From: an uncultured Clostridia bacterium
GTDB lineage: Bacteria; Bacillota; Clostridia; Oscillospirales; Oscillospiraceae
Direction of reading: 5' to 3'
DNA: 64,000 nucleotides
Assembly: GCA_947365965.1 (NCBI GenBank)
Contig: CANAZG010000003.1
Location: forward strand, 1-64,000
Position 1 is the stretch's first letter. Each line of letters begins with the position of its first letter. A program made the position numbers and the translations under genes. Below the pieces are notes generated by a model. The model worked only from the letters and a program-made list of their open reading frames with translations. It made no database searches and had not been told where the DNA came from. This document shows positions 1 through 64,000 of this stretch, piece by piece.

Positions 1-48
1 GTCTCTCTTTCTCATTTATCCCCCTTCGCTGCCCCCGCCGGCACCCTT

Positions 49-62
49 GGGGGGGGGGGGGG
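49..62. repeat. G14 homopolymer tract
   Basis: Run of 14 consecutive G followed by TATTTTTTTTAATTTA. Confidence 0.9.
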
Positions 63-78
63 TATTTTTTTAATTTAG

Positions 79-107
79 GGGGCCTGCCGGGATGCATCCG
101 GCAGGCC
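79..107. terminator. Strong intergenic hairpin GGGCCTGCCGG-GATGCAT-CCGGCAGGCCC, possible terminator
   Basis: Near-perfect inverted repeat followed on + by GCTGCTTTTTC. Confidence 0.5.
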
Positions 108-137
108 CGCTGCTTTTTCATATAAGACTCTCTTCGG

Positions 138-368
138 TCAGGCGCTGAGCTCCTGATAGTTAATCACAGACAGCTCGCTCATGGCGGCCTTGGCGGCCTG
201 GACATACTGCTCCAGCTGCTTTGCCACCGGGGCGGTATACATCACCTCGCCGCAGTCCGGGCAGACATAGGACGGGACGCGGCGCACAATCACAATACAG
301 CTATCCATGTCCACGATATGATTGGTCTTGCGCGGCTCCGCCTCGGCGGCACAACGACAGCATCTCAT
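138..368 (-). CDS. YgiT-type (MqsA N-terminal-like) zinc finger protein, putative antitoxin
   Basis: 76 aa with CxxC...CPDCGE zinc ribbon; 4-bp overlap with upstream DUF4258-like ORF. Confidence 0.75.
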   Translation of the reverse strand: MRCCRCAAEAEPRKTNHIVDMDSCIVIVRRVPSYVCPDCGEVMYTAPVAKQLEQYVQAAKAAMSELSVINYQELSA

Positions 369-700
369 TCCGCATCCTCCTTTTGACGCGTTCTGTAGTC
401 CGGCCCGAATTTCTCCCGGGTGGGATAGTACGCGGTAATCAAGTACAGACAGCCGCCGCCTACGGAACAGACAACGTGCAGCGGACGGTTTTCCAGAAGC
501 GCACAGAATATGAGACAGCTTGGAAAGGGATAATCGTCTGGATACTCCTCTATTATCTCCCCGTTCATGATGGCATATTCCACATCCGCAATCAATATCC
601 CGCGCTTTTCCAGGCGGAGCTGGCAGTGGCGCGTGATAATCTCATTCTCTGTGCCGCAGAGCCTGCGCGCCTCCTCAAAATCGAACACAGCGCCGGCCAC
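365..700 (-). CDS. DUF4258-like small protein, putative toxin partner
   Basis: 111 aa; ITRHCQLRLEKRGI..DVEYAI.NGEIIEEYPDD pattern; adjacent YgiT-type gene. Confidence 0.7.
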   Translation of the reverse strand: MAGAVFDFEEARRLCGTENEIITRHCQLRLEKRGILIADVEYAIMNGEIIEEYPDDYPFPSCLIFCALLENRPLHVVCSVGGGCLYLITAYYPTREKFGPDYRTRQKEDAE

Positions 701-702
701 GC

Positions 703-1989
703 TTACTCCCCCAGGAAAAACCTTCCCGCCTCCTCCCGGAACACGGACCCGTAGAACAGGGTCATCACCTGGATGAGGTACTGGGTGTCCTTCACCCCCG
801 TCGTCTCAAAGCAGGAGTGCATGGCCAGCTGGGGCAGGCCGATGTCCACTGTATTGAGGGACAGGTGGGAATTGGAGATGTTCCCCAGAGTGGACCCGCC
901 GGCCATATCCGAGCGGTTGGAGAACTGCTGCACCGGCACATCCGCCTTGCGGCACAGGGCCGTGAAGATGGCCTGGGACGCGCCGTCGGTGGCGTAGCGG
1001 ACGCCGTGCTTGATGACCGGGCCGCCGTTCATGGCGGGACGGTGGGTGGCGTCGGCGTACTCCGGGTGGTTGGGGTGGACCGCGTGGGCGTTGTCCGCCG
1101 ACACCAGGAAGCTGTGGGCCATGGCCTGGGCCCGGTTCTTGCCGAAGGCGGCGCAGACCCTATCCGCCACATCGGCCAGGAACGTGCCGTCCGCCCCCTG
1201 CTTGGTGAGGCTGCCCACCTCCTCGTTGTCCAGCAGCGCAAACACCGGCACGCTGGCCGCCTCTTTCGCCTCCATAAAGCCCCGGAAGCAGCCATAGGCG
1301 CACTGGAGGTCATCCAGCATGGGCGCGGACACAAACTGGTCCTCCGCCCCCCACACAAGGCCCTTCTCCCGCAGGCAGAGGAACAGGTCCGTGCCCAGGA
1401 TGTCCCCGGCCTCGCAGCCCGCCGCCTGGGCCACAATGGCCCGGAAGCTGCCCTTCTCCAGCCCCAGCCCCATGAGGGGGACCATGTCGGTTTTGGGGTC
1501 ATACTTGAAGCCGTCGTTGATATTCCGGTTCATGTGGATGGCCACGTTGGGGATCATCAGCAGGTCCCGATCCACGTACACCAGCCGGGTCTCCACCCCG
1601 TCCGCGGTCTGCACCAGCACCCGGCCCGCCACGGTCAGAGGCCGGTCCATCCAGGGCGCGCACAGCATCCCGCCGTACTTCTCCACGTTCAGCCGCAGGT
1701 AGTTCTCCGGCCCGGTCAGCTCCGCGTTCTCCTTCACCCGCAGGCAGGGCGCGTCGGAGTGGCTGGCGGAGATCATAAAGCCGGAGAAGTCCCCGCCGGG
1801 GATCCGGAACGCTGTCAGGGCGGAGCCATTGCGGGTGACGTAGTACTTCCCGCCCGGGGCCAGCGCCCAGTCCCTGCCCTCATAGAGCTGGGTATAGCCG
1901 TTCTGCTCCAGCTCCTGGGCGAGGTTGGCCACAGCGTGGTAGCGGCTGGGGCTACGGGACAGGAAATCCAGTAGTTCGGTCATTGTCAA
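703..1989 (-). CDS. M18 family aminopeptidase
   Basis: 428 aa; SASHSDAPCLRVK, LDNEEVGSLTKQGADG, SADNAHAVHPNHPEY, SNRSDMAGGSTLG metallopeptidase motifs. Confidence 0.92.
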   Translation of the reverse strand: MTMTELLDFLSRSPSRYHAVANLAQELEQNGYTQLYEGRDWALAPGGKYYVTRNGSALTAFRIPGGDFSGFMISASHSDAPCLRVKENAELTGPENYLRLNVEKYGGMLCAPWMDRPLTVAGRVLVQTADGVETRLVYVDRDLLMIPNVAIHMNRNINDGFKYDPKTDMVPLMGLGLEKGSFRAIVAQAAGCEAGDILGTDLFLCLREKGLVWGAEDQFVSAPMLDDLQCAYGCFRGFMEAKEAASVPVFALLDNEEVGSLTKQGADGTFLADVADRVCAAFGKNRAQAMAHSFLVSADNAHAVHPNHPEYADATHRPAMNGGPVIKHGVRYATDGASQAIFTALCRKADVPVQQFSNRSDMAGGSTLGNISNSHLSLNTVDIGLPQLAMHSCFETTGVKDTQYLIQVMTLFYGSVFREEAGRFFLGE

Positions 1990-2059
1990 TCTCCTCCATT
2001 TTGTACTGATTCTTTCAAAAAACTTTACAGGCTCTTATTCCGACTACAAACATTTTTTG

Positions 2060-2788
2060 TCAATAAAACCACACAAAGGCGTGGTGAACGGGCTTCTCCC
2101 CGCCGCTCTGGATCTCCACCTGGTGCTTCCCATCCTCTGTGAGGGCGTACAGGCACCGGATGGTCGTGCCCTCCAGGATCTGCCGGCGGAAGACCACCTC
2201 CACCGTATTGGGCAGGCGGTCAAACACCTCCCGGGGCAGGGCCTCCAGGGCGTAGTCCAGATAGTGGATATTGTTGACATGGCGGTTGGCGTCCATGTCC
2301 CGCCGCCCGGCCAGGGTGGAGAAGGCCGCAGGGGTGTCCGGCGGGGTGACGCCGTTGGAGAGCAGGGGCGCGTCAAATACGCTCCGCTCCTCCACGTCGT
2401 AGGCCTCCCGGACCGCCTCAGTGACCCGGGTGAGCCGGCCGGTTCCGGCGTTCACCAGGACCCACTTGGAAGCGCCCCGGGCGATCAGCTCCTCCCCGTG
2501 CCAGACCAGAAAGTCCCGCTCTGAGAAGAAGCCGTCCAGGGTCCGGGGCCAGGTCTCCGCCCGCACATGGGCCCGCCAGGGGGGACGGGCGGCGAGCTCC
2601 GCCCGCCAGCCGGAGAGGATCCAGCATACGCCGGTGCGGGGCAGGTCCTTGGGGCCGAACCCCCGCTCGTCAGAGGCAATGGCGGCGGCCTCCTGGAGGA
2701 TGCGCAGCAGGCCCCGGTGGTTCAGCCGGTGGTCCATTCCCACGTCGGGGTAGGTGATATCAGTTTCGTAAATATATGGCGTATCCAT
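2060..2788 (-). CDS. Acyl-ACP thioesterase (hotdog fold)
   Basis: YETDITYPDVGMDHRLNHRGLLRILQEAA and DANRHVNNIHYLDYALEALP motifs; start set at MDTPYIYE. Confidence 0.88.
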   Translation of the reverse strand: MDTPYIYETDITYPDVGMDHRLNHRGLLRILQEAAAIASDERGFGPKDLPRTGVCWILSGWRAELAARPPWRAHVRAETWPRTLDGFFSERDFLVWHGEELIARGASKWVLVNAGTGRLTRVTEAVREAYDVEERSVFDAPLLSNGVTPPDTPAAFSTLAGRRDMDANRHVNNIHYLDYALEALPREVFDRLPNTVEVVFRRQILEGTTIRCLYALTEDGKHQVEIQSGGEKPVHHAFVWFY

Positions 2789-2851
2789 CATTCCTTCTTT
2801 GGTTTTCTCCATTGTACTACCAAACGTTGGGAATGTCAAAGGGGGAAAGGC

Positions 2852-4090
2852 CTACGCCCGGATCCCCGCCTGCCGGAAGGCCTCCTCCAGCCGGGCCATA
2901 TCGCTGGGGATGGAGATGGGCTCGCCGCAGGCCGCGATAGCGTTGGCCACGTCCTTGAGCCCGTTGCCGGTGACCACGCTGACCACGGTGGCCTCCGGGG
3001 GGATCCTGCCCGCCTCGCAGAGCTTTTTCAGCCCCGCCGTACCCGTCACGCCCGCCGGTTCGCCGAACACCCCGCACCGGCGGCCCAGAAGCTTCTGCGC
3101 CGCCATGATCTCCTGATCGGACACGTTCACCGTCAGGCCCTTGGACTCACGGATGGCCATGAGGGCCTTGTCCGCGTTCCGGGGCACGCCCACGGCGATG
3201 GAATCGGCCAGGGTGTTCTCCTCCATGGGACGCCAAGCCTCCCCGGTCTCAATGGCCCGGTTCAGGGGGCAGCAGCCCTCCGCCTGGGCGGAGATCAGAC
3301 GGGGCAGGCGGTCGATGAACCCGATGGCGTGGAGGTCCTTGAGACCCTTCCAGAGTCCGGCGATGGTACAGCCGTCTCCCACGGAGATGGCGATATAGTC
3401 CGGCACGGTCCAGCCCAGCTGCTCCATGATCTCCAGGCCCACGGTCTTTTTGCCCTCGGAGAGGTAGGGGTTGATGGCGGCGTTGCGGTTATACCAGCCC
3501 CACTTCTCAATGGCGGCCTTGCTCAGCTCGAAGGTATCCTCGTAGCTGCCCTGGACCGACACCACGGTGGCCCCGAAGGTCATCAGCTGGGCCACCTTGC
3601 CCTTGGGGGCGCGGCTGGGGACAAAGATGTACGTACTCAGCCCTGCCGCCGCCGCGTTTCCCGCCAGGGAGGAGGCGGCGTTGCCGGTGGAGGAGCAGGC
3701 GATCACCTGGGCTCCCGCCTCCCGGGCCTTGGCCACGGCCATGGCGCTGGCCCGGTCCTTCAGGGAGGCGGTGGGGTTGATGCCGTCGTCCTTGATATAG
3801 AGCCTGGCGACACCCAGCTCACGGGCCAGGGCGTCCGCCTCATAGAGGGGGCTGCCGCCCACCCGCAGAGGGGGCAGGGGGGTGTCCGTCTCCACAGGCA
3901 GCAGCTCGCGGAACCGCCACATGGTGTTGTCCCGGCGCTGGGCCAGCGCGTCCTTGGTGAGGACGGAGCGAATGTAGTCATAGTCGTAGATGATGTCCAG
4001 AATGCCGCCGCAGGCGCAGTTGGTCAGATCGGGCGCGGCGGCGTAAATCTTCCCGCATTTCACGCATTTCGCGTGCTTCACGTTTTTCAT
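2852..4090 (-). CDS. thrC: Threonine synthase (PLP-dependent)
   Basis: 412 aa; CVKCGKIY...CACGGILD N-terminal ribbon, LYIKDDGINPTASLKDRASAMAVAKA PLP lysine motif. Confidence 0.9.
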   Translation of the reverse strand: MKNVKHAKCVKCGKIYAAAPDLTNCACGGILDIIYDYDYIRSVLTKDALAQRRDNTMWRFRELLPVETDTPLPPLRVGGSPLYEADALARELGVARLYIKDDGINPTASLKDRASAMAVAKAREAGAQVIACSSTGNAASSLAGNAAAAGLSTYIFVPSRAPKGKVAQLMTFGATVVSVQGSYEDTFELSKAAIEKWGWYNRNAAINPYLSEGKKTVGLEIMEQLGWTVPDYIAISVGDGCTIAGLWKGLKDLHAIGFIDRLPRLISAQAEGCCPLNRAIETGEAWRPMEENTLADSIAVGVPRNADKALMAIRESKGLTVNVSDQEIMAAQKLLGRRCGVFGEPAGVTGTAGLKKLCEAGRIPPEATVVSVVTGNGLKDVANAIAACGEPISIPSDMARLEEAFRQAGIRA

Positions 4091-4113
4091 GGCGGCGCTC
4101 CTTGTTTAGTAGT

Positions 4114-4160
4114 CATTCTTTTTTCTTGAAAGAAAAAAGAATCAAAAAAGAACTTTAGAG
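4114..4160 (-). repeat. Leader hairpin repeat, copy 1 (upstream of thrC)
   Basis: ATTCTTTTTTCTT-GA-AAGAAAAAAGAAT 13-bp perfect stem plus CAAAAAAGAACTTTAGAG flank; same family as 7465, 8959, 47413, 47531, 47572. Confidence 0.9.
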
Positions 4161-4192
4161 AGGGTGTTCTGCTGGAAATCCTCCGAAAGCGG

Positions 4193-4369
4193 TCATTCCT
4201 CGTCTTCCCGAAGATTTTCTAATGCGACACGGACCGCCTCAATGACAAATGCTGAAAAATTACAGTTCGTGCCGCGAATTGCTTCCTCAACATCTGCGAT
4301 GACATCGTCAGGAAAACGAATGGTTTTATTTGTCGTTGTATAAACCGTGGGTATTTTGAATTTTCGCAT
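4193..4369 (-). CDS. Small ribbon-helix-helix-like (Arc/YlcI-type) protein, copy A
   Basis: MRKFKIP..TTNKTIRFPDDVIADVEEAIRG..CNFSAFVIEAVRVALENLREDEE; GAGGTG SD upstream of MRKFK. Confidence 0.7.
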   Translation of the reverse strand: MRKFKIPTVYTTTNKTIRFPDDVIADVEEAIRGTNCNFSAFVIEAVRVALENLREDEE

Positions 4370-4388
4370 ATTGCACCTCGTCATATAA

Positions 4389-4446
4389 GTAGGGGCGGCG
4401 GCGCGGAGGGTTTCGTAACATGCGGGCGAGCAATGCTCGCCCCTAC
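4389..4446. repeat. 58-bp MITE-like repeat with GTAGGGGCG/CGCCCCTAC ends
   Basis: Terminal inverted repeats plus internal GCGAGCAATGCTCGC hairpin, located between two RHH paralogs. Confidence 0.6.
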
Positions 4447-4447
4447 A

Positions 4448-4624
4448 TTATGGTTCGTCTTCCCGAAGATTTTCTAATGCGACACGTGTTGCCTCTACCA
4501 CAAAGGCAGTAAAGGTACAATCCTTGCCCTGTATTGCTTTCTCAACATCCTCAATAATGTCATTGGGAAAACGAATACTTTTACTTGTTGTCGGTGGGAT
4601 TTTAGGAATTTTGAATTTAGCCAT
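4448..4624 (-). CDS. Small ribbon-helix-helix-like protein, copy B (paralog of 4193..4369)
   Basis: MAKFKIPKIPPTTSKSIRFPNDIIEDVEKAIQG..CTFTAFVVEATRVALENLREDEP; 32-nt identical 3' end with copy A. Confidence 0.7.
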   Translation of the reverse strand: MAKFKIPKIPPTTSKSIRFPNDIIEDVEKAIQGKDCTFTAFVVEATRVALENLREDEP

Positions 4625-4756
4625 ACTGCACCTCGTCACACATAGTATATGACGATTGTATTACAGCATTTATCCCTACTTAGAATTACATTTGAGCTTC
4701 ATTTATATCGCACTCACAACTCGATGGTGATATAATAGTAAACGAGGTGATGAAAT

Positions 4757-4918
4757 ATGGATAACTTCCCCAAATACTACACGCGATTATTCAATGGCAT
4801 AACAGACGCGCTGGAGGCGCTGGGGGAGCAAAACTATGTCAAAGCCCAGGATCTTCTCATCCGAGCCCAGCAGGACGCGGAGGAGATGTACCTGGAGGAC
4901 GAGGATGAAGAGGAATAG
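4757..4918 (+). CDS. Small acidic helical protein (53 aa)
   Basis: Translated by eye: MDNFPKYYTRLFNGITDALEALGEQNYVKAQDLLIRAQQDAEEMYLEDEDEEE; GAGGTGATGAAAT SD; not in the ORF track. Confidence 0.6.
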   Translation: MDNFPKYYTRLFNGITDALEALGEQNYVKAQDLLIRAQQDAEEMYLEDEDEEE

Positions 4919-4956
4919 AAGAAAAGGGCGGGGCCAGCGGTCCCGCCCTTGTTGAT

Positions 4957-5103
4957 TCAGTCCTCCAGCGTGGTTTGCAGATCCGCCAGCAGCTCCCGCA
5001 TCTGCTCCTTGGCCCGCTCCGGATCCTTCTCCTCAATCGCGCTCTTGATCCGCGCAATCAGCATACGAAGAAGGGCGTTGAATTGCTTGTCAGTCTGTCC
5101 CAT
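4957..5103 (-). CDS. Small helical protein (48 aa)
   Basis: Translated by eye: MGQTDKQFNALLRMLIARIKSAIEEKDPERAKEQMRELLADLQTTLED; AAAGGAGCG SD; not in the ORF track. Confidence 0.6.
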   Translation of the reverse strand: MGQTDKQFNALLRMLIARIKSAIEEKDPERAKEQMRELLADLQTTLED

Positions 5104-5133
5104 AGTACGCTCCTTTCATTATTCAGCCTGCGC

Positions 5134-6615
5134 TTACAGATTCTTCAGCAGGCCCGTAGCCTCGTTGAACTCGTTGATGAGCGCATCCAGCTCAGCGGCC
5201 TGGGCGTGGACCGCGTCCCAGGTGTTCTCCGTGTCGTACCACAGCGCGTTCAGGTCCTTCACGTCCCGGGCCTGCTGCTCCACCCAAGTGTAGTACTTGA
5301 GGTTGTGTACCCGCTTGCGGTCCGTGTAGGAGAGCTCCAGCATGCTGTCCGTCTTGAGCCCCAGCATGTGCAGGTGGTGGTCCAGGGCCGCCTCGTGGAC
5401 GCTGTACGCGCCGTGCATCTCGTCCAGCTCCGTGATCCGGCTCCGGTACATGTCCGCGCTGTCGGTGAGCACCGTGCCCACCACGTCGTGCTCCGTGAGC
5501 TCGTAGTATTTCGCCATCTTGATGCAGCAGAGCACGTTGGCAATGCCGCTGATGCCCAGCCAGCGCAGCTTCTCAATGAGCGCGGCCTCCAGGCCCAGCT
5601 CCTCTTTGAGGTACTTCTCGCCGTCGGGGGTGTTGAACAGGCGCAGGAGCCGCTGGCTGTCCTCATCGTCAATGGCAATGGCCATGTCGGTGTTCTTCAC
5701 GTTGTGGATCCAGGGGATGTGCTTGTCTCCGATGCCCTCGATGCGGTGGCCGCCGAAGCCGTTGTCCAGGATGGTGGGGCACTGGAGGGCCTCGCCTACG
5801 GCCAGCTTGAGGCGGGGATAGCGCTCCTTGAGGAGATCGCCGGCGCTCATGGTGCCCGCAGAGCCGGAGGTAAAGCAGGCCCCGGCAAAGCGGTCCCCGG
5901 GCCGCTTCACAGCCTCAAAGAGGTCCGCCAGGGCGCGGCCGGTGACGTTGTAGTGCCACAGGGGGTTGCCCATCTCCTCGAATTGGTTGAAGATCATGTA
6001 CTGGGGGTCCTGCTTGAGCTCCCAGGTCTTGTCGAAGATCTCCTTCACGTTGCTCTCGCACCCCGGGGTGGCGATGACCTCGCCGGCAATGGATTTGAGC
6101 CAGCTGAACCGCTCCTGGCTCATCTCCGCAGGGAGGATGGCCACGCTCTCGCAGGCCAGGAGCTTGGAGTTGAACGCGCCGCCCCGGCAGTAGTTGCCCG
6201 TGGAGGGCCACACGGCCTTGTGCCAGGAGGCGTCAAACTGTCCGGTGACCAGCCGGGGGGCCAGACAGCCGAAGGACGCGCCCACCTTGTGGCACCCGGT
6301 GGGGAACCACTTGCCCGCCATGGCGATGATCCGGCAGGGCACGCCGGAGAGACTGCTGGGGATCTCCACGTAGTTGGGCGTATCCTGGAAGAGGCCGCCG
6401 GACTCCTTGGCCTCGTTCTTCCAGGTGATGCGGAAGAGGTTCAGGGGGTTCACGTCCCACAGGCCCACGCCCTTCAGCTTCTCCTGAATGGGGGCGGGGA
6501 TGGTCTTCGGATTCTGCATCTGGGCGATGGTGGGGATGATGACCCCATTGTCCTTGGCCTTGGCCACGTTCTTGGCCAGAATTTCCCTGTTGATGGTGAG
6601 ATCAATCTTGCTCAT
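5134..6615 (-). CDS. PLP-dependent (fold type II) enzyme of uncertain reaction
   Basis: 493 aa; FPTGCHKVGASFGCLAPRLVTG and STGNYCRGGAFNSKLLACESVAILP; operon with YheO-like regulator, divergent from the ygeY/ygeW cluster. Confidence 0.75.
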   Translation of the reverse strand: MSKIDLTINREILAKNVAKAKDNGVIIPTIAQMQNPKTIPAPIQEKLKGVGLWDVNPLNLFRITWKNEAKESGGLFQDTPNYVEIPSSLSGVPCRIIAMAGKWFPTGCHKVGASFGCLAPRLVTGQFDASWHKAVWPSTGNYCRGGAFNSKLLACESVAILPAEMSQERFSWLKSIAGEVIATPGCESNVKEIFDKTWELKQDPQYMIFNQFEEMGNPLWHYNVTGRALADLFEAVKRPGDRFAGACFTSGSAGTMSAGDLLKERYPRLKLAVGEALQCPTILDNGFGGHRIEGIGDKHIPWIHNVKNTDMAIAIDDEDSQRLLRLFNTPDGEKYLKEELGLEAALIEKLRWLGISGIANVLCCIKMAKYYELTEHDVVGTVLTDSADMYRSRITELDEMHGAYSVHEAALDHHLHMLGLKTDSMLELSYTDRKRVHNLKYYTWVEQQARDVKDLNALWYDTENTWDAVHAQAAELDALINEFNEATGLLKNL

Positions 6616-7258
6616 GACGCTTTTCCTCCTGTTTTAGATCAATGTAAGAATACAGCGTGTATTTGGAGATACCGAAGTACTTGGCCACCTTGTCGCCGCT
6701 CTTGGTGACCAGAAACGCCCCGTGCTGGCTGAGGAACTGGATGGCCCGGACCTTGTCGTCCTTGTTCATGAGGGCCACCGGCTTGCCCACCAGGGCCACG
6801 CTCTGCTCAATGAGGCCGTCCAGCAGGTCGTTTACGTTGACCACGGCGATATTCTCCTCCCGCTGGCCGCAGGGGGCGCAGGTGATGGCGGATACGGCCT
6901 GCTCCACCATCATGAGGGCGGAGATGTCGAAGTTGATGGACAGGATGCCGGACACCGCCCCGCCGGGGGAGCGGACGTAGACGGTGGAGGATTTGAGGAC
7001 CTTGCCGTCGTCGGTGCGGCAGAGGTAGCCCAGGCAGTCCTGGGGGTCCTCGTTGCGGCCCATGATCTGCTCCAGGACCACGTTGGAGGGGCCGTCCCCC
7101 ACGCGCCGGCCGGTGACGTGACCGTTTTCAATGTGTACGATGGAGTGGGCCGGGTCCTGGCTCTCCAGGTCGTGGACCACCACCTCGCAGTTGGGGCCGA
7201 ACTGGGCGGCCAGGGCGGCCGCCACCTGCTTGAGTACGGACAGCTGATGGGGTTCCAA
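6602..7258 (-). CDS. YheO/DauR-like PAS plus HTH transcriptional regulator
   Basis: FGPNCEVVVHDLESQDPAHSIVHIENGHVTGRRVGDG and C-terminal KVAKYFGISKYTLYSYIDLKQEE HTH. Confidence 0.82.
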   Translation of the reverse strand: MEPHQLSVLKQVAAALAAQFGPNCEVVVHDLESQDPAHSIVHIENGHVTGRRVGDGPSNVVLEQIMGRNEDPQDCLGYLCRTDDGKVLKSSTVYVRSPGGAVSGILSINFDISALMMVEQAVSAITCAPCGQREENIAVVNVNDLLDGLIEQSVALVGKPVALMNKDDKVRAIQFLSQHGAFLVTKSGDKVAKYFGISKYTLYSYIDLKQEEKRHEQD

Positions 7259-7333
7259 AACGGTATCGACCTCCCTCTCCCCGGGCTGACCCTGGGGGTG
7301 AATTTCCGCGGGTCCGGATGTGCTTCTAGGTCC

Positions 7334-7362
7334 ATCATACCAGTATTGACAGGAGAATGCAA
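7334..7362 (-). promoter_or_regulatory. Predicted sigma-A promoter for the YheO-like regulator operon
   Basis: On -: TTGCAT-17 nt-TATGAT. Confidence 0.6.
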
Positions 7363-7364
7363 TG

Positions 7365-7400
7365 GGTTTTCAAAAAAATTTTTAGGTTTTCAAAAAAATT
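7365..7400. promoter_or_regulatory. Paired 16-bp direct repeats GGTTTTCAAAAAAATT (7365-7380 and 7385-7400)
   Basis: Two identical 16-mers at 20-bp period, between the two divergent promoters. Confidence 0.7.
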
Positions 7401-7402
7401 GT

Positions 7403-7430
7403 TTGACAACGAAATTTTCTATGCTATGAT
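7403..7430 (+). promoter_or_regulatory. Predicted sigma-A promoter for ygeY-type gene
   Basis: TTGACA-16 nt-TATGAT. Confidence 0.7.
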
Positions 7431-7464
7431 AGAAGCAGAAACCGCAGAGGCCGGGACCGGGCGG

Positions 7465-7503
7465 AAGTTCTTTTTGATTCTTTTTCTTTCAAGAAAAAGA
7501 ATG
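7465..7503 (+). repeat. Leader hairpin repeat, copy 2 (upstream of YgeY-type gene)
   Basis: AAGTTCTTTTTG ATTCTTTTTCTT-TC-AAGAAAAAGAAT G. Confidence 0.9.
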
Positions 7504-7539
7504 TTGACAGATAAATATGAGAAACGGAGGGCGTGACGT

Positions 7540-8925
7540 ATGGACTTTGAGGGCATCAAGAGGGCAGCGGAGGGCTACCGGGAGAACATGAGCAGATTTC
7601 TGCGGGATTTGATTGCCATTCCCAGCGAGAGCTGCGGCGAGGAGGGGGTCATCAAGCGCACGATCCTGGAGATGGAGCGGCTGGGCTTTGACCGCACGGA
7701 GATCGATCCCCAGGGCAACGCGCTGGGCTGGATGGGCCAAGGGGACAAGGTCATCGCCTTTGACGGGCATATCGACACCGTGGGCGTTGGCAACATCCTC
7801 AACTGGGAGCAGGACCCCTACCAGGGCTATGAGACCGAGGACATCATCTACGGCCGGGGCGGCTCGGACCAGGAGGGCGGCGTGGTGTCCGCCGTGTACG
7901 GGGCGAAGATCATGAAGGACCTGGGCCTCATCCCCCAGGGGTACGCGATCCTGGTGGCGGCCACGGTCCAGGAGGAGGACTGCGACGGCCTGTGCTGGCA
8001 GTACATCCACAACGAGGACGGCATCACCCCGGAGTTCGTGGTGTCCACGGAGCCCACCGACGGCGGCATCTACCGGGGCCACCGGGGCCGCATGGAGATC
8101 CGGGTGGACGTGAAGGGCGTCAGCTGCCACGGCTCCGCCCCGGAGCGGGGGGACAACGCCATCTATAAGATGGCCGATATCGTCCAGGAGATCCGGGCCC
8201 TCAACGAGAACGACGACGGAGAGGGGACCGAGATCAAGGGCTTGGTGAAGATGCTCAATCCCCAGTACAACCCGGACCACTACGAGGACGCCCGGTTCCT
8301 GGGCCGGGGCACCTGCACGGTGAGCCAGATCTTCTATACCTCCCCCAGCCGGTGCGCGGTGGCGGACAGCTGCGCGGTGTCCATTGACCGGCGCATGACC
8401 GCCGGGGAGACCTGGGACAGCTGTCTGGAGGAGATCCGGGCCCTGCCGGCGGTGAAGAAGTACGGCGAGGACGTGAAGGTCAGCATGTACATGTACGACC
8501 GCCCCGCCTGGACGGGCCTGAAGTACGAGACCGAGTGCTACTTCCCCACCTGGATCAACAAAGAGAGCGCCCCCCACGTCCAGGCTCTGGCCGAGGCCCA
8601 CAAGGCCCTCTACGGTCCGGAGCGGGTGGGCCACGCGGATCCGGACGAGAAGCTGGACGCCATGCGTCTGCGCCGCCGGCCCCTTATTGACAAGTGGACC
8701 TTCTCCACCAACGGCGTGTCCATCCAGGGCCGGTACGGCATCCCCTGCGTGGGCTTCGGTCCCGGCGCGGAGAGCCAGGCCCACGCGCCCAACGAGATTA
8801 CCTGGAAGCAGGATCTGGTCACCTGCGCGGCGGTGTACGCGGCGTGCGTGGGGCTCTATAAGGGCAAGGGCGACGAGGATGTGTGCGAGTACCGGGGCGG
8901 CAAGACAGGCAACGACATCAAATAG
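7540..8925 (+). CDS. ygeY: YgeY-family M20 metallohydrolase
   Basis: [55 protein letters not shown] motifs; adjacent YgeW and carbamate kinase. Confidence 0.88.
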
Positions 8926-8958
8926 CTGAAAATAGATAAATGTAGGTAATAAAGAGTT

Positions 8959-9007
8959 AAAAAGTTTTTCTTTTTGGTTCTTTTTCTTGTTCACAAAGAA
9001 AAAGAAC
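8959..9007 (+). repeat. Leader hairpin repeat, copy 3 (upstream of YgeW)
   Basis: AAAAAGTTTTTCTTTTTG GTTCTTTTTCTT-GTTCACA-AAGAAAAAGAAC. Confidence 0.88.
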
Positions 9008-9046
9008 AGGCCGCATAAAATAAGGATATAAAGGAGACGATAAGCA

Positions 9047-10240
9047 ATGAGCAAGACAGAGCAGCTGGCCCAGGGCTTGGAAAAGCTGAAGATCAACGGC
9101 ATGTATAAAAACGACTTCTATTGGACCTGGGACAAGACGGACGACGAGCTGGCGGCGGTCTTTGCCGTGGCCGACGCCCTGCGGGATCTGCGGGAGCGGA
9201 ACATCTCCACCCGGATTTTCGACTCCGGCCTGGGCATCTCCATCTTCCGGGACAACTCCACCCGCACCCGGTTCTCCTTCGCCTCCGCCTGCAATCTGCT
9301 GGGCCTGGAGGTCAGCGACCTGGACGAGAAGAAGAGCCAGATTGCCCACGGCGAGACGGTCCGGGAGACGGCCAACATGGTCTCCTTCATGGCCGACGTG
9401 ATCGGCATCCGGGACGACATGTTCATCGAGGAGGGCCACAAGTACCAGAAGACCTTTATGGACGCCCTGGACGAGGGGTATGAGAAGGGCATTCTGGAGC
9501 AGCGGCCCACCCTGGTGAACCTCCAGTGCGACGTGGACCACCCCACCCAGTCCATGGCGGATCTGCTCCATGTGATCCACCAGTTCGGCGGCGTGGAGAA
9601 CCTGAAAGGGAAGAAGGTGGCCATGACCTGGGCCTACTCCCCCAGCTACGGCAAGCCCCTGAGCGTGCCCCAGGGCATCATCGGCTTGTTCACCCGGTTC
9701 GGCATGGACGTGACCCTGGCCCATCCGGAGGGGTACGAGGTGATGCCGGAGATCGAGGACATCGCCCGGAAAAACGCGGCGGCCTCCGGCGGGGCCTTCC
9801 GGAAGGTGAACTCCATGGCCGAGGCCTTCCAGGGCGCGGACATTGTCTACCCCAAGAGCTGGGCCCCCTTCAAGGCCATGGAGAAGCGCACCCAGCTCTA
9901 CCGGGAGGGGAACAAGGCGGGCATTGACCGGCTGGAGCAGGAGCTGCTGGCCCAGAACGCCCAGCACAAGGACTGGTCCTGCACCGAGGAGATGATGAAG
10001 CTGACCCGGGAGGGCCGGGCGCTCTACATGCACTGCCTGCCCGCCGACATCACGGGACTGAGCTGCCAGGAGGGCGAGGTGGACAACTCCGTGTTTGACC
10101 GCTACATCCAGCCCCTGTACAAGGAGGCGTCCTTCAAGCCCTACATCATCGCGGCCATGATCTTCCTCAGCAAGGTCAAGGACCCTGTGTCCGCCCTGCG
10201 CGCTCTGGAGCGGGCCGGCGGGAAGCGGAAGGCGTTTTAA
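9047..10240 (+). CDS. ygeW: Knotted carbamoyltransferase YgeW
   Basis: FRDNSTRTRFSFASACNLLGLEVSDLDEKKSQIAHGETVRETANMVSF; MHCLPADI carbamoyltransferase motif. Confidence 0.9.
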   Translation: MSKTEQLAQGLEKLKINGMYKNDFYWTWDKTDDELAAVFAVADALRDLRERNISTRIFDSGLGISIFRDNSTRTRFSFASACNLLGLEVSDLDEKKSQIAHGETVRETANMVSFMADVIGIRDDMFIEEGHKYQKTFMDALDEGYEKGILEQRPTLVNLQCDVDHPTQSMADLLHVIHQFGGVENLKGKKVAMTWAYSPSYGKPLSVPQGIIGLFTRFGMDVTLAHPEGYEVMPEIEDIARKNAAASGGAFRKVNSMAEAFQGADIVYPKSWAPFKAMEKRTQLYREGNKAGIDRLEQELLAQNAQHKDWSCTEEMMKLTREGRALYMHCLPADITGLSCQEGEVDNSVFDRYIQPLYKEASFKPYIIAAMIFLSKVKDPVSALRALERAGGKRKAF

Positions 10241-10290
10241 GGGCCCGTTCAGCATTCGCACCCGATGAATGCAGGCCGGGACAGGCGTAC

Positions 10291-10321
10291 ATACGGCTCC
10301 CCCTCCCGGGGGGAGCCGTAT
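10291..10321. other. Intercistronic hairpin between ygeW and carbamate kinase
   Basis: ATACGGCTCCCC-CTCCCGG-GGGGAGCCGTAT inverted repeat. Confidence 0.7.
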
Positions 10322-10352
10322 GGATACTAGGAAATGAGTTGAGGATGGATCT

Positions 10353-11294
10353 ATGAGCAAGCGCATCGTCATCGCCCTGGGGGGCAACGCCCTGGGGAAC
10401 ACGCTGCCCGAGCAGGCGGCAGCGGTGAAAATTACCGCCCGGGCCATCGTGGATCTGATCGAGGACGGCAACCAGGTGGTGGTGGCCCACGGAAACGGCC
10501 CCCAGGTGGGGATTATCAACAACGCCATGGCGGCCCTCCAGAAGGAGGACCCCAGCCAGGGCTTCACCCCGCTGTCTGTCTGCGGGGCCATGAGCCAGGC
10601 CTACATTGGCTATGACCTGCAAAACGCCTTCCGGGAGGAGCTGCTCAACCGGGGCATCTGCAATATGCCCGTTTGCTCCATTGTCACCCAGGTGGAGGTG
10701 GACCCGGCGGACCCGGCCTTTGACCAACCCTCCAAGCCCATTGGAAAGTTCATGAGCGCGGAGGAGGCCCGGGCGTATGCGGACCAGACCGGCAATCTGG
10801 TCCGGGAGGACGCGGGCCGGGGCTGGCGGCGGTACGTGGCGTCCCCTAAGCCCAAGCACATCATCGAGGCCGGGGCCATCCGGGCCCTGACCGAGGACGG
10901 CCATCTGGTCATCTGCTGCGGCGGCGGGGGCATCCCGGTCTACCGCACGGAGAAGAACCACCTCAAGGGCGCGGCGGCGGTGATTGACAAGGACTTTGCC
11001 TCCGAGCTGCTGGCGGAGCAGCTGGACGCGGACATGCTCATCATCCTCACCGCTGTGGAGAAGGTGGCGGTCAACTTCCGCAAGGAGAACGAGCAGTGGC
11101 TGGACGCCATGACCCCGGAGCAGGCCCTTCAGTACGCCCGGGAGGGGCAGTTCGCCCCCGGCTCCATGCTGCCGAAGGTGGAGGCGGCGGTGAAGTTCGC
11201 CCAGTCCAAGCCCGGCCGGGAGGCCCTCATCACCCTTCTGGAGAAGGCCCGGGAGGGCATTGCCGGCAAGACCGGCACCGTCATACGGCAGTAG
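10353..11294 (+). CDS. arcC: Carbamate kinase
   Basis: IVIALGGNALGN, VVAHGNGPQVGIINNAM, GGGGIPVYR, TAVEKVAVNF motifs. Confidence 0.95.
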   Translation: MSKRIVIALGGNALGNTLPEQAAAVKITARAIVDLIEDGNQVVVAHGNGPQVGIINNAMAALQKEDPSQGFTPLSVCGAMSQAYIGYDLQNAFREELLNRGICNMPVCSIVTQVEVDPADPAFDQPSKPIGKFMSAEEARAYADQTGNLVREDAGRGWRRYVASPKPKHIIEAGAIRALTEDGHLVICCGGGGIPVYRTEKNHLKGAAAVIDKDFASELLAEQLDADMLIILTAVEKVAVNFRKENEQWLDAMTPEQALQYAREGQFAPGSMLPKVEAAVKFAQSKPGREALITLLEKAREGIAGKTGTVIRQ

Positions 11295-11300
11295 AACCGA

Positions 11301-11326
11301 GCCCCCGCCGGATATCCGGCGGGGGC
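11301..11326 (+). terminator. Rho-independent-type hairpin after carbamate kinase
   Basis: GCCCCCGCCGGA-TA-TCCGGCGGGGGC then CGCTTCTTCC. Confidence 0.65.
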
Positions 11327-11382
11327 CGCTTCTTCCTTGAGACGCAGAGGACGGCGCACAGCATCCGCTATGCGCCGTCCTT
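11316..11382. repeat. Convergent-gene hairpin repeat, copy 1
   Basis: CCGGCGGGGGCCGCTTCTTCCTTGAGACGCAGAGGACGGCGCACAGCATCCGCTATGCGCCGTCCTT; near-identical to 26267..26333. Confidence 0.85.
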
Positions 11383-11386
11383 TCCT

Positions 11387-12271
11387 CTAATACAGGTTAT
11401 TCTCCCTGCGGTTGATATTCCTCCGCAGGCAGCTGCCCAGGCTGGTGATGCACAGCAGGGCAGCCACCAGAAACCCGCCGGGGATCAGGATGATCCACCA
11501 CGCCCCGGACAGCAGGGCCTTCTCCGACAGAGAGAGCATACTCCCCCAGGTGACCACCTCCACCGGCAGGCCGATGCCCATGAAGCTGAGGGTGGACTCG
11601 GCCACAATGGCGCTGCGCACGTTCATCACCGCCATGAACATGATGGAGGAGACGAAGTTGGGCGTCAGGTGCCGCCACAGGATGTGGAAAAAGCCGCCTC
11701 CCATGCACCGGGAGGCCAGCACGTACTCGCTGGCGCGGATCTGCCGCACCTCCGTGCGCACAATCTTCGCCATGCCGGTCCAGCTGGTGACGCCGATGAC
11801 CAGGGCGATGCTCAGGGGGCTGGCCTTCCCCAGCACGGCCTGGAGCAGCACCACCACCAACAGGTTCGGCACGCTCAGCAGGATCTCCGTCAGGCGCATG
11901 AGCAGTCCGTCCAGCCACGCCGGGGCGCATCCGCTGGCCGCGCCGAAGAGAATGGCAATGGCTGCGGACAGCAGAGCTGCGGCCACGCCGATAAACAGGG
12001 AGAGCCGGCCGCCGTACCAGATCATGGAGAACACGTCCCGGCCCATGGCGTCCGTGCCGAAGAGGAACGCCTTCCCGGGCGGCACGCTGCACCGGGTCAG
12101 ATCCATATAGGAGGGATCCCTGGTCCCCATCAGGGGGAGGAGCAGGCAGCCCAGGACGATCAGTGCCAGTACGCCGGCGGAGAGGAGGGGCTTGCCCTCA
12201 TGCCATTTTCTCTTTCTGACAGGCGGGTCCGGCAGAGGGCGGATGCCCACAATCTCAAAGCGCTCCTTCAT
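11387..12271 (-). CDS. Dipeptide/oligopeptide ABC transporter permease (DppC/OppC-like)
   Basis: PPGKAFLFGTDAMGRDVFSMIWYGGRLSLFIG and EYVLASRCMGGGFFHILWRHLTPN EAA-loop. Confidence 0.9.
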   Translation of the reverse strand: MKERFEIVGIRPLPDPPVRKRKWHEGKPLLSAGVLALIVLGCLLLPLMGTRDPSYMDLTRCSVPPGKAFLFGTDAMGRDVFSMIWYGGRLSLFIGVAAALLSAAIAILFGAASGCAPAWLDGLLMRLTEILLSVPNLLVVVLLQAVLGKASPLSIALVIGVTSWTGMAKIVRTEVRQIRASEYVLASRCMGGGFFHILWRHLTPNFVSSIMFMAVMNVRSAIVAESTLSFMGIGLPVEVVTWGSMLSLSEKALLSGAWWIILIPGGFLVAALLCITSLGSCLRRNINRRENNLY

Positions 12272-13263
12272 CGCTCCGTCACCTCCGGCGCCTGGGGCCG
12301 GACCCGGGGATCAATCCGCTCGTTGATGATCTGGGCCGCCATGCTGCACAATATGACCAGGGCGCCGGACATGAGGCACAGCAGCATCAGCAGGTTGTAG
12401 TCCTTGTACCGGGCGCTCTCATAGGACAGGGTGCCCAGGCCCGGGTAGGAGAACACTGTCTCCACGATGTAGGTCCCCCCCAGCACGTGGGGTACAGAGA
12501 TGGCCATGATGCTCAGATAGGAGGGGATGGTGTTGCGCAGGCAGTGGCGGAACATGACGCTCCGCTTGGTGAGCCCCTTGGCCTTGGCCAGCAGCACGTA
12601 GTCCGCCCGGACCTCCTCCAGGATCCGGTTGCGGACCATGTAGGCGTAGTACCACAGGTGGCTGAGCACCACGATGCTCAGGGGGAGGACCAGGTGGGCC
12701 AGCCGGTCCAGCCAGTCGTCCCCCCTTCCCACGGAGTAGGCCCCCGAGCTGGGCAGCCACCGCAGGGTCACGGAGAACACCAGGATGAACACCAGGGACA
12801 GCCAGAACTCGGGGATGCAGCTGGAGACCGTGCCCACCCTGCACAGCAGCCGGTCCAGGGGCCGGTCCTCGTACCACGCGCACAGAACGCCCAGCAGCAT
12901 GGACAGCGCGAAGATCAGCAGAAATCCGGCCCCGCCCAGCAGCAGGGTGTTGCCGATCCTGCCGGCGATCACCTCCGTCACGTCCATCTTGTATTTATAG
13001 GAGATCCCGAAGTCACCCTGGAGGGTCCTTGCCAGCCAGCGGACGTACTGGACGGAGATGGGCTCGTTGAGCCCCAGCCGCTCCTCCGCCCAGGCCCGCT
13101 CTGCGGGGCTCATCTTCTCCACCCGGGTACCGTAATAGGAGACCAGGGGGTCTCCAGGGGCCAGCCTGGAGACGTAGAACGCCGCCAGGGACAGCACCAG
13201 CACGCTGAGCACAAAGAGCAGGGCTTTTTTCCCCCAGTAGATGATCTGTTTCCGCGCCGTCAT
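12268..13263 (-). CDS. Dipeptide/oligopeptide ABC transporter permease (DppB/OppB-like)
   Basis: LAPGDPLVSYYG..., DYVLLAKAKGLTKRSVMFRHCLRN; GGAGG SD upstream of MTARK. Confidence 0.9.
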   Translation of the reverse strand: MTARKQIIYWGKKALLFVLSVLVLSLAAFYVSRLAPGDPLVSYYGTRVEKMSPAERAWAEERLGLNEPISVQYVRWLARTLQGDFGISYKYKMDVTEVIAGRIGNTLLLGGAGFLLIFALSMLLGVLCAWYEDRPLDRLLCRVGTVSSCIPEFWLSLVFILVFSVTLRWLPSSGAYSVGRGDDWLDRLAHLVLPLSIVVLSHLWYYAYMVRNRILEEVRADYVLLAKAKGLTKRSVMFRHCLRNTIPSYLSIMAISVPHVLGGTYIVETVFSYPGLGTLSYESARYKDYNLLMLLCLMSGALVILCSMAAQIINERIDPRVRPQAPEVTER

Positions 13264-13329
13264 CCCGCCGCCTCCTTCCCCAAAATTTTTCCCTAAAGCG
13301 TTTCTCTGCACATACACGGTGGCAAAGGC

Positions 13330-13791
13330 CTACAGCCTCATACGCATCACCTTGCGGTCCTCGGTAAACGCCATGCTCTCGTATAACTTGACAGCGCCCT
13401 CATTTTGCGTGAGCACGCCCAGCTCAATATACTCCAATTTTCTTGCCGCCGCCCAATCCTTTACCGCTTGAATGAGCCGCCGCCCAATGCCCTTACCTCT
13501 CTGATCGGAGGCCACAAAAAGGTCCAGGAGATACGCGTATTGGAGGGGAACAAAGCACGGAAAGGGGGGCGTACTCTTCTGCTGCACAAGAGCGAATCCC
13601 AGCACCTGCTGATTCTCTTTTGCAAGGAATATATCATCGCTTTCGCTTTCAATGACGGATTGGATAAAATCCCCGTCCTGACCCGCAGCTCTGAAAAAGT
13701 CAGGCTGCAGCCTGGACATATCCTCAAATAGGGTCTCATAGAGCTTTTTGATCGCATCTATGTCCGTTATACTGGCCAATTCTATGGTCAT
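13330..13791 (-). CDS. GNAT family N-acetyltransferase
   Basis: 153 aa; LFVASDQRGKGIGRRLIQAVKDWA...NEGAVKLYESMAF; starts 2 nt after the upstream ATPase stop codon. Confidence 0.9.
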   Translation of the reverse strand: MTIELASITDIDAIKKLYETLFEDMSRLQPDFFRAAGQDGDFIQSVIESESDDIFLAKENQQVLGFALVQQKSTPPFPCFVPLQYAYLLDLFVASDQRGKGIGRRLIQAVKDWAAARKLEYIELGVLTQNEGAVKLYESMAFTEDRKVMRMRL

Positions 13792-13793
13792 TT

Positions 13794-14702
13794 TCAATCC
13801 TCCCCGCTCCCAGAGGAGCGTAACACAAAGTGATCCGGCCCTGCCTCCCGCAGCGCGCCCCCCGGGGGCAGATCCTCCCCGTGGAAGGTGACCAGCTGCC
13901 GGCTCCGCTCCCGCCGGGGGTCCGGGATGGGGATGGCGGACAGCAGGGCCCGGGTGTAGGGGTGCAGGGGGTTGGAAAAGAGCTCCGCCGTGGGGGCGGT
14001 CTCCACCAAACGGCCCCGGTACATAACCCCCACCCGGTCGCACAGAAACTCCACCATGGCCAGATCGTGGGCGATGAACAGGAAGGAGAACCCGTGCTCC
14101 TGTTGGAGGTGCTTGAAGAGGTTGACGATCTGGGCCTGGATGGACACGTCCAGGGACGCGATAGGCTCGTCCGCCACCAGCAGCTCCGGCTCCATGGCCA
14201 GGGCCCGGGCGATGGCCACCCGCTGCCGCTGGCCGCCGGAGAGCTCCGGGGGATACTTGTCCAGAAAGCTCTCGTCCAGGCCCACGTAGTGCATCTGGAA
14301 GGCCGCCTCCGCCCGCAGGGACCCCCGGGGCGGGACGACGCGCTGGATCCGCAGGGGCTCGGTGATGATGTCCCACACCCGCATCCGCTGGTTCAGGCTG
14401 GAGCTGGTGTCCTGGAAGATGAGCTGGCGGGTGGTTTGCAGCATCCGCCGGTTGGCCCGGAAAGCGGCAGCGTCGCAGGTGTCGATTCCCTTGTACAGGA
14501 TCCGGCCGCTCCGGGGCCGGTAGAGGTTCATCACGCACCGGGCCGCCGTGGACTTGCCGGACCCGGACTCCCCCACCAGACCAAAGATTTCCCCCCGGCG
14601 GATCTGGAAGGACACGTCGTCCACCGCCCGGACGGACATCCTCCGATTCAGGGGGAAGACGTGGGTCAGGTGCTGGACATCCAGCAGAATTTCCTCAGCC
14701 AT
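13794..14702 (-). CDS. Peptide ABC transporter ATP-binding protein (DppF/OppF-like)
   Basis: GLVGESGSGKSTAARC Walker [16 protein letters not shown] signature, LLVADEPIASLD Walker B. Confidence 0.93.
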   Translation of the reverse strand: MAEEILLDVQHLTHVFPLNRRMSVRAVDDVSFQIRRGEIFGLVGESGSGKSTAARCVMNLYRPRSGRILYKGIDTCDAAAFRANRRMLQTTRQLIFQDTSSSLNQRMRVWDIITEPLRIQRVVPPRGSLRAEAAFQMHYVGLDESFLDKYPPELSGGQRQRVAIARALAMEPELLVADEPIASLDVSIQAQIVNLFKHLQQEHGFSFLFIAHDLAMVEFLCDRVGVMYRGRLVETAPTAELFSNPLHPYTRALLSAIPIPDPRRERSRQLVTFHGEDLPPGGALREAGPDHFVLRSSGSGED

Positions 14703-15705
14703 GGGCTCCTCCTATCGGCGGCGTGATCCGGGGCGCCCGCTCATCCAGGAGCCAGGTGGCCGCGTAGTGGGTGTCTGTGACGCGGAACATGGGGGGCTCC
14801 TCCTCGTAGTCGATGGCCAGGGCGTACTCATTGCGGCAGGCGAAGGCGTCCCCCGCCGGCGGGTGGGCCAGATTGGGGGGCATCCCGGGGATGGTGTAGA
14901 GGCTGTCCCGGCCCCGGTTCAGGGCCGGCAGGGCCCGCAGGAGGCCCCAGGTGTAGGGGTGGCGGGGATCGTAGAAGATCTCCTCCGCCGTGCCGGTCTC
15001 CACGATCCGCCCCGCGTACATCACCGCCACCCGGTCCGCCACCCGGGCCACCACCCCCAGATCGTGGGTGACAAAGACCGTGGCCGTGCCCAGCCGGGCC
15101 TGAACGTCCCGCAGGAGGTCCAGGATCTGGGCCTGGATGGTCACGTCCAGGGCCGTGGTTGGCTCGTCGGCAAAGAGAATGCTGGGGCTCCCGGCCAGGG
15201 CGATGGCCATGACGCCGCGCTGCCGCTGGCCGCCGGAGAAGTTGTGGGGGTAGAGCTTCATCCGCTCCTCGGGCCTGTCGATGCCCACCAGGGTCATCAG
15301 CTCCATGACCCGCTGCCGCACCGCGCCGCCGGAGAGGCCCGGCTGGTGGACCCGGACCGCCTCCCCGATCTGCGCACCCAGGGTCATGGTGGGGTTGAGG
15401 GCGGTCATGGGGTCCTGGAAGACCATGGAGAAGAGCTTGCCCCGGAGCCTGTGCATGTCCCGCTCCCGGCAGCCGGTGATATCCGCGCCGTTGACCACGA
15501 TGCTGCCGGACTGGATCCTGGCCGTCCGGGGCAGCAGCTTCATGATGCTCTTGCACAGCACGCTCTTGCCGCAGCCGGACTCCCCCACCACCGCCAGCAC
15601 CTCCCCCGGCCGGAGGGAGAAGCTGACATTGCGCACCGCCTGTACCTCGCCGGCGGGGGTGAAGAAGCTGACGGACAGGTTTTTCACTTCTAACAGCTCT
15701 GCCAT
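14695..15705 (-). CDS. Peptide ABC transporter ATP-binding protein (DppD/OppD-like)
   Basis: VVGESGCGKSVLCKS, FSGGQRQRGVMAIAL, ILFADEPTTALD, C-terminal oligopeptide/dipeptide extension. Confidence 0.93.
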   Translation of the reverse strand: MAELLEVKNLSVSFFTPAGEVQAVRNVSFSLRPGEVLAVVGESGCGKSVLCKSIMKLLPRTARIQSGSIVVNGADITGCRERDMHRLRGKLFSMVFQDPMTALNPTMTLGAQIGEAVRVHQPGLSGGAVRQRVMELMTLVGIDRPEERMKLYPHNFSGGQRQRGVMAIALAGSPSILFADEPTTALDVTIQAQILDLLRDVQARLGTATVFVTHDLGVVARVADRVAVMYAGRIVETGTAEEIFYDPRHPYTWGLLRALPALNRGRDSLYTIPGMPPNLAHPPAGDAFACRNEYALAIDYEEEPPMFRVTDTHYAATWLLDERAPRITPPIGGAHG

Positions 15706-15723
15706 AGGCCGCCCCCTGTCAAA

Positions 15724-17277
15724 TTACTCTGAGATAGTCCACTCCTGGACGTTCCAGAAGATCCCCACCCCGTGGTGGCCCAGCGCCGTGTCCGGCGCGA
15801 TACCCTGCAAGCGGGAGCTGGCCACGTAGTTGGCGTCAATGTAGCAGATGAAGGCGTAGGGGGGATCGGCAGCCAGCTCCTCCTGAAAGAGGTCGTAATA
15901 CTGCCCCCGCACCGCCGGGTCGTCGGACTGCCGGGCCAGGGTCAGATACTCGTCCACTCTCTCGTTGGAGTAGCCGCTGTAGTTGGCCCCCTTGTCCGTG
16001 CCGAAGACCTTGTAGGTGTGATCGTCCGCGTCAAAGGGGCTGCCCCAGCCAATGAGGCAGGCCATCTGTCCGCCCCAGTCCATCTGGGCGGGCAGGTCCA
16101 CGGTGCAGTTGACGCCCACATCCCGCAGCTGCTGGGCCGCAGCCTGGGCGATGTCAATCCGGTCCTGCTCCCCGGCCATGACGCTGATGACAAAGCCGAT
16201 CTCCTGGCCGTTTCGGGTGTAGAAGCCGTTTTCGCCCATGACGCAGCCTGCGGCCTCCAGAATCTCCCGGGCCCTGGCGGGATCATAGTCATAGCGCTCC
16301 ACGTCCGGGTTGTTGTAGATGTTCTGCTGGAGGGGGCCGTAGGCCGCCTCCCCCTGGCCCAGGAGCACGGAGCTGATGATGGCCTCCCGGTCAATGGCGC
16401 AGCACACGGCGGGGATCAGGTCCCGGTTCTCGGTCCAGTAGTCGTTCCAGAAGTTGAAGAGAATGCCCCGGTAGTCGGCGGTCTTCATGTCGTAGCAGGC
16501 GAAGCCCTCCCTGTCCGCGAAGTTCTGGGCGTTTCTCGGGTCCAGCAGGGCCAGATCCAGCTCCCCGGACTCCAGCTGAATGGCCTGGGCGTTGTCGTCG
16601 GCCACGATCTTGAAGATGATCCGGTCAATCTGGGGGCAGCCCAGGTAGTAGTCCGGGTTCCTCTCCAGGACAATGGACTGGCCCGGGTCCCAGCTGACCA
16701 GCTTGTAGGGGCCCGTGCCCACGGGGGCGCGGAAGAAGTCCGAGGACTGCATGTCCTCCCCCTCCAGCAGGTGTCTGGGCAGCACGGCCATGGTCATATA
16801 CTCCAGAAAGGCCACGTTGGGCGCGGACAGGCGGAAGGCCACGGTCCGGCTGTCGATGACGGTGATCTCCTCCACGTCCTCGTAGTTGGGGGCGTTTTCC
16901 GAGCCGTTTTCCGGGTCCATGATGGCCTCGATGGTAAATTTCACGTCCTCGGCGGTGAGGGGCTGGCCGTCGTGCCACGCGAGCCCCTCCCGGAGGCGGA
17001 AGGTGTAGGTGCAGGCGGTCTCGTCGTACTCCCAGCTCTCCGCCAGGCCGGGGACCACCTGGTTATTGCCGTCGTGGGCGGTGAGGCCGTTGAAGAGCAG
17101 GGCGTTGATCTCGCAGTGCTCGTCCATGGCCGGGTTGATGCGGGTATAATCCGCGCTGCCGTAGACCAGGGCGGCGGGCTCACCGGCGCTGTCCGGCGTA
17201 CTGCCGTTGTCCGGCTGACTGCCGCAGGCGGCCAGCAGCAGGCACGCCGCCAGCAGCAGGGGAAAAATCTTTCGCAT
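15724..17277 (-). CDS. Peptide ABC transporter substrate-binding lipoprotein (family 5)
   Basis: Lipobox LLAACLLLAACGS; SBP_bac_5-like HDGQPLTAEDVKFTIEAI; GTGPYKLVSW. Confidence 0.93.
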   Translation of the reverse strand: MRKIFPLLLAACLLLAACGSQPDNGSTPDSAGEPAALVYGSADYTRINPAMDEHCEINALLFNGLTAHDGNNQVVPGLAESWEYDETACTYTFRLREGLAWHDGQPLTAEDVKFTIEAIMDPENGSENAPNYEDVEEITVIDSRTVAFRLSAPNVAFLEYMTMAVLPRHLLEGEDMQSSDFFRAPVGTGPYKLVSWDPGQSIVLERNPDYYLGCPQIDRIIFKIVADDNAQAIQLESGELDLALLDPRNAQNFADREGFACYDMKTADYRGILFNFWNDYWTENRDLIPAVCCAIDREAIISSVLLGQGEAAYGPLQQNIYNNPDVERYDYDPARAREILEAAGCVMGENGFYTRNGQEIGFVISVMAGEQDRIDIAQAAAQQLRDVGVNCTVDLPAQMDWGGQMACLIGWGSPFDADDHTYKVFGTDKGANYSGYSNERVDEYLTLARQSDDPAVRGQYYDLFQEELAADPPYAFICYIDANYVASSRLQGIAPDTALGHHGVGIFWNVQEWTISE

Positions 17278-17501
17278 AGCGTCCTCCTTCAGGGGGTGAA
17301 TGGTTCGTTTGATGCTGATATCAGGCGGTCCTATCTTGCCACAGATCGCCCCTCGCCGCAAGCCCCCAGGGGGGATGAAATTTTGGAAACGCCAATTTCA
17401 CCTCTCATGGGAGCGGATTGACATCCCCGGGGCCGGAGGATATAATATCACGAAAAGGGGGGCCGCTGATCCCTGCGGCCCTACAAAACAGGAGGTACGC
17501 C

Positions 17502-18251
17502 ATGCGGATCATCATCTCCCCGGCCAAGAAAATGAACGTGGACACGGACAGCTTTGCCGTGGAGGCCCCGCCCCGGTTCCTGGCGGAGACCCGGCGGCTG
17601 ATGGAGGCCCTGAAGGCCCTGTCCGGCCCGGAGCTCCAGACCCTGTGGAAATGCAGCGACGCCATCGCCCGGCAGAACGTGGAGCGGCTGGAGCGCATGG
17701 ACCTGGACCGGAACCTCACCACGGCCATCCTGGCCTACGAGGGGATCCAGTACCGCTCCATGGCTCCCAACGTGATGGAGGCCGGAGAGCTGGACTACCT
17801 GCGGCAGAACCTGCGGATCCTCTCCGGCTTCTACGGCCTGCTGCGGCCCTTTGACGGCGTGACCCCCTACCGCCTGGAGATGCAGGCCCGTCTGTCCGTG
17901 GACGGCGCGGGGGACCTGTACGCCTTCTGGGGCGGGCGGCTGGCGGAGCAGCTGGCGTCGGAGACGGACTGGGTGCTGAATCTGGCCTCCAGGGAGTACA
18001 GCCGGGCCGTGGAGCCCCACCTGCCGCCCGGCGTGGGATACCTCACCTGCACCTTCGGCCAGTGGAAAGACGGCCGCGTGGTGGAGAAGGGGACCGCGTG
18101 CAAAATGGCCCGGGGACAGATGGTGCGCTGGCTGGCGGAAAACCGGGTTGACCGGCCGGAGGACATTCGGGCCTTCTCCGATCTCGGCTACCGCTTTGAC
18201 CCGGAGCTGTCCGGGGAAAAACGGCTGGTGTTCCTCCTGGGCGGCCGTTGA
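17502..18251 (+). CDS. yaaA: YaaA family peroxide stress protein
   Basis: MRIIISPAKKMN..., YEGIQYRSM, FYGLLRPFDGVTPYRLEM motifs. Confidence 0.9.
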   Translation: MRIIISPAKKMNVDTDSFAVEAPPRFLAETRRLMEALKALSGPELQTLWKCSDAIARQNVERLERMDLDRNLTTAILAYEGIQYRSMAPNVMEAGELDYLRQNLRILSGFYGLLRPFDGVTPYRLEMQARLSVDGAGDLYAFWGGRLAEQLASETDWVLNLASREYSRAVEPHLPPGVGYLTCTFGQWKDGRVVEKGTACKMARGQMVRWLAENRVDRPEDIRAFSDLGYRFDPELSGEKRLVFLLGGR

Positions 18252-18320
18252 GAGGCGGCCTGCTTTTCCGGATCCTGAAACGGCCTGCCCGGCTTCCCGC
18301 CGGACAGGCCGTACGCTCTT

Positions 18321-19283
18321 TTACGCGGACATCTGGGTCCAGGCCTCCTCCAGGATGGCTGCGGCAATCTCGCTGATGTCCAGCAGCTCCTCCGCCCGGT
18401 CCAGATCCCTCTCGTCGATCATCCGGCGGAAGGCCGCGAACTCGCAGGACATCCGGTGGGCCTGGGGGGCGGTCTCAAACCGCTCCCGCTCCCCGGACTG
18501 GAGGACCAGCTCCCAGCCGGTGAGGCTGCTGACCGGCTCCGCTAGCTCCAGCCGCCCCAGCTCCCCCTGGATAAAGGATGTATTGGCCCCCTGGCAGTCC
18601 TTGGCCGCCACGCACACCACTTTCATGCCTCCGTAGTCCAGGGTCAGCACGCCGCTGGTGTCCACCCCCCGCTGGAGGTTGGCGCAGTAGCGGATCTGCC
18701 GGGGAGACCCGAACAGGGCCGCCGCAAAATGGATGTTGTACACGTTCAGATCCATCAGCGCGCCGCCGGCCATGGCCGGGTCAAAGGCGGGGGCTGTCGT
18801 CCCCTCCAGAAACGCGTCGTAGCGGGAGGAGTACTGGCTGAAGTTCAGCCCCGCCAGCCGCAGGGGACCCAGCCGGGCTGTCTGCTCCCGCAGGGCCAGA
18901 AAGGCGGGCAGGTGGTGGAGCGTCATGGCCTCCGCCAGCACCAGCCGCCGCCCGGCCGCCAGCCGCCGCAGCTCCCGGAGCTGGGCGAGGGCGGTGACGG
19001 CGGGCTTCTCCACCAGCACGTGGAGACCCCCCTCCAGGGCCCTTCGGGCGTACGCATAGTGGAGGCTGTTGGGCAGGGCCACGTAGACCGTGTCCGCCCC
19101 GCTCTCCAGCGCCTCCTCGTACCGGAAGCAGCAGCAGGGGATCTGATATCGGGCCGCCAGGGCCTCCGTCCGCTCCCGGCTGCGCTCCGTGCCCAGAATG
19201 GCGTGGGGCCGGATGCCCAGCCCCTCCAGCACGGGCAGCGCCTCCTGGACGATCTTGCCCGTGCCCAAAACAGCAAGCCGCAT
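18321..19283 (-). CDS. Gfo/Idh/MocA family oxidoreductase
   Basis: LAVLGTGKIVQEALPVL Rossmann; DTVYVALPNSLHYAYARRALEGGLHVLVEKPA. Confidence 0.92.
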   Translation of the reverse strand: MRLAVLGTGKIVQEALPVLEGLGIRPHAILGTERSRERTEALAARYQIPCCCFRYEEALESGADTVYVALPNSLHYAYARRALEGGLHVLVEKPAVTALAQLRELRRLAAGRRLVLAEAMTLHHLPAFLALREQTARLGPLRLAGLNFSQYSSRYDAFLEGTTAPAFDPAMAGGALMDLNVYNIHFAAALFGSPRQIRYCANLQRGVDTSGVLTLDYGGMKVVCVAAKDCQGANTSFIQGELGRLELAEPVSSLTGWELVLQSGERERFETAPQAHRMSCEFAAFRRMIDERDLDRAEELLDISEIAAAILEEAWTQMSA

Positions 19284-19307
19284 GGCCTGTCCTCCTTTAT
19301 TATAGCG

Positions 19308-20270
19308 TTACATCATAAACTGCATGGAGCAGAAGGCCCCGTAGATGGCCAGCAGGACCAGCCCCTGGCCCCGGGACAGCTTTCCCCGCGCCAGGGCCGG
19401 CATGGTCAGCAGCAGCATGGCCAGAAACATCACCGGCAGATCCAGCACCAGGGAGGCGTTGTGTCCGGCGATGACGGCGGCCTGGGGGACGGGGAAGGGC
19501 GCCAGGGTCACCGACACGCCGCTGACCAGCACCAGATTGAAGAGGTTTGCGCCGATGACGTTGCCCAGGGACAGGGCGCCGTGGCCCTTGGCCAGGGAGG
19601 TGATGGCCGTCGCCAGCTCCGGCAGGGAGGTGCCCAGGGCCACGAAGGTCAGGGCGATCACCGACTCGGGTACGCCCAGCGCCTGGGCGATGAGGGTGCC
19701 GTTGTCCACCAGCAGGTCCGCCCCCAGGGCGATGAGCGCCGCGCCCACCGCCAGAAGGCCCAGGTCCCGGCCCACAGAGCCGGCGGCGGGTTCCTCCTCC
19801 CCGGCGGGGGCGGAGGTGGCACGCCGCATCTGGAGCACCGTCACCGCCATGTAGACGGCAAAGATGGCCAGCAGCGACAGCCCTACCGCGCGGCTGAAGA
19901 ATCCGGAGGTGTAGGCCACCAGGGCGTAGAGGGCGGCGGCGGCAAAAAAGAACAGCACCGGGGTCCGCAGGGCCGCCCGGTCCACCGGCCCCGGGCGCAC
20001 GGCGATGGTGAGGGCGGCGATGAGGGCGGCGTTGCAGATGACGGAGCCGATGGCGTTGCCGTAGGCAATCTCCCCGTGGCCGATGAGGGCGGAGGTGGTG
20101 GAGACCATCACCTCCGGCAGGGTGGTGCCGATGGACACCACTGTGGCCCCGATGAGCAGCTCCGGCAGGTGAAAGCGCCGGGCCAGCCCCGTGGCCCCGT
20201 CCACGAACCAGTCCCCGCCCTTGATGAGGCACAGCAGCCCCACCGCAAAGAGCAGTACAGGCACAAGCAT
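19308..20270 (-). CDS. Calcium/sodium antiporter (YrbG/CaCA family)
   Basis: IGATVVSIGTTLPEVMVST and TFVALGTSLPELATAI alpha repeats. Confidence 0.92.
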   Translation of the reverse strand: MLVPVLLFAVGLLCLIKGGDWFVDGATGLARRFHLPELLIGATVVSIGTTLPEVMVSTTSALIGHGEIAYGNAIGSVICNAALIAALTIAVRPGPVDRAALRTPVLFFFAAAALYALVAYTSGFFSRAVGLSLLAIFAVYMAVTVLQMRRATSAPAGEEEPAAGSVGRDLGLLAVGAALIALGADLLVDNGTLIAQALGVPESVIALTFVALGTSLPELATAITSLAKGHGALSLGNVIGANLFNLVLVSGVSVTLAPFPVPQAAVIAGHNASLVLDLPVMFLAMLLLTMPALARGKLSRGQGLVLLAIYGAFCSMQFMM

Positions 20271-20554
20271 TTTCTCTCTTCTCCTTTTGTGTCGATGAAA
20301 TTGCGCAAAACAGCATTTTATTATACCACAAAAACGGGCGAAAAATCAATCCTTTGATTTTCCCGGGAGCGTCCAAGCGCGCCGCTATACGACGCCATGA
20401 AACCCTGATGGGGGGCGGTCCACAGGCACGGCAAAAGGAGGCCGGAGCGGTTCCCATGAACCGCCCCGGTCTCCTCTTTTGGAGAGAACTGCCGCCCCAC
20501 GGCGGAGCGGACGGGCGCGGGGAAGCCGCTTGCCTCAGCGCCCCCGGCCTCTCT

Positions 20555-21388
20555 TCACCGCCTCAAAACATACCGCTCAATTGCCTGGGCCACGCCCTCC
20601 TGGAGGTTGGTCCCGGTCACCGCGTCGGCGGCGGCCCGGACCTCCTCCGGAGCGTCCCCCATGGCCACGCCCAGGCCCGCTTCCCGGAGGCTGGAGATGT
20701 CGTTCCCGCTGTCCCCGATGGCCATGGCCTGGGCCATAGACACCTCCAGCAGGCGGCAGGCCGTCTCCAGGCCCCTGGCCTTGGTGGCCTCCCGGTCCGT
20801 CACCTCCATGGAGCGGGGGGAGGACCACACGCAGGAGAGGGGCAGCGCCTGGGCCACAGGGGCCAGCTCCTGCCAGAGCGCAGGGGTGAGGCCCAGCAGG
20901 TTCACCTTCTCAAACGACAGGCCGGACCCCGCCGCAAAGGCGGACAGGGGCCCCTCCACCGCCCGGCCCCGCCGGTCCAGCACCCCCAGGTGGAAGGTCA
21001 GGCGGTCAATGGTCCGTTCCCGGTCCCAGTCCTCCGCCGTCAGGTACAGGGTGCTCCCGGCGGACAGCTCCACCATCAGACCCAGCGCCGAGGCCCGGTC
21101 AATGAGGGGCCGGAGCGTCTCCGCGGTCATGTAGTGGGACGCCAGAAGCGTCCCGCCCTCCAGGCTGCGGACCTCCGCGCCGTTGCACAGCACCGCCAGA
21201 TTGGCCCAGCTCTGCTTCACCTGGAGGGGCGGGGGCAGCATGGCGAACTGCCGGCCTGTGGTGGGCACAATGGCCACGCCCTGGCGGTGGGCCGCCAGAA
21301 GGGCCTCCTCCGTGCGCTGAGAAAAGCTGGCGTGGTCCGGCAGCAGGGCCGTGCCGTCCAGATCCAGAGAGATCAGCCGGATATCCAT
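20555..21388 (-). CDS. Cof-type HAD hydrolase
   Basis: DIRLISLDLDGTALL, AIGDSGNDISSLREAGLGVAMGDAPEEVRAAAD. Confidence 0.92.
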   Translation of the reverse strand: MDIRLISLDLDGTALLPDHASFSQRTEEALLAAHRQGVAIVPTTGRQFAMLPPPLQVKQSWANLAVLCNGAEVRSLEGGTLLASHYMTAETLRPLIDRASALGLMVELSAGSTLYLTAEDWDRERTIDRLTFHLGVLDRRGRAVEGPLSAFAAGSGLSFEKVNLLGLTPALWQELAPVAQALPLSCVWSSPRSMEVTDREATKARGLETACRLLEVSMAQAMAIGDSGNDISSLREAGLGVAMGDAPEEVRAAADAVTGTNLQEGVAQAIERYVLRR

Positions 21389-21402
21389 ACGCTCAAATCC
21401 TC

Positions 21403-22443
21403 CTATGGTCTCACCAGGGCGAACCGTCCGCCCCGGGGAATGCTGTCCGCCAGGAGCAGGCCCTGCTCCGGCACCCGGCCGATGACGTTCACCCGCTCAT
21501 CCGCCGGGTAGTCCGCCCGGCACAGCTGGAGCTCTCCGGCGTAGCGGCCGTAGCGGTCATTGTCCACAGTCACGCTGCCCCGGACCCGGGGCCGGCAGTC
21601 CCCCGGCGGCGTGGGGACGCCGGCGCAGGAGTACTCCCGGGACTCGGCAAAGCGCACCAGCCCCGCCGGCCCGTCCGGACGGCAGGTGAACACCCGGTCA
21701 TAGAGGTCCTCCCCGCCCGGCTCCAGCAGGACCGGCACGCTGAGCACCCCCTCCTGCTGGAACCGGCGGATCCGCGCCCGCTCCGTTTCGCTGAGGCCCG
21801 GGTCCCCCACAAATACGCCGTCCATCCCGAACCGGAGGACCATATCCGCGAAGCAGGCCGAGGGCAGCTGCCCCCGGTGGGCCTCCAGGGTGGGGAGCCC
21901 CTCATGGACCGGCCCCCGGAGGGCCTGATCCCCGGGGATAAAGGCCAGCGCCTTCAGTCCCGCCCCCTGGAGAGCCCGGGTGCGCTCCAGCAGGAAGGCG
22001 GCGTCCAGGCCGGTCTCTGGCCGGGGGTAGAAGTTGTGCATGGCCATGACCAGGGGGCCGGAGGAGGCGATGTACCTCGCCTCCTCCGGGGTGACGGTGG
22101 AGGCGTTGACCGCCACGGGCATCCGGGCGGCCAGGGCCGCCGTCTCCTCCGGCGTGAAGCCGTAGTCCACCCGCAGGGCCCACACATGGAGCCGCTTGGC
22201 GAGCCGGATCAGATCCGGCTCGCCAAACTGCTGTTGGGTCTTGATGGATACATCCGCGACGGTTCGGAGCCCCGCCTCCCAGAGCTGCCGGCAGACCAGC
22301 TCCGCCTGTGCGCAGTAGCCGGGGGAGAACTCCTCGCCCACATGGAGGGAAAGGAAGACCATGGCGCCCGGGATCCGCTCCAGGGTCTCCCGCTGCCGGT
22401 CAAAGCCGGTCAGGTATACGGAGCGGCCCAGGGGCTCAGACAT
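21403..22443 (-). CDS. mupG: DUF871 / MupG-family protein (candidate 6-phospho-N-acetylmuramidase)
   Basis: TIM-barrel plus cyclophilin-like C-terminus; HNFYPRPETGLD; overlaps MurP-like PTS gene, next to murQ. Confidence 0.75.
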   Translation of the reverse strand: MSEPLGRSVYLTGFDRQRETLERIPGAMVFLSLHVGEEFSPGYCAQAELVCRQLWEAGLRTVADVSIKTQQQFGEPDLIRLAKRLHVWALRVDYGFTPEETAALAARMPVAVNASTVTPEEARYIASSGPLVMAMHNFYPRPETGLDAAFLLERTRALQGAGLKALAFIPGDQALRGPVHEGLPTLEAHRGQLPSACFADMVLRFGMDGVFVGDPGLSETERARIRRFQQEGVLSVPVLLEPGGEDLYDRVFTCRPDGPAGLVRFAESREYSCAGVPTPPGDCRPRVRGSVTVDNDRYGRYAGELQLCRADYPADERVNVIGRVPEQGLLLADSIPRGGRFALVRP

Positions 22444-23875
22444 TGGCCACTTCTTCGGGCTTGATGGCGAAGTTGGTGATGATAAAACCCATGATATAGC
22501 TGATAATGAGGCCGACGACGAAGAACAGCACGCTCTTGGCCGCGCCGTTGGGGCCGGCGGTCATCACGAAGCAGCCCAGCAGGCCGGAGGGTCCCCAGGT
22601 GGTGGAGGCCACCTGCATCAGGTTCACGAACGCGCCGCCGAAGCCAGCGCCCAGACCGGCGGTGAGGAAGGGCTTGCCCATGGGGAGGGTGACGCCGTAG
22701 ATCAGAGGCTCGCCCACGCCCAGGATGCCGGCGGGCAGAGCGCCGGTGATGACGCCCTTGAGGCGGTCATTGCGGGCCTGCTTGCACTTGAGGTAGATGG
22801 CGATGGCAGCGCCCACCTGGCCCGCGCCGGCCATAGCCAAGGCGGGGTAGAGGTACACGCAGCCGAAGGTCTCCAGCTGCACCGTGTACAGGGCCACCAG
22901 GCCGTGGTGCATCCCCATGGCCACCATGGGCAGGAACAGGGCCGCGCCCAGGTAGCCGCTGATGGCGCGGACCACGGGGGAGGCGCTCATGGCCACCGCG
23001 CCCACGATCTTCACAAGGCCCGTGGAGATGAGGCCCGTGATGGGCATCACCACCAGCACGTAGGGCACCAGGGTGATAATGAGGGTCAGCAGGGGGGTGA
23101 AGACGATGTCCAGGGCGTCGGGCATCTTGGAGCGGATGGCCCGCTCGATCTTGCACATGCACCACACGCCGATGACCGCAGCCAGCACGCCGCCGCGGCC
23201 GGCCCGGAGGATGGCGTCCAGAGGCTGGGCCTCGTTGAACAGACCCACCACCTTGGAGATGGCGTCAATGCCGCCCAGGGTGGTAATCATGCCCAGCATG
23301 CCGCCCAGGATGGGGGTGCCGCCGAACTTCTCCGCCGCCCGGTAGCCCGCCCAGGCGGTCAGGTAGGTCATGAAGGCGGTGTTAATCATGCTCAGGAAGT
23401 TGGTGATAAGGATCAGCGCGGGGTTCTCAGTGCCGGGGAACAGCTGGCCCAGCAGGGTGTTCAGGCCGGCGCACAGGCCTGCGGCGATGACGCCGGGGAT
23501 CAGGGGAACAAAGATATCGCCAAAGGTCTTGAGCATGCTCTTGAGCTTGTTGTCCTTCTGCCCGGCCTTGATGGCGGCCTTGTTCGCCTTCCAGTCGCCG
23601 CCGGCCACGGCGTCAGCTGCGGCGGGGATGCCCAGGTCCTTGCAGTAGTCGGCGCATTTGCGGCACTTGCCGGGGCCGACCACCACCTCGATGTAGCCCG
23701 CCCGGTCATGGACAATGCCCATGACGCCCTCCAGGCCCTTCAGGGCGGCCTCGTTGATGGCGCTGTCGTTTTTCACGTTGATGCGCAGACGGGTCATGCA
23801 GTTGGTGGCGGTGATGACGTTCTGCCGGCCGCCCACATCCTTCAGGATGCTCTCTACCAGTTGCTGGATAGTCAT
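22436..23875 (-). CDS. murP: PTS transporter EIIBC, MurNAc-type (MurP-like)
   Basis: EIIB VITATNCMTRLRINVKN; EIIC; genomic context with murQ. Confidence 0.8.
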   Translation of the reverse strand: MTIQQLVESILKDVGGRQNVITATNCMTRLRINVKNDSAINEAALKGLEGVMGIVHDRAGYIEVVVGPGKCRKCADYCKDLGIPAAADAVAGGDWKANKAAIKAGQKDNKLKSMLKTFGDIFVPLIPGVIAAGLCAGLNTLLGQLFPGTENPALILITNFLSMINTAFMTYLTAWAGYRAAEKFGGTPILGGMLGMITTLGGIDAISKVVGLFNEAQPLDAILRAGRGGVLAAVIGVWCMCKIERAIRSKMPDALDIVFTPLLTLIITLVPYVLVVMPITGLISTGLVKIVGAVAMSASPVVRAISGYLGAALFLPMVAMGMHHGLVALYTVQLETFGCVYLYPALAMAGAGQVGAAIAIYLKCKQARNDRLKGVITGALPAGILGVGEPLIYGVTLPMGKPFLTAGLGAGFGGAFVNLMQVASTTWGPSGLLGCFVMTAGPNGAAKSVLFFVVGLIISYIMGFIITNFAIKPEEVANV

Positions 23876-23968
23876 TTCTCCTGCCTCTCTTTCTTCTCTG
23901 GTGTGAAATGGAACGGAATATGTCCCCCAGGGGGGCTGAAAATGGCGGAGCCATTTTGCGCTGCGGAT

Positions 23969-24865
23969 TTACTGAATAGCCTCCCGGACGTGGCCCCGGG
24001 CCTTCTCCAGGCGGCTGGCAGCCTCCTGGGCGTCGCAGTTGGCCAGGATCATGGTGATGGCGGTCTTGACGCTGCCGCCGGCGGCGGTGATCTTCTCCCG
24101 GGCGGTCTCCCGGTCCACGCCGGTGGCCTCCATGACGATCTTCTCCGCCCGGCGGTGAAGCTTTTCGTTGGTCTGCATCACGTCCACCATCAGATTCTGA
24201 TAGGCCTTGCCCACGCCCACCATGGAGGCGGTGGAGATCATGTTGAGGACCAGCTTCTGGGCCGTGCCCGCCTTGAGACGGGTGGAGCCGGTGAGGACCT
24301 CGGGTCCCACCACCACCTCCACCGCCAGATCGGCGGCTTTGCCGATCTCACTGCCCCCGTTGCAGGAGACAGCGGCGGTGCGGCAGCCCACCTCCCTGGC
24401 GTAGGCCAGTCCCCCCAGCACATAGGGGGTGCGGCCGCTGGCGGCGATGCCGATGACCAGATCCCGCTTCTCCAGACCCCAGGCGGCCAGATCCTCCCGG
24501 CCCAGCTCCCGGCTGTCCTCCGCGCCCTCCACGGCCTTGAGGAAGGCCTTCTCGCCGCCGGCGATGAGGCCCACCATCCGGTCTGGGGCCACGCCGAAGG
24601 TGGGGGGGCACTCCGCCGCGTCCAGCACGCCCAGGCGGCCGCTGGTGCCCGCGCCCATGTAGAAGACCCGGCCCCCGGCCTCCAGGGAGGCGATGGCCCA
24701 CTCCGCCACCTGGGCGATGTTGGGCAGCTGGGGGGCGATGGCCGCCGGGACCTTGGCGTCCTCCCTGTTCATGGCGGTCACCACCTCCAGGGCCGTCATC
24801 CGGTCCAGATCCATGGTGTCCGGGTTGCGGGTCTCCGTGGTCATGCTCTCTAAATTGATTCCCAA
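23969..24865 (-). CDS. murQ: N-acetylmuramic acid 6-phosphate etherase
   Basis: VFYMGAGTSGRLGVLDAAECPPTFG, IAGGEKAF, GIAASGRTPYVLGGL, LVLNMISTASM. Confidence 0.95.
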   Translation of the reverse strand: MGINLESMTTETRNPDTMDLDRMTALEVVTAMNREDAKVPAAIAPQLPNIAQVAEWAIASLEAGGRVFYMGAGTSGRLGVLDAAECPPTFGVAPDRMVGLIAGGEKAFLKAVEGAEDSRELGREDLAAWGLEKRDLVIGIAASGRTPYVLGGLAYAREVGCRTAAVSCNGGSEIGKAADLAVEVVVGPEVLTGSTRLKAGTAQKLVLNMISTASMVGVGKAYQNLMVDVMQTNEKLHRRAEKIVMEATGVDRETAREKITAAGGSVKTAITMILANCDAQEAASRLEKARGHVREAIQ

Positions 24866-24985
24866 TGCGCGCTCCTTTCCATCCTGCCGGCGCTGCGGGC
24901 CGTACCGCCCAGGCGCCGCCGGCAGGATCCTGTGTACCGCCGCCCCCTTCCGGACGGGGACAGCGGACTGTACCGTACAAACGGC

Positions 24986-25014
24986 ATTGTAGTCAGTTAT
25001 TCCATTTTTGTCAA
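24986..25014 (-). promoter_or_regulatory. Predicted sigma-A promoter for murQ-murP-mupG operon
   Basis: On -: TTGACA-17 nt-TACAAT. Confidence 0.7.
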
Positions 25015-25147
25015 TCGAGTATACTGGTTCTGGTATTTTGTTTCAAATATTGACAAAAAACGAACGCCAATCGGCGTTGTGGCGAAACTTTTTGGGAAAG
25101 AGACAGAAAGATTTGTATAAATAGACAAAACCCGCCCGGTCCGGCAC

Positions 25148-25176
25148 TTGACAAGCGCCCCCCGGATTTCTATACT
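25148..25176 (+). promoter_or_regulatory. Predicted sigma-A promoter for citC
   Basis: TTGACA-17 nt-TATACT, 33 nt before start codon. Confidence 0.75.
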
Positions 25177-25209
25177 GTTTTTTATATGCTTGTATAACGA
25201 GGAGGCGCT

Positions 25210-26238
25210 ATGGAGTACGGATACAGTCTGGAGGTGGCCAGCCCGCTGCGCGGCCGGCCCCTGGAGGAGCTGCGGGAATTTCTGGCCAGGGCCGGGCTGG
25301 GCTTTGCCCCGGGGGTGGAGCACACGGCCCTGGTGCGGGACAGCGGGGGCCGGATCGCGGCGTCCGCCTCCCTGGAGGGGAACGTGGTCAAGTGCGTGGC
25401 TGTGGACCCGGCCCTCCAGGGGGAGGGCCTCACGGCCACCCTGCTCACCGCCCTGCGGCAGAAGGCCCTGGCCTCGGGGCGGCGGCGGCTCTTTCTCTAC
25501 ACCAAGCCGGAGAACCGGCCCCAGTTTACAGCCCTGGGTTTCCACGAGGTGGCCCGGGCCGGGGAGGCGGTGCTCATGGAGGACCGGCGGGGCGGGTTTG
25601 ACCAGTGGGCCCAGTCGATTCGGTCCCCGGCGGCCCGGGGGATTGTGGGCGCGGCGGTGCTCAACTGCAACCCCATGACATTGGGACACAGGTACCTCAT
25701 CGAGGAGGCGGCCCAGGCCTGCGGCTTTCTCTACGTGCTGGTGGTCAGCGAGGACCGGAGCGCCGTGCCGGCCGCGGACCGCCGGGCCATTGTGGAGGCG
25801 GTGTGCCGGGACATGCCCAACGTGGCCGTGGCGGGTACGGGGGAGTACCTCATCTCCTCCGCCACCTTCCCGGACTACTTTCTCAAGGACCGGACCCGGG
25901 CGGGGGCGGTGTGGACGGACCTGGACATCGCCGTGTTCTGCCGGCTGGCCCGGACCCTGGGCATCACCCGCCGCTTCGTGGGCAGCGAGCCCTTCTGTCC
26001 GGTGACGGCGGCCTACAACCGGGCCATGGCTGCGGCCCTGCCGGCCCAGGGCGTGGAGCTGGTGGAGCTTGACCGTCTGGAGCGGGGAGGCGCGGCCGTC
26101 AGCGCCACCGCGGTCCGGGAGCTGGTCCGTGCCGGCCGCTGGCGGGAGACGGAGCCGCTGGTGCCGGCGGAGACCTTCGCGTGGATTGCCCGGGAGGAGA
26201 ACCGGCGGCGGCTCCTGGAGCGGATGGGGAGGACGTGA
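25210..26238 (+). CDS. citC: [Citrate (pro-3S)-lyase] ligase (stand-alone)
   Basis: N-terminal GNAT-like half plus cytidylyltransferase-like half (GAAVLNCNPMTLGHRYLIEEAA...SATAVREL). Confidence 0.88.
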   Translation: MEYGYSLEVASPLRGRPLEELREFLARAGLGFAPGVEHTALVRDSGGRIAASASLEGNVVKCVAVDPALQGEGLTATLLTALRQKALASGRRRLFLYTKPENRPQFTALGFHEVARAGEAVLMEDRRGGFDQWAQSIRSPAARGIVGAAVLNCNPMTLGHRYLIEEAAQACGFLYVLVVSEDRSAVPAADRRAIVEAVCRDMPNVAVAGTGEYLISSATFPDYFLKDRTRAGAVWTDLDIAVFCRLARTLGITRRFVGSEPFCPVTAAYNRAMAAALPAQGVELVELDRLERGGAAVSATAVRELVRAGRWRETEPLVPAETFAWIAREENRRRLLERMGRT

Positions 26239-26266
26239 GGGGGCGTTGACTGCCTGACTGGCGCCC

Positions 26267-26333
26267 GCCGGCAGGGGCATCTTTTCTTTGAGACGCTGAG
26301 GACGGCGCATAGCATTCGCTATGCGCCGTCCTT
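26267..26333. repeat. Convergent-gene hairpin repeat, copy 2
   Basis: CCGGCAGGGGCATCTTTTCTTTGAGACGCTGAGGACGGCGCATAGCATTCGCTATGCGCCGTCCTT; 14-bp stem GGACGGCGCATAGC/GCTATGCGCCGTCC. Confidence 0.85.
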
Positions 26334-26555
26334 GATGCTGTCGTCCGTCTCCACCAGCCGGAGGATATCCCCGGGCTGGCAGTCCAGCGCCAGGCAGATC
26401 CGCAGAAGGGTCTCCTTGTTGAACCGGGTGATCCTGTCCTTGTAGTAGGCGTCTATGTTGGGATAGGATACGCCGGACAGCTGTGAGAGGCGGTAGCGGG
26501 TAATATTCTTTTGTGCCAGCTGCTCCGCCAGAGTGACCTTGATTTCCGCGCCCAT
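26319..26555 (-). CDS. XRE-family HTH transcriptional regulator
   Basis: 78 aa; LAQKNITRYRLSQLSGVSYPNIDAYYKDRITRFNKETLLRICLALDCQPGDIL. Confidence 0.88.
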   Translation of the reverse strand: MGAEIKVTLAEQLAQKNITRYRLSQLSGVSYPNIDAYYKDRITRFNKETLLRICLALDCQPGDILRLVETDDSIKDGA

Positions 26556-26669
26556 GATACCCCCACTGTTGTCGCTGTAGTCAGTATATGATATATATTA
26601 TAGAAAATACATAGTTTTGGCAATTCTCATTAGACAGTATATATTGCATATAATATATATCCGGATATC

Positions 26670-26698
26670 TTGACACTTCATGCGTAATATGGTATAGT
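26670..26698 (+). promoter_or_regulatory. Predicted sigma-A promoter for LytTR response regulator
   Basis: TTGACA-17 nt-TATAGT. Confidence 0.7.
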
Positions 26699-26783
26699 TT
26701 TTGTATTAAAATGGTAGTTTTTGAAACTTTTGCGAAATATTTGTAGTATTTTGCGCAAAATCTGTACAGAGGTGAATAAATCT

Positions 26784-27530
26784 ATGTTGAAGCTGGCCCT
26801 GTGTGATGACGAGGCGGAGCAGCGCGCTGCGGTGAGCAAGATGCTGCGGGAGTATGCGGCCCTGCGCCCGGAGCTCACCGTGAAGCTGTCCGTCTTCTCC
26901 TCCGGTCTGGAACTGCTGTCTGCGGCGGAGGAGGAGCACTTTGACCTGTATGTGCTGGATGTGGTGATGCCTGGTCTGTCCGGCATTGATCTGGGGGTAA
27001 AGCTGCGGGAGCTGGGCCGCTATGGGGCTATCGTCTACCTCTCCATCTCCCCGGAGTACGCGGTGGAGTCCTACGCCGCCCGGGCCTTCTACTATCTGAT
27101 GAAGCCTGTGGATCCCGCCAAGCTCTTCCATGTGCTGGATCAGGCCGCCGCCTCCCTGGAGAAGCAGAAGGCCTCCTGCGTGACGGTCAAGACCCGGGAG
27201 GGACTGGTGCTGGTGCCCCTGGACCGGATCATGTACGTGGAGCTGAACAACCGGGCCGTGCGCTACCACCTGTCCAACAACACCATGGTGGACAGCCTCA
27301 CCGTGCGCACCTCCTTTCAGGAGGAGACGGCCCAGCTGCTCAGCGACGCCCGGTTCTTCCAGAGCGGGGCCAGCTTTGCGGTGAATCTGTACTACGTCTC
27401 GGCTGTGGAGCGAAGCTCCCTGCGGATGGATAACGGGGATCGGGTCCCCCTGGCCCGGGGCCGCGCCGCCCTGGTGAAGCAGCGGTGGAGCGACTACTGG
27501 CTGGACGGCCAGTCGGAGGAGCCGAGGTAA
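26784..27530 (+). CDS. LytTR-family response regulator (AgrA-like)
   Basis: Receiver LALCDDEAEQRAAV..FDLYVLDVVMPGLSGID; LytTR ..DRIMYVELNNRAVRYHL..ARFFQSGASFAVNLYYV. Confidence 0.9.
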   Translation: MLKLALCDDEAEQRAAVSKMLREYAALRPELTVKLSVFSSGLELLSAAEEEHFDLYVLDVVMPGLSGIDLGVKLRELGRYGAIVYLSISPEYAVESYAARAFYYLMKPVDPAKLFHVLDQAAASLEKQKASCVTVKTREGLVLVPLDRIMYVELNNRAVRYHLSNNTMVDSLTVRTSFQEETAQLLSDARFFQSGASFAVNLYYVSAVERSSLRMDNGDRVPLARGRAALVKQRWSDYWLDGQSEEPR

Positions 27531-27652
27531 GGCGATTCGCCGGCCGTTTTTTTGTCACCAACGGATTTCCCCGTTTTCCCCAAAAGCTTCCTTGTAAAAC
27601 CGTGGAAACTGTGGTATACTCCCCCTATCCAATCATCCGGGAGGTACTGGGA

Positions 27653-27814
27653 ATGGAACCTGTATGCTACACGGTGCAGACCGTCAACGGCGACTACGCC
27701 TACCTGCTCAGCGACAGCGGCGTGGAGAACCAGGTGGCCATGTTTCTGCTGCCCGAGGGCACGGACGTGGGCAGCCGCCTCCTGTGGGAGAACTTCGAGT
27801 GGACCCTGCTGTAA
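27653..27814 (+). CDS. Conserved-looking small protein of unknown function (53 aa)
   Basis: MEPVCYTVQTVNGDYAYLLSDSGVENQVAMFLLPEGTDVGSRLLWENFEWTLL; GGGAGG SD upstream of the internal ATG. Confidence 0.6.
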   Translation: MEPVCYTVQTVNGDYAYLLSDSGVENQVAMFLLPEGTDVGSRLLWENFEWTLL

Positions 27815-27872
27815 TGTAAGGGTCCCTTTGGACGGCGCCCCCGGCGGGGCCGCCGCAGGAGAGGAGCACGGT

Positions 27873-28637
27873 ATGCTGGAGCGGATCACTGCAATTGTAA
27901 AGGAGGCGGCCCAGATCGTCCTGGCCGCCAGGGACGTCCAGTCCCAGACCCATGAAAAGACCTCCGCCGCCGATCTGGTGACGGCGTATGATCTGGCGGT
28001 GGAGCGGTTTCTGAAGGAGAAGCTGCCCCCTCTGGTCCCGGGGTCTGTCTTCTTTGGCGAGGAGGAGACGGAGAACGCCGACCCCAGCCGGGGGTGGGCT
28101 TTTATTGTGGACCCCATCGACGGCACCACCAACTTTGTCCGGGAGCTCCGCCAGAGCGCCATCTCCGTGGCCCTGGCCAAGGACGGCGCGGTGGAGTACG
28201 GCGTGGTCTACGACCTCTATAAGGACGAGCTGTTCTCCGCCCGGCGGGGCGGCGGCGCGTTCCTCAACGGCAGGCCCATCCACGTCAGTGAGCGCCCCCT
28301 GTCCCAGGGGGTGTTCGGCATGGGCACCGCCATCTACAAGCGGGAGTACCTGGAGCCCACCATGCGTCTGACGGAGCAGCTCTTCCGCCGCAGCTGCGAC
28401 TTCCGCCGTCTGGGCTCGGCGGCCCTGGACCTGTGCAACGTGGCCTGCGGCCGCACGGAGGTGTTCTTTGAGTACAGCCTTTGCCCCTGGGACTACGCGG
28501 CGGGGAGCCTGTTGGTGTGCGAGGCCGGGGGGAAGATCTGCACCCTGGAGGGGAAGCCCCTGCCCATTGTGGAGCGGAGCAGCGCCTGGGCCAGCAATCT
28601 GGTGAACTGGGACGTCCTGCGGGAGCTGGAGGTCTGA
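27873..28637 (+). CDS. Inositol monophosphatase family protein
   Basis: FFGEEETEN, FIVDPIDGTTNFVREL, WDYAAGSLLVCEAGG motifs. Confidence 0.93.
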   Translation: MLERITAIVKEAAQIVLAARDVQSQTHEKTSAADLVTAYDLAVERFLKEKLPPLVPGSVFFGEEETENADPSRGWAFIVDPIDGTTNFVRELRQSAISVALAKDGAVEYGVVYDLYKDELFSARRGGGAFLNGRPIHVSERPLSQGVFGMGTAIYKREYLEPTMRLTEQLFRRSCDFRRLGSAALDLCNVACGRTEVFFEYSLCPWDYAAGSLLVCEAGGKICTLEGKPLPIVERSSAWASNLVNWDVLRELEV

Positions 28638-28641
28638 CGCC

Positions 28642-29136
28642 ATGCCCTATCTGCTGACCATCCTCCTGTGCGTGGCCGCCGATCAGGCGGTGAAATACTA
28701 CGTGGTCACCCATCTGGCCCTCTACGAGAGCGCCCCCCTGCTGCCGGGGCTGGTGGAGCTGTACTACATCCGCAACACCGGCGGCGGCTTCTCCATCCTC
28801 TCCGGCTACACCTGGCTCCTCACCCTCCTGACGGCGGCGGTGATGGTTGTCGTGGCACTGCTGCTGGCCCGGAGGACCTTCCCCCACCCCCTGGCCATGT
28901 GGACGCTGACGGCCATTCTGGGGGGCGGGCTGGGGAACCTCATCGATCGGGTGCGTCTGGGCTATGTGGTGGACATGTTCAACTTCCAGTTCATGAGCTA
29001 TCCGGTGTTCAACGTGGCGGACATCCTGGTGGTCTGCGGGACCATCGGCTTTGCGGCCTACTATCTGCTGCTCCACGACAGGGTGGCAAAAAAGGAGAAG
29101 GACCATGGGACGGACCAGCCTGACGGCGGCCAGTGA
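28642..29136 (+). CDS. lspA: Signal peptidase II
   Basis: DQAVKYYV, IRNTGGGFSIL, GGGLGNLIDRVRLGYVVDMFNF, VFNVADILV. Confidence 0.95.
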   Translation: MPYLLTILLCVAADQAVKYYVVTHLALYESAPLLPGLVELYYIRNTGGGFSILSGYTWLLTLLTAAVMVVVALLLARRTFPHPLAMWTLTAILGGGLGNLIDRVRLGYVVDMFNFQFMSYPVFNVADILVVCGTIGFAAYYLLLHDRVAKKEKDHGTDQPDGGQ

Positions 29137-30019
29137 GGACCGGGGGGCCCGGCTGGACAGCTTCCTGGCCGGCCGCATCCCGGAGCTGACCCGCTCCGCC
29201 GCGGCGCGGCTCATCGAAGCCGGCCGGGTGACGGTGGCGGGACGGACCGCCGCCAAGAGCTGCCGCCTGGAGGGCGGGGAGCTGGTGGAGGCGGAGCTGC
29301 CGGACCCGGAGCCAACCCAGGCCCTGCCCCAGGACATCCCCCTGGACGTGGTGTATGAGGACGAGGACGTAATTGTGGTGAACAAGCCGGCGGGGCTGGT
29401 GGTCCACCCGGCCCCGGGCCACCCGGACGGCACCCTGGTTAACGCCCTGCTCCACCACTGCGGCAGCAGCCTCAGCGGCATTGGAGGGGAGCTGCGGCCG
29501 GGGATTGTCCACCGGATTGACCGGGACACCAGCGGCCTCATCATCGCGGCCAAGAACGACGCCGCCCATCAGGCCCTCTCCGCCCAGCTCCAGGACCACA
29601 CCCTGGCCCGGACCTATGAGGCCGTGGTGGTGGGGAACCTCCGGGAGGACCGGGGGACTGTGGACGCGCCCATCGGCCGCCACCACACAGACCGGAAGAA
29701 GATGGCCGTCACGGACCGGGGGGGCCGCAGGGCGGTGACCCACTGGGAGGTCCTGGAGCGGTTCCAGGGCTTCACCCATGTCCGCTGCCGGCTGGAGACC
29801 GGGCGCACCCACCAGATCCGGGTCCACATGGCCTACCTGGGCCACCCCATCTGCGGGGACACGGTCTATGGGGCCAGGAAACCGGCGCCGGGCCTGACCG
29901 GCCAATGCCTCCACGCGGTAGGGCTGCGGTTCATCCACCCCAGGACCGGGGAGGCGGTGGAGCTGTCCTGCCCGCTGAATGAGGAGTTCATAGCCCTGCT
30001 GGAGAAGCTGCGGAAGTGA
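29105..30019 (+). CDS. rluD: RluA/RluD family 23S rRNA pseudouridine synthase
   Basis: S4 domain; NKPAGLVVHPAPGH; GIVHRIDRDTSGLIIAAKND; ETGRTHQIRVHMAYLGHPI. Confidence 0.93.
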   Translation: MGRTSLTAASEDRGARLDSFLAGRIPELTRSAAARLIEAGRVTVAGRTAAKSCRLEGGELVEAELPDPEPTQALPQDIPLDVVYEDEDVIVVNKPAGLVVHPAPGHPDGTLVNALLHHCGSSLSGIGGELRPGIVHRIDRDTSGLIIAAKNDAAHQALSAQLQDHTLARTYEAVVVGNLREDRGTVDAPIGRHHTDRKKMAVTDRGGRRAVTHWEVLERFQGFTHVRCRLETGRTHQIRVHMAYLGHPICGDTVYGARKPAPGLTGQCLHAVGLRFIHPRTGEAVELSCPLNEEFIALLEKLRK

Positions 30020-30029
30020 GAATACAAAA

Positions 30030-30066
30030 ACATCCCGGGGCCGCTGTACAGCGGCCCCGGGATGTT
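30030..30066. terminator. Bidirectional terminator between rluD and MCP gene
   Basis: ACATCCCGGGGCCGCT-GTACA-GCGGCCCCGGGATGT, A run before and TTTCTCCTTTTT after. Confidence 0.85.
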
Positions 30067-30084
30067 TCTCCTTTTTATCTCTTC

Positions 30085-32130
30085 TCAGGTTCTGTCGGCT
30101 ATACGAAACCGGCTGATAAGGCTGTTGAGCATCCGCGCCTGCCCGGACAGCTCCTTGGAGACCGCCGCGCTCTTCTCCGCAGCGGAGGAGTTGGACTGGA
30201 CGACTGTGGAGATCTCCTTGATGCCCGTCTCCACAGAGACGATCATCTCCGACTGCTGGACGCTGGCGGCGGCGATCTCATCCATCAGCTTCTTGATGGA
30301 CTGGACGCACTGGTTGATGTCCGCCATGGCGGAGACCGCCAGGCCGGTGGATTCCGTACCCGATTTGACCGCCTGGATGGAGCGGTTAATCAGGTTGTTG
30401 GTGTTCTGAACCGCCTCACCGGATTTGGCCGCCAGATTCCGCACCTCGTCCGCCACCACGGAGAACCCCTTCCCCGCCGCGCCGGCCCGGGCCGCCTCCA
30501 CAGAGGCGTTCAGCGCCAGGATGTTGGTCTGGAAGGCGATGTCCTCGATGTCCTTGATGATGGTGACGATCTGGGCCGAGGAGCGGTCAATGTTCCTGGT
30601 GGCCTCGCTGAGCTGATCCATCTTGGTGTCCGCCTCCGCGGCGCAGCCGGTGGCCTTGTCCACCAGCTCCTGGGCGCTGCCGCAGCGGACGGTGCTGTCC
30701 TGGAGCTGGGAGGTCATGTCGGTGATGTTGGAGAGCAGCCCCTGGATGGAGACCGCCTGCTCCATGGTGCCCTGGGACAGGGCCTGGGCCCCTGTGGACA
30801 CCTGGTCCGCGCTGGTGTCCACCTCCCGGGCCACCTGGGAGATATCCCGGATCACCCGGATCAGGTTGGCGTGGACGGACTGGAGGCTCCGGAACAGGTC
30901 CCGGAAGTCGCCGATGTAGTAGTCCTCGTTGGCCACCACGTCCACGGCCAGATTGCCGTCCGCCATCTCCCCCAGGATCCGGCTCACATCATCAATGGTC
31001 TTGCGCAGGCTGCCGCAGACCCGGTTGGTGGTCTCGGCGATCATGCCGATCTCATCCTGCCGGCCGTAGAAGGGCTCCAGCTCCGCCCCCGCCGAGAGGT
31101 TCAGATCCCCCAGGCGGTTGATAGCCCGCTCCACGGCCATCAGCTCCCTGCCCTCCCGGCGGAGGATGAGGAGGGTGATTAGGATAATGGCAGCGGCCAT
31201 GGCAGCGCACAGAAGGCCCACCACCACCCGCACCGCAGTGACGGATCCGTAGACCTCCGCAGCGCTGTCTCGAACCATGAAGACCCAGCCCCGGTCCTTG
31301 AGATATTTGTACACCACCAGCTGGTTGTCCCCGTTCTCATCCCGGTAGGAGTGCGTACCGGCCTGGGTGCCGTCCTCCGTCTGGAGCCGCTGGATGATCT
31401 CCAGATATCCGGCGTCGGTGGTCTTGGTGTTCAGAAGGGCATCGTCGTCGTGGTACAGGTAGACCCCGGTGTCCGCGCTCAAGAATACGTATTCACTGTC
31501 CGGAAGACCACGGATATTCAGGTTGAGCAGCGCGTCCATCAGGTGGCTGGCATACACGCCCGCCCCCACGTAGCCGATGCACTGGCGGCCGTCGAATATG
31601 GGGTAGTACATGGAAATAATCATGCTGCCGGTGCCGGGGGACTTCATGATGCCCAGGTTTGTCAGCTGGGGCTGGGCGAGGATGGTGTCCTGAAAGGACC
31701 GGAGGGAGTCGCCGTTGCGGGTGGTGATCCCGATGGCCCCCTGGGAGGTGTGGGTCAGCACGTAGGTCTCCGGTGTGGCGATATAGAGGCCCTCAAAGAT
31801 GCCCTTGACGGAGGCGAAAGCCTCGGTGTACTCCTGGGCCCGGGCCAGCAGCGTGGGGTCCTGGGGGGAGAGGAGCAGCTGGCGAACCTCGTCGCCCAGG
31901 GCGAAAGCGGACATATATTCCTCTGCGGAGGCCACGTACTCGTTGATAATCGCGGCCCGGGCCTCCACAGCGTCGGTCATCTGGTTGGTGATGTGGTTTT
32001 TCACCATGGATGCGGTGTTGGTGGAAACGACGATCCAGAGAAAAAGCATTCCGATCAGGGTGATTGCGGTTGTGATGATGCTGATTCGCGTAGCAAGCCG
32101 TTTGTTCGCAAGCAGTCGCATAGACGACAC
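30085..32130 (-). CDS. Methyl-accepting chemotaxis protein (dCache sensor)
   Basis: 681 aa; N-terminal TM, HAMP-like, [44 protein letters not shown]. Confidence 0.95.
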   Translation of the reverse strand: MSSMRLLANKRLATRISIITTAITLIGMLFLWIVVSTNTASMVKNHITNQMTDAVEARAAIINEYVASAEEYMSAFALGDEVRQLLLSPQDPTLLARAQEYTEAFASVKGIFEGLYIATPETYVLTHTSQGAIGITTRNGDSLRSFQDTILAQPQLTNLGIMKSPGTGSMIISMYYPIFDGRQCIGYVGAGVYASHLMDALLNLNIRGLPDSEYVFLSADTGVYLYHDDDALLNTKTTDAGYLEIIQRLQTEDGTQAGTHSYRDENGDNQLVVYKYLKDRGWVFMVRDSAAEVYGSVTAVRVVVGLLCAAMAAAIILITLLILRREGRELMAVERAINRLGDLNLSAGAELEPFYGRQDEIGMIAETTNRVCGSLRKTIDDVSRILGEMADGNLAVDVVANEDYYIGDFRDLFRSLQSVHANLIRVIRDISQVAREVDTSADQVSTGAQALSQGTMEQAVSIQGLLSNITDMTSQLQDSTVRCGSAQELVDKATGCAAEADTKMDQLSEATRNIDRSSAQIVTIIKDIEDIAFQTNILALNASVEAARAGAAGKGFSVVADEVRNLAAKSGEAVQNTNNLINRSIQAVKSGTESTGLAVSAMADINQCVQSIKKLMDEIAAASVQQSEMIVSVETGIKEISTVVQSNSSAAEKSAAVSKELSGQARMLNSLISRFRIADRT

Positions 32131-32454
32131 TCCTCCACTTAAAATTAAGGAATGGCCTGCCCCCTGGGAGACCTGTATGCGGGCTGCCGCCAGGGGCCGG
32201 GCTTTTTGCGGTAAAAATTATAGCACACTGCATTTCATCTGTCGAGGGGTGATTGTACACAAAAAGGGAAAAATGGGGGAGCCCAGTCAGACGGGAGGCA
32301 GGGGCGATCTGCTGCTGAATACTGCCGAGGGCTTACGGGGCGAGCAATGTCCCGCCCTGCATATGCTGGTGGGAGCCGATAGATTCTGGTGCGCCTCTGC
32401 TTATTGAGCAAAGGAGTATGTCAAAAAAGAGAAAAATGAGACGGTATGAATCGA

Positions 32455-32497
32455 AAAAAGAAAAATCCCTCAAAGCCTTGCGGCTCTAAGAGATTTT
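32455..32497 (-). terminator. Terminator downstream of tRNA-Val
   Basis: On -: AAAATCTCTTAGAGCCGCAAGGCTTTGAGGGATTTTTCTTTTTTC. Confidence 0.75.
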
Positions 32498-32499
32498 CA

Positions 32500-32576
32500 T
32501 GGTGGACGCTAACGGACTTGAACCGCTGACCCCCTGCACGTCAAGCAGGTGCTCTAGCCAGCTGAGCTAAGCGTCC
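32500..32576 (-). tRNA. tRNA-Val (anticodon GAC), CCA encoded
   Basis: GGACGCTTAGCTCAGCTGGCTAGAGCACCTGCTTGACGTGCAGGGGGTCAGCGGTTCAAGTCCGTTAGCGTCCACCA; cloverleaf with CCTGC-TTGACGT-GCAGG anticodon arm. Confidence 0.95.
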
Positions 32577-32713
32577 ATGCGTTATGCACTTATTATACTT
32601 CACAAGTTACTATTTGTCAAGCTTTTGACTGCAAATTTTTAGCGCAGGAAAATTTTACTACATAAACCACAGCTGCGCCCCCAGCTCCCGGCTCTTATTT
32701 ATACACTTTAGAT

Positions 32714-32753
32714 CAAAAAACAGGCGGACGTGTTGGGTGCAATACGTCCGCCT
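32714..32753 (-). terminator. Rho-independent terminator after rodA
   Basis: On -: AGGCGGACGT-loop-ACGTCCGCCTGTTTTTTG. Confidence 0.85.
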
Positions 32754-32785
32754 TATTGAAAAGCTGGAAGTCCGCCCACCCCCCG

Positions 32786-33949
32786 CTACGTCATCCGCAG
32801 CCAGTCCGGCAGCGTCCGGCCCCGGACGCCGGAGACGATGCCCATGGCGGCGAAGAGGGACAGGATGGAGCTGCCGCCGTAGCTGAAAAAGGGCAGGGTC
32901 AGGCCGATGACCGGCATGACAAACAGGCACATGCCGATATTCTCCACGGTCTGGAAGATCAGCATGGTGCCGAAGCCCACGCAGATGAGCGCGTCCATGG
33001 AGCTCTTGGCCACCCGGGCGGTCTGGAAGCAGCGGTATACCACCAGAAACTCCAGCACGATCACCACCATGCACCCCACCATGCCCAGCTCCTCGCCGCA
33101 CACGCAGAAGATGAAGTCCGTCTGCCGGGCCGGGAGACTGCCCTCGCCCCCCTGGGTCTGGATGCCCTGAAAGAGGCCCTGGCCGAAGAGGCCGCCGCTG
33201 CCCAGGGCCAGCAGGCCCCGGCTCTGCTGGTAGCCCACGCCGCCGGGGCTGTAGCTGTGGTCCAAAATCACGTGGAATCGGTCCATCCAGTACTTAGGCA
33301 GCTTCTCAAACACCGCCAGCAGGCCGATGCCCACCCCCAGGGAGCCGATGGCCAGGGCGAACCAGTACCAGGCCAGCCCGGCGGCCAGCGCCATGCCCAT
33401 ATAGATGATGGGATACATCATGCCGCTGCCCGCGTCGCTGGACAGGACAAAAATCCACGCGAACATGAACAGGGCGTGGGCCGCGGGCCAGAAGAGGGAC
33501 CCGAATCCCCGCATCCGCCGGTTGTCCCGGAACCAGGCGATCTGCCGGGCCAGCAGCACCGTAAAGGTCAGACGCACGATTTCCGCCGGCTGGATCATCA
33601 TGGGCAGGCCCACGTAGATCCAGGAGCGGTTGCCGTAGGCCTCCCGGCCCAGGGGGGTGCGCAGCAGGGCGATGAAGCCGATGTCAAAGAGCAGAAACAG
33701 CCACCACTTCTCCGCGAAGTGCTCCATGTCCACGTTGGAGAAGATGAAGTAGGCCGCCACCCCCATGACCGCTCCGGCGGACTGGATCAGCACCCGCTTC
33801 ACCTGCTCCGCCAGCCCCAGATAGCCGGTGGCGCTGGCGATGAGCACGACGCCGAAGGCCGTGCACACCAGACACAGCCCCAGCAGGACCATGTCCGCCT
33901 TTTTTACAATGTATTTCACGGCCCCCAGCAGCCGGTTCAGGATGGTCAC
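32786..33949 (-). CDS. rodA: FtsW/RodA/SpoVE family SEDS protein (RodA-like)
   Basis: IASATGYLGL..., GSGMMYPIIYMGMALAAG, TDFIFCVCGEELGMVG, GLTLPFFSYGGSSIL. Confidence 0.9.
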   Translation of the reverse strand: MTILNRLLGAVKYIVKKADMVLLGLCLVCTAFGVVLIASATGYLGLAEQVKRVLIQSAGAVMGVAAYFIFSNVDMEHFAEKWWLFLLFDIGFIALLRTPLGREAYGNRSWIYVGLPMMIQPAEIVRLTFTVLLARQIAWFRDNRRMRGFGSLFWPAAHALFMFAWIFVLSSDAGSGMMYPIIYMGMALAAGLAWYWFALAIGSLGVGIGLLAVFEKLPKYWMDRFHVILDHSYSPGGVGYQQSRGLLALGSGGLFGQGLFQGIQTQGGEGSLPARQTDFIFCVCGEELGMVGCMVVIVLEFLVVYRCFQTARVAKSSMDALICVGFGTMLIFQTVENIGMCLFVMPVIGLTLPFFSYGGSSILSLFAAMGIVSGVRGRTLPDWLRMT

Positions 33950-34017
33950 AGCGTTGCCCTCCAGAGAGATTTTCCCTGTTAGTCTACCACAGGACCGGAC
34001 TTCTGTAAACCTCGAAT

Positions 34018-35424
34018 TTAGCGGAAAGCGCGCGCATTCTCCCAGATGATCTCCACCTGGGCCTGCGTCAGGTCCCAGCTCCCGTAGATCAGGACGACGC
34101 CCTCCCGGTCAAGCAGGGCGTACCGCCGCCCGTTCTCCGTCCGCCGGGCCTCCAGGGCCCCCTCCGGCGGCTCCGCCGGAAAGGCGTAGTCGGGTCCGTA
34201 GTAGTGGGCGGCGCTGTTCTCCGGCGCAACAGTCAGATCCCAGCACAGCTGCCGCAGCCAGCCCCAGGGGATCCGGCACGCCTCGTACCTCAGATCGGGC
34301 AGATCACTGGACCACTCAGCCGGGCCCTGGGAGCAGACGGTCCGGGTAGCCAGGGGGGAGCGGTCCGTCTTGGCCCGATAGCTGCACTGGTCCTCCTCCG
34401 TCACCTCAAAGCCCAGCGCCTCCAGGGTGATGGGCAGGGGGTCCCGGTACACGTCCACCTCGCAGCTTCCGCCGGAGCTGGTTTGGTTGGTGTGAACATA
34501 GGCCGGCTCTTGGTCCATCCGCAGGAAGCGGACCCTCTGTGTGCCGAGCATCAGGAGGGGCAGGCTGGCGGCGTAGAGCACGCTCAGCGCCACCACGGTA
34601 ATCAGAAAGACGGTCCGGGTGGTCCTCCGCCGACAGGCCAGGTTCTTGAGCAGCCGCAGGACCACCTGTGAGGCGGCCAGCACCAGCAGGACCCCGCCGA
34701 AGGCGTACAGCAGAATCCACCGGGTGCCCGGGACAGCGTAGTCCTCCAGATACCCCAGCAGGGTCAGGGCGCAGAGGGCCATCAGCGCCCAGCCCATCCA
34801 CAGTCGGGCCCGGGTGTGGACCCTGGCGCAGGTCCCGCCCCGTTCCACGGCCCGTCTGGAGCGGAAAAGCCAGATAAAGTAGTCCAGCAGGAAGGCGGCG
34901 CAGTAGACCGTCATCCCCGCCAGCAGCAGGGTCAGGCTCAGGTTGCTGGACCGGCTGATAAATTCCAGGGGATCCCTGCGGAAGCTCTCTGCCCGCAGCC
35001 AGAGGTTCAGACCCGTGGACGCCAGAATCAGCGTAAAGCCCAGCAAAAAGGTCTTGTTCATAGACCGGCGGATGGTCTCCAGCTTGGCCGCCTCATCGGT
35101 CTCAATGGGCGTGGGGTTCGGAACCGTGGCCCGGAAAATCTGGAGGGGGCCGTAGGCGGCGGCCAGCTCCCATCCCCCGGCCCGGCAGTAGTCGGCATAG
35201 GTCTCCTGGTCCGGGGTGGGAGCGGCGTCAAAGATCGAGGCCTCCGGAAAGCAGGCGGCCGCGTATTTGACCGGCCCCGGTTCCCCACGGCGGTAGGTCC
35301 ACAGGGTGCTGCCCGCCTTCTCCAGCAGCCAGCCCCGCTCCGCCATCCACTCCAGATGCCGGGCTATGGCTTCGCTGTCGTTGATCTGATACCAGTTCAG
35401 GGTTCTCTTTCTGTCTCTGCTCAC
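34018..35424 (-). CDS. DUF2812-type membrane protein
   Basis: W..ND.EAI..HLEWMAERGWLLEK N-terminus, multiple TMs, paired with PadR regulator. Confidence 0.8.
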   Translation of the reverse strand: MSRDRKRTLNWYQINDSEAIARHLEWMAERGWLLEKAGSTLWTYRRGEPGPVKYAAACFPEASIFDAAPTPDQETYADYCRAGGWELAAAYGPLQIFRATVPNPTPIETDEAAKLETIRRSMNKTFLLGFTLILASTGLNLWLRAESFRRDPLEFISRSSNLSLTLLLAGMTVYCAAFLLDYFIWLFRSRRAVERGGTCARVHTRARLWMGWALMALCALTLLGYLEDYAVPGTRWILLYAFGGVLLVLAASQVVLRLLKNLACRRRTTRTVFLITVVALSVLYAASLPLLMLGTQRVRFLRMDQEPAYVHTNQTSSGGSCEVDVYRDPLPITLEALGFEVTEEDQCSYRAKTDRSPLATRTVCSQGPAEWSSDLPDLRYEACRIPWGWLRQLCWDLTVAPENSAAHYYGPDYAFPAEPPEGALEARRTENGRRYALLDREGVVLIYGSWDLTQAQVEIIWENARAFR

Positions 35425-35741
35425 GCATACTCCCCCTCTCCGAACAGCTCATAGTCCTCGGTCTGCCGCCGCAGCCGCCGGACCTCCTCCGCCAGCCGCT
35501 GCCGGCCTGCGACAGTGATCTGGTAGGAGCGGCGGCGGCCCTCCACTCGGGTCTCACAGATGAACCCCTCCCGCTGGAAGCTCTCCAGCAGGCTGTACAG
35601 GGTCCCCGGTCCGATGACCACCCGGCCGCCGGTCATCTCCGACACCCGGGCCATCACGTCCACCCCGCAGCACTCCCGCTGAAGGCACAGCAGGATGTAA
35701 AACATCTGCTCCGTCAATGTCTGGAACTTCTCCCGCGCCAT
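35421..35741 (-). CDS. PadR-family transcriptional regulator
   Basis: LTEQMFYILLCLQRECCGVDVMARVSEMTGGRVVIGPGTLYSLLESFQREGFI. Confidence 0.92.
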   Translation of the reverse strand: MAREKFQTLTEQMFYILLCLQRECCGVDVMARVSEMTGGRVVIGPGTLYSLLESFQREGFICETRVEGRRRSYQITVAGRQRLAEEVRRLRRQTEDYELFGEGEYA

Positions 35742-35900
35742 GGGTACTGCCTCCCTTCCAATAGATTCCGCAGTCATTAGAACTTTTAGAGGCGCTGGCT
35801 ATGAAGATATAGCGATATTCGATATTGCTGAGATCAGTATAACATCGAATATCGTTATTGTCAAGGGGCGGCGGCCTCAAGCCGCCGCCCCTTTCTCGCC

Positions 35901-37154
35901 CTACCCACGGTCCAGGACCTTTCTTCCCTCGCTGTAGACCGCCCGAATGTGCCGCTTCTCCATGAGGTACACCGCCCGCTCAAACCGCTCCTCCAGCCGC
36001 AGCTCCCGGACGGGCCGGGGCATCTCCCCATCGTCCACCACAATGGCGTGGAGGGGCTGGCCGGTGGCGAACCCTCCGCCGCCAAAGTAGGCGTGTCCCG
36101 CCGTGGAGCCCAGGTAGTAGGCCTCCGGCACGGTGAGAAAGGCCTCCCCGGTCTCCATCTGCCGGACCTTGGAGGCCCGGATGGAGGCGGCAATCACCCG
36201 GTTCATGGCCAGCTGGTCCCCGCCGGCGATGTCGCTGCCCAGGGCCACCCGCACCCCGCGCTCCAGAAGCCGGCGCACCGGGGCCGTGCCGCTGCACAGG
36301 TTCACATTGGACGCGGCGCAGTGGACCGCCCACACGCCGCTCTCTGCCATGGCCTCCTGCTCTGCCTCCCCGCTGTGGACGCAGTGGGCCATCAGCGTGC
36401 CCTCCTTCCACAGCCCGAACTTGCGGTACCCCTCCCAGTAGTGGGCACAGTCCGGGTGGAGCCGGGCCACCAGTGCGATCTCTCCCTGGTTTTCGGAGAG
36501 ATGGCTCTGCACCGGCAGACCCCGCTCCCGGGCCAGCTCCCCCAGCGCCTCCAGCAGTCCGTCTGTGCAGGAGGGGATGAAGCGGGGGGTCAGGATGGGC
36601 CTTATGTGGGCGAACCGGCAGGCCTCCAGCCAGCGCAGGGTCTCCCGGAGGGACTCCTCCGTCCCCTCCTGGGCGGGGCCGCCGCTGCGGTCCATGTTCA
36701 CCTTGCCCACCGCGCCGCACACGCCCGCCCGCTCCAGCTCCTCCATGAGGATCAGGGTGGCGTCGGTGTGGCGGGAGGAGAACATGGCCACCCGGGTGGT
36801 GCCGGAGGAGATCAGGTCCTCCGCCAGCTGGCGGTAGACCAGACGGGCGTATTCGTTGTCCGCGAAGTGGGCCTCTACGGGGAAGGTATAGGCGTCCAGC
36901 CAGTCCAGCAGGGGCAGGTCCATGCCCATGCCCAGCATGGGGTACTGGGGGGCGTGGAGGTGCATGTCCGCGAAGGAGGGCATGATGAGCCCCTGGCCGT
37001 AGTCGGTCACCGGGCAGGCGGCGTACCGCTCCGGCAGAACGGGATAGATCCCCTGGATCCTCCCGTCCTCCAGAACCATGCAGCCCCCCGGCACGGTCTC
37101 CAGCGCGCCGAAGGCGGGGGCGTGGAGGATGTTTCCCTTTAGAATGGTGGTCAT
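35901..37154 (-). CDS. guaD: Guanine deaminase / amidohydrolase
   Basis: LIMPSFADMHLHAPQYPMLGMGMDLPLLDWL, QSHLSENQGEI, AHCVHSGEAE, LGSDIAGG. Confidence 0.85.
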   Translation of the reverse strand: MTTILKGNILHAPAFGALETVPGGCMVLEDGRIQGIYPVLPERYAACPVTDYGQGLIMPSFADMHLHAPQYPMLGMGMDLPLLDWLDAYTFPVEAHFADNEYARLVYRQLAEDLISSGTTRVAMFSSRHTDATLILMEELERAGVCGAVGKVNMDRSGGPAQEGTEESLRETLRWLEACRFAHIRPILTPRFIPSCTDGLLEALGELARERGLPVQSHLSENQGEIALVARLHPDCAHYWEGYRKFGLWKEGTLMAHCVHSGEAEQEAMAESGVWAVHCAASNVNLCSGTAPVRRLLERGVRVALGSDIAGGDQLAMNRVIAASIRASKVRQMETGEAFLTVPEAYYLGSTAGHAYFGGGGFATGQPLHAIVVDDGEMPRPVRELRLEERFERAVYLMEKRHIRAVYSEGRKVLDRG

Positions 37155-37402
37155 GGCGGCTTCTCCTTTCCAGCGCGTATCGCGGAGCAGCAAAAAAGGG
37201 CGCTCCCGGCCGCGGCCCCTCCGGGCCGGACCAGGAACACCCATAGCAGGGCCGAAGGGCGGCCCCGTAGAAACTTTCGCGCCATCTCCGCGAAATTATA
37301 TGAGCGGATATCAGTTGCTATACACAGTATACCAGAATCCGCCGCCCGGCGCAAGGGAAAATATAGCGCGATCTGCGCACACCCCCCGGCTTCCACACGC
37401 CA

Positions 37403-37431
37403 TTGACTTCCCCGCCGCCCGATGGTAGAAT
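37403..37431 (+). promoter_or_regulatory. Predicted sigma-A promoter for capA-like gene
   Basis: TTGACT-17 nt-TAGAAT. Confidence 0.6.
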
Positions 37432-37467
37432 AGACGGGAACAAACCGGAGAGGAGAACCCTCATACG

Positions 37468-38493
37468 ATGAAAATCAAGCCCCTGCTGCTGGCGGCGCTT
37501 CTGTGCGCCGCCCTCTGTGTTCCTGCCGGAGCCGCGTCCCCCGGCCAGCCCCCCGACGCCGGGGAGCCGGCGGCGGAGAGTGCCGCCTTCACCATTGACC
37601 TGTCCATTGTCGGCGACTGCCTGCTGGCCACCTACAAGGGGCAGCGGTACGCCGGCTCCTTCAGCGAATACGCCGCCAGCCAGCCCTCCTCCTACTTCTT
37701 TGAGAAGGTCCAGCACATCTTCAGCGCCGACGACTTCACCCTGGTCAATCTGGAGAACGTCCTCACGGACCGGCCCCTGGCGGAGAAGGACAAGGGCGAG
37801 GGCGCCGCCTACTGGTTCAAGGCCCCGGCCGCCAACGCGGAGATCCTTTCGGAAAACAGCGTGGAGGCGGTGTCCCTGGCCAATAACCACACCGGGGACT
37901 ACGGCCCCGGGGGCTTCGCGGACACCGCCGCCGCCCTGGAGGCCGCCGCCCTGCCCTACGGCGCCAACGACAGAACTGTCTATCTGGAGAAAAATGGCTT
38001 TACCATTGCCGTCATCTGCCACGGCCTCTGGAACGAGGGGCAGGCCTCCCAGATTGTCCGCCGCATTGAGGAGGCCTCCGCCCTGTCCGACTACCAGATG
38101 GTCCTCTACCACGGGGGCACGGAGGGGGTCCACCAGCCGGAGCCCTGGCGTGTGCGGGCCAGCCGCCGTCTGGCGGACGCGGGGGCGGAGCTGGTTCTGG
38201 GCTGCCACCCCCATGTGCTCCAGCCGGAGGAGGTGTACAACGGCGTGCCCATCGTCTACTCCCTGGGCAACTTCTGCTACGGCGGGAACCGCAGCCCGGA
38301 GAACCGGACCATCATCTACAAGGTGCTATTGTCTGTTGAGGACGGGGTCCTCACCGGACAGACCACCCAAATTATCCCCTGCTACGTCTACACCGGCTCC
38401 ACCAACAACTGGCAGCCCGCCCCGATCACCGATGAGGCGGAGCGGCAGCAGGTGCTGGACTTCATGCGCGGGGCGGCGGAGCTGCCCTTCTGA
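37468..38493 (+). CDS. CapA family protein (PgsA-like metallophosphatase fold)
   Basis: Signal peptide; LSIVGDCLLA, LVNLENVLTDR, VSLANNHTGDYG, LGCHPHVLQPEEVYNGVPIVYSLGNF. Confidence 0.92.
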   Translation: MKIKPLLLAALLCAALCVPAGAASPGQPPDAGEPAAESAAFTIDLSIVGDCLLATYKGQRYAGSFSEYAASQPSSYFFEKVQHIFSADDFTLVNLENVLTDRPLAEKDKGEGAAYWFKAPAANAEILSENSVEAVSLANNHTGDYGPGGFADTAAALEAAALPYGANDRTVYLEKNGFTIAVICHGLWNEGQASQIVRRIEEASALSDYQMVLYHGGTEGVHQPEPWRVRASRRLADAGAELVLGCHPHVLQPEEVYNGVPIVYSLGNFCYGGNRSPENRTIIYKVLLSVEDGVLTGQTTQIIPCYVYTGSTNNWQPAPITDEAERQQVLDFMRGAAELPF

Positions 38494-38527
38494 GGGCCGG
38501 GATATGCGCAAAAGAAAGGAGCAAATC

Positions 38528-40108
38528 ATGAGCGAGAACAAGCGGCCCCATCTGGACGAGGAGACGGTGCTGCTGCTGAACAAGGGCAGGCGGGGCCTGC
38601 TGCGGCTGATCTTTGGCCGCACGGCGGTGATTATTCTGCTGCTGGCGGTGCAGGCGGCGCTGCTGTTCGTGGGGTTTTTCCGGCTGGGCAAGTACGTGGT
38701 CTACGGCTCGTCCATGCTGGCGGCCCTGGTGGTGATCCTGGCGGTGGTGAACCGGCGGGGGAACCCGGCGGCCAAGATCACCTGGATCCTGCTCATCATG
38801 CTGGCGCCGGTGTTCGCCATCCCCTTCTACTTCTACGTGGACATGGACCTGGGCCACCACCTGGTCCGGCGCAGGCTGGAGCAGGTCCAGGCGCGCACCG
38901 CCCGGTACGCGCCGCCCCAGCTGGACGCCCTGTCCAGCCTCTGGGAGCGCAGTCCGGGTCTGGCCCGCATAGCCCGGTACGTGGAGCACACCAGCCGCCA
39001 GTCCTTCTACCAGCGCTCCGGGGTCAGGTACCTGCCCACCGGGGAGGCGGTTTTTGAGGAGATGCTCCGCCAGCTGGAGCAGGCGGAGAAGTTCATCTTC
39101 CTGGAGTTCTTCATCGTGGAGGAGGGCTACATGTGGGGCCGCATCCTCCGGGTGCTGGAGCGGAAGGTCCAGGAGGGGGTGGAAGTGCGGATGCTCTACG
39201 ACGGCACCTGCGCCGTGGGCAAGCTGCCCTACCGCTACCCCCGGGAGCTGGAGGCCCTGGGCATCCGGTGCCGGATGTTCGCCCCCCTGCACCCCCTGGT
39301 CTCCACCCACTACAACAACCGGGACCACCGGAAGATCCTGGTGGTGGACGGCCGGACGGCCTTCACCGGCGGGGTGAATCTGGCGGACGAGTACATCAAC
39401 CGCAAGGTCCTCCACGGCCACTGGAAGGACACCGCCGTGCGGGTGACCGGGGAGGCGGTGCGGGGCTTCACCCTCATGTTCTTACAGATGTGGGCCGTGG
39501 AGGAGCCGGCGGAGGAGGACTTCTCCCCCTACCTGGACGCATCCGCGCCGGTGGAGGGGGGCGGCTGGGTGATGCCCTACGGCGACAGCCCCTTTGACCG
39601 GGAGAACGTGGGGGAGATGGTGTACATGGACATCCTCAACCGGGCGGTGAAGTACGTCCACATCACCACGCCCTACCTGATTATTGACCAGGAGATGATT
39701 ACCGCCCTCACCTTCGCGGCCAAGCGGGGAGTGGACGTGAAGCTGATCGTCCCCTCCCGTCCGGACAAGCAGGCGGTGTTCGCGGTGACCAAGTCCTACT
39801 ACCAGGAGCTCATCGAGGGGGGCGTGGGGATCTACGAGTACACCCCGGGCTTCATCCACGCCAAGATGTTCGTCAGCGACGACGACACCGCCGTGGTGGG
39901 CAGCATCAACCTGGACTATCGGAGCCTGTACCTCCACTTCGAGTGCGCGGCCATGATGTACGGCGTGGACGCGGTGGGGGACATTGAGCGGGACTTCCAG
40001 GCCACCCTGGCCCAGTGCCGGCGGATGACTGTGGAGGACTGCCGGCGGGACAAGCTGGGCCGCCGGATTCTGGGCTGGATCCTCCGGCCCCTGGCGCCTT
40101 TGATGTAG
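38528..40108 (+). CDS. cls: Cardiolipin synthase (PLD superfamily)
   Basis: Two HKD motifs: HYNNRDHRKILVVDG and HAKMFVSDDDTAVVGSINLDYRS; N-terminal TMs. Confidence 0.95.
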   Translation: MSENKRPHLDEETVLLLNKGRRGLLRLIFGRTAVIILLLAVQAALLFVGFFRLGKYVVYGSSMLAALVVILAVVNRRGNPAAKITWILLIMLAPVFAIPFYFYVDMDLGHHLVRRRLEQVQARTARYAPPQLDALSSLWERSPGLARIARYVEHTSRQSFYQRSGVRYLPTGEAVFEEMLRQLEQAEKFIFLEFFIVEEGYMWGRILRVLERKVQEGVEVRMLYDGTCAVGKLPYRYPRELEALGIRCRMFAPLHPLVSTHYNNRDHRKILVVDGRTAFTGGVNLADEYINRKVLHGHWKDTAVRVTGEAVRGFTLMFLQMWAVEEPAEEDFSPYLDASAPVEGGGWVMPYGDSPFDRENVGEMVYMDILNRAVKYVHITTPYLIIDQEMITALTFAAKRGVDVKLIVPSRPDKQAVFAVTKSYYQELIEGGVGIYEYTPGFIHAKMFVSDDDTAVVGSINLDYRSLYLHFECAAMMYGVDAVGDIERDFQATLAQCRRMTVEDCRRDKLGRRILGWILRPLAPLM

Positions 40109-40181
40109 GGCATGTTTGAAAATTGTCAACAAGCCCTGGGCGCGGCCCCTGGAAACCTGGAAACAAGAAAAGGAGCGGCTT

Positions 40182-41180
40182 ATGAACAGAATGTTTGATC
40201 TCCACTGCGACACCCTCACCCGGGACGCCTACCCTGCCCGGGGCAGAACGCCGGACCGGGGGACCCTGGACGATCCGGTCTTCCACCTGGCCCTGAGCAA
40301 GATGCCGGCGGGGACCGCCTGGGCCCAGTGCTTTGCCATCTTTGTGCCGGACAGCCTCCGGGGCCAGGACGCGGTGGACTTCTTTGACCGCCGCGCGGCC
40401 GGCTTTTGGGAGCAGATGGAGCGGAACCGGGACCGGGTCCTGGCCTGCCGGACCGGGGCGGACCTGTCCGGGGCCCTGGAGGCGGGAAAGTTCGCCGCCA
40501 TCCTCACCGTGGAGGGGGGCGCTGTGCTGGCGGGCCGGCTGGAGCGGGTCCAGGCCATCCACGACGCCGGCGTGCGGATGCTCACCCTCACCTGGAACGG
40601 GCCCAACGAGCTGGGCTCCGGCCACGACACCCCCGGCGGCCTCACCGCCTTTGGCCGGGAGGCGGTGGCGGAGATGGAGCGGCTGGGGGTGGTGGCGGAC
40701 GTATCCCACCTCAACGACAGGGGGTTTGAGGACCTGCTGACTGTGGCGAAAAAGCCCTTCGCGGCCTCCCACTCCAACGCCCGGTCCGTGTGCGGCCACC
40801 GGCGGAACCTGCCTGACGAGTTCATCCGGGAGATGGTCCGCCGGGACTGCCTCATCGGCCTCAACTACAGCCGGAGCTTCCTCTCCGATGAGGGGCGGGG
40901 CAGCCTGGAGGACCTGTACCGCCACGTGTGCCGGTTCCTGGAGCTGGGGGCGGAGCGGTGTCTGGCCCTGGGCTCGGACTACGACGGCACGGACATCCAC
41001 CCGGATCTGGACAGCGTGGAGAAGAGCCTGACCATCCGGGACTTCCTGACGGACCGGGGAATCCCCGCCGCCGTGGCGGACGGCATTATGTTTGACAACG
41101 CCTTCCGGTTCTTCCGGGAGCGGCTGGGGCAGCCGGAAACCGGCCTGAACAGGCTTGTCGTGGAAAATTCATCAAAATAA
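40182..41180 (+). CDS. M19 membrane dipeptidase family protein
   Basis: MFDLHCDTLTRD, LTWNGPNELGSG, VVADVSHLNDRGFEDLL, ALGSDYDGTD. Confidence 0.94.
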   Translation: MNRMFDLHCDTLTRDAYPARGRTPDRGTLDDPVFHLALSKMPAGTAWAQCFAIFVPDSLRGQDAVDFFDRRAAGFWEQMERNRDRVLACRTGADLSGALEAGKFAAILTVEGGAVLAGRLERVQAIHDAGVRMLTLTWNGPNELGSGHDTPGGLTAFGREAVAEMERLGVVADVSHLNDRGFEDLLTVAKKPFAASHSNARSVCGHRRNLPDEFIREMVRRDCLIGLNYSRSFLSDEGRGSLEDLYRHVCRFLELGAERCLALGSDYDGTDIHPDLDSVEKSLTIRDFLTDRGIPAAVADGIMFDNAFRFFRERLGQPETGLNRLVVENSSK

Positions 41181-41267
41181 GGTTGCAATCTGCCCTGCGC
41201 TGTGGTATAACAGCGCAGGGCCTTTTCAGGCCCCTTTCGTAAAATAACCCAATTTCAGGAGGACCCA

Positions 41268-42080
41268 ATGGATATCCAATCATCCCTCCCCTCCCCCGGC
41301 CCGGAGCAGCATCTGGCCCGGCTGGAGGCGGAGGAGCAGGCCAACGAGCGCCTGTACAAGGTGCTGGACATCGGTCAGGCCATGCTGCAAAGCGGGGCGG
41401 AGGTGAGCCGGGTGGAGGACAGCCTCCGGCGGATCTGCCTCGCCTACGGCGCGGAGCGGGCCGACGTGTTCACCATCACCTCCAACATCATGGTCACCAT
41501 GTACTCCCGCCAGTATGGAGCCCTGACCCAGATCCGGCGGGTGGCCGGGCAGCAGTACGACCTGCACCGGCTGGAGCTGCTCAACCTGCTGTGCCGGCGC
41601 ATCTGCGCGGAGGGCCTGACCCTGGAGGAGACGGAGCGGGCCCTGGACGCCATCCGGGACGAGCCCCAGTACAGCTTCCCCGTGCAGCTTCTCACCTTTG
41701 CCCTGATCTCCGCCTCCTTCTCCCTCTTCTTCGGCGGCAGCGCCCTGGACGCGCTGGCCTCCGGAGCCATCGGCGCGGTGCTGAAGGTGATGGACCAGGC
41801 CATCCGGCGCACGGAGGCCAACGCCTTCCTCTCCGCCCTGCTGTGCTCCTGCCTGGGCGGCCTGCTGGCTGCCCTGTCGGTGCGCATCGGCCTGGGGGAG
41901 AACGTGGACACGATCAGCATCGGCAACATCATGCTTCTCATCCCCGGCATCGCCCTGACCAACTCCCTGCGGGACATGTTCAGCGGCAACACCATCTCCG
42001 GCCTCATGCGCTTCATCGAGGCGGTGCTGCTGGCGCTGGTGATCGCCTGCGGCTTCGCCCTGGTGGCGGGGCTTCTGTAG
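41268..42080 (+). CDS. Threonine/serine exporter ThrE-type, large subunit
   Basis: MLQSGAEVSRVEDSLRRICLAYGAERADVFTITS; TM bundle. Confidence 0.9.
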   Translation: MDIQSSLPSPGPEQHLARLEAEEQANERLYKVLDIGQAMLQSGAEVSRVEDSLRRICLAYGAERADVFTITSNIMVTMYSRQYGALTQIRRVAGQQYDLHRLELLNLLCRRICAEGLTLEETERALDAIRDEPQYSFPVQLLTFALISASFSLFFGGSALDALASGAIGAVLKVMDQAIRRTEANAFLSALLCSCLGGLLAALSVRIGLGENVDTISIGNIMLLIPGIALTNSLRDMFSGNTISGLMRFIEAVLLALVIACGFALVAGLL

Positions 42081-42093
42081 GGAGGGCGGAGCG

Positions 42094-42546
42094 ATGGAAT
42101 TGTATAAGGAGTACATTCCCCAGCTGGTCACCGCTTTCACCGGCTCCCTGGGCTTTGCCATGCTCTTCCATGTGCGCCGGCAGAAGCTGCTGCTGGCCAG
42201 CCTGGGGGGACTGCTGGCCTGGAGCGTGTACCTGCTGATGGGCCGTTTCTCGGACCAGGACGTGGTGCGCTACTTCGTGGCCAGCGTGGTGCTGACGGTG
42301 TACGCGGAGCTGATGGCCCGGCGGGTGAAGTGTCCGGCCACCCTCTTTCTGGTCACGGCCGCCGTGCCCCTCATCCCTGGCGGCTCCCTCTATCACACCA
42401 TGGAGTATTTCATGGAGAGCGAGCTGGAGGCCTTCTCCCGCCAGGGGCTGAACACCGTGCTGCTGGCGGTGGCCATCGCCGTGGGGATGCTCTTCCCCAC
42501 CTCTATCTTCCAGCTGCTGCGCCGCAGCGGAAGAATGGGGCGGTAG
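42094..42546 (+). CDS. Threonine/serine exporter ThrE-type, small subunit
   Basis: CPATLFLVTAAVPLIPGGSLYHTMEYFM. Confidence 0.9.
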   Translation: MELYKEYIPQLVTAFTGSLGFAMLFHVRRQKLLLASLGGLLAWSVYLLMGRFSDQDVVRYFVASVVLTVYAELMARRVKCPATLFLVTAAVPLIPGGSLYHTMEYFMESELEAFSRQGLNTVLLAVAIAVGMLFPTSIFQLLRRSGRMGR

Positions 42547-42761
42547 GAGCGGCCCCAGAGCAAGCGGCTCTGACTTCTCAGGTCAGGGCCGCGCCATTTT
42601 GTCAGGGATTGGGGAAGAAAATTTTTTCCCCATCACTGGTTTCAGGGATAAAAACCTTGCAAGTGAGGAAAAAGTATGTTAGATTATGAATGGTATATCT
42701 ATAGGGACCTCTCCCCTATTCATAGTTTGACCACAAAAGAAATAAAAAGGAGCTCTTTGTT

Positions 42762-43040
42762 ATGAACAAGTCTGAACTGATCAATGCTGTGGCGGAGAAG
42801 GCCGCGCTGTCCAAAAAAGATTCCGAGGCCGCCGTTGCCGCCGCCCTGGACGCCATTGCCGCCGCCCTGGCTGAGGGGGACGAGGTCCGTCTGGTGGGCT
42901 TCGGCACCTTTGAGGTGAAGCACCGGAAGGCCCGCATGGGCCGCAACCCCAAGGACCCGGAGAAGAAGATCGAAATTCCCGCCTCCAGGGTTCCCGCCTT
43001 CAAGCCCGGCAAAGCTCTCAAGGACGCCGTGGCCAAGTGA
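42762..43040 (+). CDS. HU family DNA-binding protein
   Basis: [80 protein letters not shown]. Confidence 0.96.
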
Positions 43041-43094
43041 TTTCCAGGGGCACGGCGCGCGCGCCGCGCCCCTTGTCTTTGGAAAGGAGCATCC

Positions 43095-43352
43095 ATGCGT
43101 CTGGACAAATATCTGAAGGTCTCCCGGCTCATCAAGCGCCGGACGGTGGCCAACGAGGCCTGCGACAAGGAGCGGGTCAGCGTCAACGGCAGAATCGCCC
43201 GGGCCTCCTACGAGGTGAAAGAGGGGGACGTGATCGCCATCCGCTTCGGGGAGCGGACCCTCACCGTGGAGGTGGCCTCGGTCCAGGAGAACGCCGGCAA
43301 GGCGGAGGCCGCGGCCATGTACCGGGAGATTTCCCCGGGCCTGGACAATTGA
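43095..43352 (+). CDS. rqcP: RNA-binding S4 domain protein (RqcP/YabO-like)
   Basis: MRLDKYLKVSRLIKRRTVANEACDKERVSVNGRIARASYEVKEGD; synteny with YabP/YabQ/DivIC. Confidence 0.92.
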   Translation: MRLDKYLKVSRLIKRRTVANEACDKERVSVNGRIARASYEVKEGDVIAIRFGERTLTVEVASVQENAGKAEAAAMYREISPGLDN

Positions 43353-43415
43353 GACATAATGTGGACAGACCTCCCATATACATGGAGTGAATCGATGGAT
43401 ATGGGAGGTCTTTTC

Positions 43416-43700
43416 ATGCCTTATGAGGAGATAAGCGTCATGCAGCACCGCCTGGAGCTGGACGGCCGGGAGCGGCTGCTGGTCACCGGCGTGGAGGAGG
43501 TGGAGCGCTTCGACGAGGAGGAGATCGTCATGAACACCACCGCCGGGGTCCTGGTGGTGGGCGGGAACCAGCTGCACATCGGGAAGCTGAACCTGGACGG
43601 CGGGGAGCTCCACGTGGACGGGGCCATCCACACCCTGCTCTACGAGGACAAGGGCCCCGCCGGCGGCCAGGGGGGCCTCCTGCGGCGGCTGTTCGGCTGA
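43416..43700 (+). CDS. yabP: Sporulation protein YabP
   Basis: HRLELDGRERLLVTGVEEVERFDEEEIVMNTTAGVLVVGGNQLHIGKLNLDGGELHVDG. Confidence 0.92.
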   Translation: MPYEEISVMQHRLELDGRERLLVTGVEEVERFDEEEIVMNTTAGVLVVGGNQLHIGKLNLDGGELHVDGAIHTLLYEDKGPAGGQGGLLRRLFG

Positions 43701-43702
43701 GC

Positions 43703-44485
43703 ATGGAGCTGGGCAACTACATCTCGGAGCAGCTGGCCATGTTCCTCCGGGCCATCCTGCTGGGGATGAGCCTGGGGCTGGTGTACGACCTGTTCCGCGC
43801 CCTGCGGCGGCTGGGAGGGCGGGTGCTGGGCGGGGCGCTGGACGGGATCTACTGCGTTCTGGCGGTGGGGAGCCTGTTCTTCTTCGTCATGGCCGGGGAC
43901 GGGGAGATGCGCCTGTTCGTGCCGGCGGGAGCCCTGGGGGGCGGGGTGCTGTTCTTCTGTCTGCTGAGCCGGCCGCTGCGCCCTGTGTGGGATTTCTGGC
44001 TGGACGTGTTCCTTTCCCCGGTCCGCACGGCGGCGGGCGTTGGAAAAAAAGGGAGCCGGCGTGCAAAAAAACTCTTTTCTTTTGGCCGCAGATGGGTTAC
44101 AATAAATATATTATACCCACTGGGGCGGAGAAAGCCCCGGGCGCAGGAGGGGGAGGAAACCATGGCAAACCGTCCGGAGAAGCGGGGCAGAAGGCCTGCC
44201 GAGAACCAGAAAAAGAGGCCGAACAGCAAGCTGACCCTGTGGCTGCTGGCGCTGCTGCTGGTGGGCTTTGGCGTGCAGCTCTACAGCCTGTACAGCGGGC
44301 TCCAGAGCGCACGGCAGGAGGAGGCCCTCTACGCCCAGCAGCTGGAGGAGCTGCGGGAGGAGAACGAGCGCCTGCGCAGCGACATTGAGAACAGCGGAGA
44401 CCTCTCCCTCATCGGGGACATCGCCCGGGAGGAGCTGGGCTATGTGGGACCAGGGGAGAAGGTCTTTCAGTTCGGCAAGGGCTGA
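43703..44485 (+). CDS. YabQ-DivIC in-frame fused ORF (YabQ N-terminal; DivIC/FtsB-like C-terminal from Met at 44162)
   Basis: 260-aa open frame: YabQ TM region, then MANRPEKRG...LTLWLLALLLVGFGVQLYSLYSGLQSARQEEALYAQQLEELREENERLRSDIENSGD; strong internal [18 protein letters not shown]. Confidence 0.88.
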   Translation: MELGNYISEQLAMFLRAILLGMSLGLVYDLFRALRRLGGRVLGGALDGIYCVLAVGSLFFFVMAGDGEMRLFVPAGALGGGVLFFCLLSRPLRPVWDFWLDVFLSPVRTAAGVGKKGSRRAKKLFSFGRRWVTINILYPLGRRKPRAQEGEETMANRPEKRGRRPAENQKKRPNSKLTLWLLALLLVGFGVQLYSLYSGLQSARQEEALYAQQLEELREENERLRSDIENSGDLSLIGDIAREELGYVGPGEKVFQFGKG

Positions 44486-44490
44486 TGCCG

Positions 44491-44525
44491 GCGGGGCCTG
44501 GGCGTAATATCCGCCCAGGCCCCGC
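44491..44525. terminator. Hairpin after yabQ-divIC, one of two tandem hairpins before the convergent ABC gene (second at 44535-44563)
   Basis: GCGGGGCCTGGGCG-TAATATC-CGCCCAGGCCCCGC. Confidence 0.7.
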
Positions 44526-44582
44526 TGATTTGACGGGCGGCGTGCCTTTCCAGCACGCCGCCCCTTATTGATGGCAAAAAAC

Positions 44583-45659
44583 CTACAGAATATGCACCGA
44601 CTCCGGATCGAACACCAGATGGCAGCTCTCCCCCACCTGGTAGATCCGCTTGTTCTTGGGGTTGTAGTCCGTCAGCTTCACCAGGGTATTGCCCACCATC
44701 ACATGGTAGTTCTGATAGGAGCCCATGAAGCAGGACAGGATCACCTTGCAGGGCAGGCCCCCCTGGTCCGCCAGGACCGCGGACTCCGGACGGAGCACCA
44801 CCGTGTACGTCTCGCCGGACTTCATGTCCGCCTTGGCGGGCACCCGGGTGGGATTTCCCTCGATGTTCAGCACCGCGCGGTCCCCCTCCAGACCCTCCAG
44901 CGCGCCGGTAAGGAAGTTGGCCTCGCCGATGAAGTCCGCCACAAATTCGCTGTTGGGGTGGTAGTAGATCTCCTGGGGCGTGCCCATCTGGGCCACCACG
45001 CCCTTGTTCATGATGATGATATTGTCCGAGAGGGCCATGGCCTCGCTCTGGTCGTGGGTGACGTAGATGGCGGTGATGCCCACCTCCTGCTGGATGCGGC
45101 GGATCTCCGTGCGCATGGACACCCGCAGCTTGGCGTCCAGGTTGCTCAGGGGCTCGTCAAAGAGGAGCACGCTGGGCTCGATCACCAGGGCCCGGGCCAG
45201 GGCCACCCGCTGCTGCTGGCCGCCGGAGAGCTGGTTGGTCATGCGGCCCTCCATGCCCGTCAGCTCCACCAGATCCAGAATGCGCATTACCCGGTCCTGA
45301 ATCTCGTTTTTCGCAACCTTGCGCAGCTTCAGGCCGTAGGCCACGTTGTCAAAGACGTTGTAGTGGGGCAGCAGGGCGTAGCTCTGGAAGACCATGGCCG
45401 TGTCCCGCTTGTTGGGGGTCAGGGCGTTGATGGCCTCGTCTCCCAGATAGATCTCCCCCTCGTCGGGGCTCTCAAATCCGGCGATCATCCGCAGGGTGGT
45501 GGTCTTGCCGCAGCCGGAGGGGCCCAGCAGGGTGACAAAGGAGCCGGGCTCGATGGTCAGGGAGGTGTCCCTCACCGCATAGAAATCCTTGCCGGTCTTG
45601 GGGTCCTGGTAGATTTTGGAGATATGCTCCAGCTTGACGCCCTTTTTCACTTTAGACAT
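44583..45659 (-). CDS. Fbp/Pot-type ABC transporter ATP-binding protein (system 1)
   Basis: [54 protein letters not shown]-like C-terminus. Confidence 0.94.
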   Translation of the reverse strand: MSKVKKGVKLEHISKIYQDPKTGKDFYAVRDTSLTIEPGSFVTLLGPSGCGKTTTLRMIAGFESPDEGEIYLGDEAINALTPNKRDTAMVFQSYALLPHYNVFDNVAYGLKLRKVAKNEIQDRVMRILDLVELTGMEGRMTNQLSGGQQQRVALARALVIEPSVLLFDEPLSNLDAKLRVSMRTEIRRIQQEVGITAIYVTHDQSEAMALSDNIIIMNKGVVAQMGTPQEIYYHPNSEFVADFIGEANFLTGALEGLEGDRAVLNIEGNPTRVPAKADMKSGETYTVVLRPESAVLADQGGLPCKVILSCFMGSYQNYHVMVGNTLVKLTDYNPKNKRIYQVGESCHLVFDPESVHIL

Positions 45660-47370
45660 GGCTGTCCTCCTTGATTTTTCTGCTGGTGCCGAAGAACTTG
45701 ATAAACAGGTTCATCAGCAGCACCGCGCCGTAGGTGATGACAATCAGGATGGTGGCAAACGCGCAGGCGATGGAGTAGGACCCCTTCTCCGCAAACTCGT
45801 TGATCTGCACGGTGATGAGCAGGAACTGGGGCGTCACCAGCAGGATGATGGCGGAGATGGCGGTGATGGAGCGGACAAAGGCGGTGACAAGGCCGCTGAG
45901 GAAGGAGTCCTTGATAAGAGGCAGGGTCACGGTCATGAAGACCTTGAAGCTGTCCGCGCCCATGTCGTAGGCCGACTCCTCAATGGACTTGTCGATCTGC
46001 CGCAGGGCGGAGATGCCACTGCGGGTGCCCGTGGGCAGGGAGCGGACCACAAAGACGATAATCAGGATGGCCGCGCTGCCGTAGATGCCCTGCAAAAACC
46101 CGGTGTGGAACACACCGCCGGAGAAGCCCCGGATGTACCCCACGCCCAGCACCGTGCCGGGCACGGCCATGGCCAGCATGGACACGGCCTCAATGAAGCC
46201 CTTGGCCTTGAACCGCCGCTTGACCACCAGATAGGAGATAATCATAGAGAGCAGGGCCGTGATGGGGGCGGCGATGAGGCTGAGGACAAAGGAGTCCCGG
46301 AAGGCCCGCAGACCCTTGTACTTGGTGAACACCTGACCGAACCACTTGAAGGTCAGGGGGGTGAACTTGTACCCCCAGGTGGGGAACAGGGCCCCGATGG
46401 GCACGCAGGCATACATCATGATGACGAAGAAGGCCGCCAGGGCGCACAGGATGGTCAGGGGGATGGAAACGCTCCGGTCCTCAATGAGCATCCGGCCACG
46501 GGAGGCCTTGCCCGTCAGGGTGGCGGCGGTCTTGGCCTCCAGGTAGTACTTCTGCACCGCGAACATGAGCAGGGTGATGCTCAAAAGCACAACGGCCATG
46601 GCCGCCGCGCCCTCCTTGTCGTAGGCGCCGGTGATTTGCAGGTAGATGGTGGTGGCCAGGGTGTCGTAGGACCCGCCGATAATCATGGGGTTGGCGAAGT
46701 CGGCAATGGACTCAATGAAGGTCACCAAGAAGGCGTTGCCCAGGCCCGGCAGCAGCAGGGGCATGGTGACGGTGAGAAACACCTTGCTCCGGGAGGCCCC
46801 CATGTCCCGGGCCGCCTCCTCCAGGGAGGGGTCTATGTTCTTCAGCAGGCCCTTGAGCATCATGTAGCACACGGGGAAGAAGGTGAGGGTCTGGACGATG
46901 ACGATGCCCCAGAACCCGTACACGTTATTGTCGTAGATGCCCAGCAGGAACCGGGTGATGAGCCCCGCCTTGCCGAAGAGCATAATCATGGAAAGGCTCA
47001 GCACAAAGGGCGGCGACACCACCGGCAGCATGGACACCACCTTGAAGAGGCCGCCTACCGCCTTGCCCACCCGGACGTAAACCTCCACATAGGCGAACAG
47101 CAGGCCCACAATGGTGGACAGAATGCCCACCAGGAAGCCCACCTTCAGGGTGTTGGTGATGGCGGTGATGAAGTTGGGCATGGCCATGATGCGCTGGAAG
47201 GTGGCCAGGGTGAAGCCGTTCCCGCCGTAGAAGCTGTCCACCAGCAGGATGGCCAGGGGGTAGAGGATGAACAGGGTGAGGAATGTGATGAGGACCACAA
47301 TGGTCAGCACCATGATCGGGTCCGCCATCAGCTTTTTCCGGTCCAGCATCGCGCTCTGACTTTTCGCCAA
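45652..47370 (-). CDS. FbpB-type two-domain ABC permease (system 1)
   Basis: Two EAA loops (EEAARDMGASRSKVFLTVTMPLLLPG; EESAYDMGADSFKVFMTVTLPLIKDS); TTG start with GGAGG SD. Confidence 0.9.
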   Translation of the reverse strand: MAKSQSAMLDRKKLMADPIMVLTIVVLITFLTLFILYPLAILLVDSFYGGNGFTLATFQRIMAMPNFITAITNTLKVGFLVGILSTIVGLLFAYVEVYVRVGKAVGGLFKVVSMLPVVSPPFVLSLSMIMLFGKAGLITRFLLGIYDNNVYGFWGIVIVQTLTFFPVCYMMLKGLLKNIDPSLEEAARDMGASRSKVFLTVTMPLLLPGLGNAFLVTFIESIADFANPMIIGGSYDTLATTIYLQITGAYDKEGAAAMAVVLLSITLLMFAVQKYYLEAKTAATLTGKASRGRMLIEDRSVSIPLTILCALAAFFVIMMYACVPIGALFPTWGYKFTPLTFKWFGQVFTKYKGLRAFRDSFVLSLIAAPITALLSMIISYLVVKRRFKAKGFIEAVSMLAMAVPGTVLGVGYIRGFSGGVFHTGFLQGIYGSAAILIIVFVVRSLPTGTRSGISALRQIDKSIEESAYDMGADSFKVFMTVTLPLIKDSFLSGLVTAFVRSITAISAIILLVTPQFLLITVQINEFAEKGSYSIACAFATILIVITYGAVLLMNLFIKFFGTSRKIKEDSHV

Positions 47371-47412
47371 GGGTAGCCCTCCTTTCTTGTCACAAAACAC
47401 AGAACAGGTCTT

Positions 47413-47460
47413 CATTCTTTTCTTTGTGAACAAAGAAAAGAATCAAAAGAAAAACTTTAG
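47413..47460 (-). repeat. Leader hairpin repeat, copy 4 (upstream of permease 1)
   Basis: ATTCTTTTCTTTG-TGAA-CAAAGAAAAGAAT stem plus CAAAAGAAAAACTTTAG flank. Confidence 0.88.
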
Positions 47461-47530
47461 AAGCTGCGCGTATGGGTACAGGCAATCTCACGATCGCGCG
47501 TTAGACAGCTGGCAGTTATCAAAACACCTC

Positions 47531-47571
47531 TAAAGTTCTTTTTGCCTACTTTTTCTTTCAAGAAAAAGTAG
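47531..47571 (+). repeat. Leader-type hairpin repeat, copy 5a
   Basis: TAAAGTTCTTTTTGC CTACTTTTTCTT-TC-AAGAAAAAGTAG; arms show compensatory changes versus copy 2. Confidence 0.88.
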
Positions 47572-47608
47572 GGTTCTTTTTGATTCTTTTTCTTTTAAGA
47601 AAAAGAAT
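47572..47608 (+). repeat. Leader-type hairpin repeat, copy 5b
   Basis: GGTTCTTTTTG ATTCTTTTTCTT-TT-AAGAAAAAGAAT G. Confidence 0.88.
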
Positions 47609-47664
47609 GGATACAAAACGGGGGATGGCGGCGTGGGCCATCCCCCATCTGTGCTGGGTTCGAT

Positions 47665-48834
47665 TTACTCGGTCTGGAAGCGGTCATCGCCGCCGCCCAG
47701 GGCGCTCATGACCTCTTCAATATAGGTGGTGATATTGTTCTTGGCGTCCTCGAAGTCGTACTTCATGACGTTGTTGGGGTCCAGGCCGAAGTCCGCAGCC
47801 TGGGAGGGCTGCTGGGCGTTGTCGATGACCAGGAACTGGTAGGAGCCGTAGTCGTCGGCCAGCTCCACGCACTCGGGGGACAGGGCGTACTCAATCCACA
47901 GCTTGGCGGCGTTGGGATGGGCCGCGCCCTTGAAGATGGCGGTGGCGCCCACCTCGAAGGAGGTGCCGCTGGAGGGGATCACCAGCTCGATGTTCTCATA
48001 GCCGTTGTCCACGATCTGGGTGATGCCGTCGTGGAGGAAGCCGATGCCCACCACGCACTCGCCGGTGCCCACGTTCTTGGACGGGCCGGAGCCGGACTTG
48101 GTGTACACCTCAATGTTCTTGTCCAGGTCGACCAGGTACTGAATGCCCTCGTCGTGGCCGTACTTCTGGATCATGGTGTTGATGACCAGCTTGGCGGTGC
48201 CGGCGGTGTTGTAGTTGGACAGCCAGATCAGGTCCTTGTACTCCTCCTTGAGCAGATCCTGCCAGTCCTGGGGGGCCTCCAGGTTCATGCGGGCCAGCTC
48301 GTCCTTGTTGACCATGAAGCCCAGAATGCCCTTGTAGATGCCGTACCAGTAGCCGTCAGCGTCCCGGTACTGGGCGTCCAGCAGGTGGGAGGCGTTGGCC
48401 GCGTCATAGGCCTCCAGCAGGCCCTCGGCCGCCACCACGTTGTAGGGATCGGTGGTGCCGCCGAACCACACGTCGGCGGAGGGGTTGCCGTTCTCCTCCT
48501 CAATCTTGGCCTGGACCTCGCCGGTGGACAGGCGCTGATAGGTGGTCTTGATGCCGTAGAGCTCCTGGAAGTGCTCGCAGGCGGCGGAGAGGTACTCCTC
48601 CTCGCAGGAGCCGTAGACCACCAGCTCGCCCTCGGCCTGGGCCGCGGCCACCAGCTCCGCCATGGGATCGGCGGGGGCGGCGGGCTCGTTGCTGTCCGCC
48701 GGCTTCTGGCTGTCGGTCTGGTTATCGGCGGGCGGCGGGGTCTGGTCCGCCGGCTTGTTGTCGTCCTTGCCGCCGCAGGCCGCCAGAGACAGGGCCATCA
48801 GCAGGACAAGCAGCAGAGATAAAAACTTCTTCAT
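47665..48834 (-). CDS. Fbp-type extracellular substrate-binding lipoprotein (system 1)
   Basis: Lipobox LMALSLAACGG; ELVVYGSCEEEYLSAACEHFQELYGIKTTY. Confidence 0.9.
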   Translation of the reverse strand: MKKFLSLLLVLLMALSLAACGGKDDNKPADQTPPPADNQTDSQKPADSNEPAAPADPMAELVAAAQAEGELVVYGSCEEEYLSAACEHFQELYGIKTTYQRLSTGEVQAKIEEENGNPSADVWFGGTTDPYNVVAAEGLLEAYDAANASHLLDAQYRDADGYWYGIYKGILGFMVNKDELARMNLEAPQDWQDLLKEEYKDLIWLSNYNTAGTAKLVINTMIQKYGHDEGIQYLVDLDKNIEVYTKSGSGPSKNVGTGECVVGIGFLHDGITQIVDNGYENIELVIPSSGTSFEVGATAIFKGAAHPNAAKLWIEYALSPECVELADDYGSYQFLVIDNAQQPSQAADFGLDPNNVMKYDFEDAKNNITTYIEEVMSALGGGDDRFQTE

Positions 48835-48963
48835 GCGTTTGTTCCTCCAATCGTATTTCCCGCCGGAGGGGCGCTCCCCCTCCGATCAGTGGTTTTATTG
48901 TAGTGCTTCCAGGGGAAAATGTCAATATGTCCAAAGACACTTCTCGATTTCCCGGGGATTTTA

Positions 48964-49593
48964 TCAGTTTTCTCCTGTTTTCACCATCACGCCCGCCTGG
49001 CGCAGGGCCTGACGGAGGCGGCCCATGTCGCCGTCAAAGACATATCCGTCCATGCCCGCGCAGAGGGCCCCCTCCACGTTGATGTTCAGATCATCCACAA
49101 AGAAGCACTCCGACGGGTCCAGGCCGTACTCCCGGAACAGGATCTCGTAGATCTCCCGCTCCGGCTTGAGGACCTTCCAGTGGGCGGAGATAACCGCGCC
49201 GTCAAAGAACTGGCTGCCGGGTATGTCAGGGAAGTACTCCGGCTGGCGCACCGTGGCGTTGGAGAGGAGGTAGAGGCCATAGCCCAGGCCCTTCAGCTCC
49301 TCCAGCAGCGCCGCCATGCCCTCCATGGGCATGAGGGGGCCGTCCAGCCACCAGCCCAGCACCAGCCTGCGGGCGTACTCCCACAGACGCCGGGGCAGAC
49401 GGGCCTCCATGGCGGCCACGGCCTCCTCCTGGCCCAGGGTCCCCCGGTCCATGCGGATCCACTCCACAGACCCGAACACCTCCCGGGCCAGCAGGGGCCG
49501 GTCCTCCTCCGGCACCCCCAGCCGGTCCATGAACACCTGGGGGATGTAGTGGATGAGCACGTTGCCCATGTCGAAGACAATATTGCGAATCAT
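48964..49593 (-). CDS. HAD family phosphatase (HAD-IA-like)
   Basis: IRNIVFDMGNVLIHY, YLLSNATVRQPEYF, KPEREIYEILF..ECFFVDDLNINVEGA. Confidence 0.92.
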   Translation of the reverse strand: MIRNIVFDMGNVLIHYIPQVFMDRLGVPEEDRPLLAREVFGSVEWIRMDRGTLGQEEAVAAMEARLPRRLWEYARRLVLGWWLDGPLMPMEGMAALLEELKGLGYGLYLLSNATVRQPEYFPDIPGSQFFDGAVISAHWKVLKPEREIYEILFREYGLDPSECFFVDDLNINVEGALCAGMDGYVFDGDMGRLRQALRQAGVMVKTGEN

Positions 49594-49602
49594 GGTGATC
49601 TC

Positions 49603-51489
49603 CTATCTCTTGAATTTTGCCTGGATGCGCTCCAGCCGCTTGCGGCGGCGGTCCCGGATCTCCAGCCGCTCCCCCAGGTCCCGGGCCCCCACGCCGTAGA
49701 CCAGATAGAGGATCACGCCGGAGACGATCATGATGAACACCGTGGACGCGCACCGGCGGCCCGAGGCGTTGACGTTGTAGCCGTAGAGCCCCTCCTCCGC
49801 GCACATGGACTGGATGACCATGGCGTAGGTGGTGCCGTAGGAGCTGGCGAAGGTGGCGGACATGTCGTACTCCGTGAACAGGGCGTTGAAGTTCAGGGCG
49901 AACACCGCCAGCACCGAGGGCAGGATGATGGGCAGCTTCACCTTCAGGAAGGTGACCAGGGGGCTGGCCCCCAGGTTCTTGGCCGCGTCCTCCAGCTCCT
50001 CGTCAATGGCGTAGAAAGCCGCCTTAATCATCCGCAGGGAGAAGGGCAGCTTCACCACCGTGTAGGCCAGGATAATCAGCAGCCGCACGTGCTCCCCGTA
50101 GTAGAGGTTGCTGCCCCCCACGTACCACACGTCCTCGCTGTTGAAGTAGATGCGGTAGGAGTAGCAGATCAGAATGGTGGGCAGCAGCCAGGGGAAGAGG
50201 AGGGCGTACTCCAGCGCCGTGCCCGACTTCTTATTGCGGTTTTTGAAGATGTAGTTGCAGGCCACCACCACGATCACGCAGGCCAGGGCGGCGGCAATGG
50301 CGGAGAGCACAAAGCTGAGCTTGATGCCCCCCAGGGTGGCCTCGTTGGCGAAGAGGCCGGAGATGGAGCCCTTGCGGGTCTTGTAGGTGCCCCGGTTGGT
50401 GAGGTACTGGTAGTCCTCGGAGCCGAAGAAGTTCACCAGGGTCCAGTTGGTGAGATCCAGCTTCTTCATGCGGATGGCCCCATAGGTCTGGAAGGAAAAG
50501 ATGATAATCATCACCACCGGGATCATGTAGATGATGAAGAGCACATAGGCGTAGATGTGGGCCAGGAGGTTGGAGACCGGGTTGGCGATCTTCTGCTTTT
50601 GCAGCTTGGCCTTGGTTTTGGAAACCGACAGGTAGTGGCCCTTTCGCTCGTAGGAGGAGAGCACTGTCAGCAGCACGATGGTGAACAGGGCCAGGATAAT
50701 GCTCAGCAGGGCCGCCCGGGCCTGGGGGAAGGCCTCGTCGGCCGAGGAGGAGCCGGCCAGACGGACGATCTCCGGGTTGATGGAGTCGTAGCCCAGCAGG
50801 GTGGGGGCGGACATGGCGCACAGGCCCGTGATGAAGGTCATGACCGTCAGGGAGAACATGGTGGGAACCAGGGTGGGGAAGACCACCTTCCAGAGGACCT
50901 TGAAGGGCTTGGCTCCCATGTTCCGGGCCGCCTCCACGGTGTTGTAGTCGATGCCCCGGATGGCGTTTCGCAGAAAGAGCATGTGGTTGCTGGTGCAGGC
51001 GAAGGTCATGGTGAAGAGCACGGCGTTGAACCCGGAGAACCAGTTGGGGTTCACGCCCGGGAAGGCGTTGACCAGCAGGGTGGTGATGATGCCGTTGCTG
51101 TCGTAGAGGAACAGGTAGCCGGTCACCAGGGCCACGCCGGAGTAGATGAGGGTGGTCATATAGCCCAGGCGGAGGATCCGCGCGCCCTTGATGTCAAAGT
51201 ACTCCGTCAGAAGCACGGTGGACACGCCCACCACGTTCACCGTCACCACCAGGCAAACGGCCAGCTTCAGGGAGTTCCACACGTAGGAGCCCATGCTGCC
51301 GGCGAAGAAGAAGCGGATCACCGCCAGGGGGTCCCGCTCTCCGGCGGCGTTGACGGTGTTGAACACGCTGGCCAGGGTGTTCAGGCAGGGCAGAAGCATG
51401 AAGCCCAGAAACAGGTATGCGAAAAAGGCGAAGCCGAAGACCTTCACCAGGAGCTTGGGGCTGAGGCGCTGGGAACGTGTCGCGCTCAT
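49603..51489 (-). CDS. FbpB-type two-domain ABC permease (system 2)
   Basis: Two EAA loops (VEAARNMGAKPFKVLWKVVFPTLVP; EDAAKNLGASPLVTFLKVKLPIILP). Confidence 0.9.
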   Translation of the reverse strand: MSATRSQRLSPKLLVKVFGFAFFAYLFLGFMLLPCLNTLASVFNTVNAAGERDPLAVIRFFFAGSMGSYVWNSLKLAVCLVVTVNVVGVSTVLLTEYFDIKGARILRLGYMTTLIYSGVALVTGYLFLYDSNGIITTLLVNAFPGVNPNWFSGFNAVLFTMTFACTSNHMLFLRNAIRGIDYNTVEAARNMGAKPFKVLWKVVFPTLVPTMFSLTVMTFITGLCAMSAPTLLGYDSINPEIVRLAGSSSADEAFPQARAALLSIILALFTIVLLTVLSSYERKGHYLSVSKTKAKLQKQKIANPVSNLLAHIYAYVLFIIYMIPVVMIIIFSFQTYGAIRMKKLDLTNWTLVNFFGSEDYQYLTNRGTYKTRKGSISGLFANEATLGGIKLSFVLSAIAAALACVIVVVACNYIFKNRNKKSGTALEYALLFPWLLPTILICYSYRIYFNSEDVWYVGGSNLYYGEHVRLLIILAYTVVKLPFSLRMIKAAFYAIDEELEDAAKNLGASPLVTFLKVKLPIILPSVLAVFALNFNALFTEYDMSATFASSYGTTYAMVIQSMCAEEGLYGYNVNASGRRCASTVFIMIVSGVILYLVYGVGARDLGERLEIRDRRRKRLERIQAKFKR

Positions 51490-51514
51490 GGGGCACACCT
51501 CCTATTGATCCCTT

Positions 51515-52540
51515 TTACTGCTGGGCGGCCGCGGGGTAGGCCATCACATCCCTGGGATCCATGACCACCCGGACCCGCTGGCCCGCCTCGTAGATGTTCA
51601 CGCCGTCGTTTTTCTCAATGACCTTGATGGTCTGGCCGGCCAGACGGATATAGTACTTGATGTACAGGCCGTAGTACTCCCGGCTGTCCACCGTGCCCTC
51701 CAGCGCCGCCGCCCCCGCCTTGGGCTCCACGTTCACGTGGATGCGCTCCAGGCGGATATAGTTGCGGGCCGCCGGATCAACGGAGCCGCCGGCCTGGTTC
51801 AGGGCCCGCACCGCCTCCGGCTCCAGGCGGTTGATGTCGCCGATGAAGTTGCACACAAACTCTGTGGCCGAGTGGTTGTAGACCTCGTTGGGCGTCCCCA
51901 CCTGCTCGATGACCCCCTTGTTGAACACGGCGATCCTGTCGGAGAGGGTGAGAGCCTCCTCCTGGTCGTGGGTGACGTAGATGGTGGTGATGCCGAAGTC
52001 CTTCTGCATCTTTTTCAGCTCGTTGCGCAGCTGCACCCGCAGCTTGGCGTCCAAGTTGGACAGGGGCTCGTCCATGCAGATGATGGCCGGGCCGGTGACC
52101 AGAGCCCGGGCGATGGCCACCCGCTGCTGCTGGCCGCCGGAGAGCTGGCTGACCGCCTTGGCCAGCTGCTCGTCGCTGAGGTCCACCTTCCGGGCGATCT
52201 CCCGGACCCGGCGGTCCACCTCCGGCTTCTTCAGCTTTTTCAGCTTCAGGCCAAAGGCGATGTTGTCGTAGACGGTCATGGTAGGGAACAGGGCGTAGGA
52301 CTGAAAGACAATGCCGATGCTGCGCTCCTCAATGGGCACATGGGTGATGTCCTTCCCCTTCACCACCACGCTGCCGGACACGGGCTCGATAAAGCCGGTG
52401 AGGGTGCGCAGGGTGGTGGTCTTCCCGCAGCCGGAGGGGCCCAGGAAGGTGAAGAACTCCCCCTCCTTCACGTGGACGTTGATGCTGTGCAGGGCGGTGA
52501 AGTCGCCGAATTTGACCACAATGTCGTTCAAGCGAATCAT
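51515..52540 (-). CDS. Fbp/Pot-type ABC transporter ATP-binding protein (system 2)
   Basis: [49 protein letters not shown]; start at MIRLNDIVV. Confidence 0.94.
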
Positions 52541-52681
52541 AGAAGCCTCTCCCTCTCTCTCGAAATTGGTTCTTCTCTCCGGGTTGGAATTGGGGTGCGG
52601 GCATAAAACCGTCCCGCACCCCAATGAAGGCGCCGGCAAAGTGAAATTTGCCGTCTAACCGCGTGTATGGAAAATAATGTA

Positions 52682-53971
52682 TCAGCCGGCGGACTGGGTG
52701 AGCGTGGTCCAATCCAGGCTGTCCCAGTCGGGCTCAGAGGCCGCGCCGCTGGCGTCCGCCCAGTAGAAGCCCAGATTGGTCATGATGTTGGTCCACTCGC
52801 TGGAGTGGCTGGCCACGTACTCGGCATAGGTGGTGTCGCCGTCCACCTTGGTCAGGGCGAAGTTCTTGAGGGTGTAGATCTCGGGCACGCCGTCGGGGTA
52901 GAGGATGTTGGCGGCCTCCTGGTTGCAGGGATAGGAGTCAAACTCCTCGCCCCAGGCGGCCTGCACGTCGGCGGAGCCGAACCACTCGGCAAAGGCCTTC
53001 ACAGCCTCGGTCTCCTCGTCGCTGCGGCCGGCCTTGTCCAGCACGCCGATGTACTCCGCGATGTAGTAGGTGCCGTCGGCAATGTCCACCAGGGCCCAGT
53101 TCTCCGGCTCCATGGTGCCCTTGAGGGGCTTGTCGGAGCTCTCGCCGGCAGCGTCGATCTTGCCGTAGAGGGAGGAGGAGTAGAAGGTGGAGACCTGTAC
53201 GTCGCCCTTGTTGAGGGGATCAAAGCCGTACTTGTAGTCGTCGCCGCCGCTCTTGCCCTCCTCGCAGTACTTCCACAGGGTCTTCCAGCCGTCCACGCTG
53301 ATGCCGCCGGCGGGGGAGGCGGGATCCACAAAGGCGTAGAGCATGGCGGAGTTGATGTTGGCGTTGGTGGTGCCGCCCACCTTGTTCTGGCGGTACCAGC
53401 TGTAGCCGCAGTCCACGATGTCCGCCCAGTGGTCAAAGTGGAGCTCCGCGCCGTTGGTGCCCAGCTCGTCGTTGCGGTAGAGCATCAGCACGTTCTGGAT
53501 GACAAGGCCGTAGGCCTGACCGGGGTAGACGTACTCGCCCACCTCAGCGGACCAGGAGGGGGTCCAGTCCACCAGCTTCAGGTTCTCGTAGGTGCCGCCC
53601 ACCACCTGGCTCCAGCGGGTCTCGTTGAGGCCGAAGAGGATGTCGCCATCCTTGTTCTCGTTGGCGGCCTGGATGGCGGCGGTGTCGCCGGAGATGACGG
53701 AGTTGTCGTCAATGGAAATGGTGAAGCCGGCGTCCCTGGCCTCGTTGATGAGCCACGTGGTGCGCTCGGTGGAGTTGGAGTTGGAGTAGATGCGGATGGT
53801 GTAGCCGGAGTAGTCCTTGTCCCCGCCGTCGGCGGTGGCGGGATCGGGGGTCTTGGCCGGCTCGCTGGGGGCGGCGGGGGCGGGATCGGCGGGCTTGTCG
53901 TTGTTTCCGCCGCAGGCCGCCAGGGCCAGGGTCATGACCAGGGCCAACAGAATGGCAAGAGCTTTCTTCAT
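52682..53971 (-). CDS. Extracellular substrate-binding lipoprotein (system 2)
   Basis: Lipobox LVMTLALAACGG; periplasmic-binding fold, adjacent ATPase/permease. Confidence 0.88.
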   Translation of the reverse strand: MKKALAILLALVMTLALAACGGNNDKPADPAPAAPSEPAKTPDPATADGGDKDYSGYTIRIYSNSNSTERTTWLINEARDAGFTISIDDNSVISGDTAAIQAANENKDGDILFGLNETRWSQVVGGTYENLKLVDWTPSWSAEVGEYVYPGQAYGLVIQNVLMLYRNDELGTNGAELHFDHWADIVDCGYSWYRQNKVGGTTNANINSAMLYAFVDPASPAGGISVDGWKTLWKYCEEGKSGGDDYKYGFDPLNKGDVQVSTFYSSSLYGKIDAAGESSDKPLKGTMEPENWALVDIADGTYYIAEYIGVLDKAGRSDEETEAVKAFAEWFGSADVQAAWGEEFDSYPCNQEAANILYPDGVPEIYTLKNFALTKVDGDTTYAEYVASHSSEWTNIMTNLGFYWADASGAASEPDWDSLDWTTLTQSAG

Positions 53972-54150
53972 AATGTTTTCTCCTTTTCATCAATTTAGAC
54001 GCTGGGACAGTATCTTCCATAGATATATTATAAGGTGGCACGCACCAAAACGGAACAGGACAAAACTGCGATTATTGGGTGGATTCTGTCCAAGACGGCA
54101 CAAAAATCGGGGGAGCGTTTTGTGCAGAGTGCCGGGCGGTGGACGCAAAA

Positions 54151-54176
54151 GCCCCCCGCGCCTGGGCGCGGGGGGC
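54151..54176 (-). terminator. Terminator downstream of MCP gene
   Basis: On -: GCCCCCCGCGCCCAGGCGCGGGGGGCTTTTG. Confidence 0.85.
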
Positions 54177-54189
54177 AGTCTGTAGGCGA

Positions 54190-56178
54190 TCAATCCCTTG
54201 CCAGAATGAACTGGTCCACCAGATGCTTGAGGCTGTTGGCCTCGGCGGACAGCTCCTCGCTGGCCGCGGCGCTCTCCTGGGCGGTGGCGGAGTTGGTCTG
54301 GACCACGCTGGAAATCTGGTCCACCCCCTCGGTGACCTGGGCAATGGCGGTGGTCTGGCTCTCCACGGCCCGGACCACGATGTTCATCTGGGTGGTCACG
54401 TTTCCGGCAATAACGCTGGTCCGCTCCAGGGACTCGGTGACCTTGTTCACCACCTGTCCGCCCTCGGTGACGGCGGCGATGGAGCCCTCGATGAGCTCCT
54501 TGGTGGCCTTGGCCGCCTCGTCGGACTTGGAGGCCAGGTTGCGCACCTCGTCGGCCACCACGGCGAAGCCCTTGCCGGCGGTGCCCGCCCGGGCGGCCTC
54601 CACGGCGGCGTTCAGGGCCAGAATGTTGGTCTGGAAGGCGATGTTCTCAATGGCGGCGATGATCTTGGAAATCTCCTCGGAGGAGGTGGAGATGCGCTCC
54701 ATGGCCGTGTTCAGATCCTTGACGTACTCCACGCTGATGCCCAACTGCGCGCCGGCCTGCTCCACGAACTGGCCCGCCTGGGCGGAGGCGGCGGCGGTCT
54801 CCTTGGCGCTGGCGGAGATGTCGTTGATGGTGGCCGCCAGCTCCTCCACCGCGCTGGCCTGCTCCATGGAGCCCTCGCTGAGCCGCTGGGCGCCGGTGGA
54901 CACCTGACTGCTGGCGGAGGAGACCTGGGCGGCGGCGGAGTCAATCTGCCGCAGGGTGCTGCTCAGCTCCCTGTTCAGGTGGCGCATGGACTGGAGAAGG
55001 CCCTGGAACTCGCCTACGTAGGCCTCGCTGTGGGCGGAGTGTATGTCGAAGTTCTTACCCGCCATCTCCGTGAGCAGGTAGTCGATGTCGGCGATGATGG
55101 TGTTCAGCCCGGTGACCATGTCCGCCGTGTCCCGAGTCAGCTCCGCAGTCTCATCCTGGCCGCTGGCCTGGGGGACGGGGGACTTGAGATCGCCCTCCAC
55201 CAGCTGCTGCATCCGCTGGCAGCAGGCCCGCATGGGATTGCTGATGTTGCTGGAGAGCTTCAGGGCCACCACGATGGAGGCCAGGGCGGAAACCACCACC
55301 ACCAGCACGTTAATCAGCATTCCTACATATGTATCCTTCAGGTAGTCCTGCTGCATGGCCGTCACGGCGATGCTCCAGCCGTCGGTGCCGCTTACGGGGG
55401 CGTAGGCCGCGTAGTAAGGGCCGCTGCTGCTCTTAAAACCGCCGAAGCCGTTCTTCCCCTGGCGCATCTCCCCGTGGATGGCGGCCAGTTCTTTCAGGGA
55501 GGCGTCGCTCTGGGCCTCCCGCTCGATATTCTGGGTGGTGATGGTGTCCAGGGTGTTGTCGGCGATGGTGTCGCCGGACTTGTTAATCATGTAGGCCCTG
55601 CTGTTCTCGCTGACCTTGATGGAGGAGACGATGTCGTTGAGGAAGGTCTCCGGAGGCACAAAGTACACCACGCCCACAATGGAGCCGCCCCGGCTGCCGC
55701 CGGCGTAGATGGGCGCGGCCACGATGATGGACAGCTCCCCTGTGACCTTGCTGACCAGGGGCTCGGACACATAGACGGCGCCGGCCATGGCCTGCTGCAC
55801 GTACTCCCGGTCCGAGTAGTCGTTGCCGTCGAAGATGCTCTTGCCGTTGATGCCCACGATGTTGCCCCGCTGGAAGCCGTGCATGGACACCCGCTCGTCG
55901 ATGATGGCCCGCTTGACCTCCACCGACGCCATGCCGTCGGAGAGCTGGGGGATGCAGCCCGTGTCCATGGCCACATTCCTGTAGGCGATCAGCTCCTGCT
56001 CCACCCGCTCTGCGGCCAGCACAGCGGTCTCGCTCATCATCTGCTCCACTGTGGCAAGGGTGCTCCGGTAGTTGAGGGTAATGCTGGTTGCTCCCACCAG
56101 GAGCAGCGCGATCACGACGGTTGCCATCAGGCATACCGTGATTTTCTTGCGGATACTTGTCATCTCTTCGCACCTCAC
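54190..56178 (-). CDS. Methyl-accepting chemotaxis protein (dCache sensor)
   Basis: 662 aa; [44 protein letters not shown]-terminal TM and sensor. Confidence 0.95.
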
Positions 56179-56560
56179 AATACTTATTCAGTTTGCTTTT
56201 TCTCTTTCCCTATACCCTCTTATATTATATGAGATTGGAATGCCCCTTGTCAATGGGTTTGCCGGTTTTTGACTTTTTTTATCCGGAGGGGCGGCCGGCG
56301 GTTTTTGACCAAAGGGGGAAAAATGACGCGAATTGAGACAGAACGCCCGGAATGGTACATTTTGGGCCGTCCGGGGCGCTGTGTCCCTTGAGAAAATCGG
56401 AGCGGAGGGCTATGCTGAGGGCGGACAAAAACGCCGCCAGAACGGCGGCACGGGACGCGAGCGTCAAGATTCAGAGACTGTATTCATACCGGCCGGACCG
56501 TGTTCAACTGCTGTGGATACAGGGATTACAGATTTTAAGAGACAGAAAAGGAGAATCGCC

Positions 56561-57925
56561 ATGGTTCCAAAAACGCTGAGCAAGCTGGGCCTGAAGACGG
56601 CCTTCGGCTACATTGAGAAGGACCCGGAGCGCAACCTGCCCAAGCTGATGGAGTGGGTGGACAAGCTGGCCGGAACCGGCCCCGACAGCTTCCAGGAGCA
56701 GCGGGACGCCTTCCGCCGGGTCATCAGCGATCCGGACAACAACATGTACCAGCTCATCATGAGCATCTTCCGCGATGTGGACAACGAGGTGCTCAAGGCC
56801 ACCTTTGAGAACTTCTTCCTCAACGCAAACATCATCGGCTGGCCCATCCAGGAGAAATACCGGGCGGAGTACGGCTGCAACATCCCCTGGGCCGTCCTCC
56901 TGGACCCCACCAGCGCCTGCAACCTCCACTGCACCGGGTGCTGGGCCGCAGAGTACGGCAACAAGCTGAACCTGAGCCTGGAGGAGATCGACAGCATCAT
57001 CCGCCAGGGCAAGGCCCTGGGCGTCTACATGTACATCTACACCGGCGGCGAGCCCCTGGTCCGCAAGCGCGATCTGATGACCCTGTGCCGGCGGCACCCG
57101 GACTGCCAGTTCCTGGCCTTCACCAACGCCACCCTCATCGACAGCGCCTTTGCCAAGGACATGCTGGCGGTGAAGAATTTCATCCCCGCCATCAGTCTGG
57201 AGGGCTTTGAGGCGGCCACCGACGGCCGCCGGGGGGATGGGGTGTACCGGAAGGTGGTCCGGGCCATGGAGATCCTCCGGGAGAACCGGCTGCCCTTCGG
57301 CATCTCCGCCTGCTATACCAGTCAGAACCTGGACTCCATCAGCTCCGACGCCTTCATTGACCAGCTGACGGCCTGGGGGGCCCGGTTCATCTGGTACTTC
57401 CACTACATGCCCGTGGGCAACGACGCCGCCCCCGCCCTGCTGCCCAGTCCCCGGCAGAGGGAGACCATGTATCACCGCATCCGGGAGATTCGCTCCACAA
57501 AGCCCCTCTTTGCCATGGACTTCCAGAACGACGGGGAATACGTGGGCGGGTGCATTGCCGGCGGCCGGCGGTACCTCCACATCAACGCCAACGGGGACGT
57601 GGACCCCTGCGTGTTCATCCACTACTCCGACGCCAACATCCGGGAGAAGAGCCTGCTGGAGTGCCTGCAAAGCCCCCTCTTCATGGCCTACCACGAGGGC
57701 CAGCCCTTCAACGGCAACCACCTGCGGCCCTGCCCCATGCTGGAGAACCCGGACATCCTCCGGGAGATGGTGAACCGCACCGGGGCCCGCTCCACGGACC
57801 TCCAGTCCCCGGAGAGTGTGGAGCACCTGTGCGGCAAGTGCGTGTCCTACGCCCAATGCTGGCAGCCGGAGGCGGACCGCCTGTGGCGGGAGAGCCGGCG
57901 GGCAAAGGCGTCATCCGAACAGTGA
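56561..57925 (+). CDS. Radical SAM/SPASM-like protein
   Basis: SACNLHCTGCWAAEYG CxxxCxxC motif; YIYTGGEPLVRK; C-terminal Cys cluster; AAAGGAG SD upstream of MVPKTLSK. Confidence 0.9.
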   Translation: MVPKTLSKLGLKTAFGYIEKDPERNLPKLMEWVDKLAGTGPDSFQEQRDAFRRVISDPDNNMYQLIMSIFRDVDNEVLKATFENFFLNANIIGWPIQEKYRAEYGCNIPWAVLLDPTSACNLHCTGCWAAEYGNKLNLSLEEIDSIIRQGKALGVYMYIYTGGEPLVRKRDLMTLCRRHPDCQFLAFTNATLIDSAFAKDMLAVKNFIPAISLEGFEAATDGRRGDGVYRKVVRAMEILRENRLPFGISACYTSQNLDSISSDAFIDQLTAWGARFIWYFHYMPVGNDAAPALLPSPRQRETMYHRIREIRSTKPLFAMDFQNDGEYVGGCIAGGRRYLHINANGDVDPCVFIHYSDANIREKSLLECLQSPLFMAYHEGQPFNGNHLRPCPMLENPDILREMVNRTGARSTDLQSPESVEHLCGKCVSYAQCWQPEADRLWRESRRAKASSEQ

Positions 57926-57928
57926 AAA

Positions 57929-57964
57929 AGCGCTCCGGGCGGCCATATGGCCGCCCGGAGCGCT
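57929..57964. terminator. Bidirectional terminator (perfect palindrome)
   Basis: AGCGCTCCGGGCGGCCATATGGCCGCCCGGAGCGCT between convergent genes. Confidence 0.8.
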
Positions 57965-57976
57965 CGTATAGAGGCG

Positions 57977-59077
57977 TCAGACCAGCATGAACTTCGTGAC
58001 GCCGAACAGGCGGGCCAGCTGGAGCTTGGCCGCCAGGCTCTCCTCGCTCTGATACCACACCACCGCCGTCTGCCCCTCCCGGGGGGTGTAGATACAGTAG
58101 TTGCTCTCATAGCGCTCGGAGTAGTAGGTCTTAACCCCCTTCTGCCCCAGCAGCTCCTCCACCTGCCCGGCGGTGAAGACGTCCGTGGAGAGGATGGTCC
58201 CGTCCTGGTCCACCACAGTCCCCGTTCCGCCGGCGGAGAGGCAGAGGACGATCTGGTCCATATCCGCGCCGCTGTTTTTCAGCTGCCGCAGGGTGTCGTA
58301 GAGCTCCGTCAGGGGCTCCAGGGGGGTGGTGGGCAGCTCGGCTCCCTCCTCCGGCGCGGGGGTGGCCACGGTGACGGTCCGGCAGTCCCCCGGCTCCTCC
58401 AGGAGGGTGGACTGGGCGGTGAGCAGATCGTGGACCCGCACCAGCATGGCGGCGGCCTGCTCCCGGGTGGCGGTGCCGCCGGCGGCGAAGAGATCGTCCC
58501 CCACGCCCCCCACGATTCCCAGATCATGGGCAAGAACAATAAAGCCCTTGTTGGTGTTCACATCGCTGAAGGGGGCGCTGTAGCTGGCGGCCACGCCGGC
58601 CAGGGAGGTGTAGCCCAGGGCACGGATGAGCATGGAGGCCATCTCCTCCCGGGTCACGTCCTCAGTGGGACGGAAGGTGCTCTCGGCGGCGGCAATGGCG
58701 TCGTTGGCCAGCGCGGTCTCCACCGCGCTGTAGAACCACCGCTCCGCTGTGACGTCGGTAAAGGCGTTCTCCTCCGGCGTCACCGGCTCCCAGGCAAAGA
58801 GGCGCATGAGGGCGGTGACAAAGGCGGCCCGGGAGATGGGCTGGCCCAGGCCGAAGACGCGCTCCTCCACACCGTGGAACAGGCCCAGCTCCGCAGCCCG
58901 CTGTACGCTGCCGGCGGACCAGTGGTCCGCGGGTACGTCGCTGTAGGCGGGGGCCCGGTCCAGGGAGAGGGCTGCGGGGGCGGAGACCGCCGGGACGTCC
59001 GCCCCAGGGGCGGCGGGAGTGGTCAGGCCCAGGCAGAGCAGCCCCGCCAGTATCATAGAAATCAGTCGGTCGATCAT
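57977..59077 (-). CDS. S-layer homology (SLH) domain protein
   Basis: Signal peptide; YSDVPADHWSAGSVQRAAELGLFHGVEERVFGLGQPISRAAFVTALMRLF and two further SLH-like repeats. Confidence 0.9.
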   Translation of the reverse strand: MIDRLISMILAGLLCLGLTTPAAPGADVPAVSAPAALSLDRAPAYSDVPADHWSAGSVQRAAELGLFHGVEERVFGLGQPISRAAFVTALMRLFAWEPVTPEENAFTDVTAERWFYSAVETALANDAIAAAESTFRPTEDVTREEMASMLIRALGYTSLAGVAASYSAPFSDVNTNKGFIVLAHDLGIVGGVGDDLFAAGGTATREQAAAMLVRVHDLLTAQSTLLEEPGDCRTVTVATPAPEEGAELPTTPLEPLTELYDTLRQLKNSGADMDQIVLCLSAGGTGTVVDQDGTILSTDVFTAGQVEELLGQKGVKTYYSERYESNYCIYTPREGQTAVVWYQSEESLAAKLQLARLFGVTKFMLV

Positions 59078-59260
59078 GGGTGAAATCCTCGCTTTTTGTG
59101 GAATGGGGTCTATTGTATCAGATTTTTCCCAGTTCGTCAAATTTTCAAACAGGGGGAGGAAAATCCATTTTTGCAGCGGCAGCTCCCGCCCCCTTTTTAC
59201 CCTCTATTTCTGCGTCCCTTCCGCCAGCCTTCCCCTGACAGCTCCATCTCCCGACAGCCT

Positions 59261-59293
59261 GAGAGGCCGGACGGAATATCCGTCCGGCCTCTC
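59261..59293 (-). terminator. Terminator downstream of nrdG
   Basis: GAGAGGCCGGACGGA-ATA-TCCGTCCGGCCTCTC inverted repeat. Confidence 0.65.
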
Positions 59294-59294
59294 C

Positions 59295-59795
59295 TCACAT
59301 GCTCTCATCCGGCCGCTGGACCGCCTCCCCCGCCCTCAGAGACGCGGGCACGTCGATCACCCGCTGGTTCCGGCTGCCCCGCCAGGGCAGGGCCAGGGTC
59401 CGCTGGTCCAGCAGGAAGGGGCCGTCCACCAGCACGTCCAGCTCCTCCAGCAGGGCCCGCTGGGCCGCCGTCCCCTGATCACGCAGGTACTCGAAGGTCC
59501 AGCCGCTGTAGCTCCACACGTTCAGACCGTGCCCATGGGCGATCCTCGCCAGACGCAGGCAGTCCTCCGGCTGGGCGAAGGGCTCGCCGCCGGAGAGGGT
59601 CAGCCCGTCGGTGAGGGGGTTGCCCAGCAGCTGCTCCGCCACCTCCTCCACCGTCATCTCCCGCCCGCCGGCGGCGTTGTGGCTGTCCGGGTTGTGGCAG
59701 CCCGGGCAGCCGTGGGGACAGCCCTGGACAAAACAGGCGAATCGGAAGCCGGGACCGTCCACAATGGAGTCCTGCTGAAGTCCGTAGATGCGCAT
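59295..59795 (-). CDS. nrdG: Anaerobic ribonucleotide reductase-activating protein
   Basis: FRFACFVQGCPHGCPGCHNPDSH radical SAM motif; LTDGLTLSGGEPFAQPE. Confidence 0.93.
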   Translation of the reverse strand: MRIYGLQQDSIVDGPGFRFACFVQGCPHGCPGCHNPDSHNAAGGREMTVEEVAEQLLGNPLTDGLTLSGGEPFAQPEDCLRLARIAHGHGLNVWSYSGWTFEYLRDQGTAAQRALLEELDVLVDGPFLLDQRTLALPWRGSRNQRVIDVPASLRAGEAVQRPDESM

Positions 59796-59822
59796 ATCAC
59801 ATTCCTCTTTTCTATAGCAGTC

Positions 59823-61268
59823 CTACCGCTTCCGCCACAGGCTGGGGAACAGCAGCAGCAGCAGGGGCATGATCTCCAGCCGCCCCAGCAGCATGTTCAG
59901 ACTCAGAAACAGCTTGCTCACATTGGAGAGGGCGAAGAAATTGCCCGTGGGGCCCAGGATGTCAAAGGCCGGGCCCACATTGCTGATGCACGTCAGGGAG
60001 GCGGTGAAGGCGGCGGTGAAGCCCACGTCGTCCCAGGCCACCACCAGGGTCCCGATGAGCAGCAGAAAGATATAGGCGAAAAAGAACAGGGTGATGCCGG
60101 AGAGGATGGGCTCGTCCACCCGCTCGCCGTCGCTGCGGATGGTGGTCACCACCCGGGGGTGGAGGATGCGCTGCACCTCCCGGCGCAGGTTCTTCACCAG
60201 CAGCACCACCCGGATCTGCTTGATGCCCCCGGCGGTGGACCCGGCGCAGCCCCCGGCGAACATCACCAGCACCAGCACCACCTGGGAGAAGGTGGGCCAG
60301 AGCACGTAGTCATAGGTCATATACCCGGTGGTGGTCATCAGCGTCACCACCTGGAACACGCTGTCCGTCACCGTCCGGGCGTCCAGGGCCCAGGAGGCGT
60401 GGCAGACCAGATTGAGCACGATCAGCGCCGAGGCCCCCACGGTCATGAGGGTGTAGGAGCGCAGCTCCCCGCTGTGGAACACGGCCCGGAAGTTGCGGCA
60501 TATGGCGTAGTAGAGCAGGGCGAAGTTGATGCCCGAGAGGAACATGAACACGATGATGATCCACTCGATGGTCAGGCTTCCGTAGGCGGCGATGCTGGCG
60601 TTCTTCACCGAGAAGCCGCCGGTGGAGATGGTGGTGAAGGCGTGGATAACGCAGTCAAACCAGGGCATCCCCGCCAGACGCAGGCAGAGGATCTCCGCTG
60701 CGGTGAGGCCGATATAGATGCTGTAGAGGATCTTGGCCGTGTCCCCCACCCGGGGGGTCAGCTTGCTCTTGATGGGGCCCGGGCTCTCCGCCCGCATGAG
60801 GAACACGCTGCCCTCCCCCAGCTTGGGCACCAGGGCCAGGGCCAGCACCAGCACCCCCACGCCGCCCATCCACTGGGTCTGGGCCCGCCAGAACAGCACC
60901 CCCAGGGGCTGGCCCTCCATGAAGGTGAACACCGTTGCCCCGGTGGTGGTGAAGCCGGACACGGTCTCGAACACCGCGTCCACATAGTTGGGCAGCACCC
61001 CGGAGAACACATAGGGCAGGGCTCCGAAGAGGGAGAGGCCGATCCAGCTCAGGGCCACGGCGGCAAAGCCGTCCCTGGCCTGCATCTTCATGTTCTCCCC
61101 CGGCAGCATGGCCAGGGCCTGTCCCACGGCCAGGGTGATGAGCGCCGAGAGGAGGAAGGCGGGGCCGTCCCCTCCGGTGGCCAGGCCGATGATCGCCGCC
61201 GGCAGCATCAGCGCCGCCTCCACCCGCAATATGAGGCCCAGAATGTGAAATACCAGTTTATAGTTCAT
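59823..61268 (-). CDS. trkH: TrkH family potassium uptake protein
   Basis: ETVSGFTTTGATVF, FTTISTGGFSVKNAS, TTTGYMTYDY, GGCAGSTAGGIK, TCISNVGP selectivity repeats. Confidence 0.95.
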   Translation of the reverse strand: MNYKLVFHILGLILRVEAALMLPAAIIGLATGGDGPAFLLSALITLAVGQALAMLPGENMKMQARDGFAAVALSWIGLSLFGALPYVFSGVLPNYVDAVFETVSGFTTTGATVFTFMEGQPLGVLFWRAQTQWMGGVGVLVLALALVPKLGEGSVFLMRAESPGPIKSKLTPRVGDTAKILYSIYIGLTAAEILCLRLAGMPWFDCVIHAFTTISTGGFSVKNASIAAYGSLTIEWIIIVFMFLSGINFALLYYAICRNFRAVFHSGELRSYTLMTVGASALIVLNLVCHASWALDARTVTDSVFQVVTLMTTTGYMTYDYVLWPTFSQVVLVLVMFAGGCAGSTAGGIKQIRVVLLVKNLRREVQRILHPRVVTTIRSDGERVDEPILSGITLFFFAYIFLLLIGTLVVAWDDVGFTAAFTASLTCISNVGPAFDILGPTGNFFALSNVSKLFLSLNMLLGRLEIMPLLLLLFPSLWRKR

Positions 61269-61292
61269 GTCGTTGACAGAGGCCTTCTTTCG

Positions 61293-62666
61293 TTACTTTG
61301 TCTTTCCGGCCTCCTCCAGGATTTCGTCCAGATCCTGGAGGAAGATGCTCTTTGCCATAACGATCACCTTGTCCCCGGCCCGGATGGAGGTGGAGCCGTC
61401 GGGGATGAGGATCTTTCCCTCCCTTGCGATGGCGGCCACCAGCATCCCCGGCTTGAGCCGCAGGTCCTTGAGGGGGGTGTCCAGAAACCGGGTGGTGGCG
61501 GTGGCGGTGAACTCCACCGCCTCGATGGCCCCGCCCAGAGGCTTGTACAGGTTCTCCACCGCGCTGCCCTCGCTGCGGGCCATGGCCCGGACATAGGCGG
61601 AGATCTGGTTGGCCGTGATGTCCTTGGGGCTGATGATGCTGTCCACCCCGGACTCCCGCATCATGTCGATATAGTTGGGCCGGCTCATCTTGGCGATCAC
61701 CTTTTTCACCCCGTAGCGCTGGGCGGTCATGGCCATGAGCAGGTTCTCCTCGTCCCGGTTGGTCAGGGCGATGAAGGCGTCCGTCTCCAGCAGGCCCTCG
61801 GCGTCAATGACCGCGCTGTCCGTGCCGTCCCCCTGGAGGATCATGGAGTCCGGCAGCTTCTCCGACAGGGAGAGGCACTTGACCGGGTCCTGCTCCACAA
61901 TCCGCACCCGCATGCCCACCTTCTCCACCGCCCAGGTGAGGTAGGTGGCGATCTTGCTGCCGCCCAGGACGGTGATGTCCCGGATGCGGTTGCCGTCCCG
62001 GCCCAGGGCATGGAAAAAGCTGGCGATCTCCCGCTGAGAGCCGATCACATAGGCCTTGTCCCCCACCTGGGGCACAAAGCGGCCGTTGGGCACATACACC
62101 TCGCCGCCCCGGATGACGGCGCACATGAGCACGCCGTTGGAGCGGCGCTTGTTGTACTCAAAGAGGCTCAGCCCCGCCAGACCGTCGCTCTCCAGAATGG
62201 GGAAGCCGATGAGCTCCACCAGCCCCCGGGCGAAGGTCTCCACGCTGAAGGCGGAGGGTACCCGCAGCAGGCGGCTGATCTCCTGGGCGGCGGCGTACTC
62301 GGGGTTGATAATCATGTTCAGCCCCACCTCCCGCTTGAGGAGGTTGGCCTCCCGGAAGTACTCCGGGGACCGGATGCGGGCCACGGTGTGCCGGGCCCCC
62401 AGCTTCTTGGCGATGAGGCAGCAGACGATGTTCAGCTCGTCGGACCCGGTGACGGAGATGACCAGATCCGCCGCGCGGACCCCGGCCTCCAGCAGGATCT
62501 GGATGGACGCGCCGCTGCCCTCCAGACACAGGATGTCCAGGGTGTTGTCGGCCACCTGCATGGCCTCCGCCCGGTGGTCGATGAGCACCAGATCGTGGTT
62601 CTCTCCGCTCAGCTGCTTGGCCAGGGTGAAGCCCACCTTGCCGCTGCCGATGATAATGATTTTCAT
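61293..62666 (-). CDS. trkA: Trk system potassium transporter TrkA
   Basis: MKIIIIGSGKVGFTLAKQLSGENHDLVLID; duplicated RCK-N/RCK-C. Confidence 0.95.
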   Translation of the reverse strand: MKIIIIGSGKVGFTLAKQLSGENHDLVLIDHRAEAMQVADNTLDILCLEGSGASIQILLEAGVRAADLVISVTGSDELNIVCCLIAKKLGARHTVARIRSPEYFREANLLKREVGLNMIINPEYAAAQEISRLLRVPSAFSVETFARGLVELIGFPILESDGLAGLSLFEYNKRRSNGVLMCAVIRGGEVYVPNGRFVPQVGDKAYVIGSQREIASFFHALGRDGNRIRDITVLGGSKIATYLTWAVEKVGMRVRIVEQDPVKCLSLSEKLPDSMILQGDGTDSAVIDAEGLLETDAFIALTNRDEENLLMAMTAQRYGVKKVIAKMSRPNYIDMMRESGVDSIISPKDITANQISAYVRAMARSEGSAVENLYKPLGGAIEAVEFTATATTRFLDTPLKDLRLKPGMLVAAIAREGKILIPDGSTSIRAGDKVIVMAKSIFLQDLDEILEEAGKTK

Positions 62667-63616
62667 GGTATCCTTGTCTCCTTGCTCTCTGCCCCCGAGG
62701 GGCCCTGTTTTCTCTCCATGGCCAGCAGCGCGCCGTTGACCTCCGCGCCCATGATGAGCGCCACCGCCGTCAGGTTCAGCCACATCATCAGCACGATCAC
62801 CGTGCCCAGCGCGCCGTAGATGACGGAGTAGTTGGCGAAGTTCTCCACATAGAAGGAGAAGGCCGCCGACACCACCATCCACCCCACCAGGGCGATGAGG
62901 GTTCCGGGGACAATGGCGCCGGGCCGCTGGCGGGCGTCCTGGGCGGCCGCGTACAGCAGCCCCACGGCGGCGAACATCACCGCCCCCAGCACCAGGAACC
63001 GCAGATCGGACCACAGCTCGATAAACGCCTCCGGCACCACCACAAACCGCCCGGCGAATTGCAGGGCCTGCCGCCCCACCGTGACCAGGGCCAGGGTGAG
63101 GGCGATGGTCACCAGCAGGAACACGGTGTACAGCAGCACCTTGGCCATGTAGAGGATCTGGTTTTTCGGCTGGGGCAGGTGGTAGGCCCGGCGCACCGCG
63201 TGCATCAGGCAGTCCGCCGCCCGCATGGGGAAGTAGATGGAGAACACCAGTCCGAACCAGAGCATGGCCGCGCTGGAGGTGTGGCTGACGTAGCTGAGGT
63301 AGGTCTCCACCACCTCCAGCACCCCCGCCGGCAGCAGGGCCTCCAGGGAGCGGGTGATGCTGGAGATGTCCAGATCCAGCAGACCCAGGAGGCTGCTGAG
63401 GAAGATCAGAAAGGGGAAGAGCATGAAGAGCAGGTAGTAGGCCAGGGCCGCCGCCTGCCGCCCCACGTCGTGGATAAAGTACCGGCGCAGGATGTTGGAC
63501 AGGAATCTCCCCGGCCAGCTCTCCGCCGCCGGCCTGAGCCATTTGGTCAACGGGCTTTCCTCCTTTTGGGTAGTCGTCGTTTTCTCTAAAAGGGATACCG
63601 GCTTACCGGCTGACAT
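62663..63616 (-). CDS. YihY/BrkB family membrane protein
   Basis: GRQAAALAYYLLFMLFPFLIFLSSLLG; LWFGLVFSIYFPMRAADCLMHAV; YGALGTVIVLMMWLNLTAVALIMGAEVN. Confidence 0.93.
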   Translation of the reverse strand: MSAGKPVSLLEKTTTTQKEESPLTKWLRPAAESWPGRFLSNILRRYFIHDVGRQAAALAYYLLFMLFPFLIFLSSLLGLLDLDISSITRSLEALLPAGVLEVVETYLSYVSHTSSAAMLWFGLVFSIYFPMRAADCLMHAVRRAYHLPQPKNQILYMAKVLLYTVFLLVTIALTLALVTVGRQALQFAGRFVVVPEAFIELWSDLRFLVLGAVMFAAVGLLYAAAQDARQRPGAIVPGTLIALVGWMVVSAAFSFYVENFANYSVIYGALGTVIVLMMWLNLTAVALIMGAEVNGALLAMERKQGPSGAESKETRIP

Positions 63617-64000
63617 CGTTCTGCGCTCTGCCCGCCAGGAAGGCTCTCAGGTTCTCCGCCACCGTGTCCAGCAGACGCCGCCGGGCCTCCAGGGGGGCCC
63701 AGCTGATGTGGGGGGTGATAAGGCAGTTTCTCGCCGTGAGCAGAGGGCTGTCTGCGGGGATGGGCTCCGCGTCCGCCACGTCCACGCCGGCGGCGAGGAG
63801 CTTGCCGCTGTTGAGGGCGTCGGCCACGTCCCGCTCCACGATGAGGGGACCCCGGCTGTTGTTGAGCAGAATGGCCCCGTCCTTCATCCCGCCGATAGTC
63901 TCCCGATTGATGAGGCCCCGGGTCTCCGGGAACAGGGGGCAGTGGAGGCTCACCACGTCGCTGCGGGCCAGCAGCTCCTCCATGGGGACCCAGGGGGCCG
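63603..64000 (-). CDS. D-2-hydroxyacid dehydrogenase, truncated by window edge
   Basis: LLARSDVVSLHCPLFPETRGLINRETIGGMKDGAILLNNSRGPLIVERDVADALNSGKLLAAGVDVADAEP; frame continues beyond 64000. Confidence 0.9.
   Translation of the reverse strand, partial: APWVPMEELLARSDVVSLHCPLFPETRGLINRETIGGMKDGAILLNNSRGPLIVERDVADALNSGKLLAAGVDVADAEPIPADSPLLTARNCLITPHISWAPLEARRRLLDTVAENLRAFLAGRAQNDVSR

Follow-up and report, generated by a model that had tools for sequence, protein, structure and literature searches.

Dispersed hairpin repeats of Oscillospiraceae with a third strand that changes in step with the stem, suggesting a preserved triple-helix fold

Results

Repeat units of the window and their neighbouring genes

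The window, that is, the whole stretch of 64,000 nt of DNA that was analysed, carries thrC, ygeY and ygeW, whose identities were confirmed with NCBIfam, and an operon for a substrate-binding protein (SBP) and its permease, for which the best NCBIfam matches, TIGR03261 and TIGR03262, both fell below the cut-off. Six copies of an A/T-rich motif adjoin these genes (Table 1). All six had been listed in a preliminary description of this DNA and were present where it placed them; the lengths of their T/A runs and the two variant feet were as it reported, and our approximate distances to the start codons agree with the earlier values to within 1-2 nt. Folding as single-stranded DNA gave z-scores of -2.2 to -4.4.

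Table 1. Repeat units and other features of the window; unit spans run from the left arm to the foot.
Feature	Position	Strand	Form	Runs	Foot	Loop	Context and remarks
Unit	4115..4156	-	A	6/6/6	ATT/AAT	TTCA	24 nt before thrC; left arm AAAGTTC-T6-G, stem C-T6-CT
Unit	7465..7502	+	A	5/5/5	ATT/AAT		37 nt before ygeY
Unit	8960..9007	+	B-like	5/5/5	GTT/AAC		ygeY-ygeW gap, 39 nt before ygeW; long upper stem, imperfect in this copy, with GTTCAC loop region
Purine riboswitch	37224-37323	-					Rfam RF00167, 60 bits; sole Rfam cis-regulatory RNA in the window
Divergent repeat pair region	45652-48834						pair flanked by a phnS2-like substrate-binding gene and the permease gene belonging to it
Composite element	47414..47608	.					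outward-facing units filling the SBP-permease operon gap; hairpins outside, third-strand arms inside
Unit	47414..47458	-	B	4/4/4	ATT/AAT		40 nt before permease TTG start
Unit	47532..47571	+	A	5/5/5	CCTA/TAGG		faces stop codon of opposite-strand SBP gene
Unit	47573..47608	+	A	5/5/5	ATT/AAT	TTTA	tandem to unit 47532..47571

The copies had been described as a family of leader hairpins. Four of the six do lie before start codons; the units at 47532 and 47573 face a stop codon instead, that of an opposite-strand gene, so that the term "leader" fits only four. The classic REP of malE-malF in E. coli occupies the same operon position as the repeat pair between the SBP and permease genes.

Unit anatomy and compensatory changes in the stem foot

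Each unit consists of a 5' arm and a hairpin. In Form A the parts are AAAG-TT-C-T(n)-G / NNN / C-T(n)-CT-TTCA-AG-A(n)-G / NNN; in Form B a longer upper stem (CTTTG-TTCA-CAAAG) goes together with a correspondingly longer arm (AAAG-TTTTT-C-T(n)-G).

The changes that had been noticed as matched across the stem proved to be truly compensatory, and they extend beyond the window copies first compared. The 3-nt foot, represented by 14 different triplets, was fully complementary in 213 of 231 distinct copies, complementarity not having been a search condition. Shuffling within genomes gave 62 complementary copies on average and 85 at most, which places the observed covariation far above this null. Since quasi-palindrome correction could match the feet without selection, the foot alone is not decisive.

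Units that lie close together (within 600 nt) are arranged divergently, with 40 pairs in the order "-+" versus 4 in the order "+-". An inner palindrome, CTGCCGGCAG, was seen in many of the pair spacers, between both arms (e.g. loci L030, L031, L040 and L028), often twice per spacer as inverted copies.

In the source genome of the window, copies with AT-type feet (e.g. the unit at 4115 and loci L013, L014 and L034) show the hairpin followed by G-NNN-AC-N-AAA, and the string ATG-NNN-ACN-AAA after the hairpin sometimes reads in frame into the next gene. Coding as a general feature was rejected, relatives commonly keeping only the G after the foot. An intrinsic terminator was likewise rejected: the stem is A/T-rich, not G/C-rich, and the next base is mostly G, with no U tract. 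On the reverse strand of the hairpin, CAAAAAGAAC comes next.

A third strand coupled to the stem

A pyrimidine segment located 5' of the hairpin, which had escaped the preliminary description, proved to be coupled, in parallel orientation, to the stem. In all six copies of the window the left arm, C-T(n)-G, has a T run equal to the stem run (4/4/4, 5/5/5 or 6/6/6), and the three runs were all equal in 225 of 243 regex matches of the first wider set. A generic hairpin scan of about 2 Mb of DNA gave a diagonal table of arm run against stem run. Exact patterns counted in 121 whole genomes, from 106 genera of the family, yielded 679 copies with equal arm and stem runs (299 with 4/4 and 380 with 5/5) versus 14 with unequal runs (4/5 or 5/4; 6 + 8), a few places being counted twice through overlapping matches; reversed-pattern controls gave 0 or 1 match per genome.

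The 4/4 and 5/5 versions coexist in the source genome, in six others (G011, G076, G102, G117, G132 and G085) and inside one subfamily. As both lengths occur within the same subfamily and genome, the identity of the runs has probably been re-established more than once, although the copies are related and the matches are not independent events.

The arm 5'-TTCTTTTT-3' lies alongside 5'-AAGAAAAA-3' of the 3' arm. A pyrimidine-motif triplex has this parallel geometry, and so has a purine-motif one if the other strand is read. Where the first pair above the run is C-G, the facing arm base is C in 164 of 172 distinct contexts; where that pair is G-C, the arm base is T in only 12 of 22 contexts. Opposite an inverted pair of this kind, triplex chemistry leads one to expect T.

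Two other pairings of the arm were considered. An antiparallel switch between left arm and 3' arm was discarded, as it suits NTT feet only, and copies with ATA, ATC and CTA feet still have the left arm GTTC. Pairing of AAAG with CTTT as a possible stem 1 of the main form leaves the match between arm base and loop base (G with C, A with T) unexplained.

G/C-rich sister forms

Forms with G/C-rich upper stems (CC, CCC, CGC, GC and GT) occur in the same genus, and further forms were found in other genera (genomes G137, G148 and G159). Sister families of the same architecture were seen at loci L200, L202, L210 and L211 and at loci L260-L279 of genome G011, several of them after CCTTGAG.

In these sister forms the loop can form Watson-Crick pairs with about 4 nt located directly 5' of the third strand (CGTG/CACG, GCAA/TTGC, GTTGA/TCAAC, CCGC/GCGG and CCCA/TGGG for arm and loop, respectively). 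A match of at least 4 bp in a tight register was present in 32 of 72 loop types; 3000 shuffles gave a mean of 4.35 and a maximum of 11. The predicted order of parts is that of an H-type pseudoknot with the third strand as loop 1. The forms of the window itself carry no such arm-loop stem, and only the loop base facing the first base of the arm (G with C, A with T) hints at matching.

H-type pseudoknots with a major-groove triple helix are known from telomerase RNA and from the SAM-II and preQ1-II riboswitches. As in these, a T/U-rich loop 1 would run along the A-rich strand of stem 2, with a length equal to that of the stem, and in the units the putative loop 1 follows stem 2 base by base; complementarity that would join the 5' segment to the hairpin loop as a short stem 1 is strong in sister forms only and absent from the main forms of the window. 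Unlike these RNAs, the units are dispersed, lack a strand bias, occur in both transcript senses and have no gene family in common.

The covariation pattern is that expected of an intrastrand triplex, with an H-type pseudoknot extension in the sister families.

Gene context

The context of the copies was surveyed in about 1 Mb, mostly 20-kb stretches around known copies plus the window, with a home-made gene caller. Among 148 distinct copies only 1 lay inside a gene, though 82% of the sequence was coding. Tandem gaps held 53 copies in sense and 45 in antisense orientation, convergent gaps 28 and divergent gaps 14; the divergent gaps nevertheless account for 27% of the intergenic bases (gaps of at least 60 nt). 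Other counts for tandem gene pairs were 23 sense versus 18 antisense and 60 versus 57.

The median distance from the end of the hairpin to a downstream start codon was 44 nt, and about half of the copies adjoin an opposite-strand stop codon (median 15 nt). A pair that fills a short gap thus has two symmetrical outcomes, of which the leader position is one. Random placement and orientation relative to genes had been named beforehand as evidence against selection on the hairpin. Orientation was indeed random; placement was not, the copies lying at gene edges and avoiding divergent (promoter) gaps.

No Rfam family covers the element, nothing credible being found at the gathering or at permissive thresholds. 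A cis-regulatory leader RNA was rejected as a candidate, given that there is no fixed orientation to, or conserved association with, particular genes.

Family size, spread and turnover

A covariance model gave 72 matches in the source genome. A query of 80 nt, in which two 40-nt copies of the motif were joined, gave 58 alignments there, some of them reverse-strand matches to the same palindromes. Both numbers are well in excess of what chance would give. Between 3 and at least 109 copies were found in 24 of 25 genomes of the genus. With strict filters, the model of the main form had no match outside the genus among 60 relatives; exact patterns matched in about ten or more other genera, with single matches in some. 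An exact degenerate pattern was found in at least 110 stretches of public genomes and, among the matches listed, almost all were labelled Oscillospiraceae or Clostridia; isolates of Pseudoflavonifractor were among them. A phage carrier was rejected, as one viral contig only was found.

Among the orthologues whose leader was read, the copy at ygeY (7465..7502) was present in the source genome only. The ygeY-ygeW gap was empty in several congeners and was occupied by different units of the same architecture in five others (G001, G019, G014, G012 and G010). In many congeners the orthologues of ygeY, ygeW and the SBP-permease operon had no element.

A pair occupies the SBP-permease gap of the source genome, and a related pair that of G001; in G017, G011 and G008 this gap is empty. 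Alignment of this gap from G001, G017 and G008 with MAFFT, with loci L170 and L173 read by eye, showed a clean gap and no evident target duplication. The units come and go between species.

Search for a mobilising enzyme

No match to PF01797 (Y1/RAYT) was found in genomes G014, G015, G011, G006, G007 and G009, the first of which is 98% complete and holds at least 109 copies. Given this absence from near-complete, high-copy genomes, mobilisation of the units by RAYT/Y1 is not supported. The source genome has one lone IS200/IS605-family transposase gene (locus L154, 1450-1893, minus strand, contig C14), adjoining a tRNA cluster; its product has HVY where the HUH motif is expected, and the gene is possibly degenerate.

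An autonomous parent was sought in 22 candidate gaps between outward-facing units. No recurrent gene family was found, the sole matches being identical loci taken twice.

Comparison with BoxC and with REP/BIME elements

The nearest known architecture is that of BoxC, also named PIT or TM_ECO, a family of E. coli repeats able to form an intrastrand triplex (Hoyne et al. 2000; Holder et al. 2015, PMC4666352). The triplex was obtained in vitro, with no stable triplex in vivo and no function found (Holder et al., PMC4666352). The BoxC/PIT rule is a contiguous pyrimidine arm, a short spacer and a pyrimidine-loop-purine hairpin whose matching stems measure 6-15 nt and whose loops measure 1-6 nt (PMC4666352), and the Oscillospiraceae units conform to it in arm, spacer, hairpin, stem length and loop length.

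Nine BoxC copies were checked in eight E. coli loci (including L320-L322). Both families have a pyrimidine arm, a 3-nt spacer, a hairpin and an intergenic site, and in both, two types combine in inverted pairs that keep the arms inside and the hairpins outside. The differences lie in sequence and in pairing. The BoxC consensus is G/C-rich, CCCTCNCCC...GGGNGAGGG, with an N3 spacer; in the copies read, one type has TAA there and the second has CGA, CCG or CAG, and this spacer is unpaired across the hairpin. In contrast, the Oscillospiraceae core, CT(n)G / CT(n)..A(n)G, is unrelated, A/T-rich and widely variable, its foot pairs across the hairpin, and the sister forms add an arm-loop stem. BoxC is known mostly as a near-invariant sequence, whereas the Oscillospiraceae units show covariation of three strands. 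The units would work like BoxC and, the core sequence being unrelated to the BoxC consensus, are not members of it.

With REP/BIME elements (REPINs) the units share their nature of short intergenic palindromes, high copy number, inverted pairs and scarcity in divergent gaps. Unlike REP/BIME, they have no GTAG-type tag, the hairpin being adjoined by T(n)G and a variable triplet; there is no RAYT in the near-complete, high-copy genomes, and the third strand is an extra.

Discussion

Our results lead us to favour, with some reserve, the view that the copies are dispersed, non-autonomous, REP/BIME-like DNA repeats of an Oscillospiraceae superfamily, which would be mobile and in which the three-strand fold would be conserved rather than the sequence. 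The 5' arm C-T(n)-G would run beside the neighbouring hairpin's stem (NNN-C-T(n)-upper stem-loop-upper stem-A(n)-G-NNN), parallel to its purine strand, and the two would form an intrastrand triplex of T.A-T, C.G-C and T.C-G; in the G/C-rich sister forms about 4 more nt would pair with the loop, giving the H-type pseudoknot. Close neighbours are divergent pairs set in tandem or convergent gene gaps. The units most likely spread as DNA via a single-stranded intermediate recognised by its shape by an enzyme, and the strands would stay matched if copying were restricted to units whose three-strand fold is intact. Some evidence weighs against this view: BoxC gave no stable triplex in vivo (PMC4666352), the T rule for G-C pairs is followed in only 12 of 22 contexts, the copies are related, the window's own forms have no arm-loop stem, and neither the fold-recognising enzyme that we infer for mobility nor a target duplication or a cargo-bearing parent was found.

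The units might instead be DNA-level punctuation at gene edges, the triplex being selected for a cellular role, such as polymerase pausing, supercoiling or sites for nucleoid proteins, and not for spreading. Such a role would suit units that tightly adjoin stop codons and ribosome-binding sites, and DNA polymerase is reported to be blocked by PIT elements in vitro (PMC4666352). We regard it as improbable, in view of the rapid gain and loss at orthologous sites and of the range from 3 to at least 109 copies between congeners, in which low-copy species manage without the units.

Template switching is a known way of perfecting palindromes. It could match the hairpin arms without selection, the arm match being inherited in a few old subfamilies, and could account for the foot and the stem of copies that are related. 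A mutational artefact of this kind does not predict the parallel (mirror) match of the arm, the C/T rule or the arm-loop complementarity, and both run lengths occur inside single subfamilies and genomes; we give it little credence.

A shared 5'-UTR regulator or RNA-processing element had been proposed beforehand; the active part, within the downstream gene's transcript, would be the hairpin or else an RNA triplex. In four of the six window copies the next start codon is 24-40 nt away, and RNA can form pyrimidine-motif triplexes (PMC4666352). This proposal is weakened by the absence of strand bias (53 versus 45); half of the copies face stops, the neighbouring genes are unrelated, most orthologous leaders lack the element and Rfam has no match to it. 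A regulatory (leader) function is thus quite unlikely, and of the three options first put forward the palindromic mobile repeat, settling between genes, fits best; copies in 3'-UTRs may have a side effect on RNA stability. That the units are REP elements moved by a RAYT (Y1 HUH) transposase missed owing to incomplete genomes is very hard to credit, since the REP/BIME-like traits named above are set against the absence of PF01797 from the six genomes searched, a lone IS200-family gene in the source genome and the lack of a conserved GTAG-type tag 5' of the hairpin.

A mobile or fast-turnover DNA repeat conserved for its three-strand fold is the best-supported reading of these comparisons, within the limits set by the relatedness of the copies, by draft genomes and by the home-made gene caller. 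More speculatively, and with considerable doubt, we propose a class of mobile bacterial DNA whose recombinase would recognise a triple-helical, partly pseudoknotted fold of single-stranded DNA by its shape; E. coli BoxC would then be a distant and near-silent form of this class. As such an enzyme would tolerate most sequences whose strands match, the family could evolve by three-strand compensatory change across ten or more genera.

Our literature search found no earlier comparative (covariation) case for a maintained three-strand fold in a bacterial repeat, and a search for the printed motif sequence returned unrelated matches only. Descriptions of the E. coli intrastrand-triplex repeats (BoxC/PIT) go back to the 1990s, yet a role of their third strand in the cell has stayed in question, in part because the E. 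coli copies hardly vary. The Oscillospiraceae units vary freely, and their third strand varies along with them. That it changes in step with the hairpin suggests that evolution preserves a triple-helix fold. The units offer hundreds of natural compensatory variants for biochemistry and a handle on the protein that would read them, and they provide, in gut bacteria, a rich natural data set on a long-unexplained class of bacterial repeats.
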